A DNA stretch of 64,000 bases from Sycon ciliatum (lineage: Eukaryota; Porifera; Calcarea; Leucosolenida; Sycettidae): positions 22,773,627 to 22,837,626 of the forward strand of contig NC_088655.1 in the NCBI RefSeq assembly GCF_964019385.1. The letters are read 5' to 3'. How positions within the stretch are numbered: position 1 is the stretch's first letter; each line of letters opens with the position of its first letter. Below the pieces are notes generated by a model. The model was not told the origin of the DNA, did not search any database, and saw nothing but the letters and a program-made list of their open reading frames with translations. The position numbers and the translations under genes are program-made. Positions 1 to 64,000 of this stretch are shown here, one piece after another.

Positions 1-92
1 CTTGTCAGTTTGAGCACTCTGGCAAGGTACGTTCGGGCCTGATTGGAAATTTTTATTTCCATTGCTATCAGGTTCGGCCTCATTTCTCTGTG

Positions 93-138
93 CTGCGCTG
101 ATGAGTTCAAAAAGAACGAAACAGCATGCTGTCCGCAG
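93..138 (+). ncRNA. Hammerhead ribozyme, type I, array copy 1
   Basis: Stem I is ctgcg (93-97) with cgcag (134-138). The core CTGATGA (98-104) is followed by stem II gttc/gaac with an aaaaa loop, then GAAA (118-121). The short stem III is acag/ctgt with the loop catg. The predicted cut follows GTC at 133. All universally conserved core bases are present, so this copy is predicted to self-cleave. The short stem III is typical of Penelope and retrozyme hammerheads. Confidence 0.92.
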
Positions 139-319
139 ATTGAGTATTTCGCTCCTGCTCTTGTAGCAGTTGAGCACTCTTGCGTGGGGTAGTGCCTTTG
201 CTGTTTGCGTTATGCAGAGCTCACTGACTTGTCAGTTTGAGCACTCTGGCAAGGTACGTTCGGGCCTGATTGGAAATTTTTATTTCCGTTGCTATCAGGT
301 TCGGCCTCATTTCTCTGTG

Positions 320-365
320 CTGCGCTGATGAGTTCAAAAAGAACGAAACAGCATGCTGTCCGCAG
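320..365 (+). ncRNA. Hammerhead ribozyme, array copy 2
   Basis: Same core and stems as the first copy, with the cut predicted after position 360. The sequence just downstream turns into (TA)n at 371-385 instead of continuing the unit. The core itself is intact. Confidence 0.92.
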
Positions 366-521
366 ATTGAGTATATATATATATGTGGGGTAGGGCCTTT
401 GCTGTTTGCGTTATGCAGAGCTCACTGACTTGTCAGTTTGAGCACTCTGGCAAGGTACGTTCGGGCCTGATTGGAAATTTTTATTTCCATTGCTATCAGG
501 TTCGGCCTCATTTCCTCTGTG

Positions 522-567
522 CTGCGCTGATGAGTTCAAAAAGAATGAAACAGCATGCTGTCCGCAG
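522..567 (+). ncRNA. Hammerhead ribozyme, array copy 3 (stem II variant)
   Basis: Stem II reads gttc/gaat, so the pair closing onto the core is G-U instead of G-C. The CTGATGA, GAAA and GTC elements are intact. The cut is predicted after 562. Activity may be lower than in the copies with a full stem II. Confidence 0.87.
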
Positions 568-749
568 ATTGAGTATTTCGCTCCTGCTCTTGTAGCAGTT
601 GAGCACTCTTGCGTGGGGTAGTGCCTTTGCTGTTTGCGTTATGCAGAGCTCGCTGACTTGTCAGTTTGAGCACTCTGGCAAGGTACGTTCGGGCCTGATT
701 GGAAATTTTTATTTCCATTGCTATCAGGTTCGGCCTCATTTCCTCTGTG

Positions 750-795
750 CTGCGCTGATGAGTTCAAAAAGAACGAAACAGCATGCTGTCCGCAG
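750..795 (+). ncRNA. Hammerhead ribozyme, array copy 4
   Basis: Complete consensus core with stem I ctgcg/cgcag, stem II gttc/gaac and stem III acag/ctgt. The cut is predicted after 790. Confidence 0.92.
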
Positions 796-977
796 ATTGA
801 GTATTTCGCTCCTGCTCTTGTAGCAGTTGAGCACTCTTGCGTGGGGTAGTGCCTTTGCTGTTTGCGTTATGCAGAGCTCACTGACTTGTCAGTTTGAGCA
901 CTCTGGCAAGGTACGTTCGGGCCTGATTGGAAATTTTTATTTCCATTGCTATCAGGTTCGGCCTCATTTCCTCTGTG

Positions 978-1023
978 CTGCGCTGATGAGTTCAAAAAGA
1001 ATGAAACAGCATGCTGTCCGCAG
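978..1023 (+). ncRNA. Hammerhead ribozyme, array copy 5 (stem II variant)
   Basis: It has the same gaat variant in stem II as the copy at 522-567. The two types alternate along the array (gaac, gaac, gaat, gaac, gaat, gaac), which suggests that the array grew partly by duplicating a dimer. The cut is predicted after 1018. Confidence 0.87.
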
Positions 1024-1205
1024 ATTGAGTATTTCGCTCCTGCTCTTGTAGCAGTTGAGCACTCTTGCGTGGGGTAGTGCCTTTGCTGTTTGCGTTATGC
1101 AGAGCTCACTGACTTGTCAGTTTGAGCACTCTGGCAAGGTACGTTCGGGCCTGATTGGAAATTTTTATTTCCATTGCTATCAGGTTCGGCCTCATTTCCT
1201 CTGTG

Positions 1206-1251
1206 CTGGGCTGATGAGTTCAAAAAGAACGAAACAGCATGCTGTCCGCAG
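1206..1251 (+). ncRNA. Hammerhead ribozyme, array copy 6 (stem I mismatch)
   Basis: The 5' strand of stem I is ctggg instead of ctgcg, which puts one mismatch in the five-pair stem. The catalytic core is intact and the cut is predicted after 1246. This is the last complete hammerhead before the array is broken at 1411. Confidence 0.85.
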
Positions 1252-1407
1252 ATTGAGTATTTCGCTCCTGCTCTTGTAGCAGTTGAGCACTCTTGCGTGG
1301 GGTAGTGCCTTTGCTGTTTTCGTTATGCAGAGCTCACTGACTTGTCAGTTTGAGCACTCTGGCAAGGTACGTTCGGGCCTGATTGGAAATTTGTATTTCC
1401 ATTGCTA

Positions 1408-1668
1408 TCAGGTTAGCATAACTCCGGCCAAGTTGAGTAGGTGGGAGTGTTTCAATTCGCTTGAGCCCTTCTCATAGCGCACCTCCCTCCTGAGTGCATC
1501 TTCCAACTTACTTTTGATCTCACGACTACGGATGATCCGGCCTTTGCACTTTAAAACATAATTCAGGTCCTGAATTAGTCGGTGGTCCAGTCGCCGTTTT
1601 AAATATTTAAATAGAGACGTAGGCGAACAAAATTTATATACACACAACAACAAGGTTGTCAATTTCAT
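1408..1668 (-). pseudogene. Possible N-terminal part of a Penelope-like ORF
   Basis: An 86-codon frame on the minus strand starts inside the inverted Penelope terminal repeat and runs away from it. Its product is charged, with blocks such as YLKRRLDH and KLEDALRREV. In Penelope-like elements a terminal repeat is commonly followed by the ORF of a tandem or inverted neighbour, so this may be the start of a second, reversed copy cut at 1411 by the retrozyme array. I do not recognise the sequence itself, and the assignment rests on position only. Confidence 0.4.
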
Positions 1669-1972
1669 AATACTAAAAGCTTTTCACCCATTTTCATCAG
1701 TAGTTACATGGGAATGAGCAAGAATGAAAACGAAGCCAGAATTTATACTGGGGGTAGAGAATCAGCAAGAATATTCTTACGCGCCTCAAGTTCACACTAC
1801 ACTACCATAAGAATGTATGGAGCAGTGGAAAAATGCGGGAAACAACACATGAGGGGAATGCAGTACCAGAACAAACACGTGATAAAGTTGTCAGTCCGGT
1901 TGCAGCTTGAACAGCCGTAGCACCTTGATGTGCTTCTTTTGTCGACACAGCTCTGGCCTCAAACTGCGAAGA
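1590..1972 (-). repeat. Left inverted terminal arm of the Penelope-like element
   Basis: This arm is the reverse complement of the segment from about 2957 to 3899 once the insertion at 3226-3788 is removed. It includes an antisense copy of the last codons of the GIY-YIG domain (the RSLRPELCRQKKH region), so it derives from the element's own 3' end. Inverted terminal repeats of this kind are characteristic of Penelope-like elements. The arm also holds the uninterrupted version of the target into which the pogo-type element at 3226 inserted in the other arm. Confidence 0.85.
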
Positions 1973-1988
1973 GAGGGACAGAGTAGCC

Positions 1989-3039
1989 ATGGGTTCACCC
2001 TTGGGCCCCGTGCTAGCCAGTATCTTTGTTGGATATTTTGAGAACACAATTCCAGACAGTCATTGGCCCCAATTCTATAGGCGTTATGTGGATGACACAT
2101 TCGCAGCATTTCACAACCGGAAACTGGCATTGGAATTCTCTGAGCATTTAAATAATCTTCACCCAGCTCTCCAGTTTACGATGGAGGAGGAGAATAATGG
2201 AGAATTGCCGTTTCTTGATGTACTGATTAAGCATTCTTCCACAGAATTGCTCACCACAGTATATAGAAGGCCGACGTTCACAGGTCTTTACACCCGCTGG
2301 GACTCGTTTTGTGACACTAGAAACAAAATCAATTTGATCAGATCATTAACTTTCAGAGCTAAAAACATCTGCTCACCATCACTATTATCAGCTGAAATTG
2401 CTAAGCTAGAGGATATTCTGTGTTCTAACGGTTACCCACTCAAAGTACTCAAGCGAGTCATGACAAGCGTTCTTGAACCTAGCCCAGATACAGCTTCTGC
2501 TCAACTTGAATCTGCAACGCGTATTATCACAAAATTGCCGTGGAAAGGGCAAAATTGCATTGCCTTCCGCAAAAAGATTAAAGCTGCAATTTTGAACTGC
2601 TATCCTACAGTATCCCCCATTGTAATTTATACAACCAGACCCGCATTCAGGTCTATCGCGAAGGATGTTTCACCAACTCTTGAAAATAGTAATTTTATTT
2701 ATAAGTATGCGTGTCGCTGTGAGCGGACGTACGTTGGTGAGCGATTCATGTCAGCGATTCTCGGAAAGGATCAAGCAGCATATCCCAGACAAGCTGTACA
2801 AGAAGCCGCCTGACAAACGTGTGGCAACAAGTGATAGCGCCATCACAAAGCATTTGCAAGCGCAACCTGAATGCATCCCGCAGGAACGCAACAGCAGCTT
2901 CAGTGTCATCACACCAGCCCGGAACAGCGCGCACCGATTAACACTGGAGGCGCTGTACATTCGCAGTTTGAGGCCAGAGCTGTGTCGACAAAAGAAGCAC
3001 ATCAAGGTGCTACGGCTGTTCAAGCTGCAACCAGACTGA
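1989..3039 (+). pseudogene. Penelope-like element, reverse transcriptase plus GIY-YIG (5'-truncated, one frameshift)
   Basis: The first frame (1989-2813) opens at the reverse-transcriptase motif MGSPLGP and continues to the catalytic YVDD, so the fingers and first catalytic Asp of the palm are missing. It then covers the thumb and linker and enters the GIY-YIG endonuclease at YKYACRCERTYVG. A frameshift at about 2740-2755 moves the rest into the next frame (ending at 3039), which carries RFSERIKQHIPDKL, the SAITKHL segment and the LEALYIRSLRPELCRQK ending normal for the family. The domain order RT then GIY-YIG is diagnostic of Penelope-like elements, which use the endonuclease to prime reverse transcription. 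The first frame starts directly at the junction with the inverted arm, so its Met is part of the RT motif and not a true start. The copy is dead but clearly related to a mobile source. Confidence 0.9.
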
Positions 3040-3899
3040 CAACTTTATCACGTGTTTGTTCTGGTACTGCATTCCCCTCATGTGTTGTTTCCCGCATTTT
3101 TCCACTGCTCCATACATTCTTATGGTAGTGTAGTGTGAACTTGAGGCGCGTAAGAATATTCTTGCTGATTCTCTACCCCCAGTATAAATTCTGGCTTCGT
3201 TTCCGTTCTTGCTCATTCCCATGTACAGTCAAATCTGCCGTTAGCGACCTCTGCTGTAGGCGACCATCTACCGTTAGCGACCGATTTTCCGTGCACCGAC
3301 GGTTTCACATACAAACTGATCTGTCCAGAGCGACCATCTGCTGTGCGCGACCAGCGACCACGATTACATGCACGGTGGCTGCATTCAAATCTGCTGTAAG
3401 CGACCGCGACCCAGGTTCAGTCAGGTGCGAAACTGTACTTGCCAGTGCGCTGTCAACTGCAAAGTGTGAAAATGCGCTGTCTTGCAAGTGCGATCGACTG
3501 GCGCCTGGCCTGTACCATGTGTACTGAGGCTGTGCTGTAGCTCTCAAGTCCAGGCAGTGTCGATCTACTGCCGTGTCGCATACGCGTACTATACGGGTAT
3601 GGTCGTCGTTGAATATCCAATAAAATTAATGATATTAAAAATCACATTATTCTCGTCGATTTGAGTACATGGAAGCATAATATATCTGGTATGCCGGATT
3701 TACCATACATCTGCCGTAAGAGACCATCTGCCGTAAGCGACCGCTTTTTCTTGCACCAAGGGGCGGTCGCTTACGACAGATTTGACTGTAACTACTGATG
3801 AAAATGGGTGAAAAGCTTTTAGTATTATGAAATTGACAACCTTGTTCTTGTGTGTATATAAATTTTGTTCGCCTACGTCTCCATTTAAATACTCTATTT
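2957..3899 (+). repeat. Right terminal arm of the Penelope-like element
   Basis: It begins within the last codons of the GIY-YIG domain, continues through about 250 bp of terminal repeat and, after an inserted element, ends near (TA)n and (GA)n at 3900-3930. It matches the arm at 1590-1972 in reverse complement. A CTGATGA...GAAA pair at about 3797-3815 could be a remnant of the hammerhead reported in Penelope terminal repeats, but no convincing stem II can be drawn there. Confidence 0.85.
3226..3788. mobile_element. Non-autonomous pogo/Tigger-like DNA element with TA duplication
   Basis: The ends are inverted: CAGTCAAATCTGCCGTTAGC at the left and the complement of a close match at the right, flanked by TA at 3224-3225 and 3789-3790. 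The left Penelope arm contains the unoccupied site catgTAactactg, and the right arm reads catgTA-element-TAactactg, which proves insertion with a 2-bp TA duplication. The interior repeats the phrase 'taagcgacc' several times in both orientations and has no transposase frame. TA duplication and CAGT ends fit the pogo/Tc1-mariner group. Confidence 0.9.
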
Positions 3900-3930
3900 A
3901 AATATATATATATATAGAGAGAGAGAGAGG

Positions 3931-3953
3931 CGAAACAGCATGCTGTCCGCAGA
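3931..3953 (+). ncRNA. 3' half of a hammerhead ribozyme (broken)
   Basis: The segment cgaaac, stem III acag/ctgt and the post-cleavage strand cgcag match the array units, but the CTGATGA half is absent; (GA)n lies upstream. It is followed by (TA)n at about 3960-3983. It cannot fold into an active ribozyme alone. Confidence 0.8.
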
Positions 3954-3984
3954 TTGAGTACATATATATATATATATATATATA

Positions 3985-4213
3985 CTCAATCTGCGGACAG
4001 AACTGTTTCGTCCTTTGTGGACTCGTCAGCGCAGCACAGAGGAAATGAGGCCGAACCTGATAGCAATGGAAATAAAAATTTCCAATCAGGTCCGAACGTA
4101 CCTTGCCAGAGTGCTCAAACTGACAAGTCAGTGAGCTCTGCATAATGCAAACAGCAAAGGCACTACCCCACGCAAGAGTGCTCAACTGCTACAAGAGCAG
4201 GAGCGAAATACTC
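3985..4213 (-). mobile_element. Single retrozyme monomer inserted in a (TA)n tract
   Basis: Read on the minus strand, one unit of 229 bp starts at gagtatttcgctcc and ends at the hammerhead and cgcagattgag, with (TA)n on both sides (3960-3984 and 4214-4226). Its length equals one array period, so this is a monomeric insertion and not part of an array. It is oriented opposite to the units at 1-1411. The flanking TA repeats are the likely target and its duplication. Confidence 0.8.
3991..4034 (-). ncRNA. Hammerhead ribozyme, reversed monomer copy
   Basis: On the minus strand the order is ctgcg, CTGACGA, stem II gtcc/ggac with loop acaaa, GAAA, a short stem III in acagttctgt, GTC, cgcag. Stem II differs from the array copies on both strands in a way that keeps pairing (gttc/gaac against gtcc/ggac). 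That covariation supports a selected fold. Predicted active. Confidence 0.9.
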
Positions 4214-4226
4214 ATATATATATATG

Positions 4227-4660
4227 ATACTGTAGTAGCAAAAGTTCAACAGGGTCAACGCACCGTCCGACCTAGCTACGACGGTCACTGATTGTAGTGG
4301 ACTGGACATGTTATTAAGGGAGTCGTAAACCTACGACTTCCTGGTGCATGTACTTGTACTTGTAATTGTAGAACATGTACAACTGTATGGAATTTGATGC
4401 GGACAGGCGGATTATTCCAATTTTGTGCGATTCGCATGCAATTTGCCTCGAATTATGCGATTATTCGATTTTGGTAGGAATTATGCGAAAAATTATGCTA
4501 GCATAATCTGTCAAGGCCTACCTCTCTCTCTACCTTACTTTTTCGATATATTATTCCGTGCTGCTTACCTTTGGCTATGATAAGTCTGGTGAGTTAGTGT
4601 AGTACCTCCAATTTTTATTTTTATTTTCAATTTGGAGTGGAATAAAGAATCATAATAATA
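4227..4660. other. No gene seen; AT-rich repeat remnants
   Basis: No coding frame or splice-flanked exon was found. The phrase 'aattatgcga' recurs several times at 4430-4500 and ends near ctgtcaaggccta, which could be one end of a degraded hAT-type MITE; the other end was not found. Confidence 0.4.
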
Positions 4661-6168
4661 CTTGGTCCGCCAAGTCAAAATTGGCGCTTATCTTCTCACT
4701 TGGTTTTTCGGTGTTCTGCCTGTGCCACACGGCATGGAACCACCGATTCACCATCCGAACATAACCATTGACCATTGCATCCGAAGACATGGCAGCACAA
4801 ACCATCGCAGAAGTTGCGATCGGTTCGTTTGAGTCTTTTTGACGGAGCTGACGCCGACGAACACTTCCGTCATCGCAAGAAAACACTGCAACCTCCGCTC
4901 GAGTCTGTAAAATAGGTCAGGATGTTCGCATTTCAGAGCGATGGACAATACAGTTTCTGTCTACTTCCAGCTGTCTGGTGGCAAGGATTGTTTACCCCGA
5001 GGAGGTATAGAAAAGCTGAAAAAGCGCTTCGCGAGCTTGAATTTGAGTGCTTGCACAGCACAGCGCTTAGTGAAGGGCTCATCAGCAAGTACGACAAGCG
5101 CAAGAGGCGATTTGAAAAATGGCGTTGCCTTTTTGTCTTGAACAAAGTCGCATTATTGCGACAAACGGGGATAACACTTACAGTCAACATGCGGGCAGTC
5201 TCACTCAGCTTCTGATTGGCAAGGTGACATACATGCACTGCCTTTGAGCGTGATTCGAGATGAGGAGAAGTGGAACAAGCTATGAAACGGGCAGCAGCTG
5301 TCCGGATCGAACGTTTGGAGCTCTTCCTTCAGCGACGATAGTGGCAAGGAGGATGTGGAACTTGCTTGAATTTTCGACTGAATTGCTTACTATTATTATT
5401 ATTATTAAAAGCATGTCCGCGTAGGTGGCGGGGGTGCCACTTTCGCTTATGCCATTCAGGATTGATGTCTGAAGAGTAATACGATACAATGAAATGACAG
5501 AAGTGACGTCAACAAAAGCCGTTAGCAACAACACAAATATGACTAATGGAAAACTTCATCCAAAGTATAAAATAAAATAGAATATGCATACAACATGTCT
5601 GGTCAGTCCTGTTAGGTGGGGCGGGCTCCACGCCATGCCTGTCGGTCTGCTGCCATTGTGCGGACTGCGTCAACATCTAGCGGCTGGTGGAGGGTAAGTC
5701 CATGCCATGATAACAGTTCCGTCTGCAAGACCGTTACCAAAGTCGTCCGAGGTCGACCCCTGAAGCGTTCAGTGCCCTCGTCGTTGGCCAGGCGAAGATA
5801 CATATCCACTGCCAACTGTGGAGGAGCAGTTGGGGCCAAACGAAAGATATGGCCAGCGAGACTGTAGCGCTGCCTTGTGATCATCTCGCTGATGGGGACA
5901 GCTCCGCAGCGCTTATACAGAGTGTCATTGCTAATTCGTTTAGGGTACCGCATGTCGATGATGCTCCTTAGCTGGGTCCTGTGGAACGAATCCATTCGCG
6001 CGAGCTCCGACATCGGTAGGCCCCATGTAAATAACCATGTATAACCATAACCATAACCATAACCATGTATATAATGCTGTGTGATCGTGGCTTGCTTCAA
6101 ATATTCGTATTTCCTTCCTGAGAGAAGTGTGAAGATAAGCGCCAATTTTAACTGGGCGGACCAAGTAA
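4661..6168. repeat. Segment bounded by a ~45-bp inverted repeat
   Basis: The phrase cttggtccgcc ... attggcgcttatctt near 4661-4700 returns in reverse complement near 6130-6168. It may be the terminal repeat of a DNA element that later received the LINE piece inside it, or two opposed copies of one repeat. The stretch 4700-5390 has several frames up to about 100 codons on both strands, none with a recognisable motif or splice context, so no gene is called there. Confidence 0.4.
5391..6010 (-). pseudogene. LINE 3' end, C-terminal tail of ORF2
   Basis: On the minus strand the frame ending at 5612 reads MDSFHRTQLRSIIDMRYP, then TLYKRCGAVPISEMI, RQRYSLAGHIFRL and a GRPRTTL block. This is the standard C-terminal region of many LINE reverse transcriptases, downstream of the catalytic domain. 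A (TAA)n tail follows on that strand at 5391-5408. The copy is 5'-truncated with no catalytic residues left. The upstream Gly-Tyr repeat in the same frame comes from an 'aaccat' minisatellite at about 6028-6066 and is not part of the element. Confidence 0.75.
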
Positions 6169-6245
6169 TACTACTCGTACCTATATTTCCTTTTCCTTTC
6201 TACATAATAATAATAAAAATAATAATAATATGTTTGTCTCTTTCC

Positions 6246-7484
6246 AACGCATATGGCCGATTGGTTTGCAGGCCTGCCTGCGAATCATAAGGTCCCGAGT
6301 TCAAGACCCGCGCTGGTAACAGGGAGCGTGTAAAAAGACTTTTTACGCGTGCTGAACTGCGCCGACACCCACAATCAACTGGGTACTCACAGCTCGGAGT
6401 GAGAATAACAAGGATGCAGTTTACAGGGTTATGGGCCGTTACACGCCCGATTGGTTGAGAGACTAACCTCCTCTCCCCTGACTCACTTGTGAGGTCTGCA
6501 TTCGCCACTAAGGTTAAAGGGGAAGTTAAGGCAAAAATTAAAATTTCACCAGTTGTAGTCTTCGGGGTGCTGAGTCGAATGGTCTTGGTCCGAGGAAGCT
6601 GAGACGCTCCCTTCCTACTTGAATCCCAATCGAACTCGCGCACTTCCACCGAAACTGGGTGACTGCGCCCTACGAGATGGGGATTTGTATGCAAAATGTC
6701 ACTAAAAGCGCCATTTCGTTCTTATAAAAGCACGGATGACCGCGATTGGCCCATATATTGTAGTCTTTTGGACGCTGAGTCGACTGGTTTTGGTCCGAAA
6801 AGGCTGCGATGCAGCGTTCCTCCTTTATTCCCAATCGAACATGGTTGAAGAAGTGGTCACGTGGTCCTGGGTGCCCAAATCACCTGGTCACCACGCCAGC
6901 AGGTGACAACTTTCACACCAAGGTTCAACTCGAGTTCAACTCGAGTGACAGGTCTGCACCCAAAAAAGGTCAAACAGGCTAGTAAGTTGTACCCTGCAGG
7001 CACGGTGACCAGGTGACTGGTGTACGCAGGAGCACGTGACCGCTTCTTCAACCATGTTCGATTGGGAATAAAGGAGGAACGCCGCATCGCAGCCTTTTCG
7101 GACCAAAACCAGTCGACTCAGCGTCCAAAAGACTACAACATATGGGCCAATCGCGGTCATCCGTGCTTTTATAAGAACGAAATGGCGCTTTTAGTGACAT
7201 TTTGCATACAAATCCCCATCTAGTAGGGCGCAGTCACCCAGTTTCGGTGGAAGTACGCGAGTTCGATTGGGATTCAAGTAGGAAGGGAGCGTCTCAGCTT
7301 CCTCGGACCACGACCATTCGACTCAGCACCCCGAAGACTACAACTGGTGAAATTTTAATTTTTGCCTTAACTTCCCCTTTAATAGGCATAGTGGTGGCCT
7401 GCGGATGCGAAGGCTAGTTTGTGTGTTTCTGAACATTCAAGCGATGCCGACGCGGATCCCGCGAATATTATTATTTATTATTTA
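6246..7484 (+). mobile_element. tRNA-derived SINE, interrupted by a foldback element
   Basis: The head carries RNA polymerase III box A (tggccgattggttt, about 6254) and box B (gagttcaagaccc, about 6298) at tRNA spacing. The body follows, and the tail is (ATT)n at 7468-7484. The flanks are identical: TTGTCTCTTTCC at 6234-6245 and 7485-7496, a 12-bp target duplication. Removing the element at 6518-7378 leaves a SINE of about 375 bp. The duplication surrounding both halves proves that the foldback element arrived second. Confidence 0.88.
6518..7378. mobile_element. Foldback MITE with ~365-bp inverted repeats, TTAA-flanked
   Basis: The left arm (about 6518-6885) and right arm (about 7015-7378) are near-perfect reverse complements, beginning AGGGGAAGTTAAGGC. 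They surround a spacer of about 130 bp. TTAA flanks both ends (6514-6517 and 7379-7382), which suits piggyBac-type integration, although the end sequence is not the usual CCCT and TTAA could belong to the repeat itself. No transposase frame is present. The transcript would form a very long hairpin. Confidence 0.85.
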
Positions 7485-7496
7485 TTGTCTCTTTCC

Positions 7497-8224
7497 CACA
7501 AACCAGTTAACATTTTAAAATAATAATAATAACAAAACCTGGGCTCACTCAACAAAACAAAAAAAATGTTTTGGGGATTAGGAAATTGTTAGGATGGGTG
7601 GAACACCAGTTTGACTTCGCGCTCCTCCGACAATCCTCCTGTGATGGCTGCGACTCCAGCGCTAGCGTAAAATTTGGAGAAGAAATGATCAAAATACCTG
7701 CAGCATATTCTGGGCTGTCCGCACCCGAGAACGTTGAGCAGTTCTAACGTCAAGAACAGAGAGAGCACCAATGTACGGCCTTTAGGCGCCCTTAAGCTTC
7801 AAAAACCCAACCCAATACATGTGGGTACAAGTCGTGTGCTTACCGGCAGACTTGTCCTGGTCGAAGATCGCCTTCTGTTGGGAGCCACACGAAACCGCGG
7901 TGCTCAAACGATGTCTCCTGTCGGGATGGATGCACCGTTTCTGCCTGCCTCTTTGCTGCTTGACGAAAGTACGGGCGCGCGCAGACCACTCGTTCGAGCC
8001 CTCCTCCACGAGCAGTAGTCAAACCACTGAGACAAAGAGGCCAGCAATGTTCAACGGGATCATCCCGATCACCAACACACAGTACACAGGGAGTAGTATA
8101 ACACCAGATAGCTTGGGCTTGCAGAAAGACAAGAATCAAGATCACGCTCCTGGCTCTTGCTGTGATGTGCGCGTGCGTGCGTACCCATTTTGGGCGACCT
8201 GCGAAAAATACGCGATCTGCGATC
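7497..8224. other. No recognisable feature
   Basis: Overlapping frames of 60-136 codons occur on both strands between 7590 and 8245, but none shows a domain, a signal sequence or matching splice sites. Composition is ordinary. I see nothing to support a gene. Confidence 0.4.
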
Positions 8225-8596
8225 TGTGAAAAGTATGTAATCAAGCATGCTCAGATCAGGATCTATGATTATAGGAGCATGCTTGATTTCATTCCTTACG
8301 GCACGACCCAATATATTTGGGAAGGTCAAAGGTCGAAAGGTCGAATTATTCCGGAAATGAAGTCAAAGGGTTCTGCAATTACAGGAATGATGACTGTCAA
8401 ACAGGGAGTCGTACTCAAACAGGGAGTCGTACTCAAACTAGGGAGGTGACATGGCACAGAAATCCGTGTCACAGGCCGGGGTTGACTCGCACCCGTGACC
8501 CCTCGTTGTTATTTTTGGAATAGTTCAGTCCAGTCCAGTCCGAAAGGTCATACTCGGATCGACTCGCCTTCTGTACTTCACCTCCAAGCGTGCCGC
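8225..8596 (+). repeat. Left arm of a large inverted repeat, with small hairpin
   Basis: From the hairpin at about 8235-8300 (taatcaagcatgct and its complement) through gggaggtgacatggcacag to cacctccaagcgtgc, this segment recurs in reverse complement at 12068-12260. A phrase of about 18 bp (acagggagtcgtactca) is doubled at 8400-8435. The two arms bracket 3.5 kb of satellite and LINE sequence. Confidence 0.75.
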
Positions 8597-8826
8597 ATGG
8601 GTGTCTACAGTTTTTGAAATTATTGAGGCAGCACATTTCGTTTACAGCCCATCACTCGCCAGTATTCTTTGAAAGACTACCAGCAATTTGTTTAGCTCCT
8701 GCCATGTCCGAACTACTTGATGGCAGTGATGGCAACAGCAGCAGTTATGAAACGGCGTGTAGTGTTGCGGTAACTGTTCAGAACTGTTCAGAGTCGTATC
8801 CTAGTTTAATCCGAATACTAAAAATT

Positions 8827-9295
8827 GACACAAATTACACATAACACGAAGCTGGTTTTTGAAAATTGTAAGTCGTGTATCTGCCCCATTTCTTCTTTAT
8901 GACTTGCACAATACACCAGTCTTCCTAAACAACACATTTATAGCAATGGTTAAGTACCATAAGAGAAGTACAGCCAGTGATATTGTCATGTTGAAATACT
9001 ACAATTTTGACACAAATTACACATATCACGAAGCCAGGTGTTGACAATTGTAAGTCGTGTATCTGCCCCATTTCTTCTTTATGACTTGCACAATGGTCCA
9101 GTCTGCCTAAATAACACATTTATAGCAGGGGTTATGTACCATATTAGAGAAGTACAGCCAATGATATTGTCACGTCTAAATACTACAATTTTGACACAAA
9201 TTACACATAACACGAAGCTGGTTTTTGAAAATTGTAAGTCGTGTATCTGCCCCATTTCTTCTTTATGACTTGCACAATACACCAGTCTTCCTAAA
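8827..9295 (+). repeat. 182-bp tandem repeat (2.6 copies)
   Basis: The phrase gacacaaattacacat falls at about 8827, 9009 and 9191, giving an exact 182-bp period. The third copy is broken at 9295 by the LINE tail. Its continuation (taacacatttatagcaggggtt) resumes at 11728 on the far side of the LINE, so the LINE landed inside this satellite. Confidence 0.88.
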
Positions 9296-9451
<156 letters not shown>

Positions 9452-11727
9452 AATTTATTATTTTGATAGGGAAGGCCCTAAGACGTTGCCGTCTTGTTAC
9501 AGGTAACCCTAAGTGCTCTTTACAGAGCGAAACAAAAACGGATAGATGCTCAACCTGACGACACGAGACAGGCAGAGAATTCCACCTATCAGCGCCAAGG
9601 AAAGAAATAGAGAACATGCCATATCTAGTGGTAGCAGCGGGCAAAGAAAGTGAAGAGAATGATTGCCCTCTAGTGCGCCTCTCGGTGCAAGTAGCAGCCG
9701 ACTGGAGGGTAAACATTGAGGAAAGAAGAGGACTTGTAAGCTGATGAATACAGCGGAAAACAAAAATAAAAAGCCTCAAGTTGAGACGAGATTCGAGGTA
9801 GTATAACTTAGCGTGCCGCAAAACAAAGACAGTCGGGGTACGGCGAGGGAGACCAAAAACCTGTTTCATGCTGATATGACTTAAAGTAACAAGGCGAGAG
9901 TATAAAGATGGTGTAAGACAGTGAGCATAGGAGTTGCTGGCGTATTCAATAGTGGATTGGATGAGGGATAAATAAAATATTCGCTTAGTTGTGTGGTCTA
10001 CTGTACGGCGGCAGCGGCGGAATGCTCCTATCCTCTTATAAACAGATGTACATACATGGTTGACTTGATTCTCAAAGGTGAGGTGTTGGTCAATAATGAG
10101 GCCAAGATAACGCACTGTGGCAGAAGGTCGAGTATCGACACCACCGCATGCAATGGTAAGATCCGGCGGAAGAGGCAGAGCCTTCTTCCGAAGCACCATG
10201 AACTTCGTTTTCTGGGCATTCAAGATGGGACCAATGCTTCCAAGGTACGTATTTAGTCTGTTCAACTCACTTGTCAACTTGTGCTGAAGTTCTCCAGTAG
10301 ACTGACAGTGTATATAAAAGGCGATATCGTCAGCATACTGTTGGGACTCTGCGTGGCGAAATACTCCAGGGACATGTCGCACGTACAAAGAGAATAGCAG
10401 AGGCCCTAGCACCGACCCTTGCGGAACGCCTCGTGTACAATGTGTCTCGTCTCCTCTGTTATTTCCAATTTTCACCTGTTGTCGTCGACCCTGGAGATAG
10501 CTGGAGAACCACTGTAGTGCTACTCCGCTTATGCCAATAGCTTGAAGCTCGTTAAGTAGTAGTTCATGGCGTACCCGATCGAAGGCCTTGCTCATGTCCA
10601 CGAGTACAACCCCGTAATACTCGCCCTTGTCCACACTCATCAGCGGTTTACTGCGTGAGTTAACGCATCCTCACAGGAGTGCCCACTGCGGTAGGCGAAT
10701 TGCTCGTCTGGGAGAATACGAAGCTCAGCGTGATCTTGAAGGAACCTAATCATTTGCCGATGTACTACCTTCTCAAGGATCTTAGAAACAATCGGCAAAA
10801 GTGAAACGGGGCGATAATTCGACGCTTCAGATTTGTCCCCTGACTTGTGGACAGGACACACTGTAGCCAATTTGTACACGTCTGGCACCATTCCAGTACT
10901 CAAGGACTCGTTAATGATCTGCGCTATGGGACCTGCAGCGGCAGGCTCACAGAGGCGTAGGAGCAGAGGAGGAATGTCATCCGATCCAGCTGCCTTGGCA
11001 CAGTTCAAATGCTTCAACAGATCGCTTATCTCCAGAGCTGAAACGGCACGAAATTCTTTAAAAGAAGGGGCGTCTGCGTCAGCTGTTGTCGAGATGTCAG
11101 GTATTAGGTTGCCCAAGGGTGGGCAAGGATTAGGATCAGTGACAATGATAAAAGAAGGGGCGTCTGCGTCACCTGTTGTCGAGATGTTAGGTATTAGGTT
11201 GCTCAAGGGTGGGCAAGGATTAGCATCAGTGACAATGGACGCAAATGTGGCACTCAGATCGCCTAACGTAGCTTTTGGTTGTTCACGGACAAAGTTGCGC
11301 CCTGTGAGCGAGTTTAGAAGCGCCCACTGTTGCCTTGGCTTATTCTTCACATCTCGAAACTCCCTGTTGTAATACTCTCGTCTCAGCTTTCTATTTTAAC
11401 AGTGTGCCTTCCCTCCTTGTTGCCCTGTACTGTTGTTTAACAGATTCATTTCCGGGATGTTTCAAAACCTTCGCGTGGAGGTGCTTGCGCCTTTCTAACA
11501 ACCTTCGGAGTTGATCGCTTACCCAAGGCTGTGGTTTAGGCTTAGCCCTAGCACTGATGGTAATTTGTTTCACAGGCGACTTTTCGTTCAGAACTCTTTT
11601 GCATAGAATAGAGAAGCTAGTTGCCATTGTGTTAACGTCTGGTGAGCCATCTGGGGGTACTCTGCGGAAGGCGGAATCAGTGAGTGCATCAAGCATGGAA
11701 TCGGTGCATTCGTCTGCAGGCAGTTTA
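9452..11727 (-). pseudogene. CR1/Jockey-like LINE, 5'-truncated, nearly complete RT
   Basis: The minus-strand frames at 11391-11735, 10640-11350 and 9291-10640 join into one reverse transcriptase. The first holds the linker between endonuclease and RT. The second holds the start of the RT (AAGSDDIPPLLL, NYRPVSLLPIVSKILE). The third holds VDMSKAFDRV, the GVPQGSVLGPLLF motif and the catalytic YADD, then the thumb and C-terminal tail. Two frameshifts separate the frames, one of them at overlapping stop and ATG (tgatga near 10640). The second frame carries an internal tandem duplication of about 84 bp (11070-11240). The endonuclease domain is absent. The phrase TAAATA at both edges may be the target duplication. 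All key RT residues remain, so the loss of coding capacity looks recent. Confidence 0.85.
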
Positions 11728-12067
11728 AATAACACATTTATAGCAGGGGTTAAGTACCATACAAGAGAGCTACATTGTACATCTAGTCATACTGTCATAA
11801 ACAGCCAGCATTTTTCCTGCAGCAGTCAGACCAGTCACACCACCATCATCATTATTTCCAGGGAAATCCTGTTACATTGTCAGCTCCTATGTCGTTAGAT
11901 ACAATGTAGGGGGCTGTAGGACCGGCTCGTCAAAAATAGAGAACCTGAACAAGCGTGCTCAGGACGTCTCAGCAATCGTAGTATGCCTGAGCACTCCAAT
12001 AAAAACTTGATCTATGGCAAAATCGTTCCCCACAGAAAAATCATACTTTGCGGGTCTTGCGTTGCAC
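11728..12067 (+). other. Resumed satellite and unassigned sequence
   Basis: The first 50 bp continue the 182-bp satellite. The rest shows no gene or clear repeat. Confidence 0.5.
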
Positions 12068-12260
12068 GCTTGGAGGTGAAGTACAGAAGGCGAGTCGATC
12101 CGAGTATGACCTTTCGGACCGGATTGGACTAAACTATTCCAAAAATAACAACGAGGGGTCACGGGTGCGAGTCAACCCCTGTGACACGGATTTCTGTGCC
12201 GTGTCACCTCCCTAGTTTGATTACGTCTACGACTCCCTGCTGTCAAACGATCCTGATGGC
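12068..12260 (-). repeat. Right arm of the large inverted repeat
   Basis: Reverse complement of 8375-8596, from the tgaagtacagaaggcgagtc block to the gggagtcgtagacg block. One copy of the 18-bp phrase is present where the left arm has two. Confidence 0.75.
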
Positions 12261-12269
12261 CTGATTTTG

Positions 12270-12341
12270 CCCGCGGCCGGAAGACCGGCAACGTCTGTAG
12301 GGCCTTCCCTATCAAAATAATAAATTCTACTACTACTACTA
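12270..12341 (+). mobile_element. Very short 3' end of the (CTA)-tailed LINE
   Basis: The sequence agaccggcaacgtctg, gggccttccctatcaaaataataaattcta and (CTA)4 equals the last codons and tail of the LINE at 9452-11727, here on the plus strand. It is a 5'-truncated insertion of about 70 bp. Confidence 0.8.
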
Positions 12342-12383
12342 TTCTACCGCCTATTGGCCATGGCCCGGGCAACGATCACGTGT

Positions 12384-12571
12384 CGTGTAAGAAGCATGTA
12401 ATCAAGCACGATCAGGAGGTCATGATGGCTGAATCTTGCCCGAGCCTGCAGCCCACGCACGGCCCAAGGCCCCGCCAAGGGCCGGCCGTAGGCGTAGCTC
12501 CGAGTGCTGCATGCAGGCAAGGGCAAGATTTAGCCATCATGACAGACAGAGTGTGCTTGATTTGATTTCTT
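12384..12571. repeat. Hairpin element related to 8235-8300
   Basis: Arms taatcaagcacgatcag / tgtgcttgattt and catgatggctgaatcttgccc / gggcaagatttagccatcatg are reverse complements around a GC-rich centre. The sequence just after it (ttacagcacg ... gggaaggtcaaaggt) matches the sequence after the hairpin at 8300. From 12610 a phrase 'aaatgacgtcaaacggtcctg' type unit of about 28 bp is repeated three times. Confidence 0.65.
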
Positions 12572-12970
12572 ACAGCACGAAGAAACATATTAGGGAAGGT
12601 CAAAGGTTAAAAGATCGAAATGAAGTCAAACGGTCCTGACATTCCCGAAATGACGTCAAACGGTCCTGGAATTCCGGAAATGACGTCAAATGGTCCTGAT
12701 CAACTGTGGTCTGTGGAACAGTGCAGTGCCCTTTTTGGAGCAACATAGTGCTCGTGGATTATGACCCCGCGATCCCAATGTACGTGGCGTTCCGCAGTTC
12801 GCTACTTCATACTGACTGGCGTCCGGCGTCGTCTCGAATTTGGCCGCATTTAGTTCTCGGGAGCCTTACGAGGGCTCCCTGACCTGCTCGATCTCCGCCA
12901 TCGTCAATGTACTGCGCATGCACCCAGGCCAGGACTGAACTGATTACTTACGGGAAGGAGTATTTGCAAG

Positions 12971-13027
12971 ATGGAACTGGAAGACGTCGGAGAAGAAGCG
13001 TGTGAATCTGGCGGCAATGGCTGGGAT
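12971..13027 (+). CDS. Possible short first exon, copy 1
   Basis: An ATG opens 19 codons (MELEDVGEEACESGGNGWD) that stop exactly at a consensus donor, GAT|gtaagt. A diverged second copy lies 190 bp downstream. The product is acidic and ends with a conserved ESGGNGWD. I do not recognise the family and found no matching acceptor exon downstream. Preservation of reading frame, acidity and donor in both copies is the main support. It could equally be part of a repeat that contains a pseudo-donor. Confidence 0.4.
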
Positions 13028-13167
13028 GTAAGTCCAACATTGCTGGTGCTAGAGTTGCCACTCCTTGCTTATAAGGGAATCATGTGAATTTCCTTTTTTT
13101 GCCTTTTCCCACGTTCTCCTCCGACTGTACTCCCAGGACTGAACTTACGGAAAGGAGTGCTTCCAAG

Positions 13168-13218
13168 ATGGGAGATGAAGAAGAAGAAACCGCTGAATCC
13201 GGTGGCAATGGCTGGGAT
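13168..13218 (+). CDS. Possible short first exon, copy 2
   Basis: The 17 codons MGDEEEETAESGGNGWD end at GAT|gtaagt. The following 60 bp of intron are almost identical to those after copy 1 (gtccaacatt, ctggtgctagagttgccact), so exon and intron start were duplicated together. Relative to copy 1 two codons are missing, so the difference keeps the frame. Function unknown. Confidence 0.4.
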
Positions 13219-14506
13219 GTAAGTCCAACATTACTGGTGCTAGAGTTGCCACTGCTTGTTTATAAAAGATTCATGTGTGTTGCCCTTTTTTGCCTTCTCC
13301 TATCCTGGCATCCAGGAATGCTGGGTGAAACTAGGCAATCTGACCTTTCCTCTTACTCCAATGATGGTATGGGTGGGGAGTTCCTGAACATCCTCAGTCG
13401 TGTTAGAGGTGAACTGTGCAAGTTGGCAATCGGTGTTGTGAACCCGTCTGATTCTCTAAAAGTCAGGATCGAATGACCACACGCCACGAGGACAACTATT
13501 TACTCTTCAACAATATATTTCACTTGATCGACTAATTAACTAACACTAAAACCACCAGGCAGTTATAGCGTGAAAATGACAGCGTATAGGAGAAAAGCAT
13601 ACACAAACAACATACAACTACAGCGCACACAGCAAACCGCACATAGCGCATGTAGCGTATACTACGTCGTAAACATCAGTGGTACGGCGAAGTCGAGACA
13701 CAACTGCATTGAAACGAACACAATGTCACAAGCGAGAAGGCCTTTCAGTCTCGAGAACTTGTGGTTTCATAACAATCGGTGATAGCAGTGGACCAATGCC
13801 GATGTCGATGCTCCTTCCTTTTTCTCTGTCACAGGCTGTGTTCTCGAGAAGTAGCGTTATTTCTGCATTCCAAGAAGGACGGGACAATGGTGAGTGAAAC
13901 TTCGTGGATGTGCAGCCTTGATAATGGAGATGTAAATCAACCATTCTCCTTTCTCCGACTTCTTCAATGTCCTCCTCAGTGTCCGCGTCGCATTGAACTG
14001 GTCCGATGAGACTGCTATTGCACACACAGTGAGGGAACGCCAATACGGGAACTCGGAAGTACTGCTACATTACAGGTAAGGTGGCCGTTGCGTATGTGCG
14101 AGCGTCGTTGTTGTCAACTTTTTTAAGCCAGATGTAATCGGACCTACATGGAGTCTGAAAGTGGTCAGTTGGCGAACTACAATTGAAGTTAAGACGTAAG
14201 ATGCGCTTGGTCAGCTTTATCAGTTTCACAATGCATTGCACTCAGCACTGCTTCCCGGAATATCTTGTCAGGATAGATGTGGAACGCATCCTCCCAGTGG
14301 GGGAACGGCAAATGTGCTTTTCATTGTAGGGTTGCTTTTATGGTACGTACAAATCCCCCTTGAAAAGACATAGTGCAGACCAGAAACGGCAAATATATGT
14401 TGGGAACCGCAAAGACCACCCTTGCTTGCCAAGTTCCTCCCTGAGGGTGTGAAGAGGGGGGGGGGGGAGTGAGGGGGAGGAGGGACATTCCTGCACTGCT
14501 TAAAGC
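13219..14506. other. No gene or repeat recognised
   Basis: Frames of up to 130 codons occur (13084-13476 and 13726-14043 minus), but without motifs or matching splice sites. A run of G lies at 14456-14467. Confidence 0.4.
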
Positions 14507-15145
14507 AGGATTCACAGGAGCATTTTCAGAAATTGCTTGTACGTTCAGGGGCGTTGGAAGGTATTTTATTGTGGTACATTCAGCCATCTGAAGTAAAATT
14601 TTACTCGTACGGAAGGGATGGCTGAGCCGAAATATTTGTGAATTTAGAGCCCAAATCAGTGCATTTCATTGATCCACAGGGTACTTGGAGCAAATAGTGG
14701 CACGGTCATTACCGTAGTGACCGTACTGTGTGCGACGCCCCTGACATTTGTACCAGTTGTAACCGACAAACGCATTCTCATTGAGCTTTGATTTGAGGCA
14801 CGTCAGCAAGGTGCTGTGGCAGGATTCACAGGAGCATTTTCAGAAATTGCTTGTCCATTTGTACCAGTTGTAACCGACAAACGCATTCTCATTGAGCTTT
14901 GACTTGAGGAACGTCAGCAAGGCGCTGTTGCATCGCTGACGTCTTGTCGTGATTCTGTGAATGGTATTAATTTTTGTGCGAATTTGCATCGCACACAGCA
15001 TCGCAGGTCGTGTCGCATTGCACATCGCACTGCAAAATTGCTTCTGTGAATCCCACGTGAATGGGAATTCCAATGGGAATGTAATCCATTGCCAACAGGT
15101 GTACCCCCGAGCTGCGCATCATACTGCAAAATTGCTCCTGTGCAT
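14507..15145. repeat. Cluster of short duplications and inverted copies
   Basis: The phrase ggattcacaggagcatttt occurs at about 14509 and 14822, and its complement form (ttgcttctgtgaatcc, ttgctcctgtg) at about 15038 and 15131. A block of about 75 bp (accagttgtaaccgacaaac ...) is present at about 14752 and 14862. This looks like one or more degraded terminal-inverted-repeat elements. Confidence 0.5.
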
Positions 15146-16023
15146 GCACGTGGATTTCATTGCTCTTCTCAGTTTGGGAATTCTCGATTATGATAATTCT
15201 GCGTGTGTGTGTGTGTGCACTAGCCCTGAACATACAATCATGTAGGTGACTCATTTGTGGTGTCTCATAGCCTACCTCACGACCATATGCTTTCTTTCTG
15301 CATCACTTGTATGTTGCAGGTATCATCCCGTGATGACCACATTGAAGTCTGAATTGGAAGTGTGAAGATGCTTCAGCAAACGCTTCATATTTTTCCATTG
15401 CTTTCATTGTGCATCTACTGTGCATGTGTGTAACTTGTGGGGTAGGCATGTGACGGCAATTTATGCCTGCGACCCGGTCAGATTTTGTCCATGCGTATAA
15501 CGTACACCTGCATAGTATGCACTGGGAAAGATCTGCCACTTACGATCTTCGGACGAGTATCGGGTCAGCCTGGTTTTGTGTGGGCTGTACCAGATTGCTG
15601 CTCACTTCTCTACCTGTTGTATATGTGACTCTCTGCACGTTTCTGGTGCATGATCGCCACTTCTTTGCTTGTCTTTGTATGATATTACGGTACAATCATT
15701 CTGTCACATGATTCACTGCTTCCGTGGCATAGTCTGCAAACTACAATCCTAGGCAAATATCTTTTTTTTCAATGTTGTGCTTTGGCCGTCAGCTTACCGT
15801 ACACATTGTAGTTGAATAATGTTCGTTTCAAAACTGACTTCCTGAAGTATGGTGGCCACTGCTTTGCATGGCATTATACATGAAGAATTTCCTGTTTTGG
15901 TCGTGTGCATGGGTGGGTGGGCATGCCCATGTGTGTGTGCCGTGTGCATTTGCGTGTTTGTCACAGTGTGTGCGGGGTAGCCAGGTGGGGAGAGCTGGAA
16001 TGTATCAGTGTGCCAGTGCAGTC
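15146..16023. other. No gene recognised
   Basis: Contains a (GT)n tract at about 15202 and scattered short frames. Nothing else supported. Confidence 0.4.
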
Positions 16024-16096
16024 GCATGGCTACATACAGTGCATGGCTACATACACTGCATGGCTACATACACTGCATGGCTACATACACTAAAAC
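16024..16096 (+). repeat. 17-bp minisatellite, left block
   Basis: Four copies of catggctacatacactg. The same repeat resumes at 17095, beyond a LINE fragment, so the two blocks were once one array. Confidence 0.88.
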
Positions 16097-17094
16097 AACA
16101 TGTTATTTATAAAGACAGGACAAGTGAATAATTAGTCAGTCCATTGTTCATGATGATCTCCGACGGTTACGTCGGCAAGCGAGCCTCCGCCACCGCCAAA
16201 GCAGCGTGGGCTCCGCAGGAGGGTGCAAATTTCAAACCAAAATTTAAACGCCTACAACCGCGTATGCACATGATACAGGATTTCAGAAGGCTGAAGGAAA
16301 TCCTGCATCTAACAAATGCCATAACATGAGAGTAATGCTCACCCCTCTTCTCCGCCAACAGATGAGCAATTCGTTTGTACAGTGCTGTTGATGCCGGACC
16401 CATTCCGCCACTGGCTGACATGACCGCCGGAACAAAGGAGGCTTGCTCAACCTGCCTCACCCGCTCCTCATAGTGCCTTCTCTTTTCTTTTTCATGTCGC
16501 TGATACACAATAGTATGTGGTGCAGATCGATTTGAGCGTGAGTGAGGATTAAAAACCCGTATATCAATAAGTGTACGCTCAAAACGACTGCCCCACAAAC
16601 CATTGGCAGCGACATCCAACCGGGCACGGTCTTCCACATTTGCGGTCCGGTAGCGAAGACGCTCCCCCGTCAGCGGTTGCAGCAAGGGCTCGATGGACAC
16701 ACTGGTGCACACCTCGTCCAGCAGCCGGGCCGTGACGTCCCGAATACCATTGTGTCTAATGGAGGGAAACCCTCCATAGGGGCACGACAGGGAATGCGCG
16801 ACAGTTGCCTCTTGGCCGCAAGAGCAGTGTGACGGTACCCTGGCCGGTGTCCATCCGTAACGGAGGCAGAGTCCGTCCCAAAACTCTCCCTTTGTTAAAT
16901 TACAATGATATTTCTTAAGTGGACGGCACGTCAGCCAGCTCGACGACCCTTTCTCCTTCGCGACGTCTATGACATGTCGTAGCGACTCCGACGCACTGCC
17001 CGATATCGCGTCGAATTCCAGTTTCTGATGACGTCGAGAAGATGCCTTGGCGTCTCTCTTGGCCGATCTGATTAACACTACCGAGTCACCGATG
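16097..17094 (-). pseudogene. LINE C-terminus with restriction-like endonuclease (CCHC + nuclease)
   Basis: A 310-codon minus-strand frame (16167-17099) contains KGEFWDGLCLRYGW, a zinc knuckle CSCGQEATVAHSLSC (C-x1-C-x7-H-x3-C), GGFPSIRHN and, about 80 residues on, ARLDVAANGLWG with LIDIRVFNP. A knuckle followed by RHN and a pair of acidic residues is the layout of the restriction-like endonuclease at the C-terminus of R2/NeSL-type LINEs. Long proteins with these phrases are common in sponge and other invertebrate genomes. The reverse transcriptase is absent here. The fragment sits inside a 17-bp minisatellite on both sides, and the frame's first Met comes from the minisatellite junction. No stop interrupts the 300 codons, so the copy is young or was recently active. 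Confidence 0.75.
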
Positions 17095-17225
17095 TACACT
17101 GCATGGCTACATACACTGCATGGCTACATACACTGCATGGATACATACACTGCATGGCTACATACACTGCATGGCTACATACACTGCATGGCTACATACA
17201 CTGCATGGCTACATACAGTGCATGG
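17095..17225 (+). repeat. 17-bp minisatellite, right block
   Basis: About eight copies of catggctacatacactg, one with 'gatac' instead of 'gctac'. Same unit as 16024-16096. Confidence 0.9.
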
Positions 17226-17297
17226 CGCGCGTGCTCATGATGACCATGTATATCTTCTGGGCCGGGGTGAGGGAGGGAACGGAAAACGAACTGAAAT

Positions 17298-17710
17298 TAT
17301 CCATAATTATAAAAACCTCTACTGGTGCAGCCCCGTCGTAAAAGTAAGAAATTAGAACTGGCGCATTGTCCCCCCAAAAGTGAACCAAACCACCTATATC
17401 GCGATTGACGGGACCCGAACGCACCAGTAGTACGAGGTCGGGAGGGCACAGGATCAAAGCAATGGGCCGGCGCTGATCAAGTTACCATACTACAGTACCG
17501 CGAAGCCTACCTTTGCCCGGGCTTTGGCTTTGGCAGCGTCCCCAGCTGCATCTCCAGGTACGAACCTCGTGCTACTGGTGCGTTCGGGTCCCGTCAATCG
17601 CGATTTAGGTGGATCAGTTCACATTTGGGGGGGACAATGCGCCAGTTCTAATTTCTTACTTTTACGACGGGGCTGCACCAGTTGAGGTTTTATGATTATG
17701 GATAATGGAA
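17298..17710. mobile_element. Foldback MITE with ~150-bp inverted repeats
   Basis: The left arm from attatccataat through actggtgcagccccgtcg and cgcgattgacgggacc to gtacgaggt is the reverse complement of 17565-17710 with few mismatches. About 110 bp of non-repeated sequence lie between. No coding capacity. It lies between two parts of what may once have been one LINE. Confidence 0.82.
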
Positions 17711-17785
17711 TATATGAGGGCTCTACAAGTAACCAAGGGATCTAGCTAAGGAGTCGTCAAATAGCGTATTGGACAACTCCCTGTT

Positions 17786-18262
17786 CTACAGATCTAGGTA
17801 TTCTAAAACAGCTGCACTGTACGGCTGTAGGCCCCCCGGCGCAATTCGCTGCTGGAAATGCAGAGTATCCTCCTTTGGTTTGCCGTTGCAACGGCTTGAG
17901 TGCAGCATCAGGGAAGGAAGCACGGAGAATCGGTAGTGAGCGATGCAGTCAGTGCCAGCAGAGTCAGAGAACCGTCGAAGCTCAGCAACTAAAAGATTGA
18001 CAAAAGCCTTGCAAATGGAACCCGTAGGGATATGAAAGAACTGTTTCCGCCATTGGACGATCTTATCATAGGGTGACATTATGTAGATTTGTCCCTGATC
18101 TGGCACTGCTTGCCCGATGCCCTGCAACGCTGGTATCTCCTGTTCGTGTTCCGGGTTAGGAGCAAGTTCAGAGTTGGCACTCTCCTGAGTGGGACTGGAC
18201 ACAGCATTGTCCTGGTTCACCACCAAGTGTACTGGAGGTGCTGTAGGAACCAGCGGCGGCAT
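17786..18262 (-). pseudogene. Upstream region of the REL-endonuclease LINE (5' of the RT)
   Basis: The 158-codon minus frame contains YDKIVQWRKQFFHIPTG, KAFVNLLVAELRRF and FSVLPSLMLHSS. These resemble, from memory, the segment ahead of the reverse transcriptase in the same family of large invertebrate LINEs (a W-K-x-x-F...P-x-G...LPxLxLQ pattern). It has the same orientation and the right relative order as the C-terminal piece at 16097-17094, so both may belong to one element whose RT was deleted. The alternative is two independent fragments. Confidence 0.5.
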
Positions 18263-20640
18263 GTGCTGGCTGTGTGTATTAGCTGGTGGAGATGATGGTG
18301 CTGCTGCTGAGGGCGAATCCCGGGCTTACAGCGCGAGTTCTTCGTGGCGCGGAATTCTCAATATTGGAGTACACTCTTCTCAACCAGGTAGGCGTTTGAC
18401 TGGGTCAGGGTCGGCGACTGGCCTACAATGTACATGACCATCCTGACTTGCAGGCGGAGATGTGATGCCATTGCCAACTACACCATCCACCGGGCTGTTG
18501 GTATTGTGAGTTCCAGACAGACGCCCAAGTCCCAGTCCCAAGACCAGGAGTGCTATTTCTGCAGGTTGATGGGTTGTTGGGGCTTGGGTAGCAGATAACA
18601 CATGGAGTGTTAGCAATAATTATTGCAAGCACATCCCTGACATTTCCCAGTAAGCTGGCACTGGCAGCAAGACATTGCTGCCACAGGAAACAACAGTTGG
18701 AGATGTGACGTTGGAAACAACAGTTGGAGATGTGACGTTTGCTCCACATGGGCAGTGCGCAAATCCTGACTCCAGAAAGTGGAGAGAATCTATCTACACC
18801 AGAAAATGAACAGAAACCAAAGAGACCAAAGGAAAAAGAACAAAACCTAATACAAAGCCCTCTGGTCGGTTGAGTTGCTCCCTGTACATGGGCACGTCAT
18901 CCCCACATCCCGTGTGTCTTGTTTTGTTTTGTGTCTCCACATGTCTCTTTGTAGGGCTGTGTTCCCAGTAAAGAAAAAAAACCAAAAAACCGTATAATAA
19001 CAGATGAGTAGCGTTATCAACGCGGTCTCCTTCTTCTCCAGCCTCCAAACAAATCAAATAGTCACAAGCGCGTCCAGAGCTCCAGAATCTCCGACTGACC
19101 TCCGCCAGCGCAACTGTTGAGTGAACGGTTGTTTAAAGGGACAACATGTTGTGAGTTATGACCAACCGCCCACCAATGTAACCAGAAAATATAGAGTCAG
19201 CAAGTGCGACAACAGGGCACAACGCTGTAAGGCCTAACATGATAGCAATGAAAGTATTCATTCATGTAGAATATTCATACATGTACGAATATTCATAGGC
19301 TGAGGGCATGGAAACGGGAAAAGTCTGAAGATAAAACTGACTGCCACCACCAGGATGTGGGCCAGGGGCCTTCCCTCGAGGCTAGGGATACTCCAAAACA
19401 CTGAGCTATTGTGTAGCTGTCAACCCACCAGAGACGGTTCAATAATTTCTTCAGACGTCGACATTCACATTTCCTGTTAGACCACCTAGGCTGTAGCCTT
19501 GTAGGGACGCAGCACTCACTGCACCCACATGTATCTATGTATGCAGAAACCAGCATTTGTACTGAAGGTCGCACCGGTGTGCGTATGTAACAAATGGCAA
19601 TGATTCCGTCATGCACTATTTTCCAACTTTATGTGGCAGCTTGATATCACATTTTTGATTCCCAAAAGTAATCGTTTTATGTCAAGCTCACTGAACGTTG
19701 TACAGCTTTCTGCTTATCTCTACCAGCTTCTCTGCTGTTTCTAAGACATTTTGCAACTGTAAAAGATTTTAAAAGATTGTAATGATACTGAGGCGTAGCA
19801 CACATTTCTGGATCTTGAACATCTTCACAGTTTTCAATAATCACGACTTATCATCAGGTGGAATACAGGAAAGATCAGTCTTCACTCATCTTCATCTGGA
19901 GCATATAACTATGTGTCTCTGTTTTCGGTCATTTCTAATTCCTCGCCCACAATGACCCAGTCACTCTCCTCGCATTCATCCCCAAACTCCTGCCCAGAAT
20001 GTTTTGAAATCAAATGAAATGCTTTATCGACAGCGACACTACGCCTGCCGAACATGGCTTCCGCCAGACCAACCTAAACTCAAAGGACATTCCCAGAATA
20101 TTATAACCGGGCTGGCACTTCACATCCTTCTATGCTGCAGATGATAATTATAGTGACATAGTGGATAACTTTCCACACTTTGGGCGAACAAATTTGTCTG
20201 TTTCGGCATGATTCAGGATTACGATATAGACCATAGCGACACGTGAAATATGCATACTAGCATGTCCATATGTAAAAATCACCACCTTCATAGTCCCCAA
20301 TCTCCTTGCTCCCAAACGTATTCCTCTTTACGTTATTCACCTGGGGTTCTAATCCAATTTCGCCCTCTCATTGATCTCTGTAGTATGTGGACTCAAATGT
20401 TGCCGCGCGGTAGTTCTAGGTAGCACCCCTGGCATTTCGGAACTGTACTCAAATTATGGAGATACAGCCAACTGCCATTAAGTTAACTTAACAAAATACA
20501 AAATAAATAGAAGTCACAAAATTTGGGGAGATTTCCCCCCCCCCCCCTCCCCCCATATAACAGCAATCCCATTTTGAAAGTCGCAAATGAATTATTAAGA
20601 TGCCTCCGGTAATTCTAGGGTTAAGGCACATCTCGCGAAC
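18263..20640. other. Mostly unassigned sequence
   Basis: A 25-bp phrase (caacagttggagatgtgacgtt) is doubled at 18690-18740. The stretch 18263-18620 is proline-rich on the minus strand and may be further 5' sequence of the LINE. A C-run lies at about 20530. No exon with paired splice sites, RNA gene or complete element was seen. Confidence 0.4.
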
Positions 20641-21728
20641 ACTGGCTCCAGGGACATCTTCTTGCCTGGCTCAGAAGGTACCTCACCAACCACATGCTCC
20701 AGGCTGTAGTGAGCAGACAGTCCTCCTCTGCTTACCCCATCATGTCAGGCGTCCCCCAGGGTAGCATCTTGGGCCCGACTTTATTCCTTCTCTACACGAA
20801 TGATGCTGAGGATCATCTACCTGCTGGGGCCCAGCTTGCTGCATATGCTGATGACACCACATTGTACAAGTGCATATCGACCCATACTGCCGTACCCGAA
20901 GTTGTTACCATACTCCAGCTTGCTGTAAATGCGCTGGCAGATTGTGGAATGGCCTGGCACATTAGGTTTAAACCTACAATGTCTCAGTCCCTCCTGATTT
21001 CCCACCATCGCAACACAGTCGTCGGCACCGATTGTATTCCGGGGCACAGTTGTTCCGGAAGTCGACCAGCTGAAGCTGCTGGGTGTGCTGTTTGACCAAC
21101 ACCTGTCGTTCACAGCTCATATCAGGCAATTGGCTATTCGAGGTTCGCAGCGTCTCGGCTTCCTCTGGAAAGCCTCGCGAGTGCTGGACTCCAGGTGCCG
21201 TGGAGTGATCTGCAAGGGCTTTGTCCGCCCGGTTTTGGAGTACGGTATAATGCTCGTGTGGATGAGCGCTGCATCCACCACTCTGGCTCGCCTCACTGCC
21301 ATCCAACACCGTGGCCTTCACCTAATCGGTGATGGAGCCTACCTCCCTAGCTTGGACACCCGCAGAATGGTCGGAGCATTCTGCTTTCTGTACAAGCTCC
21401 ACTTTTCTGTACAAGCTCCACTTTTCAACTGGCCCAGACATGCTGCTCACCCTAAGGCCTTCTTCCACCCCGAGCGACCAACACATCACGCCATAGCCGA
21501 CGCACACAAAAGGATCCCTCACACCAGTTCCAGCTCACTTCCACTCTTCCGCTCAGAGCACTGAATGATGTCCTTCGGTCCTTCCCTGACGCTGTTGTGG
21601 AGGTCTGGAACCAGCTCCCGCAGTGCGTTCTGCTGAACCAACCAAACAAGGAAAGGACTGCAGACGTTCAAAGAAAAGGTCAACGCCCACCTGCGCCATA
21701 CCCGCTGGGAGGGCAACGGACAGGCTAT
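20640..21728 (+). pseudogene. LINE fragment (family 1), RT core to 3' end
   Basis: The frame at 20694-21095 holds the GVPQGSILGPTLFLLY motif and catalytic YADD. A frameshift near 21060 leads to 21085-21564 with LLFDQHLSFTAHI, RLGFLWKASRVLD and the C-terminal thumb (VRPVLEYG, LARLTAIQHRGLHLIG). A further shift leads to WNQLPQCVL-like sequence ending near 21720, followed by (ATT)n. Upstream palm motifs are lost. It is close to the fragments at 25430 and at 38397/41313, so this is an abundant family here. Confidence 0.82.
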
Positions 21729-21759
<31 letters not shown>

Positions 21760-21830
21760 TATAAGCTTGTTCGCGTTGACATCACCAAGCAAGCATGGCT
21801 AGTCTTCGCATAAGCCAAATGAACAAAAGA
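21729..21830 (-). repeat. 3' tail of a (TAA)n-tailed repeat, minus strand
   Basis: The minus strand reads cttggtgatgtcaacgcgaacaagc then (TAA)n. The same end occurs at about 43850-44025 and 44740-44830. The two elements here (this one and the family 1 LINE) meet tail to tail at the ATT tract. Confidence 0.6.
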
Positions 21831-22014
21831 AATGAAGAACGAGCGAGGCCAATGAGGTGAAATGGTTTTCGGTGTACTGACCAAGAACCGTACTTTTCAT
21901 CCTCGAACCCAGGTGACAGGTCTACACGTCGAGTTTTGGCCAAAAAACGTGCAGCCGAACCTCTCTATTAGTAGCTTATGTGTGTGTTGGGACACACACA
22001 CACATACGGTGCAG

Positions 22015-22440
22015 TCATTCAGTACTCCCGAAGAGAACAGAAATGGTCATGTTGGACTTCGTGGATATGGCGGAGTTGCTAACCTTGTGCGTAATGGCGT
22101 CTTCCCTTATGTCTTGCATCGCCTCGACCGTGACCAGGCGAACTTTGAAGAAGTTTGGTTGGAACTTGGTTCTCCAAGCCTCCAGTCGCGAAACTCCATC
22201 ATTGTCTGCTGTGCATATCGACCCACTTGCCAAACCTCTGCCCAGAACTTCCTGCACAGAATTACTAACACAGTCCATGATGCTCCAGGCAATTGCGGAG
22301 GCCTTTTCTTTACGTCACAGGAGATTTTAATACTCACTGCGTTACGTGGTGGTCACATGACCACATTAGCCCAGCCTGTGAAGCGTTCCACATGCGTTTA
22401 TCTCTTGTTTGGTCTGACCTAAATGGTTGATTTCCCAACA
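22015..22440 (+). pseudogene. LINE apurinic-type endonuclease fragment
   Basis: The plus frame contains GGVANLVRNGVFPYVL, EEVWLELGS and IIVCCAYRPTC, matching the central strands of LINE AP-type endonucleases (GGValyVr..., eslWiel, lvccvYRPP). Near the end LRGGHMTT appears. A second copy on the other strand is at 24650-24962. The GDFN motif is damaged here. Confidence 0.72.
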
Positions 22441-23060
22441 TGCCTTGACCTGCTTTTCATGCATGAGGAGTATCGTTGGATATTGACGTCCGGTTTTGTA
22501 CATTTTGTTTTCGCGAAGCTTCCCCTGTCCTATATCTCTGATATTGTTGACCCATCCAAGTTGGGTGGCGTGTTACTTTGCTGCTTCGAATTGTAGTTAG
22601 ACCGCATTGTCATGATTGTTATTAACTGGTCATGTCATCGTCCTGTAACAGTCGCCGTTCTTTGTTGTCGTGGGACTTAGATTGTGCACATTTTCACTGC
22701 GCTCGCCTTCGCCTCTTCGGTCCTACACAACGTTGAACCTTACAAGTTGGAAGGCTCTTGGTTTGCGCACTGGAGGTGTGTTAGAGCTAGGTATCAGGTG
22801 GCTGAATGTCTCAGAAGCCTGTCAGTTATGTGCCCTATTATCGCACTTTATGACTGCTTATCATCTTTTTACAGTCTTGGATAGTTGCTGTTTAACTCGT
22901 TCTCATGTGTTTTCTTCTGGTTTTTTTTTACATTTACATGTATTACTGGCAGTCACACTGTGCATCTACTGCTTACACAGCTGCATAAAGCCGTTTATTA
23001 TTTTTTCGGCAACGCAGATGATGATGATGATGACTGGCTCAGTATCCGAGTTAAAATATT
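22441..23060 (+). repeat. Dispersed repeat, LINE 3' region
   Basis: Blocks such as gacccatccaagttgggtggcgtgttactttgctgcttcgaattgtag, ttggtttgcgcactggag and ggatagttgctg recur at 37870-38110 (plus), 41690-42000 (minus), 56500-56700 (minus) and partly at 57750-57800. Copies end in (TAA)n or (GAT)n. It follows directly on the endonuclease fragment, so it is probably the 3' untranslated region of the same LINE family joined to it by internal deletion. Confidence 0.6.
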
Positions 23061-23814
23061 GATGACCATACAACAGTGCATTTCAATTATATTGACACCT
23101 GGCATATTTAGAATAGAAGAAATCACATGGCATTTTGAATTTATTTCAAATGGGCTGGAGCTTTTGAGAATTTTGGAGTAATTTTGACCAGGTCCTTCCC
23201 CCAAGCACACTCATATAGATTTTTAAGCCGTCGGATAACAAACGCCCAAATTAGAATTTTTTGTGCATAAACTTGCCATAAAGTGATCACAGATTTTATG
23301 TAGTAACTTATAGTTGCTGGGATAGCGGATTTTTGAAACCACTCGTCTTTAATAATATTTTGAAAATGCACTGTAGCGTACTTGCTTTGCACGCAGCCTA
23401 GCCAGGAAGTACGCCGTCGCGCATGCAAACAAGTTTCCTGTTTCCCACGCATTCTTTGCAGGATGCATTGCTAGAGCATCCCTTTTCTTCCGCATGTGTG
23501 TACACCACACCACTCGACTCAGGTGTCCAGACAGTCCAGTATCAACACATGTTTTCGTACTCTTCCTCCTAGCCACTAAGCCCTGTGTCTTGCTGGACGC
23601 GTGACTTTGTTCACGGCTGGAAGAAGGCCTGCGTTGGTAAGTTGTGATCATCACCACAAGACACAGAATTTGGATAGACAACGTCTTCAGATCCTGAGAT
23701 CAACGTTTGTAAAAGAGACAATATTCGACTGAACAGTTTCTCAGGGAGATCTGAATCTTAGTAATCATCGGTCGTGCCCAATTCGGGTCACGGCGAAAAC
23801 CTTGTGCCAGCAAT
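23061..23814. other. Probable promoter and 5' region of the Ig gene; nothing specific seen
   Basis: This stretch precedes the first coding exon at 23815. No TATA-like box at a plausible distance, initiator or CpG feature was convincing. The frames on the minus strand have no motif. Transcription start is unknown. Confidence 0.3.
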
Positions 23815-23896
23815 ATGACCGGCCTTATCCCCACAGAAAAGCGTGCAGGGTGGACCAGATGGATCGCGGCAATCCTGACGCTGTCCATACTCCTAG
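23815..23896 (+). CDS. Ig/mucin gene exon 1: signal peptide
   Basis: An ATG opens 27 codons: MTGLIPTEKRAGWTRWIAA followed by ILTLSILL, then one base (G) before the donor gtaagt. The product has a basic n-region (KR, R) and a hydrophobic core of about twelve residues (WIAAILTLSILL), which is the form of a signal peptide or signal anchor. The exon ends in phase 1, exactly the phase needed by the next recognised exon at 25116 and by every mucin-like and Ig exon downstream. The alternative reading is an internal exon from the acceptor ccccacag at about 23836, which would code for the same hydrophobic stretch. I choose the ATG because the frame is open across that acceptor. Confidence 0.6.
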
Positions 23897-24649
23897 GTAA
23901 GTTGCGACCACAACCTCCATAATCCACGATTTATTGATCCATCAAGTCTTATAGTGTGTCCTGAAGTGTGTCCTTTTTATGAGTATTATCGCATTTTGGT
24001 CTCAGAGGAAACCATCAAGTATTACTTTGACTTTGATATCACAATTTGATGGAGAAGTTCATGGCCATGGAGGGAGATGATATGGGAAAACAATAATATT
24101 ATGTCGATAAATTCAAGGTGCTACCAAAACTCGAACGATTCATCTTCAGTAATATTTCATCAATACAAACAACTAAGCGTTTTCGGTGAATCCCCATCTC
24201 AGTGCCCGTTCAACCGCATGAAGAAGTTCCATAAGTACTCTTCTATAGCGCTGCTCAATGAACTCCATTCACGTCGTTCAGTACGCGCCGGGCGTTGCAG
24301 CCCTAGAACTGCGATAAGCGGGGTGAGAAATGGTGACAAGCACGACATTGAGTGAGGCGACTGGACTATGATATACATATTTTATATATAATTATTTATT
24401 ATTTAAAGGATTTCCCAAAGGCATAGCCTATCGGGGGATCTTCTAACATTGAAAATGATCATTGATTTTATACTTGTGAAGCGACTTGTGCAGGCAAATA
24501 TATGCTGTTTATAATGAGCGCGATATTATGTCCGAAATTCTGAAACAGAAGTTCATTGAGCAGGACTGCACTTACGTTCTGTGTGCACCAGAAGACTGGT
24601 AGAAAAACTAAGACAATGGGTACGCCAAATGTAACTTTTTGGACCATCC

Positions 24650-24962
24650 TCAAGCCATCATGTCTGCGTTGAATGCATTCTTGGCCTGACAATCGCGGTA
24701 CTTGCGGTACGTGGGTTTCGACGGTTTACTTAGAATTTCTTCTTTTCTTTTTCTCCCTCCCGGCCGGGCTAGTGTGGTCATGTGACCACCACGTAACGAG
24801 TGAGCATTGAAATCTCCTGTGACGTAAAGATCGACCTCCGCAGTTGCCTGGGGCATCAGGGACCGTGTTAGGAATTCTGCGCAGGAAGGCAAATGGGCAG
24901 AGGTTTGGAAAGGGGGTCGAGTTATTGTTGTTTCCTGTTTGACCCTCTTTGAAGTGGCTCAT
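24650..24962 (-). pseudogene. LINE endonuclease fragment with GDFNAH motif
   Basis: The minus strand carries VTGDFNAHSLRGGHMTTLARPG, and in another frame RRIPNTVPDAPGNCGG. GDFNAH is the conserved catalytic Asp/Asn motif of AP-type LINE endonucleases. NTVxDAPGNCGG and RGGHMTT are shared with the fragment at 22015-22440, so both are the same family. It is frameshifted and lies in intron 1 of the Ig gene. Confidence 0.75.
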
Positions 24963-25115
24963 TTTACTGTTGAAGCAACAAACTTAAATGAATCAAACTT
25001 CATTAAACGCAGCACAAGTAGAGTTCAGGTGAACGGAACCCTTTCCGACAGCTATTCAGCACAAAAGTTTTGAATCCTACAGCGTTTTTACATATTTCTC
25101 AAATTTCTCCGCTAG

Positions 25116-25184
25116 GAACCACCTCAAGCAATTCACAAACTACGGACGATGGCACATCGTCATTGCCTTCATTCCCCACTGTTG
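25116..25184 (+). CDS. Ig/mucin gene exon 2: Ser/Thr-rich segment
   Basis: The acceptor tttctccgctag and donor G|gtaaga bound 69 nt of open sequence in phase 1-1. It codes for TTSSNSQTTDDGTSSLPSF and PTV. It is rich in Ser and Thr and so a candidate for O-glycosylation. It is unlike the later mucin-like exons in sequence but like them in phase, size and composition. Joined to exon 1 it follows directly on the hydrophobic core, so this would be the mature N-terminus. Confidence 0.6.
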
Positions 25185-25429
25185 GTAAGATCTTGTTTTT
25201 GTTTCTTTTAGTTTTTACTAAAAGCCATGTGGTGCACGCAATAGCAACATGCAGCAGCCATGGTGGTGGGGGCCAGGCGCTCCGTCGACCAACTGATAAA
25301 ATGTGTAATGAAAGTATGAGGGAAAGAAAAAAGAACAGGGGGAGCGGGTGGGGGGGGGGGGGGGTGGTTAGATTGAGAAAGAGAGAGTAAATGTACACGA
25401 GAGCCTGTAGTTCAGCAAGTTCATGTAGC

Positions 25430-26290
25430 AGGTTTACAAGGCGACGGTTGCTTGCATCCAGTTGCGGGACAACAGGTGATGGTGGACCATCTTCTTGAAC
25501 TGCAGTATCCCGTCCTTGTATGGCTGCTGTGCGAGGATTCTCCGAGGCAGGGAGTTCCATGCGCTCAGCACTCAAGCAGGGAAAGCCTAGGCCATGGGTG
25601 AGCGGGAACGGCGAGGCAGGCTACATGCCAAGGGAAAGTCGTGTGACTGGCGTCGCTGGGAGGACAGACGGGTGTTGGGGGTTTCATCAGCCAGCTGGAG
25701 TGGCTTGGGCATAATCGCTTTCAAGGGGCTCGTAGGTGGAAGGAAGAAGAGCTTGTACAGGAAGCTCAGGGCCGCCACCCTGCGCCTATGCTCCAGGCTT
25801 GGTACGGAGACTCCAGGGCCTATCAGCGTTAGTGCCCTGCGTTGTACTGCGTCCAGGCGGGCCAGTGGAGACCACATCCAGACCAGGCAGCAGTACTCCA
25901 AGGCTGGCCGCATGAAGCCGTTGTAAACGGCCAGGTGCTGTCAGAAGTGGTGACACCCTCCGGAGAAAGTAGAGGCATTGGGGGCATTGGGAAAGTTATT
26001 TTCCACTCAGCACCCCATCGGTCGATAAAGTCCACGGCAAGCTGAAGCCGGGTCGCACTATCCGCGATGTAGCACGTGGCCGCAATGCATTGGTAGACTG
26101 TCGTGTCGTCTGCGTATACAGCCAGAGAGGTACTATCCGGTATTACTTCCTCACAGTCGTTTACGTAAACCAGAAACAGGGTTGGACCCAAGATGCTGCC
26201 TTGGGGGACCCCAGCAATCACAGGGTATTCCGATGACTGTTGTCCTCCGACTTGTGCAGTACTCTTTGGATTACCCCCCTTTTCATTGGG
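25430..26290 (-). pseudogene. LINE fragment (family 1), RT core to C-terminus
   Basis: The frame at 25829-26221 has AGVPQGSILGPTLFLVYVND and the catalytic YADD. A frameshift leads to 25587-25913 with MRPALEYCCLVW, LARLDAVQRRALTLIG and LYKLFFLPP, and another to the WNSLPRRIL-like end near 25500. It is 5'-truncated. Upstream, the segment 25185-25430 holds a G-run (25346-25363) and purine-rich sequence. Confidence 0.82.
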
Positions 26291-26539
26291 CAGATCTGCC
26301 CGTTTGGTTTGCGAATTAAAATAAACACAACAACAAATGTATGTGCTGCTTGTTTTAGTTCCCCACCCTAACCTCCCACCCTACCAAGTCCGAGTTTCTG
26401 GATCTGACATCTGCTTCGGACTCCGCTGCCGAGTCGGCAGCTGGGATCCCTCGTCCACGACAGCGAGGACTTGGAGCTGAGAAAAACCCTCGCATCAAGT
26501 GCGTACTATGGCAGAATGTATAATCTGTAGCTGCGGCAT

Positions 26540-27030
26540 GAAAAAGTAGGTGAGCAGAGGCGCATCAGGCTGTGTAACTCGCTCGTTCCGCTTGTTCCGG
26601 TGTACAACTGCGCGACATGGGGGCTCACGGCAGCTCAGGCAGAGTCATTGGAGATGTTTCAGCGGAAACAGCTCCGACGGCTACTTGTCGTTGTCTGTCC
26701 GGCCAAGAACTCAAACGCCCAGCTTTATGAGAGGTGCAAAACTGCGCCACTGTCTGACATCCTCGACAGAAGGAGATGGCAGCTAACCGGTCACATAATC
26801 ATTCTCCTCGTGGACAGAGACGCACCACCATGGATCGCGATGACGGGCGATTTTGAAGGTGACACTAAGGGTGGACGCGGCCGTCCACGGACATCACTAG
26901 CGACGCGATTGACAAGCGACTTACAGAGAAGGAGCATTGAGTTGAAGCAGGGCGGTCAGCTGGAGAACTAGAGGACCATCGCTCGTGATACGCCCGCTTG
27001 GAGATGGCTGGCGGACCATCCGTGATCTGG
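26540..27030 (+). pseudogene. LINE 3' end, ORF2 tail
   Basis: The plus frame reads VYNCATWGLTAAQ, EMFQRKQLRRLL, RCKTAPLSDILDRRRWQLTGHI and GGRGRPRTSLATRL, ending around an RDTPAWRWLAD block in the next frame. This is the same C-terminal module as at 5391-6010, from a related element. No catalytic residues are left. The stretch 27031-27550 shows only a short doubled phrase (cactggcaca-gtgccaagaaaga) near 27172 and no gene. Confidence 0.72.
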
Positions 27031-27553
27031 GGTCACAGGCCATAAAAATAGGAAAAAGTAATTTATCGTGTCCGTTCCCAAAGGGAACTCACGACGGCCG
27101 CTGACACCCGGTAAACCCTAGCGGCAGGTGTAGCGCCTAACGGTGGGAGTAAGTGGATAAGTCTCACAACCACTGGCACACGTGCCAAGAAAGATCCCAT
27201 CACTGGCACAAGTGCCAAGAAAGACCCCTCCACAGGCCATCGGCTAACTATATGAATTTTTACATCGGGAATGGAATTTACAATGGATAGAACGTCATCG
27301 ATGACGTCAGTGATACAGAACGCCCATAATGCATGTACTTTAATGGTGCGTCCATGGAGCTATGAAGCCGAGACCTCTGGTGGGCGGAGCTTAATGGGCC
27401 CCAGCACCACACTCAAGTATTCACCCCGGTGCCTGGAGATATGTGGATTTTGTAGAAAAAAACAGTAAAAAACAGACGTCAGTAATCAGACAGTGAGCCA
27501 AAGAAAATATGAAATTGAAACAAGGAAAACCGTGGGGCACAAGTTATGCGTTA

Positions 27554-27867
27554 AGCTGTGTTCACAACTGGCGCGTGTACGCGTGAAACCACGGGTTTGT
27601 GCATATTTTGCTGGCTTTTGGGGCGCCATGCGTACGGGAACGCACCGAAATGGAAATTCCGACATGTTGGAATTTTCAGCACGTAACAGGCGCGTATCAG
27701 CGTACATGCCAGTCACATTGACTGTCCAGGTCAAAACATTAGTACTCGAAGGTGCCTCAAGCGTTGAATACGACTCGGATTGCTGTTTTTTGTTAAAGGC
27801 TGAGCACGCGTTTGGGCACGCATGAACCGCAAGCGTGCCGCGTCCACGCGCCAGTTGGAACACAACT
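27554..27867. mobile_element. PIF/Harbinger-like MITE with TTA duplication
   Basis: Inverted ends AGCTGTGTTCACAACTGGCG (left) and the complement of AGTTGTGTTCCAACTGGCGC (right) are flanked by TTA at 27551-27553 and 27868-27870. The 3-bp TTA duplication is characteristic of the PIF/Harbinger group. At 314 bp it has no transposase. The overlapping frames on both strands are by-products of the inverted structure. Confidence 0.85.
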
Positions 27868-27870
27868 TTA

Positions 27871-28719
27871 GAGTCCACCAACTAAACCAGATTTTGATCT
27901 GTCAGACGTGCACAAGGTAGCACCAGAGTGACAAAGAGTGCTGAGACATTCAACGGCAAGGAAGCGAGCTTGACTCGGAGCTGCTCTAATTTGCTCGCGC
28001 ACTTCTCCAACTATTTTGAAGTGAAATAACAAAAGAAAGAAATGTTAAAGAAAGAAAAAGAAGCCCCCCCCCCCCCCACCCCTTGGCTGCATCTTCTTGC
28101 ATGTGTGCCTTTATCCAACGCCATGTGTTCTGGTACTTCTGCTTCTTGACCTAAAGTACAGGTACTTGAAATAGCTGTCAAAAGCCCGTAAAGTCGTTAA
28201 TCAAGCAGTGAATTTGACCTCGGGGCACTAATATCTTGTCGCTATTCTCGAATTGTCCTTACTCAGATAGTCGTGATATGCGAAGTGAAACGTCTCCAGT
28301 TAGATGGGACTTTGCTCTGGGCATGGAAATTCAGTCGTTATTATCGAATGGTCGTTATATCCGCAGTCGTGATTAGCGAAGTTGACTCAATCCCGTACCT
28401 ATGTATTTGCGAGGGTGTTCCGCGGAACAGTACACGTGCATATGGTCCATCTGTGAAGGAAATGTGCACGGAAATGTGAATATGACAGTCAATGATTTAG
28501 TTTGAACTAATTGCAATGTATGGACTCGGATGCAGAGCCAATGATCAATTTAAAGCTGTAGGCAGTTGAGTGCACACCCAAGACGTCCTTGAGCTGATAG
28601 CCAGTTAGTTGTAGAAAGTCAGTGCTGTCGGTCAGTTTTGTGCAATTTTATCGCATGAGAGCTGATGGTCAAATAACTGGTGGTGTTAGTGGACATTATA
28701 GCGTCACTTCTAGGTCCTT
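27871..28719. other. Intron sequence, nothing specific
   Basis: A C-run lies at about 28061-28077. The phrase with gctgagacattcaacg near 27940 is a distant copy of the LINE 3' repeat. No exon seen. Confidence 0.4.
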
Positions 28720-28990
28720 GGTGTGTTATAACTGAACGTGTCCTCGACGTTGTAGACAAACGCGTTTGCCAGAGAGCCCTTTCACTACTCATTATTTTCG
28801 CGATTGAGCCAATTCCCCGAAACACTGTGTATTGAGCAGGGAGTGGTGCTTTCTTGCAGGTTTGCCGAGAGGAAGGTGCGACGTGCTCCTCGTGTGATCC
28901 GGATGGCAGTCGTGAGTCAGTCAAATGTCAAGTTCGGCAAGAAGCGTGTGTTCCTAGTTGGAACAATCAACTTCAGAGCCAATTCACAGT
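28720..28990 (+). repeat. Dispersed repeat (also at 44905-45140, 45440-45520, 58575-58745)
   Basis: The blocks cgaaacactgtgtattgagcag, ggtgctttcttgcaggtttgccg and cggatggcagtcgtgagtcag return inverted at 44950-45110 and direct at 58575-58740. One end of the family reads aattgtgtgttgctccctac. The left part here (28725-28790) is also a remnant of the intron unit duplicated around the mucin-like exons. No coding capacity; class unknown. Confidence 0.6.
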
Positions 28991-29439
28991 CTACACAAAT
29001 ACACATATTGTCATATCTCTGCTCTCCTTTCGCCATTTCTCACAAAAAAACACTCTCTGGAAAGCTATGGCAGCTATGGACTCGTAGAAACTACAGCACC
29101 AAGCGCCATTCGTGTGTGCCGCCCCGTGATGAATAATACGTTATCAAACTCAAACAAATATGCGCAGCGCGACCCGTCACGAGCGGCTCACCGAATTGTA
29201 AAATCGTGGCTCGTCGAAACCAGACGAACTTCTTTGGAAAGTGCCTAAAAGCCGAAGGATTTCCAGCAACCCTCTCGATACCAGCCATTCAAATATCGAC
29301 GTTAAAATTACAGGAGTGCTTGTTTGACAAACACATGACGTAAATATTTGACATTCTGAACCACGTTTTGCATCCTTTCTTGTGCATCTTTTTCTCGTCT
29401 ATCCGTATTATTCCTTCTATACGTAATCAATCACCTCAG

Positions 29440-29505
29440 CCTATTTACCGACGTCGGGAGGTAGCACTGCACCGCCAACAACCCAAGCACCTGGTACTTC
29501 AATTG
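29440..29505 (+). CDS. Ig/mucin gene exon 3: Pro/Thr-rich segment (repeat unit 1)
   Basis: The acceptor atcacctcag and donor G|gtaagg bound 66 nt, phase 1-1, coding for YLPTSGGSTAPPTTQAP and GTSI. The core STAPPTTQ is shared by four exons in this window (29440, 29859, 33113, 44066), each with near-identical acceptor and donor surroundings, so exon and intron were duplicated together. The product is a mucin-like, probably O-glycosylated linker. Every copy length is divisible by three (66, 60, 66, 60), so skipping any one keeps the frame. Confidence 0.7.
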
Positions 29506-29535
29506 GTAAGGCCGTGCACTTTCTTTGTTGAGGTT

Positions 29536-29740
29536 TTTAAAAGTCAATGTCTCTAAAGAGTAAAATAATATCAACCGATGATTTACATGAAAATTGCTTT
29601 AACTGAATGTATTCTCGACATTGTTTTTAAAAGTCAATGTCTCTAAAGAGTAAAATAATATCAACCGATGATTTACATGAAAATTGTTTTAACTGAATGT
29701 ATTCTCGACATTGTATAGACAAATGCGTTTGCCTTAAAGC
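29536..29740 (+). repeat. Tandem duplication of ~95 bp of intron
   Basis: The block from tttttaaaagtcaatgtctc to actgaatgtattctcgacattg occurs twice in a row and again, diverged, after the exons at 33113 and 44066. It is the intron part of the duplicated exon unit. Confidence 0.8.
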
Positions 29741-29858
29741 GCATTATGGAGAGCCTGTTGAACAGATACTTGACGTACAATTTTGAGATGGTGAACCGGG
29801 TTTTGCATTTTTCCCCTTTTATCCGTCTATTCCTTCTATCCGCAACCAATCACCACAG

Positions 29859-29918
29859 GAAATTCACCAACGTCGGACGGTAGCAGTGCACCGCCAACAA
29901 CCCAAACATCTTCAATTG
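29859..29918 (+). CDS. Ig/mucin gene exon 4: Pro/Thr-rich segment (repeat unit 2)
   Basis: The acceptor aatcaccacag and donor G|gtaagc bound 60 nt, phase 1-1, coding for NSPTSDGSSAPPTTQTSSI. Compared with the exon at 29440 it lacks two codons (AP/GT region), so length differences stay in frame. The preceding intron (pyrimidine tract ttccttctatccgcaaccaatc) is nearly the same as before the other copies. Confidence 0.7.
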
Positions 29919-30199
29919 GTAAGCTGGCATTTCCTTGTTTGAAGTTTTTAAGAGTCAATATCTGTAAGTATATAATATAACCTAACCAGTTGATTATACG
30001 GGAAATGTAAACCTGTATATTGGTTTATATTTCCCATAATTATACTCAACTGAGTAGGTTATAATGCTTATACTGAGCTGCATACGAACTCCCCTCTCCC
30101 CCACAAAGGTAGAGGTTGGAGTTCTAATCGACAACCATGGCTCGATGAGTCTTTCTTTCACCAACCGCTTTCTGTCGTGCATTAGTCCTTTGTAGAAGT

Positions 30200-31560
30200 C
30201 AGGAGACCCTAGAGTGCCACTCAAATACCACCCAGTATCCTTATTGCCTTTTATATCTCGCATTCTGGAACACTTTGTGAAAAAGAAGCTCCTAGAATAT
30301 CTCACAATGCATGAACTTCATCCGAAAACTAAGTTTGCGTATCGGAAGTGTCACTCGACGCAGGATGCACTTGTACTTGCCGTCAACAGGTGGGTGCTTG
30401 CAGACTCAAATCGCCGCTTCATAAGCATCGTCATGGTAGATATGAGTAAAGCCTTTGATCGTGTGCAGCATGAACGACTCATCTCTGAGTTGCATTCCCT
30501 TGGTATCTCATCTAGTGCTCTACAATGGTTTTGTAGCTATCTGACTGAAAGAAGTCAAGAAGTTCGAATTGCAAACTCGGTCTCCTCGTCACTGAGTCGT
30601 CAGTGCTTTTGTTCCCGTGGTGTGCCACAGGGCAAGTACTTGGTCCCTTGCTGTTTGTTCTATGCACACGCCACTTAGATGCCATTCTGCCTGAACAAGT
30701 CATCCACCAAGAGTTTTCTGGTGACATCATAATTATTATTAGTTCTCCGACAGCGATCTCAACACTGTGAGCCGACAGCTCAGTGCAGCTCGCACTTCTG
30801 TATCACGTTGGCCTGCTGTAATGGGGCTCTTCGTGTTGTTCAATGCGAAGAAGACGCAAGTCATGGTCATCCAGCCCCGTTGACAGAGAGCTGCCACGCC
30901 TGATGTATGCTGTGGTCAGGACGCCCTCAACGTTACCCCTCCTGCTAAGTACCTTGGGGTGGTCATTGATTGCGAGCAATCATGGAAGCCGCATGTGGAC
31001 AATGTGACTAAGCGAACTGCCCAGACCATTGGTCAGCTCTGGCGCCATGGTCGTTCCCTGAGTTTATCAGCCAGACGGTCGTGGTTCATTAGCATGATCA
31101 GCAGCCATCTCTTCTCTGCTTCTATCGTTTTCTATCCTTGCCTCACATTGCAGTTGTTGGATCGCTTGGTCAAGATATTCAACTCCGGAGTTTTCCAGGT
31201 GCCGTCTACCACCCCTTCATCCCCTCTTCTCTGTCGACTTGATCTTCTTACTCTCACTCAGATATATCAGCAAACACTATTATTGTTTCCCCACAGATGT
31301 CTTGGTGCTGAAATGACCAGTAGTCTTTTCAGCACTTTCTTTGATTTGGTCAATGGTCGTGCCACGCGTGGTCAGGCTTCACATCTGCTTCGTGTCTCGT
31401 TTTTGCTGGGTCATTCCGGTCGATCCGCTGTTCAGTTCATTGGTAGTGTGTACTAGAACTGCCTGCCGCCTGATGTCCACTCCATCACAATTCCTTCTGC
31501 ATTTCAGAAAGCAATTACAAACGATATCTTAAACTCTCTTACCCTCTCCTAAGATCTCAA
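30200..31560 (+). pseudogene. LINE reverse transcriptase (family 2), several frameshifts
   Basis: The frame at 30214-30678 has YHPVSLLPFISRILE, FAYRKCHSTQDAL and VMVDMSKAFDRVQHERL and reaches GVPQGK before a frameshift. The region of the YADD box (about 30715-30750) is disrupted. The thumb (YLGVVIDCEQSWKPHVDNV, RTAQTIGQLWRHG) follows at 30940-31456 and ends in the C-terminal tail near 31530. It is close to the LINE at 9452-11727 (AFDRV, SSALQWF), so the two are probably one CR1/Jockey-like family. The copy is dead. From 31561 to 32100 nothing was recognised. Confidence 0.82.
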
Positions 31561-32110
31561 AGATTCATAACTGTCAACATTCTCTCAACCCTGGAACCTT
31601 TGGATCAGTTGTATCATTTTCATGAAGCACCTCATCAAATTCAAATTCGTTCCTTGTAGTACTCCCTCTTTGATTTGTTTCCGTCTTATCTTTGTGCTTG
31701 GCTCATCAGTGTATTTTCCTCTTCCTCCTTTTTATCATTATCGCTATCTTCATAACTTTGCGAGGACTGTGGCAATACGGCTAGTGAGAAGGCATATTTT
31801 GCCTGTGCTTCTGGTGAAGTTAAATATAGCTAAACAAAACAAACATAGAAAACAACTTGTGCAGAGCAAGTACAAGACTAGTACACTTGACCACTTGCAA
31901 GTACAGTGCATACAGTGCAGTACCATCAGAAACACGCTTTGTGACTAGGTTAGTAGTTACATTGGAGGTAACAGCTATGCGCCAAGTAAGTTAGTTTGGT
32001 TTGAACGCACAGTGACCGTTACTGCGCGCAGAGCTCACCGCGCGGGATCGGTAAAAGAACTGCTATTGTTTGCTCATTAGAGTTCGTCTCCTTTCCAAAG
32101 TAAGAGTAAA

Positions 32111-32560
32111 GTGAATCAGCTCGAGCCTGTTGAATCGACTCCCAAATGTCGCTTTGGTTCTTACACTGAGGACCACCACGATGCCATTATTCAAGCAGCA
32201 GTTCCCAAGAACACTCGCAGTGCCACAGAGAATTGCTGCGCATGTTCCGCCTGCTCTGCCAGGGACGCGGAAAGGAGAATATCGATTGGAAAACAGTCAG
32301 TAGTGAAGTTCCGTTGCCCCTGCTATCTGCATTCTATGTCCATGCAAAAACACAGAACGGCTCGCTTTTCTCCAAGAATTGCCTCAAAGTAGCGGCATGC
32401 GGGGCTCTTCAGCCGCACATGTTGAGTAATGCGCTTGACAGACGGAGTGCTAAAACAGCGAAAGAAGGACGGCCTCGAACGTCAGGTGCAGCACAAGGCA
32501 ACTGCTACACGATTATTTCAGCGTTATCGACGACACCAACGGCTAAGCCGCAGTAAAACT
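32111..32560 (+). pseudogene. Possible tyrosine-recombinase N-terminal (SAM-like) domain fragment
   Basis: The first frame has RFGSYTEDHHDAIIQAAVPKNTRSATEN. A one-base shift near 32235 gives LLRMFRLLCQ, KENIDWKTVSSEVPLPLLSAFYVHAKTQ, GSLFSKNCLKVAACGALQPHM. The pattern NTxxxT...F..W/L...E......L...FY...RtxxGxxYsxxsL..ir..L matches, from memory, the core-binding half of Crypton/DUF3504-type tyrosine recombinases found in animal genomes. The catalytic R..H-R..Y half was not found downstream, where a minisatellite begins at 32755. Confidence is limited by lack of a search. Confidence 0.4.
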
Positions 32561-32749
32561 TACCTATTACGCATGGTTTTATCTGACGTTGCGCTTTATC
32601 TTCGTGGAGGTGAATGGCAAGCTGCCATCGAAAAGGTCGACCTTCTGTTCTTCATCGTTGATCGTAATGAGATCCTGAAGTTGGGACCATCGCAGATGTC
32701 GAAAAAACCATCAAGGCGGACTGCGGGGAACTAGTATGATCCTAAAAAT

Positions 32750-32826
32750 AAAAAGCAGTATACATACCGGTTTAAATACCGGTTTATATACCAGTCTATA
32801 TACCAGTCTATATACCAGTCTATTCT
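32750..32826 (+). repeat. 13- to 14-bp minisatellite
   Basis: Five to six copies of tataccagtcta / taccggtttata type units in a row, with two variants in separate blocks. Confidence 0.85.
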
Positions 32827-33112
32827 CTTCATCGAAGCACCTATTATATGCAAAATACAAGTCTGTGGTGTTTTGTTTGGGGAGAGAGGGGAGTTTGTGC
32901 ACAAGCTCAGGATAAAGAGAAAATATCAACCGATGATTTAGATGGAATTAACTGATTGTATTCTCGACATCGTAGACAGATGCGTTTGCCTTAGAGCACA
33001 TTATGGAGAGCCTGTTAGACAGACACATGACTTACAATTTTGACATGGTGACCCGTGTTTTGCATCTTTCCCTTTTCCGTTTATTCCTTTTATCCGCACC
33101 CAATCACCACAG

Positions 33113-33178
33113 AAGATTCAACAGGGTCGGGAGGTAGCACTGCACCGCCAACAACCCAAGCACCTAGTCCTTCAATTG
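33113..33178 (+). CDS. Ig/mucin gene exon 5: Pro/Thr-rich segment (repeat unit 3)
   Basis: The acceptor caatcaccacag and donor G|gtaagg bound 66 nt, phase 1-1, coding for DSTGSGGSTAPPTTQAP then SPSI. It shares STAPPTTQAP with exons 3 and 6. After it the intron unit restarts at 33235 and again approaches an exon, but is broken at 33386 by the small LTR element, so a further copy has probably been lost. Confidence 0.7.
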
Positions 33179-33386
33179 GTAAGGCTGTGCCCTTTCTTTG
33201 TTGAAGTTTCTAACTGAGAGTGTCTGTAAAAAGCAAAATTAATATCAACCGATGATTTAGATAGAATTAACTGAATGTGTCCTCGACATTGTTGACGAAC
33301 CCGTTTGCCAGACAGCGCCTTATAGGAGCGCTTGCTTGACAGACACATGAAGTAAAATTTTGATATTGTGAACCAGGTATTACATC

Positions 33387-34646
33387 TGTTGAATACGAAA
33401 AAGGATTACTGACGACACATTATACGACGGGAACAGGTAGGTTGGTTGACCGACATTTATTAGAGACAGGACAAAAGACCAAGACGAACGAAACGACTAT
33501 ATGGTGATTATTGAAGAGTGAGAAAGCGAAAGAGATCCAGTCTGAACGGCAAGATAAAGGATCTGGGTAGCTATGGCAATTATGGGCGCGCAAGTAGCTA
33601 CCCAGGCCAACGGAACAAAATAAGACAAAAGGTGAGTACGCGAGTGCATGCAGGCCAGCTAGAAAAGGTACGGGAGGAGGTACATGTACCTAAAATACCA
33701 CCCCTCCATGAAAAAAATCCCGCGTCCTCGCGGAGAGAAAAAAAGAGAGAAAAAGATTTTTAAAAAATGACTGAAGAAGAAAACACACACACACACACAC
33801 ACACATATTGCACGCGCGCACGGATTTCAGAAAAGTGTGTACCAAAAATGCACTACAGATCATTCCTGTACCACTTATAGTGTGTAATTACTATTGGAGT
33901 TTGACGAGGAAGGTGAATTACTAGTATTTTGCACGGCTATTATACAGCCTAGTTACACTTTTGCTAAACATCCAAAAATTAGAGCGTGGCTCACCATGAT
34001 CGGACCCCTAACTTGGTAATGTTTTATGACCACACACGCGCGCACAAACAATACAAAAAAATTCACGAAAATAAATTTGCCGAAGAAGGAACGCGTATAA
34101 AAAAAAGAAAGAGAGAAAGGTAGCTGACATGCATGGCTTGAACGAGACGAGGTTGACATAGACGAGACGAGGTTGGCGTAGGAGAGACGAGGTTGATAGA
34201 GACGAGACGAGGTTGGCGTAGGAGAGACGAGACTGACATGGACGAGACGAGGTTGACATAGACGAGACGAATGGCGGTTGAGGACGGCTGGGCATGGGAT
34301 GATCTCAAGGTCGTGGGTCGATCAATAATCGGGCGCCAATGTTGAATACGAAAAAGGACGACTGACGAAACATTATCCAGACATTACGAAGGGAACAGGT
34401 AGGTTGGTGGAACGACATTTATTAGAGACGGGACAAAAGACCAAGACGAACGAAACGACTATATGGTGATTATTGAAGAGTGAGAAAGAGAAAGAGATCC
34501 AGTCTGAACGGCAAGATAAAGGACCAGGGTAGCTATGGTAATTATGGGCGCGCAAGTAGCTACCCAGGCCAACGCAACAAAAGTAGACAAAAGGTGAGTA
34601 CGCGAGTGCATGCAGGCCAGCTAGAAAAGGTACGGGAGGAGGTACC
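33387..34646 (-). mobile_element. Small non-coding LTR element (TRIM-like)
   Basis: Direct repeats of about 300 bp at 33387-33684 and 34340-34646 share nearly all bases. Read on the minus strand each ends in ...TATTCAACA, and directly after the one on the right comes TTGGCGCCCGAT (34339 to 34328), a good tRNA primer-binding site. The element is therefore a minus-strand LTR retroelement of 1.26 kb with about 640 bp of interior and no coding frame beyond repeats. Both LTRs hold the inverted pair gggtagcta / tagctaccc. No clear target duplication was found. A diverged relative is at 56195-56420. It lies in an intron of the Ig gene on the antisense strand. Confidence 0.82.
34143..34272 (+). repeat. 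~20-bp minisatellite inside the LTR element
   Basis: About six variants of gacgagacgaggttgacata in a row. Confidence 0.85.
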
Positions 34647-35655
34647 TAACACACACTTGAAGAAGGTATGCCCCCACATGAGCGCGACCGAAAACAGCGC
34701 CGTTGACTTCAGCGCCCCCCAAAAGCCCCATCCCCATAACTGGACATCCCCAGAACAGACCACCCCGTCAGCGCGCAAGCTCAATACAGGTCGACTCATT
34801 TACCATGTTAACACTCAAACCCAGAAGATGGACAGTCGACTTGTCAAAGACTCAAATCATGATCAACTCGAAATAGCCAGTTCAGTATTGAAGGGCGATA
34901 TTGCCTGGACTCAATTTATAATCAACTCTAGAAAGCAATGATGAACTAAAAAAAGCAATGGACCGCATGCGTGTTAAAACAAAATGGCGTCACGATTTAT
35001 TGAAAGTGGTATAGTTGGTGGTACGAGTGTTCAAACCCATTTGAACTTCATACTGTTCGTCTTCTTTTTGACATGCTCTCTTTCCATCGTCCTTAGCTTT
35101 TGTTTCTTGAGAGCTGTTTTGGCTTTCTCCTATACCTCTGGGGGATGCTAAGTGATGGTTTTGAGAGGCTGGTGATGGCTGTGAGCGAGAGTTTGCCGAT
35201 CGGCGTCGTCCTCGCTATAGCGATGAAAATACTAGTTACTGCGCACCTGGCAGATATCACAACACGTCGGAGCGTCCAGGAGCAAAAGAATCTTGGGTTT
35301 TCACTGGAATCTAGTTCCTCCAGCATCGTGTAGCCCACCGTCGGTGAATGGCGGTCCAGAAAGGTCGAACCTGGTCTTCTGCAGCATCTCGCAGTCCTGC
35401 GAGGAACACTGAATACGCCTGTCATGTATTCTACAAATAAAAATCACGAAGTGGTGGACTTTATAGTGATGAGTCTATCCTGTATGCTGCAAAAGACGCA
35501 GGAAATGTGAGCGGCATTTACTCAAAAAAAGCAATGATCGTCTAAAAAAACGCTAGTTCAGTATTACATATTTTGGTTTTCCGAAAATGGTAATCTGTGA
35601 TGGACTGAAACAGAAACAGAAAAATATAAAACAACTCATGAACACGGGGTGCAAA
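34647..35655. other. Intron sequence, nothing specific
   Basis: The phrase aaaaaaagcaatga recurs near 34950 and 35528. A 110-codon minus frame at 35093-35425 has no motif. No gene called. Confidence 0.4.
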
Positions 35656-35656
35656 C

Positions 35657-36647
35657 TCACGAAAATAACCTAAGTGCTAAAACATGTTCTTTTTGCTTAC
35701 ACAAATCGGGCTTATGCGTACGAATACAAACAGCTTCAAGGACCTTCAACTGCTGGACATAACGGGCACGACACAGTACAGAGAAGTGGGAATCATCATA
35801 AACACTCAAACAATCGGGACGAGATAACAAATGCAAGTACACAGCTGACTTCTTACGAATTTCACCCTCATCAGCTCCATCACCTTCCCTGCCACCTGAC
35901 TCCTCCTCGTCCGTTTTATCACCATCACCACCAGCCGTCTCATCGTCATCCGCCTCGTCGTCATCCGCCGCCTCGTCATCACCCGCCTCGTCGTCATCTG
36001 TATCCTCGCCGTCATCCGCCTCGTCGTCATCTGTATCCTCGTCATCCGCCGCATCATCACCCAACTCATATTCACCACCAGTCAGTCGTCTGATACCATC
36101 CATGTTCTCCTTCCTACGTCTGTCCCGTGCCACTGTCCTTACCTCATCTACGTCCCGAGATTGTGTTCCGTTTTGCCCTCAGCTTCCGGTCTCCTTCGAT
36201 GCTCCGCGTGGGCCTTGGCCATTCCTAGCATATATTTCGGTTGAATAATTCGCGGTCGACCTCCGTGGTCTCTGGACCCACGGATCAAGCGCCGGAGGGT
36301 GCTGCGGTGTCCGCACAGCCGGATACTGTCGAAGAAATGGGATCAATTTCTGTGATTGGCGGTACTGTGGTTGTTGCCGACTCCTCCCCAACCCCAGCCA
36401 CCAACGGCACTGGTGGTGGCTCCGGTGGCGGCAAGGGCAACGGTGGAGAAGGCACATTCGGTTGGCTTAGTGATCCACCACTCTTCCTCTGGACCGTGTG
36501 TTCGACTTGCTCTGGTTGTGTCAGTGGTAGAGGGAGCGGGTTCTTGCGTGGTCTTCCCCGCTTCGGGCGCTTCGCTTTTGCTGCGTCCGGCAGCATGTGA
36601 AGTGGTACATGCTGCTTGATACGTGCGCTCAGGTCACCTGACCGCAC
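35657..36647 (-). pseudogene. Second Penelope-like element: GIY-YIG domain with AT-hook and acidic insert
   Basis: The minus strand begins with SGDLSARIKQHVPLHMLPD (36647 downwards), the middle of a Penelope GIY-YIG domain. It passes through KRPKRGRPRKNP, an AT-hook-like motif, a Pro-rich stretch and, after a frameshift between 36285 and 36133, a run of about 60 mostly Asp/Glu residues (DDEADDGEDTDDDE type). It ends with SAVYLHLLSRPDC, FSVLCRAR and LKVLEAVCIRTHKPDLCKQKE, the standard C-terminus. In the element at 1989-3039 the same two parts lie about 15-20 residues apart, against roughly 240 here. Upstream RT is missing because the sequence turns into a palindrome at 36635. Confidence 0.7.
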
Positions 36648-36717
36648 GTATCAAGCAGCATGTATCAAGCAGCATGTACCACTTCACATGCTGCCGGACG
36701 CAGCAAAAGCGAAGCGC
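36567..36717. repeat. Near-perfect 150-bp palindrome
   Basis: Arms of about 70 bp, gcgcttcgcttttgctgcgt on the left and its complement on the right, meet at a single base (36635). The right arm has one extra 14-bp copy of tatcaagcagcatg. Both arms encode the Penelope RIKQH segment, on opposite strands, so this is a head-to-head joint of two copies of the GIY-YIG region. Confidence 0.9.
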
Positions 36718-36849
36718 TCACTGTTCATGCCCGGTTGTCACACTTACTCTTTATTTTAGTTCTCACTTTTTGTAATACTTACCACAAATTACCCGTCATG
36801 TGTTACACTTCTTTGGATTTTTAACCTTTGTTTTTTCCCTTGATCTCTT

Positions 36850-37760
36850 TAGTTCCGTATTTCCACTGATGATCGGAGCGTGAAAATCGATTTTGGAAAC
36901 ACACAAAACCAAACCTTGAACAAATTGTCATGTTGCGTGGTGATGTCTGCGGCATTCATCCTTTTCATAGCTATTATTAAACTTTTATCTCCACGTAGAT
37001 TATTTGTATAGAAAAATATAAGGCACCCATTTTGATAGTTTTTGATAGTCCAGGGGATGGCCCACGCCTGGTAAAGAGAATAGAGAAAAGAAAAGACGTT
37101 AAATGGCGATATTGCCTGGAGCGAATCCATGAACAAATTGTGGGCAGAGTCACGAAATGGCTTGGACGTTAACAAGTCACTGCAGCTGCAAGAGGTGATT
37201 GTGCTTCTGCTGGCCCCGAAACAAACTCGCTGTCCGTGCCAACACGGGGAAACATGCCAGAATATGGTCAACAATCTCCCCCCGGACCTCCGCACGAACG
37301 GCACTCGTCAACCACGGAAGTGTCGCCAATGACTGACCTCTGGTAGTTCCTGGTATAAACCACCTGATCCTGAGCAGCAAATACAGATGACTTAGCAGAT
37401 GGACGCAATGTGGCAGACTTTAAGAAGGAGAGAGGCATGTCCAATACACCGTCACTCGGCTGCCAATAACGACCATGCAGGGGCTTCTGCCGCAGAGAAC
37501 CTTGGGTGGTGGTTACTATAGCAGACTTAAACAACATCAGTTGTTTCACCTCCGATGTCCGGGATGTTGAAATGCTCCATAGCCGGGGCTGCCCGGGAGA
37601 TGATCGACTTTGTAGGTGGGAGATTTTCGGGATGAGAATGCAGAGCAGCAATCAGCGGCAGGTCAGAGTGCACCTGGAGGCACCTAGACAGGCGGATGTA
37701 CTTCCTCTCCAGCAGGTGCTCAACCGATATAATCCCTCGGCCGCCCTCAGACTATTATTA
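36850..37760 (-). pseudogene. LINE C-terminus with zinc knuckle (second REL-endonuclease family)
   Basis: Minus frames contain SAIVTTTQGSLRQKPLHGRYWQ, SLLKSATLRPS-like sequence, SVFAAQDQVVYTRNYQRSVIG, CRSCGGPGGD and, in another frame, EIVDHILACFPVLART. C-x2-C followed by H-x3-C is the knuckle that precedes the restriction-like endonuclease in NeSL/R2-type LINEs, and AIVTTTQGSLxQ...LHGRYW is a phrase I associate with such elements. Three frameshifts are visible. It differs from the family at 16097-17094. The segment 36718-36850 has no feature. Confidence 0.55.
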
Positions 37761-37764
37761 TTAT

Positions 37765-38120
37765 ATCTTTCTTAAACTCGGATACGGAGCCAGTAATAAA
37801 ATTAATGTAAAAAAGAGAAGAAACACATGAGAACGAGTTATGCAGCAACTATCCACGACTGTAACAAGGTAAATATTCAGAATTTTCGCTTCGCTCATTT
37901 TCCCTTCTTCGGTCCTACGTAACCACGAACCTTCCAAGTTGGAAGGTTGGTTTGCGCACTGGAGATGTGTTAGAGCTAGGTCTCGGGCCGCTAAATGTCT
38001 CAGTGGCCTGTCAGTTTCGTGCTCTATTATCGCACAGTCACTTTTTGACTGTTTATCATCTTGTTACAGTCGTGGATAGTTGCTGCACAACTCGTTCTCA
38101 TGTTTTTTTTCTCTTTTTTG
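37765..38120. repeat. Two opposed copies of the LINE 3' repeat
   Basis: 37765-37870 is a minus-strand 3' end (ggatagttgctgcataactcgttctcatgtg ... actggctccgtatccgag, then (TAA)n). 37870-38120 is a plus-strand copy of the block at 22680-22920. They meet head to head near 37870. Confidence 0.65.
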
Positions 38121-38396
38121 CATATATTTTTTTAGGAACGAGTTTGCTCCTGATATCCACCATGGTAATACTAACATCAAGAGTACATAACACTGGTTAT
38201 GCACTCTTGCTAACATGAGCCTGCACATTATGGGTCACGTGTGTAATGAACTGGCTTATATTCGGACGTTAACGTAATTGGTCACGCCAAAATGGGGCGT
38301 GCAAGAGATGAGACGAGCTGTAGTGACACCGTTTCACATTAGATCGCACTGTACTGGGGGTGCTAATATGAACACGCGCCGTTTATGGTTGCGCTG

Positions 38397-38713
38397 TTTT
38401 GGGTGTAAATCCCATTATCGCCCAGTTTCACTGCTGAGCATAATCTCTAAGATCATGGAGAGCGTTATCAATCGTCAACTCATGAATCACCTTGAGCATT
38501 ACAAACTCCTGACACCCCACCAGTTCGGGTTTCGTCGCCGCCTCGGGACCTCAGATGCGCCACAGGCTCTACACCATGCCTGGATCACAGCCATTGGCCG
38601 AGGCGGTGCAGCACGTATTCTAGCCGTGGATATTGCCGGAACATTCGACCGTGTGTCCCATACTGGCCTCCTACACAAAGTCCGCCATCTTGGCATTGGC
38701 GGCCCCCTGCATA
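38397..38713 (+). pseudogene. LINE A (family 1), reverse transcriptase part 1
   Basis: The frame reads HYRPVSLLSIISKIME, HQFGFRRRLGTSDAP, ILAVDIAGTFDRV and LGIGGPLH, then is cut at TA 38712-38713. The catalytic VDIAGTFD keeps its first Asp. The RT resumes in the same frame at 41313 (TWLSSYLGGRS) after the inserted element. The 5' part of the element is missing or was lost at 38397. Confidence 0.85.
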
Positions 38714-41310
38714 CTGTAAATATACAAAATTTCGGCGCTGCAAAATTTCGGCACTTCACGATTTTTGACATTTCGGTGGCGATTTATTTTCGGCGTGGGG
38801 TAGATCAGAGGGCACGGCATAGTGCGACAGATGCTGTGAAAATTTTCATCGGCGTTTTAATCGGATCATTTGCAAGTCATTACAACGCTAGCCTACAACA
38901 TTGCCACTGCTAACACCTCTTACAACTGCTCTCAGACTCCTACCCCTCCGCGACATGCCTTCCGCAAGGTTACACCCTCCACTTGGTCAATCATCAACTC
39001 TGCACTTTTTGCCTGTGACTGGCATCTTTTATTCACCTCCACTACTGTTGATGAAGCTGTGGAAAAGTTCACCACAGTTCTTGATGACGTGCTCTCCTTC
39101 TATGTGCCACAATACGGAGCAAGACCCGCTACACCCAAACATGGCAGCCACCACCCTCGTCAGTCCAGCCGTAACCCCAAGATCCCTTGGCTCGACAAAG
39201 ATCTCCAAGGTGCAATTAAACTCAAATACGACTACTATAGCTTAAGTAAGAAGTACTCCACCTATGCTAATATTTCTTTATACAAAAAACAGCGCAATCT
39301 GGTGAAGTCATTGTCACGTTCTAAGTATCGAGCATATTTACGTTCGCTCACTACCACCCTATCTCACCCCTCTTCCAGGCCTAACCTGTATACCTTTGTT
39401 CGCACTCAAAGGACAACTAGTACACGTCAAGACATACCACCGTTATTAGCTTCCAATGGTTCGATGGTGACTGACCCCAAGTCTATAGCTAATACTCTCA
39501 ATACGCAATTCACATCAGCTGGTATTCCAGACGACCATTCCTCTCCAATACCACCTCTGCAGCGTTCTGCGACTGTGTCTTCTGATCTGCGCTCTATACA
39601 TACCACCACATCATCTGTTCGCAGCTACCTAAAAAGACTAAAAAGCAACAAAAGCCCTGGTCCTGATGCCCTACCAAATGAAGTTCTCAAAGTTCTGGCT
39701 CCATCTCTGGCGTACCCACTGTGCCTTATATTCAACCTTTCCTACTCCTCCGGCGTATTTCCTGATCGTTGGAAGATCGCTAAGGTCACGCCCATCTACA
39801 AGTGTAAAGGCTCCCGATCACAAGCCTCAAACTATCGTCCAATATCTCTTCTCTGCTCCCTTTCAAAAGTATGTGAAAAGGTATTTTACGACCAGTTGTA
39901 TTGCCACATTTCACCATGCCTTAGCCCTTCCCAATCTGGCTTTCGGCGCAACGACTCAACCTCTGACCAACTAGCTCGTCTACTACAAGACATTGCCACC
40001 CTTCGTGATGCTCGACACCATATTGCTCTCTGTTTCTTTGACTTGGCAAAGGCCTTTGATACTGTCTGGCATCGTGGCCTCCTTGCCAAGCTACATATTG
40101 TCTTTGGTGTGTCTGGCCCTGCTCTGTCCTGGCTGGAGTCCTATCTGAGTAGCCGATCACAGTTTGTTTCTGCCCTCTCCATCAACTCTGATCCTCTACC
40201 AGTGTCTTCTGGAGTTCCCCAAGGCTCCATACTTGGACCTCTTTTGTTCGTAGCATACGTAAATGATTTACCCTCTATAGACCCAGGTGTCTCGTTATTT
40301 GCTGATGATACAACCCTACTGCCAGCATCCTCGTCCCCAGCGGCTCTTGTACCTCGAGTGTCGGCTCAGATATGCAGTGTCCTACGCTGGATGCAAACAT
40401 GGCGACTTAGACCCAACCTGACTAAAACCGAAATAATGTTCCTTCCCCCAATCTCATCCATGTCACTTTTACACCATCCTGATTTCCCAGAACCCATAAA
40501 GGTTGTTTCCAACCATAAACACCTGGGAATAATGCTTGATGATCGTCTCTCTTGGTCTTTCCATATTGATGCTCTTTGCAGTCGTTCAAGCTCTGCCCTA
40601 GGTGTTATACGTCCCCATTGTTTCCATCTTCCTTTCAAATGTAAAATTTTGTTTTACAAACTGTACATCCTGCCTCTTTTCATGTACGCTGCTGTTAGCT
40701 GGTGTGGCTTGTCCTCGGTTCTCGCTGAGCATCTCGAAATCCACCATAGAAAACTTCTTCGTATCCTGTTTAGTCTACCCCCTCTCTACTCTTCTGCTTC
40801 CCTGTATGTCCTTGCAAATGCTTGCCCACTGTCGACCCACCGTCAAAAATTAATTTGCACTTTTGCTCACAAATTTAAACTAGCTCTACATCCTCCTCAT
40901 CTTAACGTGTATAACTGGTTCCGAATCACAGATGGCTCCCAGACAAGATGCTCTGTTGCCCTCCCCTTGGCTAAAACGTCCTCCCTTGTACGCTCTCCAC
41001 TCTTTGTTGCTTACTCTGCTTGGTTTGCGCTGCCCGCTACTACGCGCAATGCCAGTACCCTGGACGCATTTAAATCTGCTCACTAGATTCACCATCACCT
41101 GTCCCTCCCATGCTTCTCCGTCTTGACCATTACTTTTCTTCTTTTATTCACCATGGTTGGTTAACACCCACATCTCCCGTACTGGCTGATTTTCTTCTCA
41201 TGCCATGAGGTGTTGTCTATAATAATAATAATAATAATAATTTAGGCGTTTTGGGTCGGTGCCGAATATAGCTGAAATTAAATAGCTGCCGAAAATTTGT
41301 ATATTTACAG
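38714..41310. mobile_element. TA-flanked DNA element inserted in LINE A, itself carrying LINE B
   Basis: The inverted ends CTGTAAATATACAAA and its complement TTTGTATATTTACAG match over about 23 bp and are flanked by TA (38712-38713 and 41311-41312). If the element and one TA are left out, the LINE A reading frame runs on without interruption, which proves the insertion. The element's own sequence is 38714 to about 38880 and 41244-41310 and is rich in 'ttcggc'. It has no transposase; the coding part belongs to LINE B. Confidence 0.88.
38880..41243 (+). CDS. LINE B: intact reverse transcriptase, 5'-truncated
   Basis: An open frame to 41086 (738 codons from the first Met at 38870, which lies in the host element; LINE sequence starts a few codons later). 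In order: the linker (PWLDKDLQGAIKLKYDYY, RSKYRAYLRSL), the start of the RT (SNKSPGPDALPNEVLK, NYRPISLLCSLSKVCEK), FFDLAKAFDTVWH, the SGVPQGSILGPLLFVAY motif, the catalytic FADD, the thumb (LGIMLDDRLSWSFHID) and a C-terminal tail. All RT residues are present without a single stop. The endonuclease is absent, so it cannot move by itself. A (TAA)n tail follows at 41219-41240. It is different from LINE A and resembles Jockey/CR1-type elements with AKAFDTVWH. It is the youngest layer of this nest. Confidence 0.88.
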
Positions 41311-41312
41311 TA

Positions 41313-41575
41313 CCTGGCTCTCTTCTTACCTAGGTGGACGGTCCATTCAATGCTTGGTGGGCGGCCAACCCTCATCGCTGCACACCATATCAGCAGGAGT
41401 TCCCCAAGGGAGCCTACTCGGTCCCACACTCTTCCTGATTTACGTGAACGACGCTCAGAGGCCCTCTCACCCGGAGCCCACCTGGAGGCGTACGCCGACG
41501 ATTCTACCTTGTATAGCCTGATATCCCTCGACACATCCCCAGCCGACGCAGCATCGAACCTCCAGACTTTTGTTG
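41313..41575 (+). pseudogene. LINE A, reverse transcriptase part 2
   Basis: Continues from 38713 with TWLSSYLGGRSIQCLVGG, SAGVPQGSLLGPTLFLIYVND and, after a one-base shift, LEAYADDSTLYSLI, which holds the catalytic YADD. It is cut near 41573 by a second insertion (41576-42620). Confidence 0.85.
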
Positions 41576-42165
41576 GGTTGGGTTGGTTGGTTATTATTAT
41601 TATTATTATTATTGTGGAAGAGAAAAAAAGACATATGGATACGAGTTGAGAGTAACTCTCCATCACTGTAACATGATATTATATACAGTCAGAAAGTGCA
41701 ATAACTAGGCACAAAACTGACAGAGTACTGAAACATTCGACGTCCTGACACCTAGCTTCAACACATCTCCGTAGCGCTAACCGACAGCCTTCCAACTTGG
41801 AAGGTTCAAGGTTATGGAAAGACCAAAGAGGGGAAGGCAAGCGCAACGAAAACGAGCAAAAGCTACAGTCCCAACGGAACAAAGAATGTCGATTGTTACT
41901 GGACGATGACGAGACCAGTACGATATTTGACAAAGCGGTCTAACTACAATTCGAAGCAGCAAAGCAGCACACCACCCAACTTGGGTGGGTCATAAATATC
42001 AAAGATAAGTAAAGAAAGGGAAGCTTTGCGAGAACGAATTGTGCAAGCCGAAAGCCAAACTCCTACAGTACTCCTCATGCATGACATTGTGATGGACTGG
42101 CCGTGAGTCCCCATGTGCCGGCGTTGTATACTAGCACTTTTAGTACAAACCCATTGTAGAGACGA
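41576..42165 (-). repeat. LINE 3' repeat inserted in LINE A (minus strand)
   Basis: A (TTA)n tract at 41591-41613 is the (TAA)n tail on the minus strand. It precedes blocks shared with 22440-23060, such as ttccaacttggaaggttc and cgaagcagcaaagcagcacaccacccaacttgggtggg. Confidence 0.65.
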
Positions 42166-42620
42166 GAGTTGGTTGGTTGGAGGGTTGGTGGGTTGGTTGC
42201 GTTTATTTGAATTCGCAAACCGAACGGACTGAACATGTCCAATGACAAGGAAGCGAATGAAATCCAAGTAACCCAGGAATGGGGACACAGATGAAAAGAA
42301 AATATGGGAACAGAAGGCTCTCAGCAAAGCAAGAAGAGAAAAGAAGGAAAGAAAAAGAATAAAGGAGAAAAAATAAGAAAAATCATGGTCACGGCGAGAA
42401 GAAAGCTTTTAGCAAAAAGAGAAAGGAAAGGATGAAGGAGAAAATGGGGAGACACATCGTGGTCACGACCAAAGCCGGAGTAGCGGCAGGACACAGTAGA
42501 CATAACAACAACAGGAACAAGCACGCATGAAGCATGGGCCATGCCGGCCCAGAAGCGGGAGACACCGACAGGAAGAGAGAAGAGAAGGGAGAGAAATCGA
42601 AGCATTGCACATCTACGCCC
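42166..42620. other. Unassigned part of the second insertion
   Basis: Begins with ggttggttgg-type repeats, then purine-rich sequence (aagaaaagaagg...). No motif. Together with 41576-42165 it separates two parts of LINE A. Confidence 0.5.
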
Positions 42621-43395
42621 ACACATCCACACTCTTGATCGCTTGCATCAGTGGGGCCGCAGATGGCGCATCTCCTTCGAACCGTCGAAGCACCAAGCCA
42701 CCGCCACTCTCCGCAGAACCCCAATCAATTTGCCTCGCATTGTCTTCGGCGGCACTCCTGTCCTTGAGGAGAAGGCTCTCTCTTTACTTGGAGTGACCTT
42801 TCACTCGAAGCTGTCATTCAGCACTCATCTCCGGAAGGTTGCCGCTCGAGCCAAGCAACGCCTGGGCTTCCTGCGCCGTGCATCACACATTCTCTCTCTA
42901 GCTAGCCGCGCTACAGTATACAAGGCATTTGTTCGACCGGTTATGGAGTATGCCCCCTCATCTGGATAGGTGCTCCGCCCAGCTACCTGCAACGCCTGGA
43001 TCATATCCAACGCTGTGCTCTGCGAATCATCGGTCCAGGTGCACTTTTACCTAGCCTGGCCATCCGTCGCACTGTTGCCTCGCTTGCCTGCCTATACAAG
43101 CTGCATTACCTGCCTGGCCCTCCGCAGCTGATCTCTGTTTTGCCACCGCGCCATTTCCCCTCATCCAGCCCCGGAACTCGCAGCGAGCATGGTAGTGTCA
43201 TTGGCCATTACCACCAGCTCCAACACCAGCTGCTTGCATCTGTCCCGCTGGCATTGAAGCGCTCGTTCCCACACTAAAGTATTAGTGACTGGAACTCCCT
43301 CCACGCCGCTCTTCTATCCCAGCCTCCCCACAGCAAGGGAATGCAAGCATTCAAAACCAACGTTTATCGCCATCTGAGAAGCACAAACTAGCTCT
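42621..43395 (+). pseudogene. LINE A, C-terminal part
   Basis: It resumes with LDRLHQWGRRWRISFEPSK, continues with LLGVTFHSKLSFSTHLRK, KQRLGFLRRASHILS and VRPVMEYAP, then, after a shift at 42970, YLQRLDHIQRCALRIIG, LYKLHYLPGPP and DWNSLHAALL, and ends near 43390 with HLRSTN and a stop. One additional stop precedes DWNSL. This is the best guide to the 3' half of the family 1 elements at 20640 and 25430. Confidence 0.85.
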
Positions 43396-43849
43396 GGGCA
43401 GTCGACTCGCTATGATGATGCTCTCGCGCGTCTATTCCTATCTATGCACCACAACTGGCTCGGACAATCGACTCGCCATGATCAGCCATGATGATGCTCC
43501 TCTCAGTCACAACCCTTGTAATGTGTTAATAGTCTCACAGATCCTCCCGCACACTCGCTGGTGTTAACCCTTCCTTTCTTTTCACTTTGCTGACTCGTAC
43601 AGCTCTATCTTTTATTTTTGTGCGGGTTTTTGGCCGTGATGCCGAGACCTCAGGTCGGCAGAGCCATCAATGCCCCACCATCACTGCTGCGTCTCGGTGC
43701 AACCCTTGCTCAATAGTTGTAACGTTCGTCCTAGTCTCAGTACCATTATCTTCCTTTATTATTTTCGAGCTGGGAATGTGAATATAGTAAAAAAAATTAA
43801 AAACATCTTTTTCTGCACCTTTTCGCCCTTTATCCGTATATTATTTTAT
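43396..43849. other. LINE A 3' end and start of the exon 6 intron unit
   Basis: Doubled phrases (cagtcgactcgctatgatgatgctc / caatcgactcgccatgat) near 43410-43500 look like 3' untranslated sequence of LINE A. The phrase gttttTGGCCGTGATGCCGAGACC at about 43625 recurs near 46240. From about 43790 the duplicated intron unit begins. Confidence 0.5.
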
Positions 43850-44030
43850 TATTATTATGTGCTTGTTCGCGTAGACATCAGCATGGCCTGCAGCTGCAAT
43901 AATGGGCATGCAAATCATGCAAACCAGCTAAAATGTTCGCATAAGCCACTTCGAATAGATACAAAAGACCACAACAGTTTCAGAAAAAGAAGAAATATGC
44001 GAAAAGAAGACAAAAACTCCGTATATATAA
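43850..44030 (-). mobile_element. 5'-truncated (TAA)n-tailed insertion in the exon 6 intron unit
   Basis: On the minus strand it ends gatgtctacgcgaacaagca then (TAA)n. The intron unit is split: ctttatccgtata before and ccgtatatataattattattcc after, which suggests a target duplication around ccgtatat. Same tail as at 21729 and 44740. Confidence 0.65.
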
Positions 44031-44065
44031 TTATTATTCCTTTTATACGCAATCAATCACCTCAG

Positions 44066-44125
44066 GAAATTCACCGACGTCGGGTGGTAGCATTGCACCG
44101 CCAACAACCCAAGCACCTTCAATTG
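44066..44125 (+). CDS. Ig/mucin gene exon 6: Pro/Thr-rich segment (repeat unit 4)
   Basis: The acceptor atcacctcag and donor G|gtaaga bound 60 nt, phase 1-1, coding for NSPTSGGSIAPPTTQAPSI. It is the last recognised mucin-like exon before the first Ig exon at 51412. Splice partner phases agree (G|TA gives Val). Confidence 0.7.
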
Positions 44126-44283
44126 GTAAGACCTTGCACTTTTTTGTGTGAAAATTTTAGGAGTTAAAAAGTCAGTCAACGTCTGTAAAGAGAAAAATAT
44201 CAAACGGAATTAACTGAATGCATCCTCGGTATTGTAGGCAAATGCGTTTGCCTGAGAGCGCATCATGGAGATGCCTAATAGGC

Positions 44284-44535
44284 TGGACTTTATACAGGGA
44301 GTGTTGTCCACATAAAGACTCTTGTTGATTTAAAAGTTTGGACTCTGTACAGTGGATTTTAGACCAATGGACTCTGTATAGGGGTGAAGCCAATTGGCTG
44401 GACTCTATACAGGGAGTGATGTCCATCAAAATATTGAGCTCACAGTTGATCCCAAGTTTGGACTCGGTACAGTGGATTTTGGACCAATGGACTTTATATA
44501 GGGGTTGGACATCATACAGGAGCTGGACGCTCTAC
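44284..44535 (+). repeat. Two tandem copies of a ~120-bp unit
   Basis: tggactctatacagggagtg, then gtttggactc(t/g)gtacagtggattttgg and accaatggact..tatataggggt occur twice. Confidence 0.8.
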
Positions 44536-44739
44536 TGAGTCCAACATTTTAAGGCCGCAGATTCCTGTTTTGCAGCTCACCGATTGCAGACGTTCTGTGG
44601 ACTATACCTGTGCACTACTAGTGCATCCTGTGTCGAACATTGACAAACGGAATAAGTGGGCGAGGGATCTTTTACTCTCTCTCTAAATTTCCCCATATTG
44701 ACATCTTTCTCAGTCAATGGTAGATTCATGTAACTACCA

Positions 44740-45140
44740 TTATTATTGTTATTTTGCTTGTTCACCTTGACATCACCAAACAAGCTTCGCTAGTCTTCGC
44801 ATAAGCCAAATGAACAAAAGAAATGAGGAACGAGCGAGGCCTATAGAGGTTAACACACGCGTGCAACTGCAGAATAGGCAAAAGGAATGTACATGGACAT
44901 GACAAGACAAGGAATTGTGTGTTGCTCCCTACGTGGAAGCTTGCGCTATTCCTGCCGACTTGAATTCTCATTTGACTGACTCACCACTGCCATCCAGAGC
45001 ACACGAGAAGTCCATCGAACCGTCCACTCGGCAAACCTGCAAGAACGCACCACTCCCTGCTCAATACACAGTGTTTCGGGGAATTCACCCCTCATCAGTT
45101 GCACTTGAGCAGGCTGAGGAAGATTTTGCCTAAAGAGCAC
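44740..45140 (-). repeat. Dispersed repeats: (TAA)-tailed end and the 28720 family
   Basis: 44740-44905 matches 21745-21850 (cttcgcataagccaaatgaacaaaagaaatga). 44905-45140 is the reverse complement of the repeat at 28720-28990. Confidence 0.65.
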
Positions 45141-45261
45141 CACTTATAATTATAGTGCTCTCCAGGCACAAACGTCACCAGGGATACCAAATGACAGAGA
45201 CGATCCGTTTCTAGCGCGACAAACACCTCCTGAACACCAGATAGCAGCGTGAGTCAGTGTC

Positions 45262-45365
45262 GCTCATGGAGGTGTTGAACAAACGCTGAAGGCCGTTGGC
45301 CACTCACAACGCTGAATGTCGTTGGACATTCACAACGCTGAAGGCCATTGGCCATTCACAACGCT
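45262..45365 (+). repeat. ~32-bp minisatellite with internal dyads
   Basis: Three copies of cacaacgctgaaggccgttggcca-like units. Each holds a small inverted repeat (ggccgttggcc, tgtcgttggaca) whose stem changes on both sides between copies and stays paired. Confidence 0.75.
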
Positions 45366-45550
45366 GTTGCCTCCACACCGTCTAATTCGCAAGCCTGCGC
45401 TGGGGACAACAATGTGAAGAAGAGGTTGGTGCGACTTCGGCGATAATTGGGGAATTGTGTGTTGCTCCCTTCGTAGGAGCTTGCGCTATTCCTGCAGACT
45501 TGAATTCTCACTTGACAAGACAGTCCTAAAAACACATGAAATGTCAACTT

Positions 45551-45576
45551 GGCCGAAACAGTATGGCTGTCTGCAT
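45551..45576 (+). ncRNA. 3' half of a hammerhead (left end of the retrozyme)
   Basis: Only ggcc, GAAA, stem III and GTC|tgca are present. The element begins at the 3' strand of stem II, so the CTGANGA half is missing. Confidence 0.8.
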
Positions 45577-45770
45577 CATTGAGTATTTCGTTCCTCGATT
45601 TCGATCTTGTAGAGCACTCTCAATAGGACGCACTTGCGCTGGTTAGCTTTATGCTTTGCCCGCTGCTTGTGGCAGCTTGACAACTCTCAGCGCCAGTACA
45701 TCGAGCTGTACTAATGTCTATGATTCTCGTAGCCATGGCTGACAGTTCAATCCTATTTTAAGCTGGGAGT

Positions 45771-45815
45771 TGCACTGACGAGGCCTCAGTGGCCGAAACA
45801 GTCTGGCTGTCTGCA
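45771..45815 (+). ncRNA. Hammerhead ribozyme of the second retrozyme
   Basis: Stem I tgca/tgca, core CTGACGA (45775-45781), stem II ggcc/ggcc with loop tcagt, GAAA (45795-45798), stem III acag/ctgt with loop tctgg, cut after GTC at 45811. All three stems differ in sequence from those of the array hammerheads but pair fully. Predicted active. Confidence 0.92.
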
Positions 45816-45943
45816 TCATTGAGCATTTCGCTCCTCGATTTCGATCTTGTAGAGCACTCTCAATAGGACGCACTTGCGCTGGTTAGCTTTATGCTTTGCC
45901 CGCTGGTTCTGGCAGTTTGAGCACTCTCAGTTAAGCTCTGAGT

Positions 45944-45988
45944 TGCACTGATGAGGTCTCATTGGCCTAAACAGTCTGGCTGTCTGCA
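45944..45988 (+). ncRNA. Mutated hammerhead of the second retrozyme
   Basis: Same layout with CTGATGA, but the second core block reads TAAA instead of GAAA. That base (G12) is the general base of the reaction, so this copy should be inactive. Stem II ggtc/ggcc pairs with one G-U. Confidence 0.85.
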
Positions 45989-46005
45989 TCATTGGAATGT
46001 CAACT

Positions 46006-46465
46006 ATTTACTTCAACAAATAAAACTGGAAATGGATAAATACAGCAATCATAACATCTGCTGTACCGTACCATGGAAATCCAAAATCAGCTTAGGACGA
46101 ATTTGGAAACACAAGTTCGCAAGCTTTGAATTTCTTCAGAAACGGTATCAGAATGTAATTCAACGGAATTTCAACCTCATTCATATGTTTCTTTTTCATA
46201 CTCCAGCCTTGGTCATTGTATCAATCCGTTTTTTGGTGCGTGTTTTTGGCCGTGAAGGCGAGACCCCAGGTGGGCAGAGTCACACAATGCCCCACCATCC
46301 CTGCTGCGTCTCAGTGCAGCCCCTGCTCAGTACAGTAGCTGTCAAGTTTGTCCTTATCTCATTATTTTCGAGCTGGGAATGTGAACATAGTAAAAAAATA
46401 TTTCGGCACATCATTCATGCGTACTGGTTGACGACTATGGACAAAAAAGCACCAGGATGATCAAA
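46006..46465. other. Intron sequence, nothing specific
   Basis: A 169-codon frame at 45951-46460 begins inside the retrozyme and shows no domain. The phrase with ggccgtgaaggcgagacccc near 46245 recurs at 43630. Confidence 0.4.
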
Positions 46466-46740
46466 ATGTTGGGTTAGCTTTTGGGCTAACCCTAGTTAGC
46501 GATAAGACCGATGCGCTGCTCTCTATCTCATGCTAGCTGCGATCAAGCTGGCTTTACACGTGCACTCAACTGCTGCCCATGCGCGCCCAAATCGCCTTGG
46601 GTAGCTCTTGCTGCGCTGACTTTGGCTTGCGCTTTCCTTTGCAGTGTCACTGAGCAGCAACCGGAAATTGTTTGTTGAGAATAGAATTAATTATTCAGAC
46701 TCCTTGTAGATTCCTCGCAGCCGTTTACTGCACGACAAAC

Positions 46741-47836
46741 ATGTTGTCTACCTCTGAAGCACGCCGTATGAACGTGTCGGACTTGCGGGCCGAGCTGGAA
46801 GGCCGTGGGCTGAATTCGAGCGGAACAAAGCCCCAGCTTCTTGCCCGTTTGCTGCTCAGTATCCAGGACACGTCGAGCTCGGCGGCACGGGAACCTCGAT
46901 CTCCGTCGGCCACGCCATCCTCGCGGCAGGAGCACGAGCAGGAGCAAGAGCAGGATCTGGAGAGTGCTGCAGCAGCTTCTCCGACTCCCCAGATCCCGGA
47001 CCGGAGCAGTAATGACGATTTGCGCCAGTTTGTGCGGCAGGAAGTACATTCCGCTGTCACCGTTGCCTTGTCGGAGGCGATCGCTCCAATGCTGGCCACC
47101 ATCACTGCCCCTGGATCCGCTGGAACTCAACCTTCGGCGGAGTCTTCCAACGCTGGTAATCTCTCCGTTCCCCAGACTATACGAGAGAAAATATTGAAGG
47201 GTGACTTTGTAGATTTCACCCAGCTGCTGCCCGCCGGATACTATCGCCACCTCGTATTCGGCCCCACGCCAGCTTCAGCTGCAGTTCAGCAGTGGCGGCC
47301 AGTCTCTGGAGGTGGTGGAAGGTGGAGCGGCGCAGCCCGTTCGTCAACGCGTCCACTACTTGCCGACATGGCTGGAGGCATGGACTCTCTTCATGAACGT
47401 CGTGTGTTCTGCCAACCCGTCCCGCCTGCAGGAGATGCTCTCCTACCAAGCCACCATAGTTGCAGCCAACAGGCAATACTATCCGGAGGCTTGGCTGTCG
47501 TACGACACCCAGTTTCGCTCTGCCATTTCTGCTCAGCCAGGCAAGCGCTTTGACGTCATCGACATAAATCTGTGGCAAATGTCCGTGACTAGCCGATCAA
47601 GGCCCACATGTGAGTCCTGCCGCCTCATCCATCCCGAAAGCGGCCAGCGTCCCTTTCGTCCGCAACGTAACAACCAGCAAGCCTTCAATGGAGTCCGTAC
47701 GGTGTCTAATGGCCAACCGATCTGCCGGAACTTCAACGCTGGGCGTTGCAGTCTCAGCACGTGCAAGTACGCCCATGTCTGCAACCGCTGCGGGTCCAAG
47801 GACCACAACGGATCTAAGTGCGGTAGGCGCCAGTAA
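46741..47836 (+). pseudogene. Gag-like protein with SAP domain and zinc fingers (one frameshift)
   Basis: The first frame (from ATG 46741) begins with a SAP domain, MNVSDLRAELEGRGLNSSGT then KPQLLARLLL (residues about 9-40), which usually binds DNA. A low-complexity Glu/Gln and Ser region follows, then a helix-rich segment. A frameshift near 47300 leads to the frame ending at 47836, which holds the capsid-like part (LPTWLEAWTLFMNVV, YQATIVAANRQYY) and two zinc motifs: CRNFNAGRCSLSTCKYAH (C-x7-C-x4-C-x3-H) and CNRCGSKDHNGSKC (C-x2-C-x4-H-x4-C). I chose the ATG at 46741 because it lies just before the SAP domain. The shift may be mutation or assembly error. Confidence 0.82.
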
Positions 47837-49690
47837 CTCTGCTGCTTTGGCTGCAGCTCCCGCGATTGTACATATTTCTCCCTGCACTTCACGTTCTACT
47901 GATTTCACAAGCGCATGTCCTGCTGTCCACACACCCCTCTCTGTTTCTCGCTTCGAATCACTGCTCCGTAACCACCCTGACAGTTCATTGGCTTCGTATA
48001 TTATTAACGGCCTCCGCTGCGGCTTTGACATTGGCTTTACCGGCAACCGCATAACTAACCAGCACTCGTCCAACCTCTCATCAGCATTCCAGCACTCTGC
48101 ATTTGTGTCTGCACAGCTCACCGCTTCCTGCAACGCCGGCTACACGGCTGGCCCATTTGACTCGCCCCCATTCCCATTTATGTACTGCTCTGGCATTGGC
48201 GCTGTTCCGAAAAAAGAATGGCAAGCTACGCTTGATACACCACCTGTCCAGCCCTGCCGGCTCCAGCGTTAACGACGGGATCCCTACCGAGCCTTTCTCT
48301 TTGCAGTACATCAGCATTGATGAAGCCATTAACATCATTATGTCCTCCCCGTCTCCTGTCTATCTCTCTAAACTCGATGTGAAGAGTGCTTTTCGTCAAA
48401 TACCTGTCCGCCCACAGGATTGGCATCTCCTCGGCATCCTGTGGCAGGGGAAGTACTACTACGACCGTGTCTTGCCATTTGGGCTCCGGTCTAGCCCGGC
48501 GGTATTTGATGCAGTGGCAGCCACCATCGAATGGATAATGCACCACGAATTCTCCATCCCTAATTTGCTGCATTTCCTGGACGACTACTTGTGCGTGAGC
48601 GTGGGCCAGGCAGTGGCGAATCGGCAGCTGGCCATTCTTCTCCGTGCATTCTCATACCTCGGAGTCCCGCTCGCGCCTGCAAAGGTGGAAGGCCCGTCTC
48701 GTACCCTGACATTCCTGGGCATTATCCTGGATTGTGAGAAGCTGGAAGCCCGGCTCCCTGACGACAAATTGGCCGACATCAAGCGCCTGTTGACTGCAGC
48801 GAGCATCAACCCCACCATGTCTCAGCGCGAACTCGAATCTCTTCTGGGGAAACTCTCCTTCGCTGCAAGAGTCATCGTACCCGGACATTTATGCGGCGCC
48901 TGTGGTCTATTTGCAGTCGCGACCAGCAGCCTCACTACCGCATCAGTCTGACTACCGAGTGCCAGGAAGATATCCAATGGTGGCTACGGCTCCTGGAACA
49001 NNNNNNNNNNNNNNNNNNNNNNNNNNNNNNNNNNNNNNNNNNNNNNNNNNNNNNNNNNNNNNNNNNNNNNNNNNNNNNNNNNNNNNNNNNNNNNNNNNNN
49101 NNNNNNNNNNNNNNNNNNNNNNNNNNNNNNNNNNNNNNNNNNNNNNNNNNNNNNNNNNNNNNNNNNNNNNNNNNNNNNNNNNNNNNNNNNNNNNNNNNNN
49201 ATGGAACGGAAAATCATTCTTCCTGTTCCCAGATTGGACACCATTTCCAGACTTGGAGCTGTTCACTGATGCCAGTGGCACCCTGGGCTGGGGCGCATTC
49301 AACAGCGGCCGCTGGCTTCAAGGGACCTGGTCACCTGAGCAACTCACTCACAGCATTGAGTGGAAGGAGCTCTACGCGTTGGTCACAGCGTGCTGCACGT
49401 GGGCCAAGGAATGGCGCCAGCTTCGTATCACAATGCACTGCGACAACAAGGCTGTGGTAGATTGCATCCGCTCCGGCACATCCAAGTCACCTCCAGTGAT
49501 GACCCTGATCAGGGAGCTGTTCTTTGTGTGCGCCCGCTTCAATTTCACCGTCACTGCTGCTCACATTGATGGCCAGTCTAACTGCATTGCCGATTCGCTG
49601 TCTCGTTTCCGCATGGAGGAATTCCGACGTCTCGCCCCAGCTGCTCAAGCACAACCAGACCGAGCAGTGCTGCCATTCCAGTCGATGTAA
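47837..49690 (+). pseudogene. Reverse transcriptase-RNase H of the Ngaro-like element (with assembly gap)
   Basis: After an N-terminal part in the frame ending at 48272 (FESLLRNHPDSSLASYIINGL, GALPKKEW-like), the RT continues in the frame 48103-48951: KKNGKLRLIHHLSSP, YLSKLDVKSAFRQIPV (first Asp), LPFGLRSSPAVFDAVA and HFLDDYLCV (catalytic DD), then the connection SQRELESLLGKLSFA. The gap follows. RNase H is in the frame to 49690: LELFTDASGTLGWGAF, IEWKELYALV, MHCDNKAVVDCI and AAHIDGQSNCIADSLSR, with the catalytic D-E-D-D set. FTDAS...GWGA and the LxPFGLRSSP motif are typical of DIRS/Ngaro RTs. Frames change near 48230 and across the gap. Confidence 0.85.
49001..49200. other. Assembly gap (200 N)
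   Basis: Exactly 200 N between the RT and RNase H. A round number suggests a placeholder of unknown true size, so the missing sequence cannot be inferred. Confidence 0.99.
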
Positions 49691-51016
49691 TATAGCCTTG
49701 ACATACAGGTACCGATTGTCATTGCTAAATTGCCGTATTGAGAACCTGCGTTGGATTTCATCCACCTGCATGCCTACCTTTATCCATCTCGTGCCTTAAT
49801 CACTTGTTCTTAGCTCTCGTGCATTGGTGGTGAACGCTTGCTGGGGTGCCGTGTGCTGGTTTTCTGGGAACAGCTTCCTTCAACTGGTTGCTTTGCTGCT
49901 ACTACATGTATCTCTGCTTAAAATTGCATACTATTGGTCGGCTGTTTGCGACGCCAATCAGTAGTCATTGCACCCGGTCGCGGGTACTATTGCCGCTCAA
50001 GCATGAGCAATTGCTTTGGCCGTTTGCAACGCCAACTGCTTCACCCTGGTTGGCTGTTTGCAACGTCGATCAGGGAACTTTGCACCCGGTCGCGGGTACT
50101 GCTGCAGCTCAGTCGTGAGCGATCACTTTGGCTGTTTGCAACGCCAATCACTTCACCAGTTGATCGAAACCAGCACACTGGTGTACCCCAATCATCCTTG
50201 TGCGGTGTTGTGAGAATACGTGGGTATGCATGCAGCTTTGCTCTGTGACTTTCCATTGCATGTAGTCACTTGGCTCTCCCATTTCCTATACACTGCTCTG
50301 ATGCATTCGGGTGCAAGCGCTAAATGTTGGGTTAGCTTTTGGGCTAACCCTAGTTAGCGATAAGACCGATGCGCTGCTCTCTATCTCATGCTAGCTGCGA
50401 TCAAGCTGGCTTTACACGTGCACTCAACTGCTGCGCATGCGCGCCCAAATCGCCTTGGGTAGCTCTTGCTGCGCTGACTTTGGCTTGCGCTTTCCTTTGC
50501 AGTGTCACTGAGCAGCAACCGGAATTTGTTTGCCACCCACCCTCCCATTCCCACATTATATAGGTTGGAACAGCTTCCTTCAACTGGTTGCTTTGCTGCT
50601 ACTATCTCTGCTTAAAATTGCATACTATTGGTCGGCTGTTTGCGACGCCAATCAGTAGTCATTGCACCCGGTCGCGGGTACTATTGCCGCTCAAGCATGA
50701 GCGACTGCTTTGGCCGTTTGCAACGCCAACTGCTTCACCCTGGTTGGCTGTTTGCAACGTCGATCAGGGAACTTTGCACCCGGTCGCGGGTACTGCTGCA
50801 GCTCAGTCGTGAGCGATCACTTTGGCTGTTTGCAACGCCAATCGCTTCACCAGTTGATCGAAATCAGCACACTGGTGTACCCCAATTATCCTTGTGCGGT
50901 GTTGTGAGAATACGTGGGTATGCATGCAGCTTTGCTCTGTGACTTTCCATTGCATGTAGTCACTTGGCTCTCCCATTTCCTATACACTGCTCTGATGCAT
51001 TCGGGTGCAAGCGCTA

Positions 51017-51411
51017 ACAGGTTGTTTTACCATTGTGCAGTGGTGGCAACTGAAATCCGACCACTGAGCGGTGCGCTCACATCGCAAAGACCCAACGTGG
51101 GATAGTAAAGCCACGAAATACCACTAGAATGTGAACGCATCGCTCAGGAGTCGGATTTCAGTTGGCAGCATTTTTGACCGGCCCTTGTACAGCTAGGCTG
51201 ACTGTCTGCCTTTTTCAGGTTCTACTTTCACTCTTTTTCATCATCTGAAAATTCTGGATGTTTACGGCGAGATTGTGTCTTGCAAGTTGAGCACAAAAAC
51301 TGTGAATTAAGCATTGTTTTGGAAAATATAACACAATACTCAGTTGCTGGACATGGGACCTTATACGAAATAGGCCTAACATCTAGCAATATCTGTCTTT
51401 GTCCTCTTCAG
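51017..51411 (+). other. Intron before the first Ig exon
   Basis: The phrase ctgaaatccgaccactgagcg near 51050 returns inverted at about 51140 (gctcaggagtcggatttcag), a hairpin of about 110 bp. A pyrimidine tract (gtctttgtcctcttcag) forms the acceptor at its end. Confidence 0.5.
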
Positions 51412-51524
51412 TAAAACCAACGTTGATTTCTAACGAAACTGAGTTCCAGCTGGAGGAGGGGAGTGCAGCAAAATTAGCCTTCTCCTTTCAGTCACCTGCG
51501 ATTCCAACTATCACACCAGGCGAT
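51412..51524 (+). CDS. Ig/mucin gene: Ig domain 1 (type A), first half
   Basis: The acceptor cctcttcag and donor GAT|gtaagt bound 113 nt in phase 1-0, coding for KPTLISNETEFQLEEGSAAK then LAFSFQSPAIPTITPGD. This covers strands A to B of an Ig fold (xxxxLEEGSxxxLxFxF). The position of the usual B-strand Cys is Ala/Phe. The second half is at 52809, in the matching phase 0. The start phase fits the mucin-like exons upstream. Confidence 0.72.
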
Positions 51525-51739
51525 GTAAGTAATAGCACTGAGCTTTAGATAGACACAAGCGAGAAACAGTGCACAATGTCAAGAATTGTGTTATAAACCT
51601 TTCGTGGAAGGCCTTCATGCGGAGATGCCCTAGAGATCCTATGATATCAATTTATTTAGGAGCACTGACAAAAGGAAAAAAAGGATAGTACTGATAGGTT
51701 GGAATTAATGTCCAGCGTGCAGGCTTCCTCACAGGGGAT

Positions 51740-52047
51740 GTCTAGTAGGCTTTCCCCAAAGTGTTTTGCCTATTCAACCTTTCGCTTGACTCAAAAATAC
51801 ATCAGATTCGGCTACAAAATCAGCTGAGTGTTCAAAATTCGGCTGCAAAATTGGAAAATTATTTAGAAAATCGCCTGAAAGAATTGTTGGCATATTGGCT
51901 TCAAAAATTGGTGATAGAGTGGACGATTTGGTACATTTTCGGCAATTCTCAAAAAAAGCCTTCAAAACCGGTGAAAATCTCAACGATTTATTTTGTTGGA
52001 TCTCGTTTTCGGCGAATTTTCGCCGGCTAATTTGGGGATTTCACTAG
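51740..52047. repeat. Degraded MITE-like repeat rich in 'ttcggc'
   Basis: Ends with a weak inverted match (tttccccaaa / tttggggattt) beside ctagta on both sides. Phrases gctcgttttcggcgaattttcgcc and aaaaccgg.gaaaa recur at 52380-52450 and resemble the TA-flanked element at 38714. No coding frame is supported. Confidence 0.45.
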
Positions 52048-52808
52048 TAACGAGCTTCCTAATGGCTAACGTTTGCTTTTGTTGGGTACTTTATTTTCAG
52101 TGGAAATCAAAACAGGCATAATGCCTAATAACATTACATCCACTGTGAATAACATTACGAAGGATACTGTGAACAAGTAGAGGTAGGAAAAGAAAGAAAA
52201 GAAAACGGAAAGTTCGTTGTAACGAACAGATTGTTTGAGAGGAGGACAAAGACAAAGAGTCACACGACCTCAACGCACTAGTACTACAAGTACTGTATTA
52301 ATGAGCTGGAGCGGTCATGCTTGCAGCAACATCAATTTGTTCCTAAACGCACATTGCAACAATACTTCGTAGAGTTTCGGCGATTCTCAAAGGAACCCTA
52401 AAAACCGGCGAAAAGCTCGATATGTCTCGTTTTCGGCGAATTTTTCGGCCGACCCATTTGGGGGGGGGGGCTAATGTCTAGGTGTTGTAGTTTTGCTTAG
52501 GCCAATGATACACCTCCCCACGATCACACCTAGAATACCTTTGGTGCCGCGAGTCTAAAAATCTTGAATGTCGCAACCAAAACCTTTTCCATGAGTTCCT
52601 CTAGTGCATCGACCTGGAATGCTGAAGGGGCTATCAGTTGTTGTGCGGATCTCCAATGTTTGACCTACAATACTTTCAAACCCTCACGCCACTTGAGTTG
52701 CGAGTGGCAGGGCGTGTTCTTCTCCTCACTACTGTACTTTTCAAAATCGATAATGAGGGTTATGATCTTCCCTGTGCACGTACCCTGTCCACGCGTTGTT
52801 TTCTGCAG

Positions 52809-52989
52809 ATCACATGGGTTGGACCGATGGGACAGCTGCCATTATCTTCGACCAGCAAGTACCTGTTCTCTGTCAATCGCCAAAATTTGACGATCAATAA
52901 CGTGACGTTAAAGGATGCAGGAAATTACACCACCAGAGCACTGAATACAGCAGGAACCGGCTCTGTTACATTCTCGGTAGATGTTTATG
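52809..52989 (+). CDS. Ig/mucin gene: Ig domain 1 (type A), second half
   Basis: The acceptor gttttctgcag and donor G|gtaatt bound 181 nt in phase 0-1, coding for ITWVGPMGQLPLSSTSKYL, FSVNRQNLTINNVTLKDAGN, YTTRALNTAGTGSV and TFSVDVY. It shows the C-strand Trp, the L.I..V...D.G.Y motif and the G strand of an I-set-like Ig fold. The F-strand Cys is replaced by Thr (YTT where YTC is usual), matching the missing Cys in the first half. The donor gtaatt is weaker than the others. N-glycosylation sites NLT and NVT are present. Confidence 0.75.
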
Positions 52990-53493
52990 GTAATTGGAAT
53001 GCGAACTCTTTTTATTGCTCTCATTCTTAACGGTGTTGTCAGTGTAACACGCATGTATACAAATACAAGTACACGCACGCACACGCGCACCCATGTTTGT
53101 ATGTGTGCGTGGGTGTGTGTGTTAAAATAACAGCACAGCTGAAATTACTGAGAGCCGTAATGAAATTATTGTCTTCACAGCACACATAATTATACGACCT
53201 ATTTTTTGCATTTGATTTCAATTTTCATAAAATTAATGTCAACTGGGCAGTGGAAACCTATACAATGATTCGATTATTTCGATAACCTCCAAAGAAAAGT
53301 GGAGAAAATAAAACGAGAGGCTGATAAAATATGGGATCGCGAGATGTCACCTGGTGAAACCATGGGATTAGAGCGAGAATGGATCAGCTGTTTTGCCAAC
53401 AGGGCCGTAGAAGGATGACTTACAAAAATCAGGGGCACCAAAGAGGTGAAACACCTGTTTTGCTATGAAAACTTTCTGCTATTTTTTCTGCAG

Positions 53494-53676
53494 TCGTACC
53501 AGTTTTTTCCGCACCTCAACCTTTCCAGCTCTTGGCTGTGAATGAAACCTATCCACTGATCGTAGCATGCCTATCTTCGTCATTTCCGCCAGCCTCTGGC
53601 TTTTGGCGTCACGAAACTAGTTCGGCAAACATCGGAAGCGACGGTGTCAACACTGTGAATACCACAACCAGCTTTG
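53494..53676 (+). CDS. Ig/mucin gene: Ig domain 2 (type B), first half
   Basis: The acceptor attttttctgcag and donor G|gtaagt bound 183 nt, phase 1-1, coding for VPVFSAPQPFQLLAVNETYP then LIVACLSSSFPPASGFWRHE and a Ser/Thr-rich end. B-strand Cys (IVAC) and C-strand Trp (FWR) are in place. The second half at 54066 supplies the other Cys. The introns before and after contain only short repeats (for example (CA)n at about 53080-53120). Confidence 0.75.
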
Positions 53677-54065
53677 GTAAGTATCTTTACAATATCACTT
53701 TAATGTTTCACTAGAGTTTATCGCTGACCTCCTCACTCGTCAATATTCATATCATCGGTAGTGCCAACACGCTTGGTAAGATCTAGCAGTATCAGAATAC
53801 TTTAGCACCATTAGCGAACTGTCTGGACAACATACATCATCACCGTAAGCTGAATAACAGAAAGAGTTTAGATGTTCTGACGGCAGCATAGAAGATATGA
53901 CCCATTAGTGTAGATGCGATTAGCCCTATTTGTTATGGCATGCTGTCATGAGATGCCCAAATGCTTTTTTTAATGAAGATACAGCGGGTTTGTAAGCCTT
54001 TAATACAGAATATTGTTCCCCTTACTGATTGCTTTCCTCGTGTCATACCTAATGTTCTTCTTCAG

Positions 54066-54215
54066 ACAATACCACCCTGCTGAGTACCACTAAAACTGTG
54101 CTGACCATCCCAAACGTCCAACGTAATTTGAGGGGTGTCTACACCTGTTACGCATCAATTCAAACTAAGACGATGACTATTCAACGATCCGTTAACATCA
54201 CCGTTGTTGTATATG
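54066..54215 (+). CDS. Ig/mucin gene: Ig domain 2 (type B), second half
   Basis: The acceptor ttcttcttcag and donor G|gtaagt bound 150 nt, phase 1-1, coding for NTTLLSTTKTVLTIPNVQRN, LRGVYTCYASIQTKTMT and IQRSVNITVVVY. The motif LTIPNV....GVYTCYA is the E-F region of an Ig domain with the canonical Cys. The domain is complete with the exon at 53494. Confidence 0.77.
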
Positions 54216-56194
54216 GTAAGTCATCTCAGTCAAGTATCGAGTATAGAATGACCGAGGGTATGGATGCTTTGGCAAAAGTGTTACCAGAATAAAAATTATT
54301 ATAGCAAAAACCTTGTCATGTCCCTTCTTCCCACTCTCACGACAGCCACCTTCACTTCCTTTCCCCAGGAGACTCCCTTTGATAGGCATCCATGTGCCTC
54401 TGGAGAATCCTAGAAAATAATATTATCACCTGAAAAATATCATACACATGATCAAATGCGCACTCATTCTATACACCCAACAAGTAGTAAGGTCGATGAA
54501 CGCTTTCCTGGAATTGTCATCGAGACAAGGAGGTTCATGAAAGTGAATGGATTAGAAGGAGTTGTAAAATTTCGCTTGAGGACAATGCATGGGAATTGCC
54601 AATTGGGGAACTTGTGTGTCTCGTTACTCTTGCGAAGGAACCTGGGTAGAAAGGTCGGGAACCTCCGTTGGTGCCTCTTGCTATAAAATTCAAAAACTAC
54701 GCTCAGGACTTCAGTTATTATTGTGTGAACGGTTGAACCAAAAACTGTTGGTGGCGCAAGGAGAAGCTTGTGGGTTGGAGTGACAAGTGATCGTGTTTTG
54801 GGATGCTGACGTGGCGAAGCGGTATTGCCCCGCAATAAATATCATGTGAAGCAATGCTGGCGTGATGGAGTTTTGTTCGTAGCTTATCCGTACACCTTGT
54901 GGCGTGACTCGCTTATAGACCCCTAAATCATGTGAAGTTTCGGCCATCTTGAGGGGTATACCAGTGTCAAGGTTTCCTTCAGAATCTTGCTCAAGTGTAT
55001 TGCGGAGTGAATCCACACCCCAAAGGGAACTTTTCTTCAACTTTTGAGCGAATTCGGAGAGATTGTCTCAATCCCTAGTCTCACACTGAATTACTTCCTC
55101 CTAGCCTATGCAAACTCAGAAAATAGCACGATCATTATCACGCAGCCTGCAATATTCATAAAATTAATGACATAATAAGTGACATATCTTCAGTACACAT
55201 GAGCTACATTGTAAAATGATATTATCATATATCATCGCTCTAGCTCAATTTTTCCCTGTCATAGTCCTGTTTATCATGTTCAGCATAAGCGAAGTTGTGA
55301 ATCATGCTTGCATGGTTGACTCCAACGCGTACATGCAATGAAAATAATAATAGCCTGTGCAATAGTTGTACTTTGGCTCCCCATAAAAGAGGAATACAGC
55401 TAAGCGCGGATTAGCCTCATCGTTGTGTTTCGGAAATATTGTCTGATGAAATTATCATCCATTCTGTACACTTTTCAAATGTCTTCAGCGACCAACAGAA
55501 TTAGATTCAAGTGAAATGTAGGCCTTCTGGACCGATTAGAGGAGGCTTCATACTAGTGAGCCCTCACAAAGTCATAGTCTAAGCTCAGCATAGCGAACAA
55601 TAGCTTCAGGGGTATCCGGTCATCAGGTTCTGCGGATGTGGCTTAGGGCAGCTTGGGAAAGTGGTCTTAGTTACAGGAGCATAGAGGGGGAATGAAGTTG
55701 AAGACTTAAACTGTCGTTGCTGTGTCATCTGCTTTCTGCCATGCTCTACCTAATGTACCACAGCCTCCTGTGTCCGATACCACTGACCATGCATCGACTA
55801 GGCGCCATCCGCGAGCTACAGGTGGTGGTGTTGAGAAGGAGAGCTCCGTGTCAGATTAGCTTTGAAACTTAGAGAGCGTGTGAGGGCAGATCTGTTTTTA
55901 CCGCCCTATGAATCCTGGATAGAGGGGTACAAGTAAATTTATTTTATCTTAACTTAGATCGTATACAACACTAAATATTGCGACAGAGCTTTCGGCCATA
56001 TTTCGAATTTATTGCATTCCAAACTCATCACAACCACGCGCTCACGAGCCGAACCATACAGACACCAGCAAAGACACTTCCGTTGAGAGATAATATTGTT
56101 CCACGCCTCAAGACAGCTGTTTCGCTCCCTGTCGTATACGAAGCTGTTAGGTACCTCCGCCCATGCTACGTCCTTCTCACCTACGTCATTCTCA
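54216..56194. other. Long intron, few features
   Basis: Frames of up to 123 codons (54464-54835 minus) have no motif. Part of 54590-54680 (ggggaacttgtgtgtctcg) distantly resembles the end of the 28720 repeat family. No exon with paired splice sites was found. Confidence 0.4.
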
Positions 56195-56420
56195 CCTTTC
56201 GTTCCGTTGGCCGGGGTAGCTACTTGCGCACCCATGTTTGCCATAGCTACCCAGGCCCTATATATTGCGTCAACTCTCTTCGAATCTCTCTCTCTCTTTC
56301 ACAATGTAGTTGTTTAGTTCCTCTTTTTCTCCGTCTCTCCGTCTATGATAAATGTCTTCCCACTACTAGTACCTGTCCCCAAGTTGTTCCTTTGTGTCTG
56401 GGATGGTGACTCCTTCTGTG
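56195..56420 (+). mobile_element. Solo LTR related to the element at 33387-34646
   Basis: The phrases cgttggccggggtagctacttgcgc, ccatagctacccagg, tctctctctttca and gataaatgtcttccca follow in the same order as in the minus-strand LTR there. Similarity is partial. No second copy or interior was found nearby. Confidence 0.65.
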
Positions 56421-56439
56421 ACTCAACAAAGCCAATAAA

Positions 56440-56700
56440 ACATGTCAAATGGAAGGGATAATATGGAAACGAGTTATGAACCAACTTTCCACGACTGTAT
56501 CAAGAAAAGTATGCCGTCAGAAATTGAGATGACAAAATCTGATCAGGTACTGAGACATTTAACGACCTGACACCTAGCTCTACTAATCGTCCAGGGGAAG
56601 ACCAGCAGCCTTTAAACTGGTAAGGGTCACTGTTAGGTAGGACCGAAGAGGGGATTGCGAGCGCAGCGTAAGTGTGGACAAGCTAAGTCATACCGCAACT
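56440..56700 (-). repeat. LINE 3' repeat copy
   Basis: Minus-strand blocks shared with 22680-22920 and 41690-41850 (ctagctctac, tgacacctagct, gaccgaagagggga). It starts near gaaacgagttatgaaccaactttccacgactg. Confidence 0.6.
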
Positions 56701-56774
56701 AAGAATGTCGGCAGTAACAGGAAGTTGACAAATGTTGTATTTCTTGATCTTTTATTTATATTTTCCATTTACAG

Positions 56775-56878
56775 TGAAGCCCAAATTGATCAGTACGCAA
56801 TCGAACTTGACAAGACTGGAAAACGAAACCGTGCCACTGTCGTTGTATTGGTTATACGTATACCCTCAAATCAGCCAC
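56775..56878 (+). CDS. Ig/mucin gene: Ig domain 3 (type A), first half
   Basis: The acceptor ttccatttacag and donor CAC|gtaagt bound 104 nt, phase 1-0, coding for VKPKLISTQSNLTRLENETV then PLSLYWLYVYPQISH. It is aligned with domain 1 (KPTLISNETEFQLEEGS) and has the same phase pattern, so domain 1 or its ancestor was duplicated. Again there is no B-strand Cys. Confidence 0.72.
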
Positions 56879-57443
56879 GTAAGTTCTACTATCTGCATGT
56901 TGTTCGATTGTCAACATTTTTCTAATCGCTGCAAACAATAAGAAGGCGAAAAAGATTCTACCCCACCACAGCTTGAACTTAAGGCCTTGCTTCTAATGAG
57001 CAATGCTCGAAATATCCGAGCTTGGGCCCAGAATTGCACCTGACCAAGCCAAGAAGGAGCCCAAAATATTTTCACCCCGAAGACAGTTCTAGCATCGCGT
57101 GACATTGATAGAGTACGTTTTTCCCTCCTCGTGGTCCAACTGATGTGAATGTGTTGGAAGTACTTTCAAAACACGCGCATATGTGAAGGGTTTTGTCAGT
57201 ACCTGAGCACTTCTGAAACCTGGGCTACTTTGCTTTGTAATTTGTCCTGCCTGCTTGCCATATATTCCCTTTCCTTCTTTGCTTTTTCCTTTCATATTCG
57301 CCTTGATGTTATGGGGCCTAGTTCCCGTGTGAACTTCACTGTGAAGTAAAATAAACACAAACAAAAATCAATCAAAACGTATCAAGGAAAGCAACACATC
57401 ACAATAGGATTTATGGAACATCTGGGCCACTGCATTCAAACAC

Positions 57444-57646
57444 TAGGCATTGGCGGATAATGCTGGAAAAGGTGGCAGATTCTGCTCGAAAATCAGTAAA
57501 ATTGGCAGAACCATACAAACCTAACGGCGGACAATTCCTCGAATTCAACTCCATTTCTTTATCCACATACCAAACATGCATTAAACTTACCAGAAAAAGT
57601 ACCGAATTCTGCCAATTTTTCTGCCGACATTATCCGCATATGCCTA
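57444..57646. mobile_element. hAT-type MITE with 8-bp target duplication
   Basis: Inverted ends TAGGCATTGGCGGATAATG and the complement of TAGGCATATGCGGATAATG are flanked by TCAAACAC on both sides (57436-57443 and 57647-57654). An 8-bp duplication and TAGG ends indicate the hAT superfamily. 203 bp, no coding. Confidence 0.9.
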
Positions 57647-57994
57647 TCAAACACTGACTTTTTACTGATTACTGCATTGTAAATAGTCCTCACATTTTCG
57701 GGCTTTCCCCCCCCCCCCCCATCAGGGTAGAGCAAAGACCTACATGCAGTTGGAAGGTTGTTAGTTTGCGCTTCGCAGATGTGTTGGAGCCCGGTGTCAG
57801 GTCTTGGAATGTGTCAATTGTGTACCTTGTTGTCGCTCGACCTGACTGTACAATGTATATTATCCCGGGACCATGGTGGATTGTTGGTCATAACTCCTTG
57901 CTTATAGATCCTTTCTATTTATATATTACTATTGGCTCAACATCCCTGTTTGACTTCAACACCTACCTTTTTTTATTTATTCTTCATCTATCAG

Positions 57995-58175
57995 ATACTG
58001 TGGGTTGGACCCACTGGTGCTCTCCCGTCCTATTCAACGACTAAGTACATTTTCGCGCCTGGTCGCGCAGGTGTTTCCATCACTGCACTTAACAGAAGAG
58101 ATGCAGGAACGTACACTGCCACAGCCTCAAACGCTGGTGGATCAGGTTCTACCACGTTCATTGTGCACGTGAACG
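57995..58175 (+). CDS. Ig/mucin gene: Ig domain 3 (type A), second half
   Basis: The acceptor catctatcag and donor G|gtgagc bound 181 nt, phase 0-1, exactly the length of the exon at 52809. It codes for ILWVGPTGALPSYSTTKYIF, APGRAGVSITALNRRDAGTY, TATASNAGGSGSTT and FIVHVN. WVGP.G.LP.....KY.F and D-A-G-x-Y-T are shared with domain 1. The F-strand Cys position is Thr/Ala here too. Confidence 0.77.
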
Positions 58176-58574
58176 GTGAGCGCTTTAAAACGTTTTGGAC
58201 GGCACATACTTTTAACTACCATTACAAACTAACATTATCCATCGATTATTTCAACATTTTCCAATAATTCTCAACTATCGTATCTGTGTGAATCCTCAGG
58301 CGGCTGGAGAAAACGAAATAAGTAAGAAGAATAAAAAAACTCTTATACATCGACTCTTAGCATAATCTTCAGGCTATAATTGGTTGAGGAATTTGCTCCC
58401 TACTTGTAACCTTGCGCCTCTATGAGCAAAAGTGACTCGCTCATCTTCCTGGAGTTGCATAGGTATTGTCGCGTTGGAAATGGAATGTCACAGTAAGTTA
58501 GCATTCGTACCTGGTACATAATGCAGTGCTCTCCTAGCACTAAATTCATTAGCTTACTCATGCCCAACTTATGA

Positions 58575-58750
58575 GAGGTGATTTCTCCGAAACAGTGTGT
58601 ATTGGACAGAAAATGGTGCTTTCTTGCAGGTTTGCCGAGTTGAAGGTTCGATGGACCTCTTGTGTCTTCTGGATGACAGTGTAAATGAGAGTGAGTCAAA
58701 TTGTATTGAAGTCGGCAGGAAAAGCAAGCACTCCCACGTAGGGAGCGACA
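58575..58750 (+). repeat. Dispersed repeat, third copy of the 28720 family
   Basis: ccgaaacagtgtgtattgg, gtgctttcttgcaggtttgccg and the end cccacgtagggagcgacacatgatt, the complement of which starts the copies at 44905 and 45448. Confidence 0.65.
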
Positions 58751-58891
58751 CATGATTCTCTTAATATCGCTGAAATCGCGTCCAACTCCTTTTCATACAA
58801 TAAATTTTGTAAAATTGTATGGAAAACTTCCAATTGCCGGAACATTACATCCATCAAGAACGGTGCCGTTTATGAAAAACAGAACAGTCAG

Positions 58892-59037
58892 TAAGACTGG
58901 GACAAGATCGGTCAGCACCACTGACAACAGTTACAGCCCTGATATGCTTACAGTCTCAGTGGCTGTGACGGATGTGAAAGGTGGAAAGTGTTTAGACAAC
59001 CTGACGATCTCAACATTTGCACAGAGAGCTGAAATAT
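58892..59037 (+). pseudogene. Possible decayed Ig second-half exon
   Basis: After an acceptor-like aacag the frame reads SVSTTDNSYSPDMLTVSVAV, TDVKGGKCLDNLTIS, then a stop at 59037. DN....(M)LTVSV..VKGGKC has the spacing of domain 2's DNTTLL...VLTIPNV..LRGVYTC. No donor is seen at the expected place, so if it was an exon it is broken. It lies between domain 3 and the next type B half. It may be coincidence. Confidence 0.3.
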
Positions 59038-59422
59038 AGGCCAATCGTAAACAGTCGCTCATTATTATCCAGTTGTTAGGCCTGGAAAACCCGTTCATTT
59101 CCGACTTAGAACTATTGATTTTTAGACAAATGCAGTGATACGAAAAAAGATTTAATTTTGTTTTGCTTACTCAAGATGAACCTGTGAATGTTAACTGTCC
59201 GAACGTAATATGAATTGACCGGGGAGAGCTTCCAAGTAGCCATGTTGGAGCAGCCAACTTTGTATAGTACCACTTAATGTCGGCAGTAGTCTAAAATGTT
59301 AGTGGTATCTTATAACCAAAAAGTAGAGTCCACCTGGAGGAGAGTTTCTTCGCCAAGTTTCGCTTCATACTGTGACAAGATTTGGCCCCTCTCTTTGTGC
59401 TTCCGTTCGTTTGTTATTTCAG

Positions 59423-59602
59423 TGTTACCAATGATATCTACACCGACTATTGGACAAAATGTTACAGTGAATGAGACTGGCACATTGATCATTCCATGTT
59501 CGACATATTCATACCCCCAGGCTAATGTTACCTGGCAGGACAACGGGAATCAAGTTGTGATGCCTTCTGGGGATATTTCAGCTCTGACAACATCAGGTTA
59601 TG
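59423..59602 (+). CDS. Ig/mucin gene: Ig domain 4 (type B), first half
   Basis: The acceptor ttgttatttcag and donor G|gtaaga bound 180 nt, phase 1-1, coding for LPMISTPTIGQNVTVNETGT, LIIPCSTYSYPQANVTWQDN and GNQVVMPSGDISALTTSGY. B-strand Cys (IIPC) and C-strand Trp (VTW) are canonical. It is parallel to the exon at 53494. Its second half is not in the window: the gypsy element occupies the following sequence, so the gene either continues beyond 64 kb or is truncated here. Confidence 0.75.
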
Positions 59603-59859
59603 GTAAGAATACGGAGAGTACTCCAGTTCAGATCATCCAAATAACCCAATCCTGTTGGGAATGGAATGGTGCATGCCAATATTAATTTTGCAGTTTCGAG
59701 GCATTATATCCTATTTCTTACTTAAGATCCGTTGGTTCAGCATGTTCTTTTATTTATTAGGGGCATACATGTTCGAAAGGTTCTGATTTGCATTCATTAG
59801 CTGGCGTCCTGGCAATCTTCACTCTTCATTTCCTGAAACTGAAAAATAGTTCCTGATGT

Positions 59860-60070
59860 ATATGGATTCCCCCATGCCATATTTGACCTGTAGTTCATGT
59901 ACTCCAGTACTACATTTGTACCACAGTTGTATGACCTCGCACCATAACGGCATGCTTGCTTGGCTTGGGAGATACTTCCGTGCTTTATGTGTTTTGCCTC
60001 TTCAGTTGTGTTTTCCTTCTCTTCAGATTTGTTTTATGATAAATGTCTTCTTGCTAACTGTAGACATATC
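59860..60070 (+). repeat. Probable 3' part of the 5' LTR of the gypsy element
   Basis: The stretch ends gtagacatatca directly before tggcgcagtgaac, a plausible primer-binding site (60074 onward). A gataaa signal-like phrase with a T/C-rich region lies 30-60 bp earlier, as in LTRs. The LTR start cannot be placed because the 3' LTR is outside the window. Confidence 0.5.
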
Positions 60071-60218
60071 ATGGCGCAGTGAACTGTTCGTTCCTTGTAG
60101 AACTCACCTGTGTGTTTAGTTTCTCGTGCTTTGTGTTTGCACCTCGTTGTGTTGCCACATTGGCCGATGTTTTTGTAGTTTGTTCGTGATACCAGCATTT
60201 GCGTAGGTTACGACCACG

Positions 60219-61263
60219 ATGTCCGACTCAGACCCTGCTCCTGACATTGTTGCCCTGACCGCGATGTTGGCGGCACAAATGAAGTCCTCAGAGGAGAGGG
60301 AACGTAAAATGGCTGACCTGTTCCAACAAACTATACAACGACTGACACAACCAACACAACAACCCGTGCAACCCAGCACCACATCACCAGCTCCAAAGCC
60401 TGTCTCTGCGGAGCGGCCGACTTCACGGCATGGCAGGAAATGTGGCGAGACTATTATGAGGGCCAGCACCTGCCAGCCCAGAGCCGTGAGACCAGAGTGT
60501 CCTCGCTGCGGCAAGCTCTAGATGAGGAGCTACGCAGATTTCTCCGCGAGGGTGTTATCGTGACTCCACCGAATCCCGATGCGGACAATGTGATTTCTGC
60601 AGTCAAGGAATATTTGCGACGGCAGCGCAACCCACTCCTGGATCGTATCGCATTTTACGATAGGTGTCAATCGAAAGGCGAGTCTTTCGATTCTTTTTAC
60701 ACTTCATTGAAAGAATTGCACTATAGCTGTGATTTTCCGGACGTTGTTTTGTGCTCACAATGTTCAGCACACACATGTAGTACCTGTCGCACAAGCCTGA
60801 CACGTGTGCGTGCTGACACCCTGCATGACAGGATTGTCATTGGAGTTAGTGACGACGCTACCCGGCACAAGTATTGTCTGCCAAGGATTTGACCCTGAAC
60901 GAAGCAGTCACAATTTGCCGGGCGGAGGAAGCGGCTACCACGACGAGCAGCAGTATCCCGTCCACCAGCCAGCTCAATGCTGTGCGGCGGTCCGCGTACC
61001 AACGCAGTAAGCAACAATCCCGACAGGGACAGCCTGGCAGCAAGATGTCTGCACCTGTATTGCCATCTGCATCCGCTCCCTCGTCAGGAAGCGACACACA
61101 CAAGAAGTGCCCCAATTGCGGCCGGAGCCCGCACACAAAGTATAGTTGCCCTGCCAGGGGCAAGAAATGTAATGGCTGTGGCAAGACTGGTCACTTTCTC
61201 GCTAGGTGTAGGTCGTCGTCACAATCGGACCGGAACGTGAAGCATGTGGGCCAACTGAAGTAG
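60219..61263 (+). pseudogene. Ty3/gypsy gag (two frameshifts)
   Basis: The ATG at 60219 opens MSDSDPAPDIVALTAMLAAQ followed by a Gln/Thr/Pro-rich stretch. A shift near 60430 leads to the capsid-like part (WRDYYEGQHL, EFRRFLREGVI-like, FYDRCQSKGESFDSFYTSLKEL, HDRIVIGVSDDATR). A shift near 60870 leads to the nucleocapsid, with two zinc knuckles CPNCGRSPHTKYSC and CNGCGKTGHFLARC (both C-x2-C-x4-H-x4-C). The frame ends at TAG 61261-61263. An extra Cys-rich cluster (CSQCSAHTCSTC, about 60755-60790) lies between capsid and nucleocapsid. Confidence 0.85.
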
Positions 61264-64000
61264 CAGCGTACCCGTCTTGCTGCGCAGCCTACTGTGCGTG
61301 TGTCCACCCGTTTAGCCACTGAGGATGAGGCAGTCACGCTACCCTGGGTCCCTGATACTGGCAGTGACGTCGATGCCAGTGGCAAGCATCATCTCGAACT
61401 GCTTGGCGGGTTCTCCGAGAACCTCGACCATAACCCAGAGTGCGTCCTAGCGGCATCTGGGGAGCAGTTGCAGAACATCGGCAGTATTCGTGCTTTACTT
61501 CAGGTTGGCGAAGTACAACACAGCACCGTAATCCACGTGTACAAGGGTCTGGACGATGCTCTTCTATCACGTTCGTCCTTGAGTGCACTCCAGCTCCTCC
61601 CGTCAGATTGGCCTGCACAGTACCCTGCTGCTAATGATGCCGCACTACCTAAGATCCGTGCTGTATCAAAGGCTGTTGTCAATCCTAGCTCTGCTGATAT
61701 CGCTCGTGTTCGCGATGAGCTACTGCAGGAGTTCTCGGACGTGTTTTCCGACACTGGCTTGAAGGCGATGGCAGGTCCTCCGATGGACATCCAACAGCCA
61801 GATGCTAAGCCGTCATGTGTCCATACCGCACGCCCGATTCCGCACGCGTTTCGTGACCAGGTCAAGTCACAACAGGACACAATGGTTGTCGATGGCATAA
61901 TCGAACCTGTCAGTGAGCCTAGTGAATGGTGTCACCCGATTGTACTCGTTGACAAGAAAGGTACCTCCGAGAAACGCCTACCCGTCGATTTCAAACGACT
62001 GAATGACCAAGTCCCGAGACCAGCCCACCCTGTTCGCACCGCTCGTAATGTGGTTTCTGGTATTGGATCGGCACAGTTCCTCACCAAGCTTGACGCAAGG
62101 CACGGATACTGGCAAATCCCACTGAGTGAGCAGGCATATCCAATGACCACATTCATCACCCCATACGGCAGGTATCGTTTCCTAGGCAACCCTCAAGGCC
62201 TGATTTCTGCCGGGGATGTTTTCAACTGCCGCACTGATGCTGCGTTCGATGCAATCCCGAATTTCGCCAAGGTTGTAGATGATTGCCTGGCCTATGATGA
62301 CGACTTTGCCTCCCATGTCACCCATGCCCGTGACATCCTGCTGTGTGCTCGACATCATGGCATTACTCTGAGCCCGTCCAAATTCACCTTTGCGTCACGT
62401 CACATCCATTTCTGCGGCTACATTGTCAGTCAAGACGGCTGGGTTGTTGACGATGACAAGGCAGCGGCTATTCGCGATTTTGACATTCCTGCAAACCGCA
62501 CTGATTTGCGTTCGTTTCTTGGCCTGGTGAACAAGTGTAGCGAGTTCTCACCACACCTCGCCGCCTGCACCACTCCGCTTTGTGGTCTGTTAAAGACGAC
62601 CCGTGAATTTGTTTGGGATGCCAACCACACTGTTGCGTTCGAGAAGACCAAGTCTACTCTGCTGTCTCCTCCTATCCTGGCCTTCTACCAGCATGGACAC
62701 GACCTCCATCTGGAGACTGATGCCTCTGCACTACGTGGTCTCGGCTTCGTTCTGTGGCAGAAGCAGGACGATAAGTGGCGAATTATCCAGTGTGGCTTCC
62801 GCTACCTCTCTGATGCCGAATCTCGCTATGCTGTTGTTGAGGTCGAGATGCTCGCCGTCGATTGGGCCATGCACAAGTGCAAGTTGTACTTATCCGGCAC
62901 CCTATTTGATCTGATCACTGATCACCGTCCGTTGATCCCGATTATCAACGCGTATTCTCTAGATCCGATCGAGAATCCTTGCCTTCTCCGTTTTCGCCTG
63001 AAGCTGCAGTCGTTTCAAGTGCACGCTTCCTGGCGAAAATGCTCCGATCACGCGTTTGCTGATGCGCTGTCTTGCAATCCCGTCGGCATCCCGTCTTCCA
63101 ATGATGAATTCGGCGAAGCCCCTGCTCTTCATTGCCGCAGCATCTGCGTCTGCATGCTCCGTGATGATGGTCCTCACCCCAACCTGAAGTTTGTTGAACT
63201 TCAAGCAGCCGCCTCAGCTGATCCTGTATTTCAGTCTCTTGTCCAGTGCGTTCTGCCTGGTTTTCCCGCTCGTCAGCGTGATTTGGATGCTCCACTACAA
63301 CCCTTCTGGAATGGACGTGAACACCTGTCAGTGGACCAGGGCATCGTCATGAAAGGCCAACGCATTCTTGTTCCCTTGGCTATGCGTCAACGCGTTCTTG
63401 CTAACCTTCATGCCTCGCATCAAGGTCTCGTCCGCACCAAGGCTCGCGCCCGACAGCTCGAGTACTGGCCTGGTCTCGCCGCCGACATAGACACCCTTGT
63501 CCGTGCCTGTTCCGCGTGTCGAGAATTCCAGGCGTCGCAGTCAGCCGAACCACCGATGAATGACCGTCATCCTACTCTGCCGTTCGAGTTTGTGTCCGCT
63601 GATCTGTTCTCTTGCCAAGGCTATGAGTTTCTTGTTTATGTCGACCATCTGACTGATTGGCCGTGCGTTGTTCGAACCGGCAGGACCCCGTCATCACACG
63701 ATGTCATTCTCGCTTGTCGTCGTTGGTTTGCCGATCTGGGTGTGCCTGCTGTACTGTGCACCGACGGTGGCCCCCAGTTTGCATCGAAGAAGTTTGCCGA
63801 CTTCTGTAGCCGTTGGCACGTGCAACGCGAATCCTCTTCCCCGCTTTATCCCCAGAGTAATGGACATGCGGAAGCCGCAGTGACAGCTATGAAGCGCTTG
63901 CTGCTAAAGACCTCGTCAAATGGCAATCTCGGCACAGATTAATTTCGTGGTCTACTGGAGTGGCGGAATACGCCCGGTCCGTCTGGCAAGAGCCCAGCTG
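61264..64000 (+). CDS. Ty3/gypsy pol: protease, RT, RNase H, integrase (runs to window edge)
   Basis: The frame is the same as that of the gag end, separated from it by one TAG, and open from 61264 to a TAA at 63940-63942. In order: aspartic protease (WVPDTGSDVDAS), reverse transcriptase (KRLNDQVPRPAHP, LTKLDARHGYWQIP with the first Asp, CLAYDDDF as catalytic DD), RNase H (LHLETDASALRGLGFVLW, VEVEMLAVDWA, LITDHRPL), integrase zinc domain HHCC (HASHQG...CSACREFQ) and the integrase core (SADLF, CTDGGPQF, NGHAEAAV, the D-D-35-E set). Beyond the stop the frame continues with FRGLLEWRNTP, the usual next block of the integrase, so the TAA is a premature stop in a protein that extends past 64000. 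Otherwise intact, hence young. It lies downstream of the last Ig exon, on the same strand. Confidence 0.92.

Follow-up and report, generated by a model that had tools for sequence, protein, structure and literature searches.

Retrozyme A of Sycon ciliatum is a metazoan retrozyme family of non-LTR type, and we propose that it is probably copied by an enzyme of the Penelope-like element (PLE) class, starting from a fixed point beside its hammerhead cleavage site and a hairpin. At the level of sequence, its copies display a fixed 3' end, variable 5' ends, target-site duplications, no pile-up at the cleavage site and a covarying hairpin common to retrozymes and other hammerhead elements. The analysis is centered on a 64,000-nucleotide stretch (the window) and was extended to fetched loci. 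In the feature list, R1 is a hairpin model built from M elements only, which are separate minimal-hammerhead elements, and R2 is a hammerhead model built from M elements only because a joint alignment of A, B and C with M misplaced GAAAC.

1..360, + strand: retrozyme A units, belonging to the second of apparently three serial insertions and starting upstream of the window (blastn tiling)
98..121, + strand: hammerhead core 1 (CTGANGA..GAAA pattern; Rfam HH9 29.3 bits; R2 18 bits)
151..184, + strand: hairpin 1 (GCUC-stem-UU-GAGC-AC), repeated at 580-613, 808-841, 1036-1069 and 1264-1297 (R1 22.8 bits, E 0.005 each)
219..251, + strand: hairpin 2 of the same type, repeated at 420-452, 876-908 and 1104-1136 (R1 11.2 bits, E 1.8; pattern), with further + repeats at 648-673 and 1332-1357 (pattern only)
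325..348, + strand: hammerhead core 2 (pattern, Rfam HH9, R2)
361..384, + strand: insertion junction inside the array, CGCAGATTGAG and then (TA)n (sequence; block break)
385..1414, + strand: retrozyme A, 4.5 units of 228 bp, cut off at unit position 168 at the P1 start (TRF, blastn)
527..550, + strand: hammerhead core 3 (pattern, Rfam HH9, R2)
755..778, + strand: hammerhead core 4 (pattern, Rfam HH9, R2)
983..1006, + strand: hammerhead core 5 (pattern, Rfam HH9, R2)
1211..1234, + strand: hammerhead core 6, with GGG ahead of CTGATGAG (pattern, Rfam HH9; R2 12.5 bits, E 0.17)
1415..1972, - strand: inverted left arm of P1, pLTR and ORF start (inverted repeats; blastn)
1973..3223, + strand: right arm of P1, with pLTR and an ORF for reverse transcriptase and putative endonuclease that is 5'-truncated and frame-broken (ORF list, blastn)
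3224..3790, + strand: MITE-like insert within the P1 pLTR, with 26-nt terminal inverted repeats (inverted-repeat search)
3791..3931, + strand: P1 3' end and tail, running into (TA)n (blastn)
3932..3960, + strand: retrozyme A fragment of 29 nt, 5'-truncated, ending with GATTGAGTA (blastn tiling)
3982..4214, - strand: reverse retrozyme A monomer of subfamily A2, covering roughly one full turn and ending 3' within (TA)n (blastn)
4006..4029, - strand: hammerhead core of the reverse monomer (pattern; Rfam Hammerhead_1 30.1 bits)
4171..4204, - strand: hairpin 1 of the reverse monomer, with hairpin 2 at 4104-4136 (R1 22.8 and 11.2 bits)
45060..45103, - strand: further hammerhead (D) (R2 27.7 bits, E 1e-6)
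45550..45995, + strand: retrozyme family B, 240-bp unit, with AATGTCAACT at 45540-45549 and 45996-46005 (blastn; hammerhead core 45775-45798 by pattern)

The preliminary description had read the locus as an animal retrozyme array, an identity that is borne out by type I hammerheads, dispersed units of 226-228 bp in multimers and truncated copies, and target-site duplications. Retrozyme A has a type I hammerhead core with three helices, and a stem II pair is altered on both sides between A1 (UUC/GAA) and A2 (UCC/GGA). The six complete + hammerheads announced at 228-bp spacing are present as six cores, but their spacings are 227, 202, 228, 228 and 228 bp. One complete and one half copy had been placed in the reversed segment; the complete one is there (core at 4029-4006), whereas the half copy (3932-3960) belongs to the + strand and is a 5'-truncated fragment that lacks CTGATGA. 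The hammerhead covariance-model check had a divided outcome: at a permissive threshold, Rfam HH9 scores 23.6-31.8 bits on each of the six + copies, with E from 3.7e-5 to 0.016, and Hammerhead_1 matches the - copy (30.1 bits, E 1.6e-4), but all these scores fall under the curated cut-offs and the gathering-threshold scan of the entire window returned nothing. Rfam also gave no match at E up to 1 over 44000-47000, nor at the gathering threshold in 10 fetched loci, nine of them with M elements. Model R2 finds the six + window copies weakly (E 0.002-0.17), and neither the reverse copy nor B is in its list for the window at E up to 10. The loose pattern CTGANGA..GAAA has 24 matches in the window, not all of them hammerheads, against a mean of 4.6 and a largest count of 10 in 100 shuffles.

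Units of retrozyme A measure 228 or 226 bp and occur in tandem and as many dispersed copies. The GC content is 47.8% in A1, 49.6% in A2 and 49.2% in B, and open frames of the + units span 64-74 aa, with none longer in those units by frame listing. The 16-mer CTGTCCGCAGATTGAG, which lies across the cleavage and copying-start sites, has 4,422 exact copies in the 538-Mb genome, while the reversed-pattern control has none. Metazoan non-LTR retrozymes of Acropora millepora, Mytilus and axolotl (Cervera and de la Pena, 2020; PMC7229834) are likewise dispersed, carry type I hammerheads and lack LTRs; they also agree with A in tandem units of 170-400 nt, GC content below 50%, duplications >4 bp and PLEs in the same genome. 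The likeness is in these described features, and Rfam scores A only under its cut-off.

The copies of A end at a fixed place. The chromosome sample comprises 60 stretches in positional order, i.e., 63 of the 71 A clusters counted in about 18.4 Mb among 100 listed places, with 8 of the 71 left out. Of 60 A blocks whose 3' end is included in the stretch, 57 stop at unit position 11-17. As short inserts were picked by the motif, inserts of 244 bp or more provide the fairer count: 16 of 18 end 11-17 nt past the cleavage site (L112 and L114 have common flanks). The exceptions are L091, which ends at 36, and L088, which ends at 54 and looks like an array that another element has split, with its continuation in L089. 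A family B insert ends 10-11 nt past its own cleavage site. The 5' ends of A inserts are variable, and target duplications measure 7-15 bp. Duplications of 9 bp or more flank 18 of 37 non-simple sites (13 of 50 sites were dropped for simple-repeat or TA flanks), compared to a mean of 0.5 and a maximum of 3 in 200 flank re-pairings. Among 20 hand-picked sites, the first duplicated base is T in 15, and the duplication starts with TA in nine.

The lengths of 51 de-duplicated inserts, of which 15 exceed one unit, fit an exponential with a mean of 209 nt (KS p 0.78, parameters from the same data). None of the 51 5' ends comes as close as about 3 nt to the cleavage site, where 1.3 would be expected, and 5' end positions are indistinguishable from uniform (KS p 0.095). 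These counts are without blocks crossing a fetched edge (7 at the 3' edge), L088, L091, L099 (end outside 11-17) and repeated flanks; L010/L011, L015/L019, L061/L062, L112/L114 and L109/L111 are duplicated with their flanks and are not independent. Since the lengths follow one exponential beyond one unit with no stop at the cleavage site, the template should span the cleavage junction, and such a template is most simply a circle. Against a circle, L015/L019 and L028 begin exactly at the cleavage site, as from a linear cleaved template. The smooth length distribution beyond one unit, taken by itself, is compatible with circle and multimer alike.

Each A unit contains two GCUC..UU-GAGC hairpins, one of which adjoins the copying start; hairpin 1 occupies unit position 18-42, with the start 6 nt upstream. 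In ten family-level sequences the inner stems sum to 40 contiguous pairs, whereas 20,000 shuffles gave a mean of 6.4 and a maximum of 22. The retrozyme hairpins are ranks 1-12 of the 14 R1 matches in the window, and over 22 fetched loci (E up to 0.05) 48 of 49 R1 matches lie in retrozymes or M elements, the remaining one (L026, E 0.01) being in no recognised hammerhead element. The hairpins of B and C are weak, and no match to the hairpin occurs in M6. No autonomous PLE with a GCUC..UU-GAGC hairpin was found.

M elements, known only from loci fetched for A or P1 and in several cases copies of family M2, have a minimal hammerhead of 12 pairs with 92.7% of cells paired; pairs altered on both sides number seven versus 2.8 after shuffling. 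In 17 of 19 cases the distance from cleavage site to element end is 35-53 nt or 98-113 nt, which puts the end just ahead of the hairpin or 30-40 nt beyond it. Ends on either side of the hairpin resemble the two-site tail of PLEs, and it is by this anatomy that M elements, to which no ORF was linked, are tentatively called PLE-like. The presence of the hairpin in other ribozyme-bearing jumping elements hints at whose enzymes A borrows.

PLE-type priming of retrozyme A is the mechanism we favor. Type I hammerheads would cut the A transcript and the monomer would be closed to a circle. A reverse transcriptase of the Penelope-like class would nick a T/TA-rich target, and the terminal A (or TA) of the primer would pair with U12(A13) of the retrozyme RNA. 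Copying would begin at G11, which lies 11 nt beyond the cleavage site and 6 nt ahead of the GCUC-stem-UU-GAGC hairpin; this hairpin presumably marks the start point. The enzyme would travel along the circle through a fraction of a turn or up to several turns, and its random stops would leave 5'-truncated monomers and tandem arrays flanked by 7-15 bp target duplications. We see an even chance that retrozymes and hammerhead-bearing Penelope-type elements use one structured RNA signal, the GCUC-stem-UU-GAGC hairpin 5-9 nt after the start; with a start 11 nt past the cut, only joined (circular or uncut) RNA would be a useful template, and hammerhead, circle and PLE enzyme would thus make up one rolling-circle, target-primed mechanism. 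This suggests how a ribozyme-made circle could benefit a non-coding element, as each turn adds one more full unit.

The same internal start could also be used on a long linear RNA without any circle, the template being an uncleaved multimeric transcript, a reading that we regard as doubtful. Mixed units in the window array, L010/L011, L013, L017, L018 and others arise more easily from a multimer, and among 15 other arrays (similarity-chosen, or in the window) only four average one difference or less between units, the rest 1.6 to 20. In seven chromosome-sample arrays, however, the units differ by 0-1, while these arrays differ from each other by a median of 7 (the comparison takes the first eight units, in arrays where the exact junction recognises at least two complete units). 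Another unlikely reading concerns the hairpin, which may be kept for a different role such as circularisation, RNA stability, a promoter or binding of a host protein, its adjacency to the start being incidental. Two hairpins per A unit with one alone beside the start, and M-element ends ahead of or beyond the hairpin, would suit such a role, but the start-to-hairpin spacing, judged by eye, stays at 5-9 nt across A, B, M1, M2, M3 and M4.

Mobilization of A by a LINE-type rather than a Penelope-like enzyme appears unlikely. Duplications of 7-15 bp and 5' truncation are usual in LINEs and are seen in A, and the majority of A sites lie outside TA tracts; yet the internal RNA start with conserved structure 3' of it, the M-element two-site ends flanking the hairpin, the 5'-5' opposed pairs of L034 and L044, whose 3' ends both point outward in TA tracts, and the single P1-A chimera all argue against a LINE. 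Ordinary satellite DNA shaped by unequal crossing-over, finally, is extremely improbable: 228-bp tandem units and an array of at least 21 units (L013) would fit it, whereas the density of dispersed loci (about four per Mb over that part of contig 1 which was listed), the fixed 3' end and single truncated copies do not, and a satellite-only reading is ruled out by the duplications in combination with the fixed ends.

For animal retrozymes, PLEs or LINEs have been proposed to drive movement (PMC7229834), and according to the same group (PMC7761336) no conserved motif indicates a driver; here, by contrast, A has a copying start and a hairpin in common with other hammerhead elements. No earlier description of a retrozyme copying start was found in the open-access literature searched. 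Given the fixed start of copying, the rule for targets and the covarying hairpin, the driver question becomes directly testable biochemically. For one PLE, copying has two neighbouring internal start points and depends on RNA lying 3' of them, and both strands of AT-rich DNA are cut (Frangieh et al., 2024; PMC11167929). The Poseidon PLE of Anolis described there (PAc) is similar in its two neighbouring internal starts, AT-rich targets and a hammerhead upstream of the start, but it is autonomous and starts 111-118 nt into its ORF, inside an AC-rich stem-loop, whereas the retrozyme start lies 11 nt past the cleavage site.

The PLE in the window, P1, encodes a telomerase-like reverse transcriptase. 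Residues Y728, C732, C734, Y738, G740, R749, H753 and E809 are invariant in 34 sequences and may represent a GIY-YIG endonuclease motif; the Pfam GIY-YIG model gave no match on P1, and the rows of alignment VIA-align 2 cover residues 168-658, short of the endonuclease part. The P1 loci are a similarity-based selection, the best 30 out of 141 that were scored from 2,919 candidates, and L033/L034, L041/L042, L051/L052 and L054/L056 overlap. With pLTRs, an inverted pLTR and an optional tail in the ORF start, P1 resembles Pen2a_Av of Adineta vaga (PMC3846280): the tail is 31 bp in Pen2a_Av and about 34 in P1, and the two P1 3' ends, 28 and 62 nt into its own ORF, recall the 12/22-codon layout. A difference is that P1 3' ends lie at TA tracts in 58 of 61 cases (the tested stretch took in P1's 14 innermost bases).

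The earlier suggestion that a PLE drives the retrozyme holds in kind: P1 and A have (TA)n targets in common, the A 16-mer is present in 11 of 29 other fetched P1 loci, 15 A clusters lie in 109 kb near P1 versus 71 in about 18.4 Mb among the places listed, and a single P1-A chimera with a CTAT overlap occurs in L069. It does not extend to the local P1 copy. R1 detected no hairpin in the P1 loci given to it, and R2 with filters off found no hammerhead in P1 (L052:2400-3300; best 5.5 bits), although other hammerhead types could escape this M-built model. Moreover, TA tracts contain just 6 of the 50 A inserts sampled, against nearly all P1 sites, and we thus did not accept P1 as the obvious driver of A. 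Two further candidates were discarded, namely a hammerhead at CTGATGAAAATGGGTGAAA in the P1 pLTR, whose helices II and III fail to form by eye and which R2 does not support, and L119 as a 65% identical PLE, which looks like a decayed P1 relative and in which R2 lists nothing.

The array reaches 181 bp beyond the upstream edge of the window, to L009:8447, and this extension holds one extra hammerhead (L009:8554). The second unit of the array is broken at about 373-384 by GAGTA and (TA)n, apparently the junction of an insertion, and the array region looks like three insertions into a single (TA)n tract. A PLE does lie between the array and the reversed monomer, as first described, but it is arranged as inverted arms with a MITE-like insert. 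At 1414/1415, A and P1 meet in opposite orientation, a junction for which our best explanation does not account. Monomer, multimer and driver-type element had been seen as one informative layout; instead, it seems that the array, P1 and the reverse monomer entered a common TA-rich target one after another and not in a single event. The reverse monomer is probably an independent insertion, because its stem II is UCC/GGA and not UUC/GAA.

The locus of retrozyme A, a metazoan family with a 226-228 bp unit and a type I hammerhead, belongs to an already known class and is an informative site, as had been proposed for this DNA; hammerheads, dispersed copies and target duplications bear this out. New here is the evidence on movement, namely a copying start fixed next to the ribozyme, together with a hairpin in common with hammerhead-bearing elements resembling Penelope-like elements (PLEs). 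The best explanation, which we consider probable, is that a circle of A RNA, closed after cleavage, would be copied by a PLE-class enzyme from G11, 11 nt past the hammerhead cleavage site, beside the hairpin.

Elements of the window
First 1,414 bases, + strand: retrozyme A units, leading the locus
Downstream of the A array, in order: rearranged PLE P1; 29-nt A fragment (+ strand); TA tract; single reverse A monomer
45550-45995, + strand: retrozyme family B, with roughly two units of 240 bp and a 10-bp duplication
45103-45060, - strand: hammerhead D (27.7 bits, E 1e-6 with R2, a hammerhead covariance model); cleaved strand starts TTGAGCAG

Six hammerhead cores lie on the plus strand of the A locus and one on the minus strand. 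The preliminary description had counted the same complete copies, while the half copy that it placed in the reversed segment is the 29-nt A fragment on the plus strand. Rfam matches these cores only under its curated cut-offs. The array starts 181 bp upstream of the window, within a TA tract, as seen in the fetched locus L009. At two junctions inside the array, one upstream of the window and the other at about 373-384, a retrozyme 3' end is followed by TA bases and then by the next piece; since the 3' ends run into TA bases, the array is read as three apparently successive insertions into one TA tract. The reverse monomer, of subfamily A2, is read as an additional, putatively separate insertion. 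A PLE does lie between array and monomer, as had been described, but it is rearranged and the layout reads as successive insertions. A MITE-like insert at 3224-3790, bounded by 26-nt terminal inverted repeats, also lies within P1.

The genome holding the window (538 Mb, 313 contigs) contains 4,422 copies of a 16-mer spanning the cleavage site and copying start of A, and none of the reversed control. The 100 listed places of this 16-mer form 71 clusters by our count within the initial 18.5 Mb of contig 1, a density of about 3.9 per Mb in this listed part, and 63 of these clusters, fetched by positional order in 60 stretches, make up the chromosome sample. There, a 3' end is visible in 60 A blocks, and in 57 of them it lies 11-17 nt beyond the cleavage site. 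Short inserts were picked via the motif, so that inserts of at least 244 bp are the valid test of the 3' end; 16 of 18 end in the same interval, and one of the two exceptions resembles an array interrupted by another element. The insert boundary reads GTC^CGCAGATTGAG|duplication, and the 3' end of family B obeys the same rule. Among 37 non-simple sites, 18 have target duplications of at least 9 bp flanking the insert, whereas re-paired flanks give a mean of 0.5. In a separate set of 20 duplications hand-picked from the chromosome sample, the first base is T in 15, and T is the base after G11 in the RNA; from this match we infer a primer that would end in A, often TA, and pair with U12(A13) of A RNA.

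With a start 11 nt past cleavage, only 11 nt would be copied from a cleaved linear monomer. The lengths of 51 inserts follow one exponential (mean 209 nt; KS p 0.78, with parameters fitted on the same data), 15 exceed one unit, and the distribution is smooth past one unit. At most about 3 nt from the cleavage site, 1.3 of the 51 5' ends would be expected and none is seen; an exact start at this site occurs in two cases (L028 and the duplicates L015/L019) of an earlier, similarity-chosen set. For the chromosome sample, a circular template fits best, circle and cleavage themselves being predicted from sequence. An uncut multimeric transcript as template instead of a circle seems unlikely: it would suit the mixed units of most arrays outside this sample, where only four of 15 average at most one difference and the others lie between 1.6 and 20 (2.5 in the window array), whereas within the chromosome sample compared units are identical in five of seven arrays and show about one difference in the other two, against a median of 7 between arrays. 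A long A array in L013, with at least 21 complete units, fills the fetched 5 kb.

Paired hammerheads were sought in the window as well as in the fetched loci, which yielded the minimal hammerhead elements M1-M7 (in L034, L044, L049, L053, L054, L058, L014, L017, L018, L032, L041 and L056), whose stems I and II covary strongly; the loci tried gave no Rfam match at the gathering threshold. Six of the seven types carry GCUC-[stem]-UU-GAGC 3' of the ribozyme, and A bears this hairpin twice per unit. The pattern GCTC..TTGAGCNC matches 18 times in the window, every time in A (shuffles: mean 0.78, maximum 3). The inner stem lies outside the search pattern. Added up across ten family-level sequences, it has 40 contiguous pairs, compared to a mean of 6.4 and a maximum of 22 in 20,000 shuffles, with B, C and M3 contributing 0, 1 and 1 pairs. 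R1, a covariance model built from M hairpins alone, places the retrozymes of the window first, at ranks 1-12 of 14 (rough E values: hairpin 1, six times, 0.005; B, once, 0.5; hairpin 2, five times, 1.8); ranks 13 and 14 fall outside retrozymes, and no R1 match is listed at hammerhead D in the window scan. R1 gives 49 matches with E <=0.05 in 22 fetched loci; 48 lie within retrozymes or M elements, the lone outlier (L026, 2975-3007, - strand; 22.4 bits, E 0.01) being outside any recognised hammerhead element. The hairpin begins 6 nt from the copying start in A and, by eye, 5-9 nt in B, M1, M2, M3 and M4.

As judged from a telomerase-like model, its pLTRs and its tail, P1 is a PLE; a genome search scored 141 among 2,919 candidate matches, many in long open frames. 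The P1 sequence given to the models has neither an R1 hairpin nor an R2 hammerhead match. Its 3' ends are of two kinds, 28 and 62 nt into the 838-codon ORF, and 17 of 19 M 3' ends likewise fall into two classes, 35-53 nt post-cleavage, before the hairpin (5), and 98-113 nt, beyond it (12). In this two-site tail both resemble published PLEs, which also have an internal copying start (PMC11167929; PMC3846280). No autonomous partner bearing the M tail was found in the loci fetched. That a LINE-type enzyme mobilises A instead of a PLE-type one is quite improbable in our estimation. M elements, like P1, also occur as opposed pairs joined 5'-5', the two 3' ends facing outward into TA tracts, which fits an enzyme priming on both strands; the M loci were fetched for A or P1 content, so that their TA flanks represent a biased set.

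Opposed M pairs
L044, 3195-3309: both 3' ends in TA tracts
L034, 2948-3023: both 3' ends in TA tracts

At 29 other loci, 58 of 61 P1 3' ends lie at TA tracts, and the A 16-mer is present in 11 of these loci, with 15 clusters over 109 kb, against about 3.9 per Mb in the listed part of contig 1. Since A and P1 both use TA tracts, this enrichment shows that they have a target in common, not that they inserted in one event. A P1 end neighbours A at two of six sampled TA sites (L066, L069). In L069, a 26-nt P1 piece whose beginning coincides with the first P1 start site is joined to A via an overlap of CTAT. A template jump would produce such a join, but this is a single case for which other histories are possible. 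Tandem 13-nt pieces like the M1 3' end adjoin this chimera.

Further observations in the window comprise a weak, lone hammerhead-like match at 36861-36898 (+ strand; R2 22.3 bits, E 7e-5), an inverted repeat at 6514-7382 (arms of 399 nt, 96% complementary, spacer of 71 nt) and a perfect (TAG)52 microsatellite at 9296-9451, at the end of a frame (9294-10670, - strand) that is presumably non-LTR reverse-transcriptase-like. A similar 112-bp unit forms a tandem pair at both 49935-50147 and 50629-50851.
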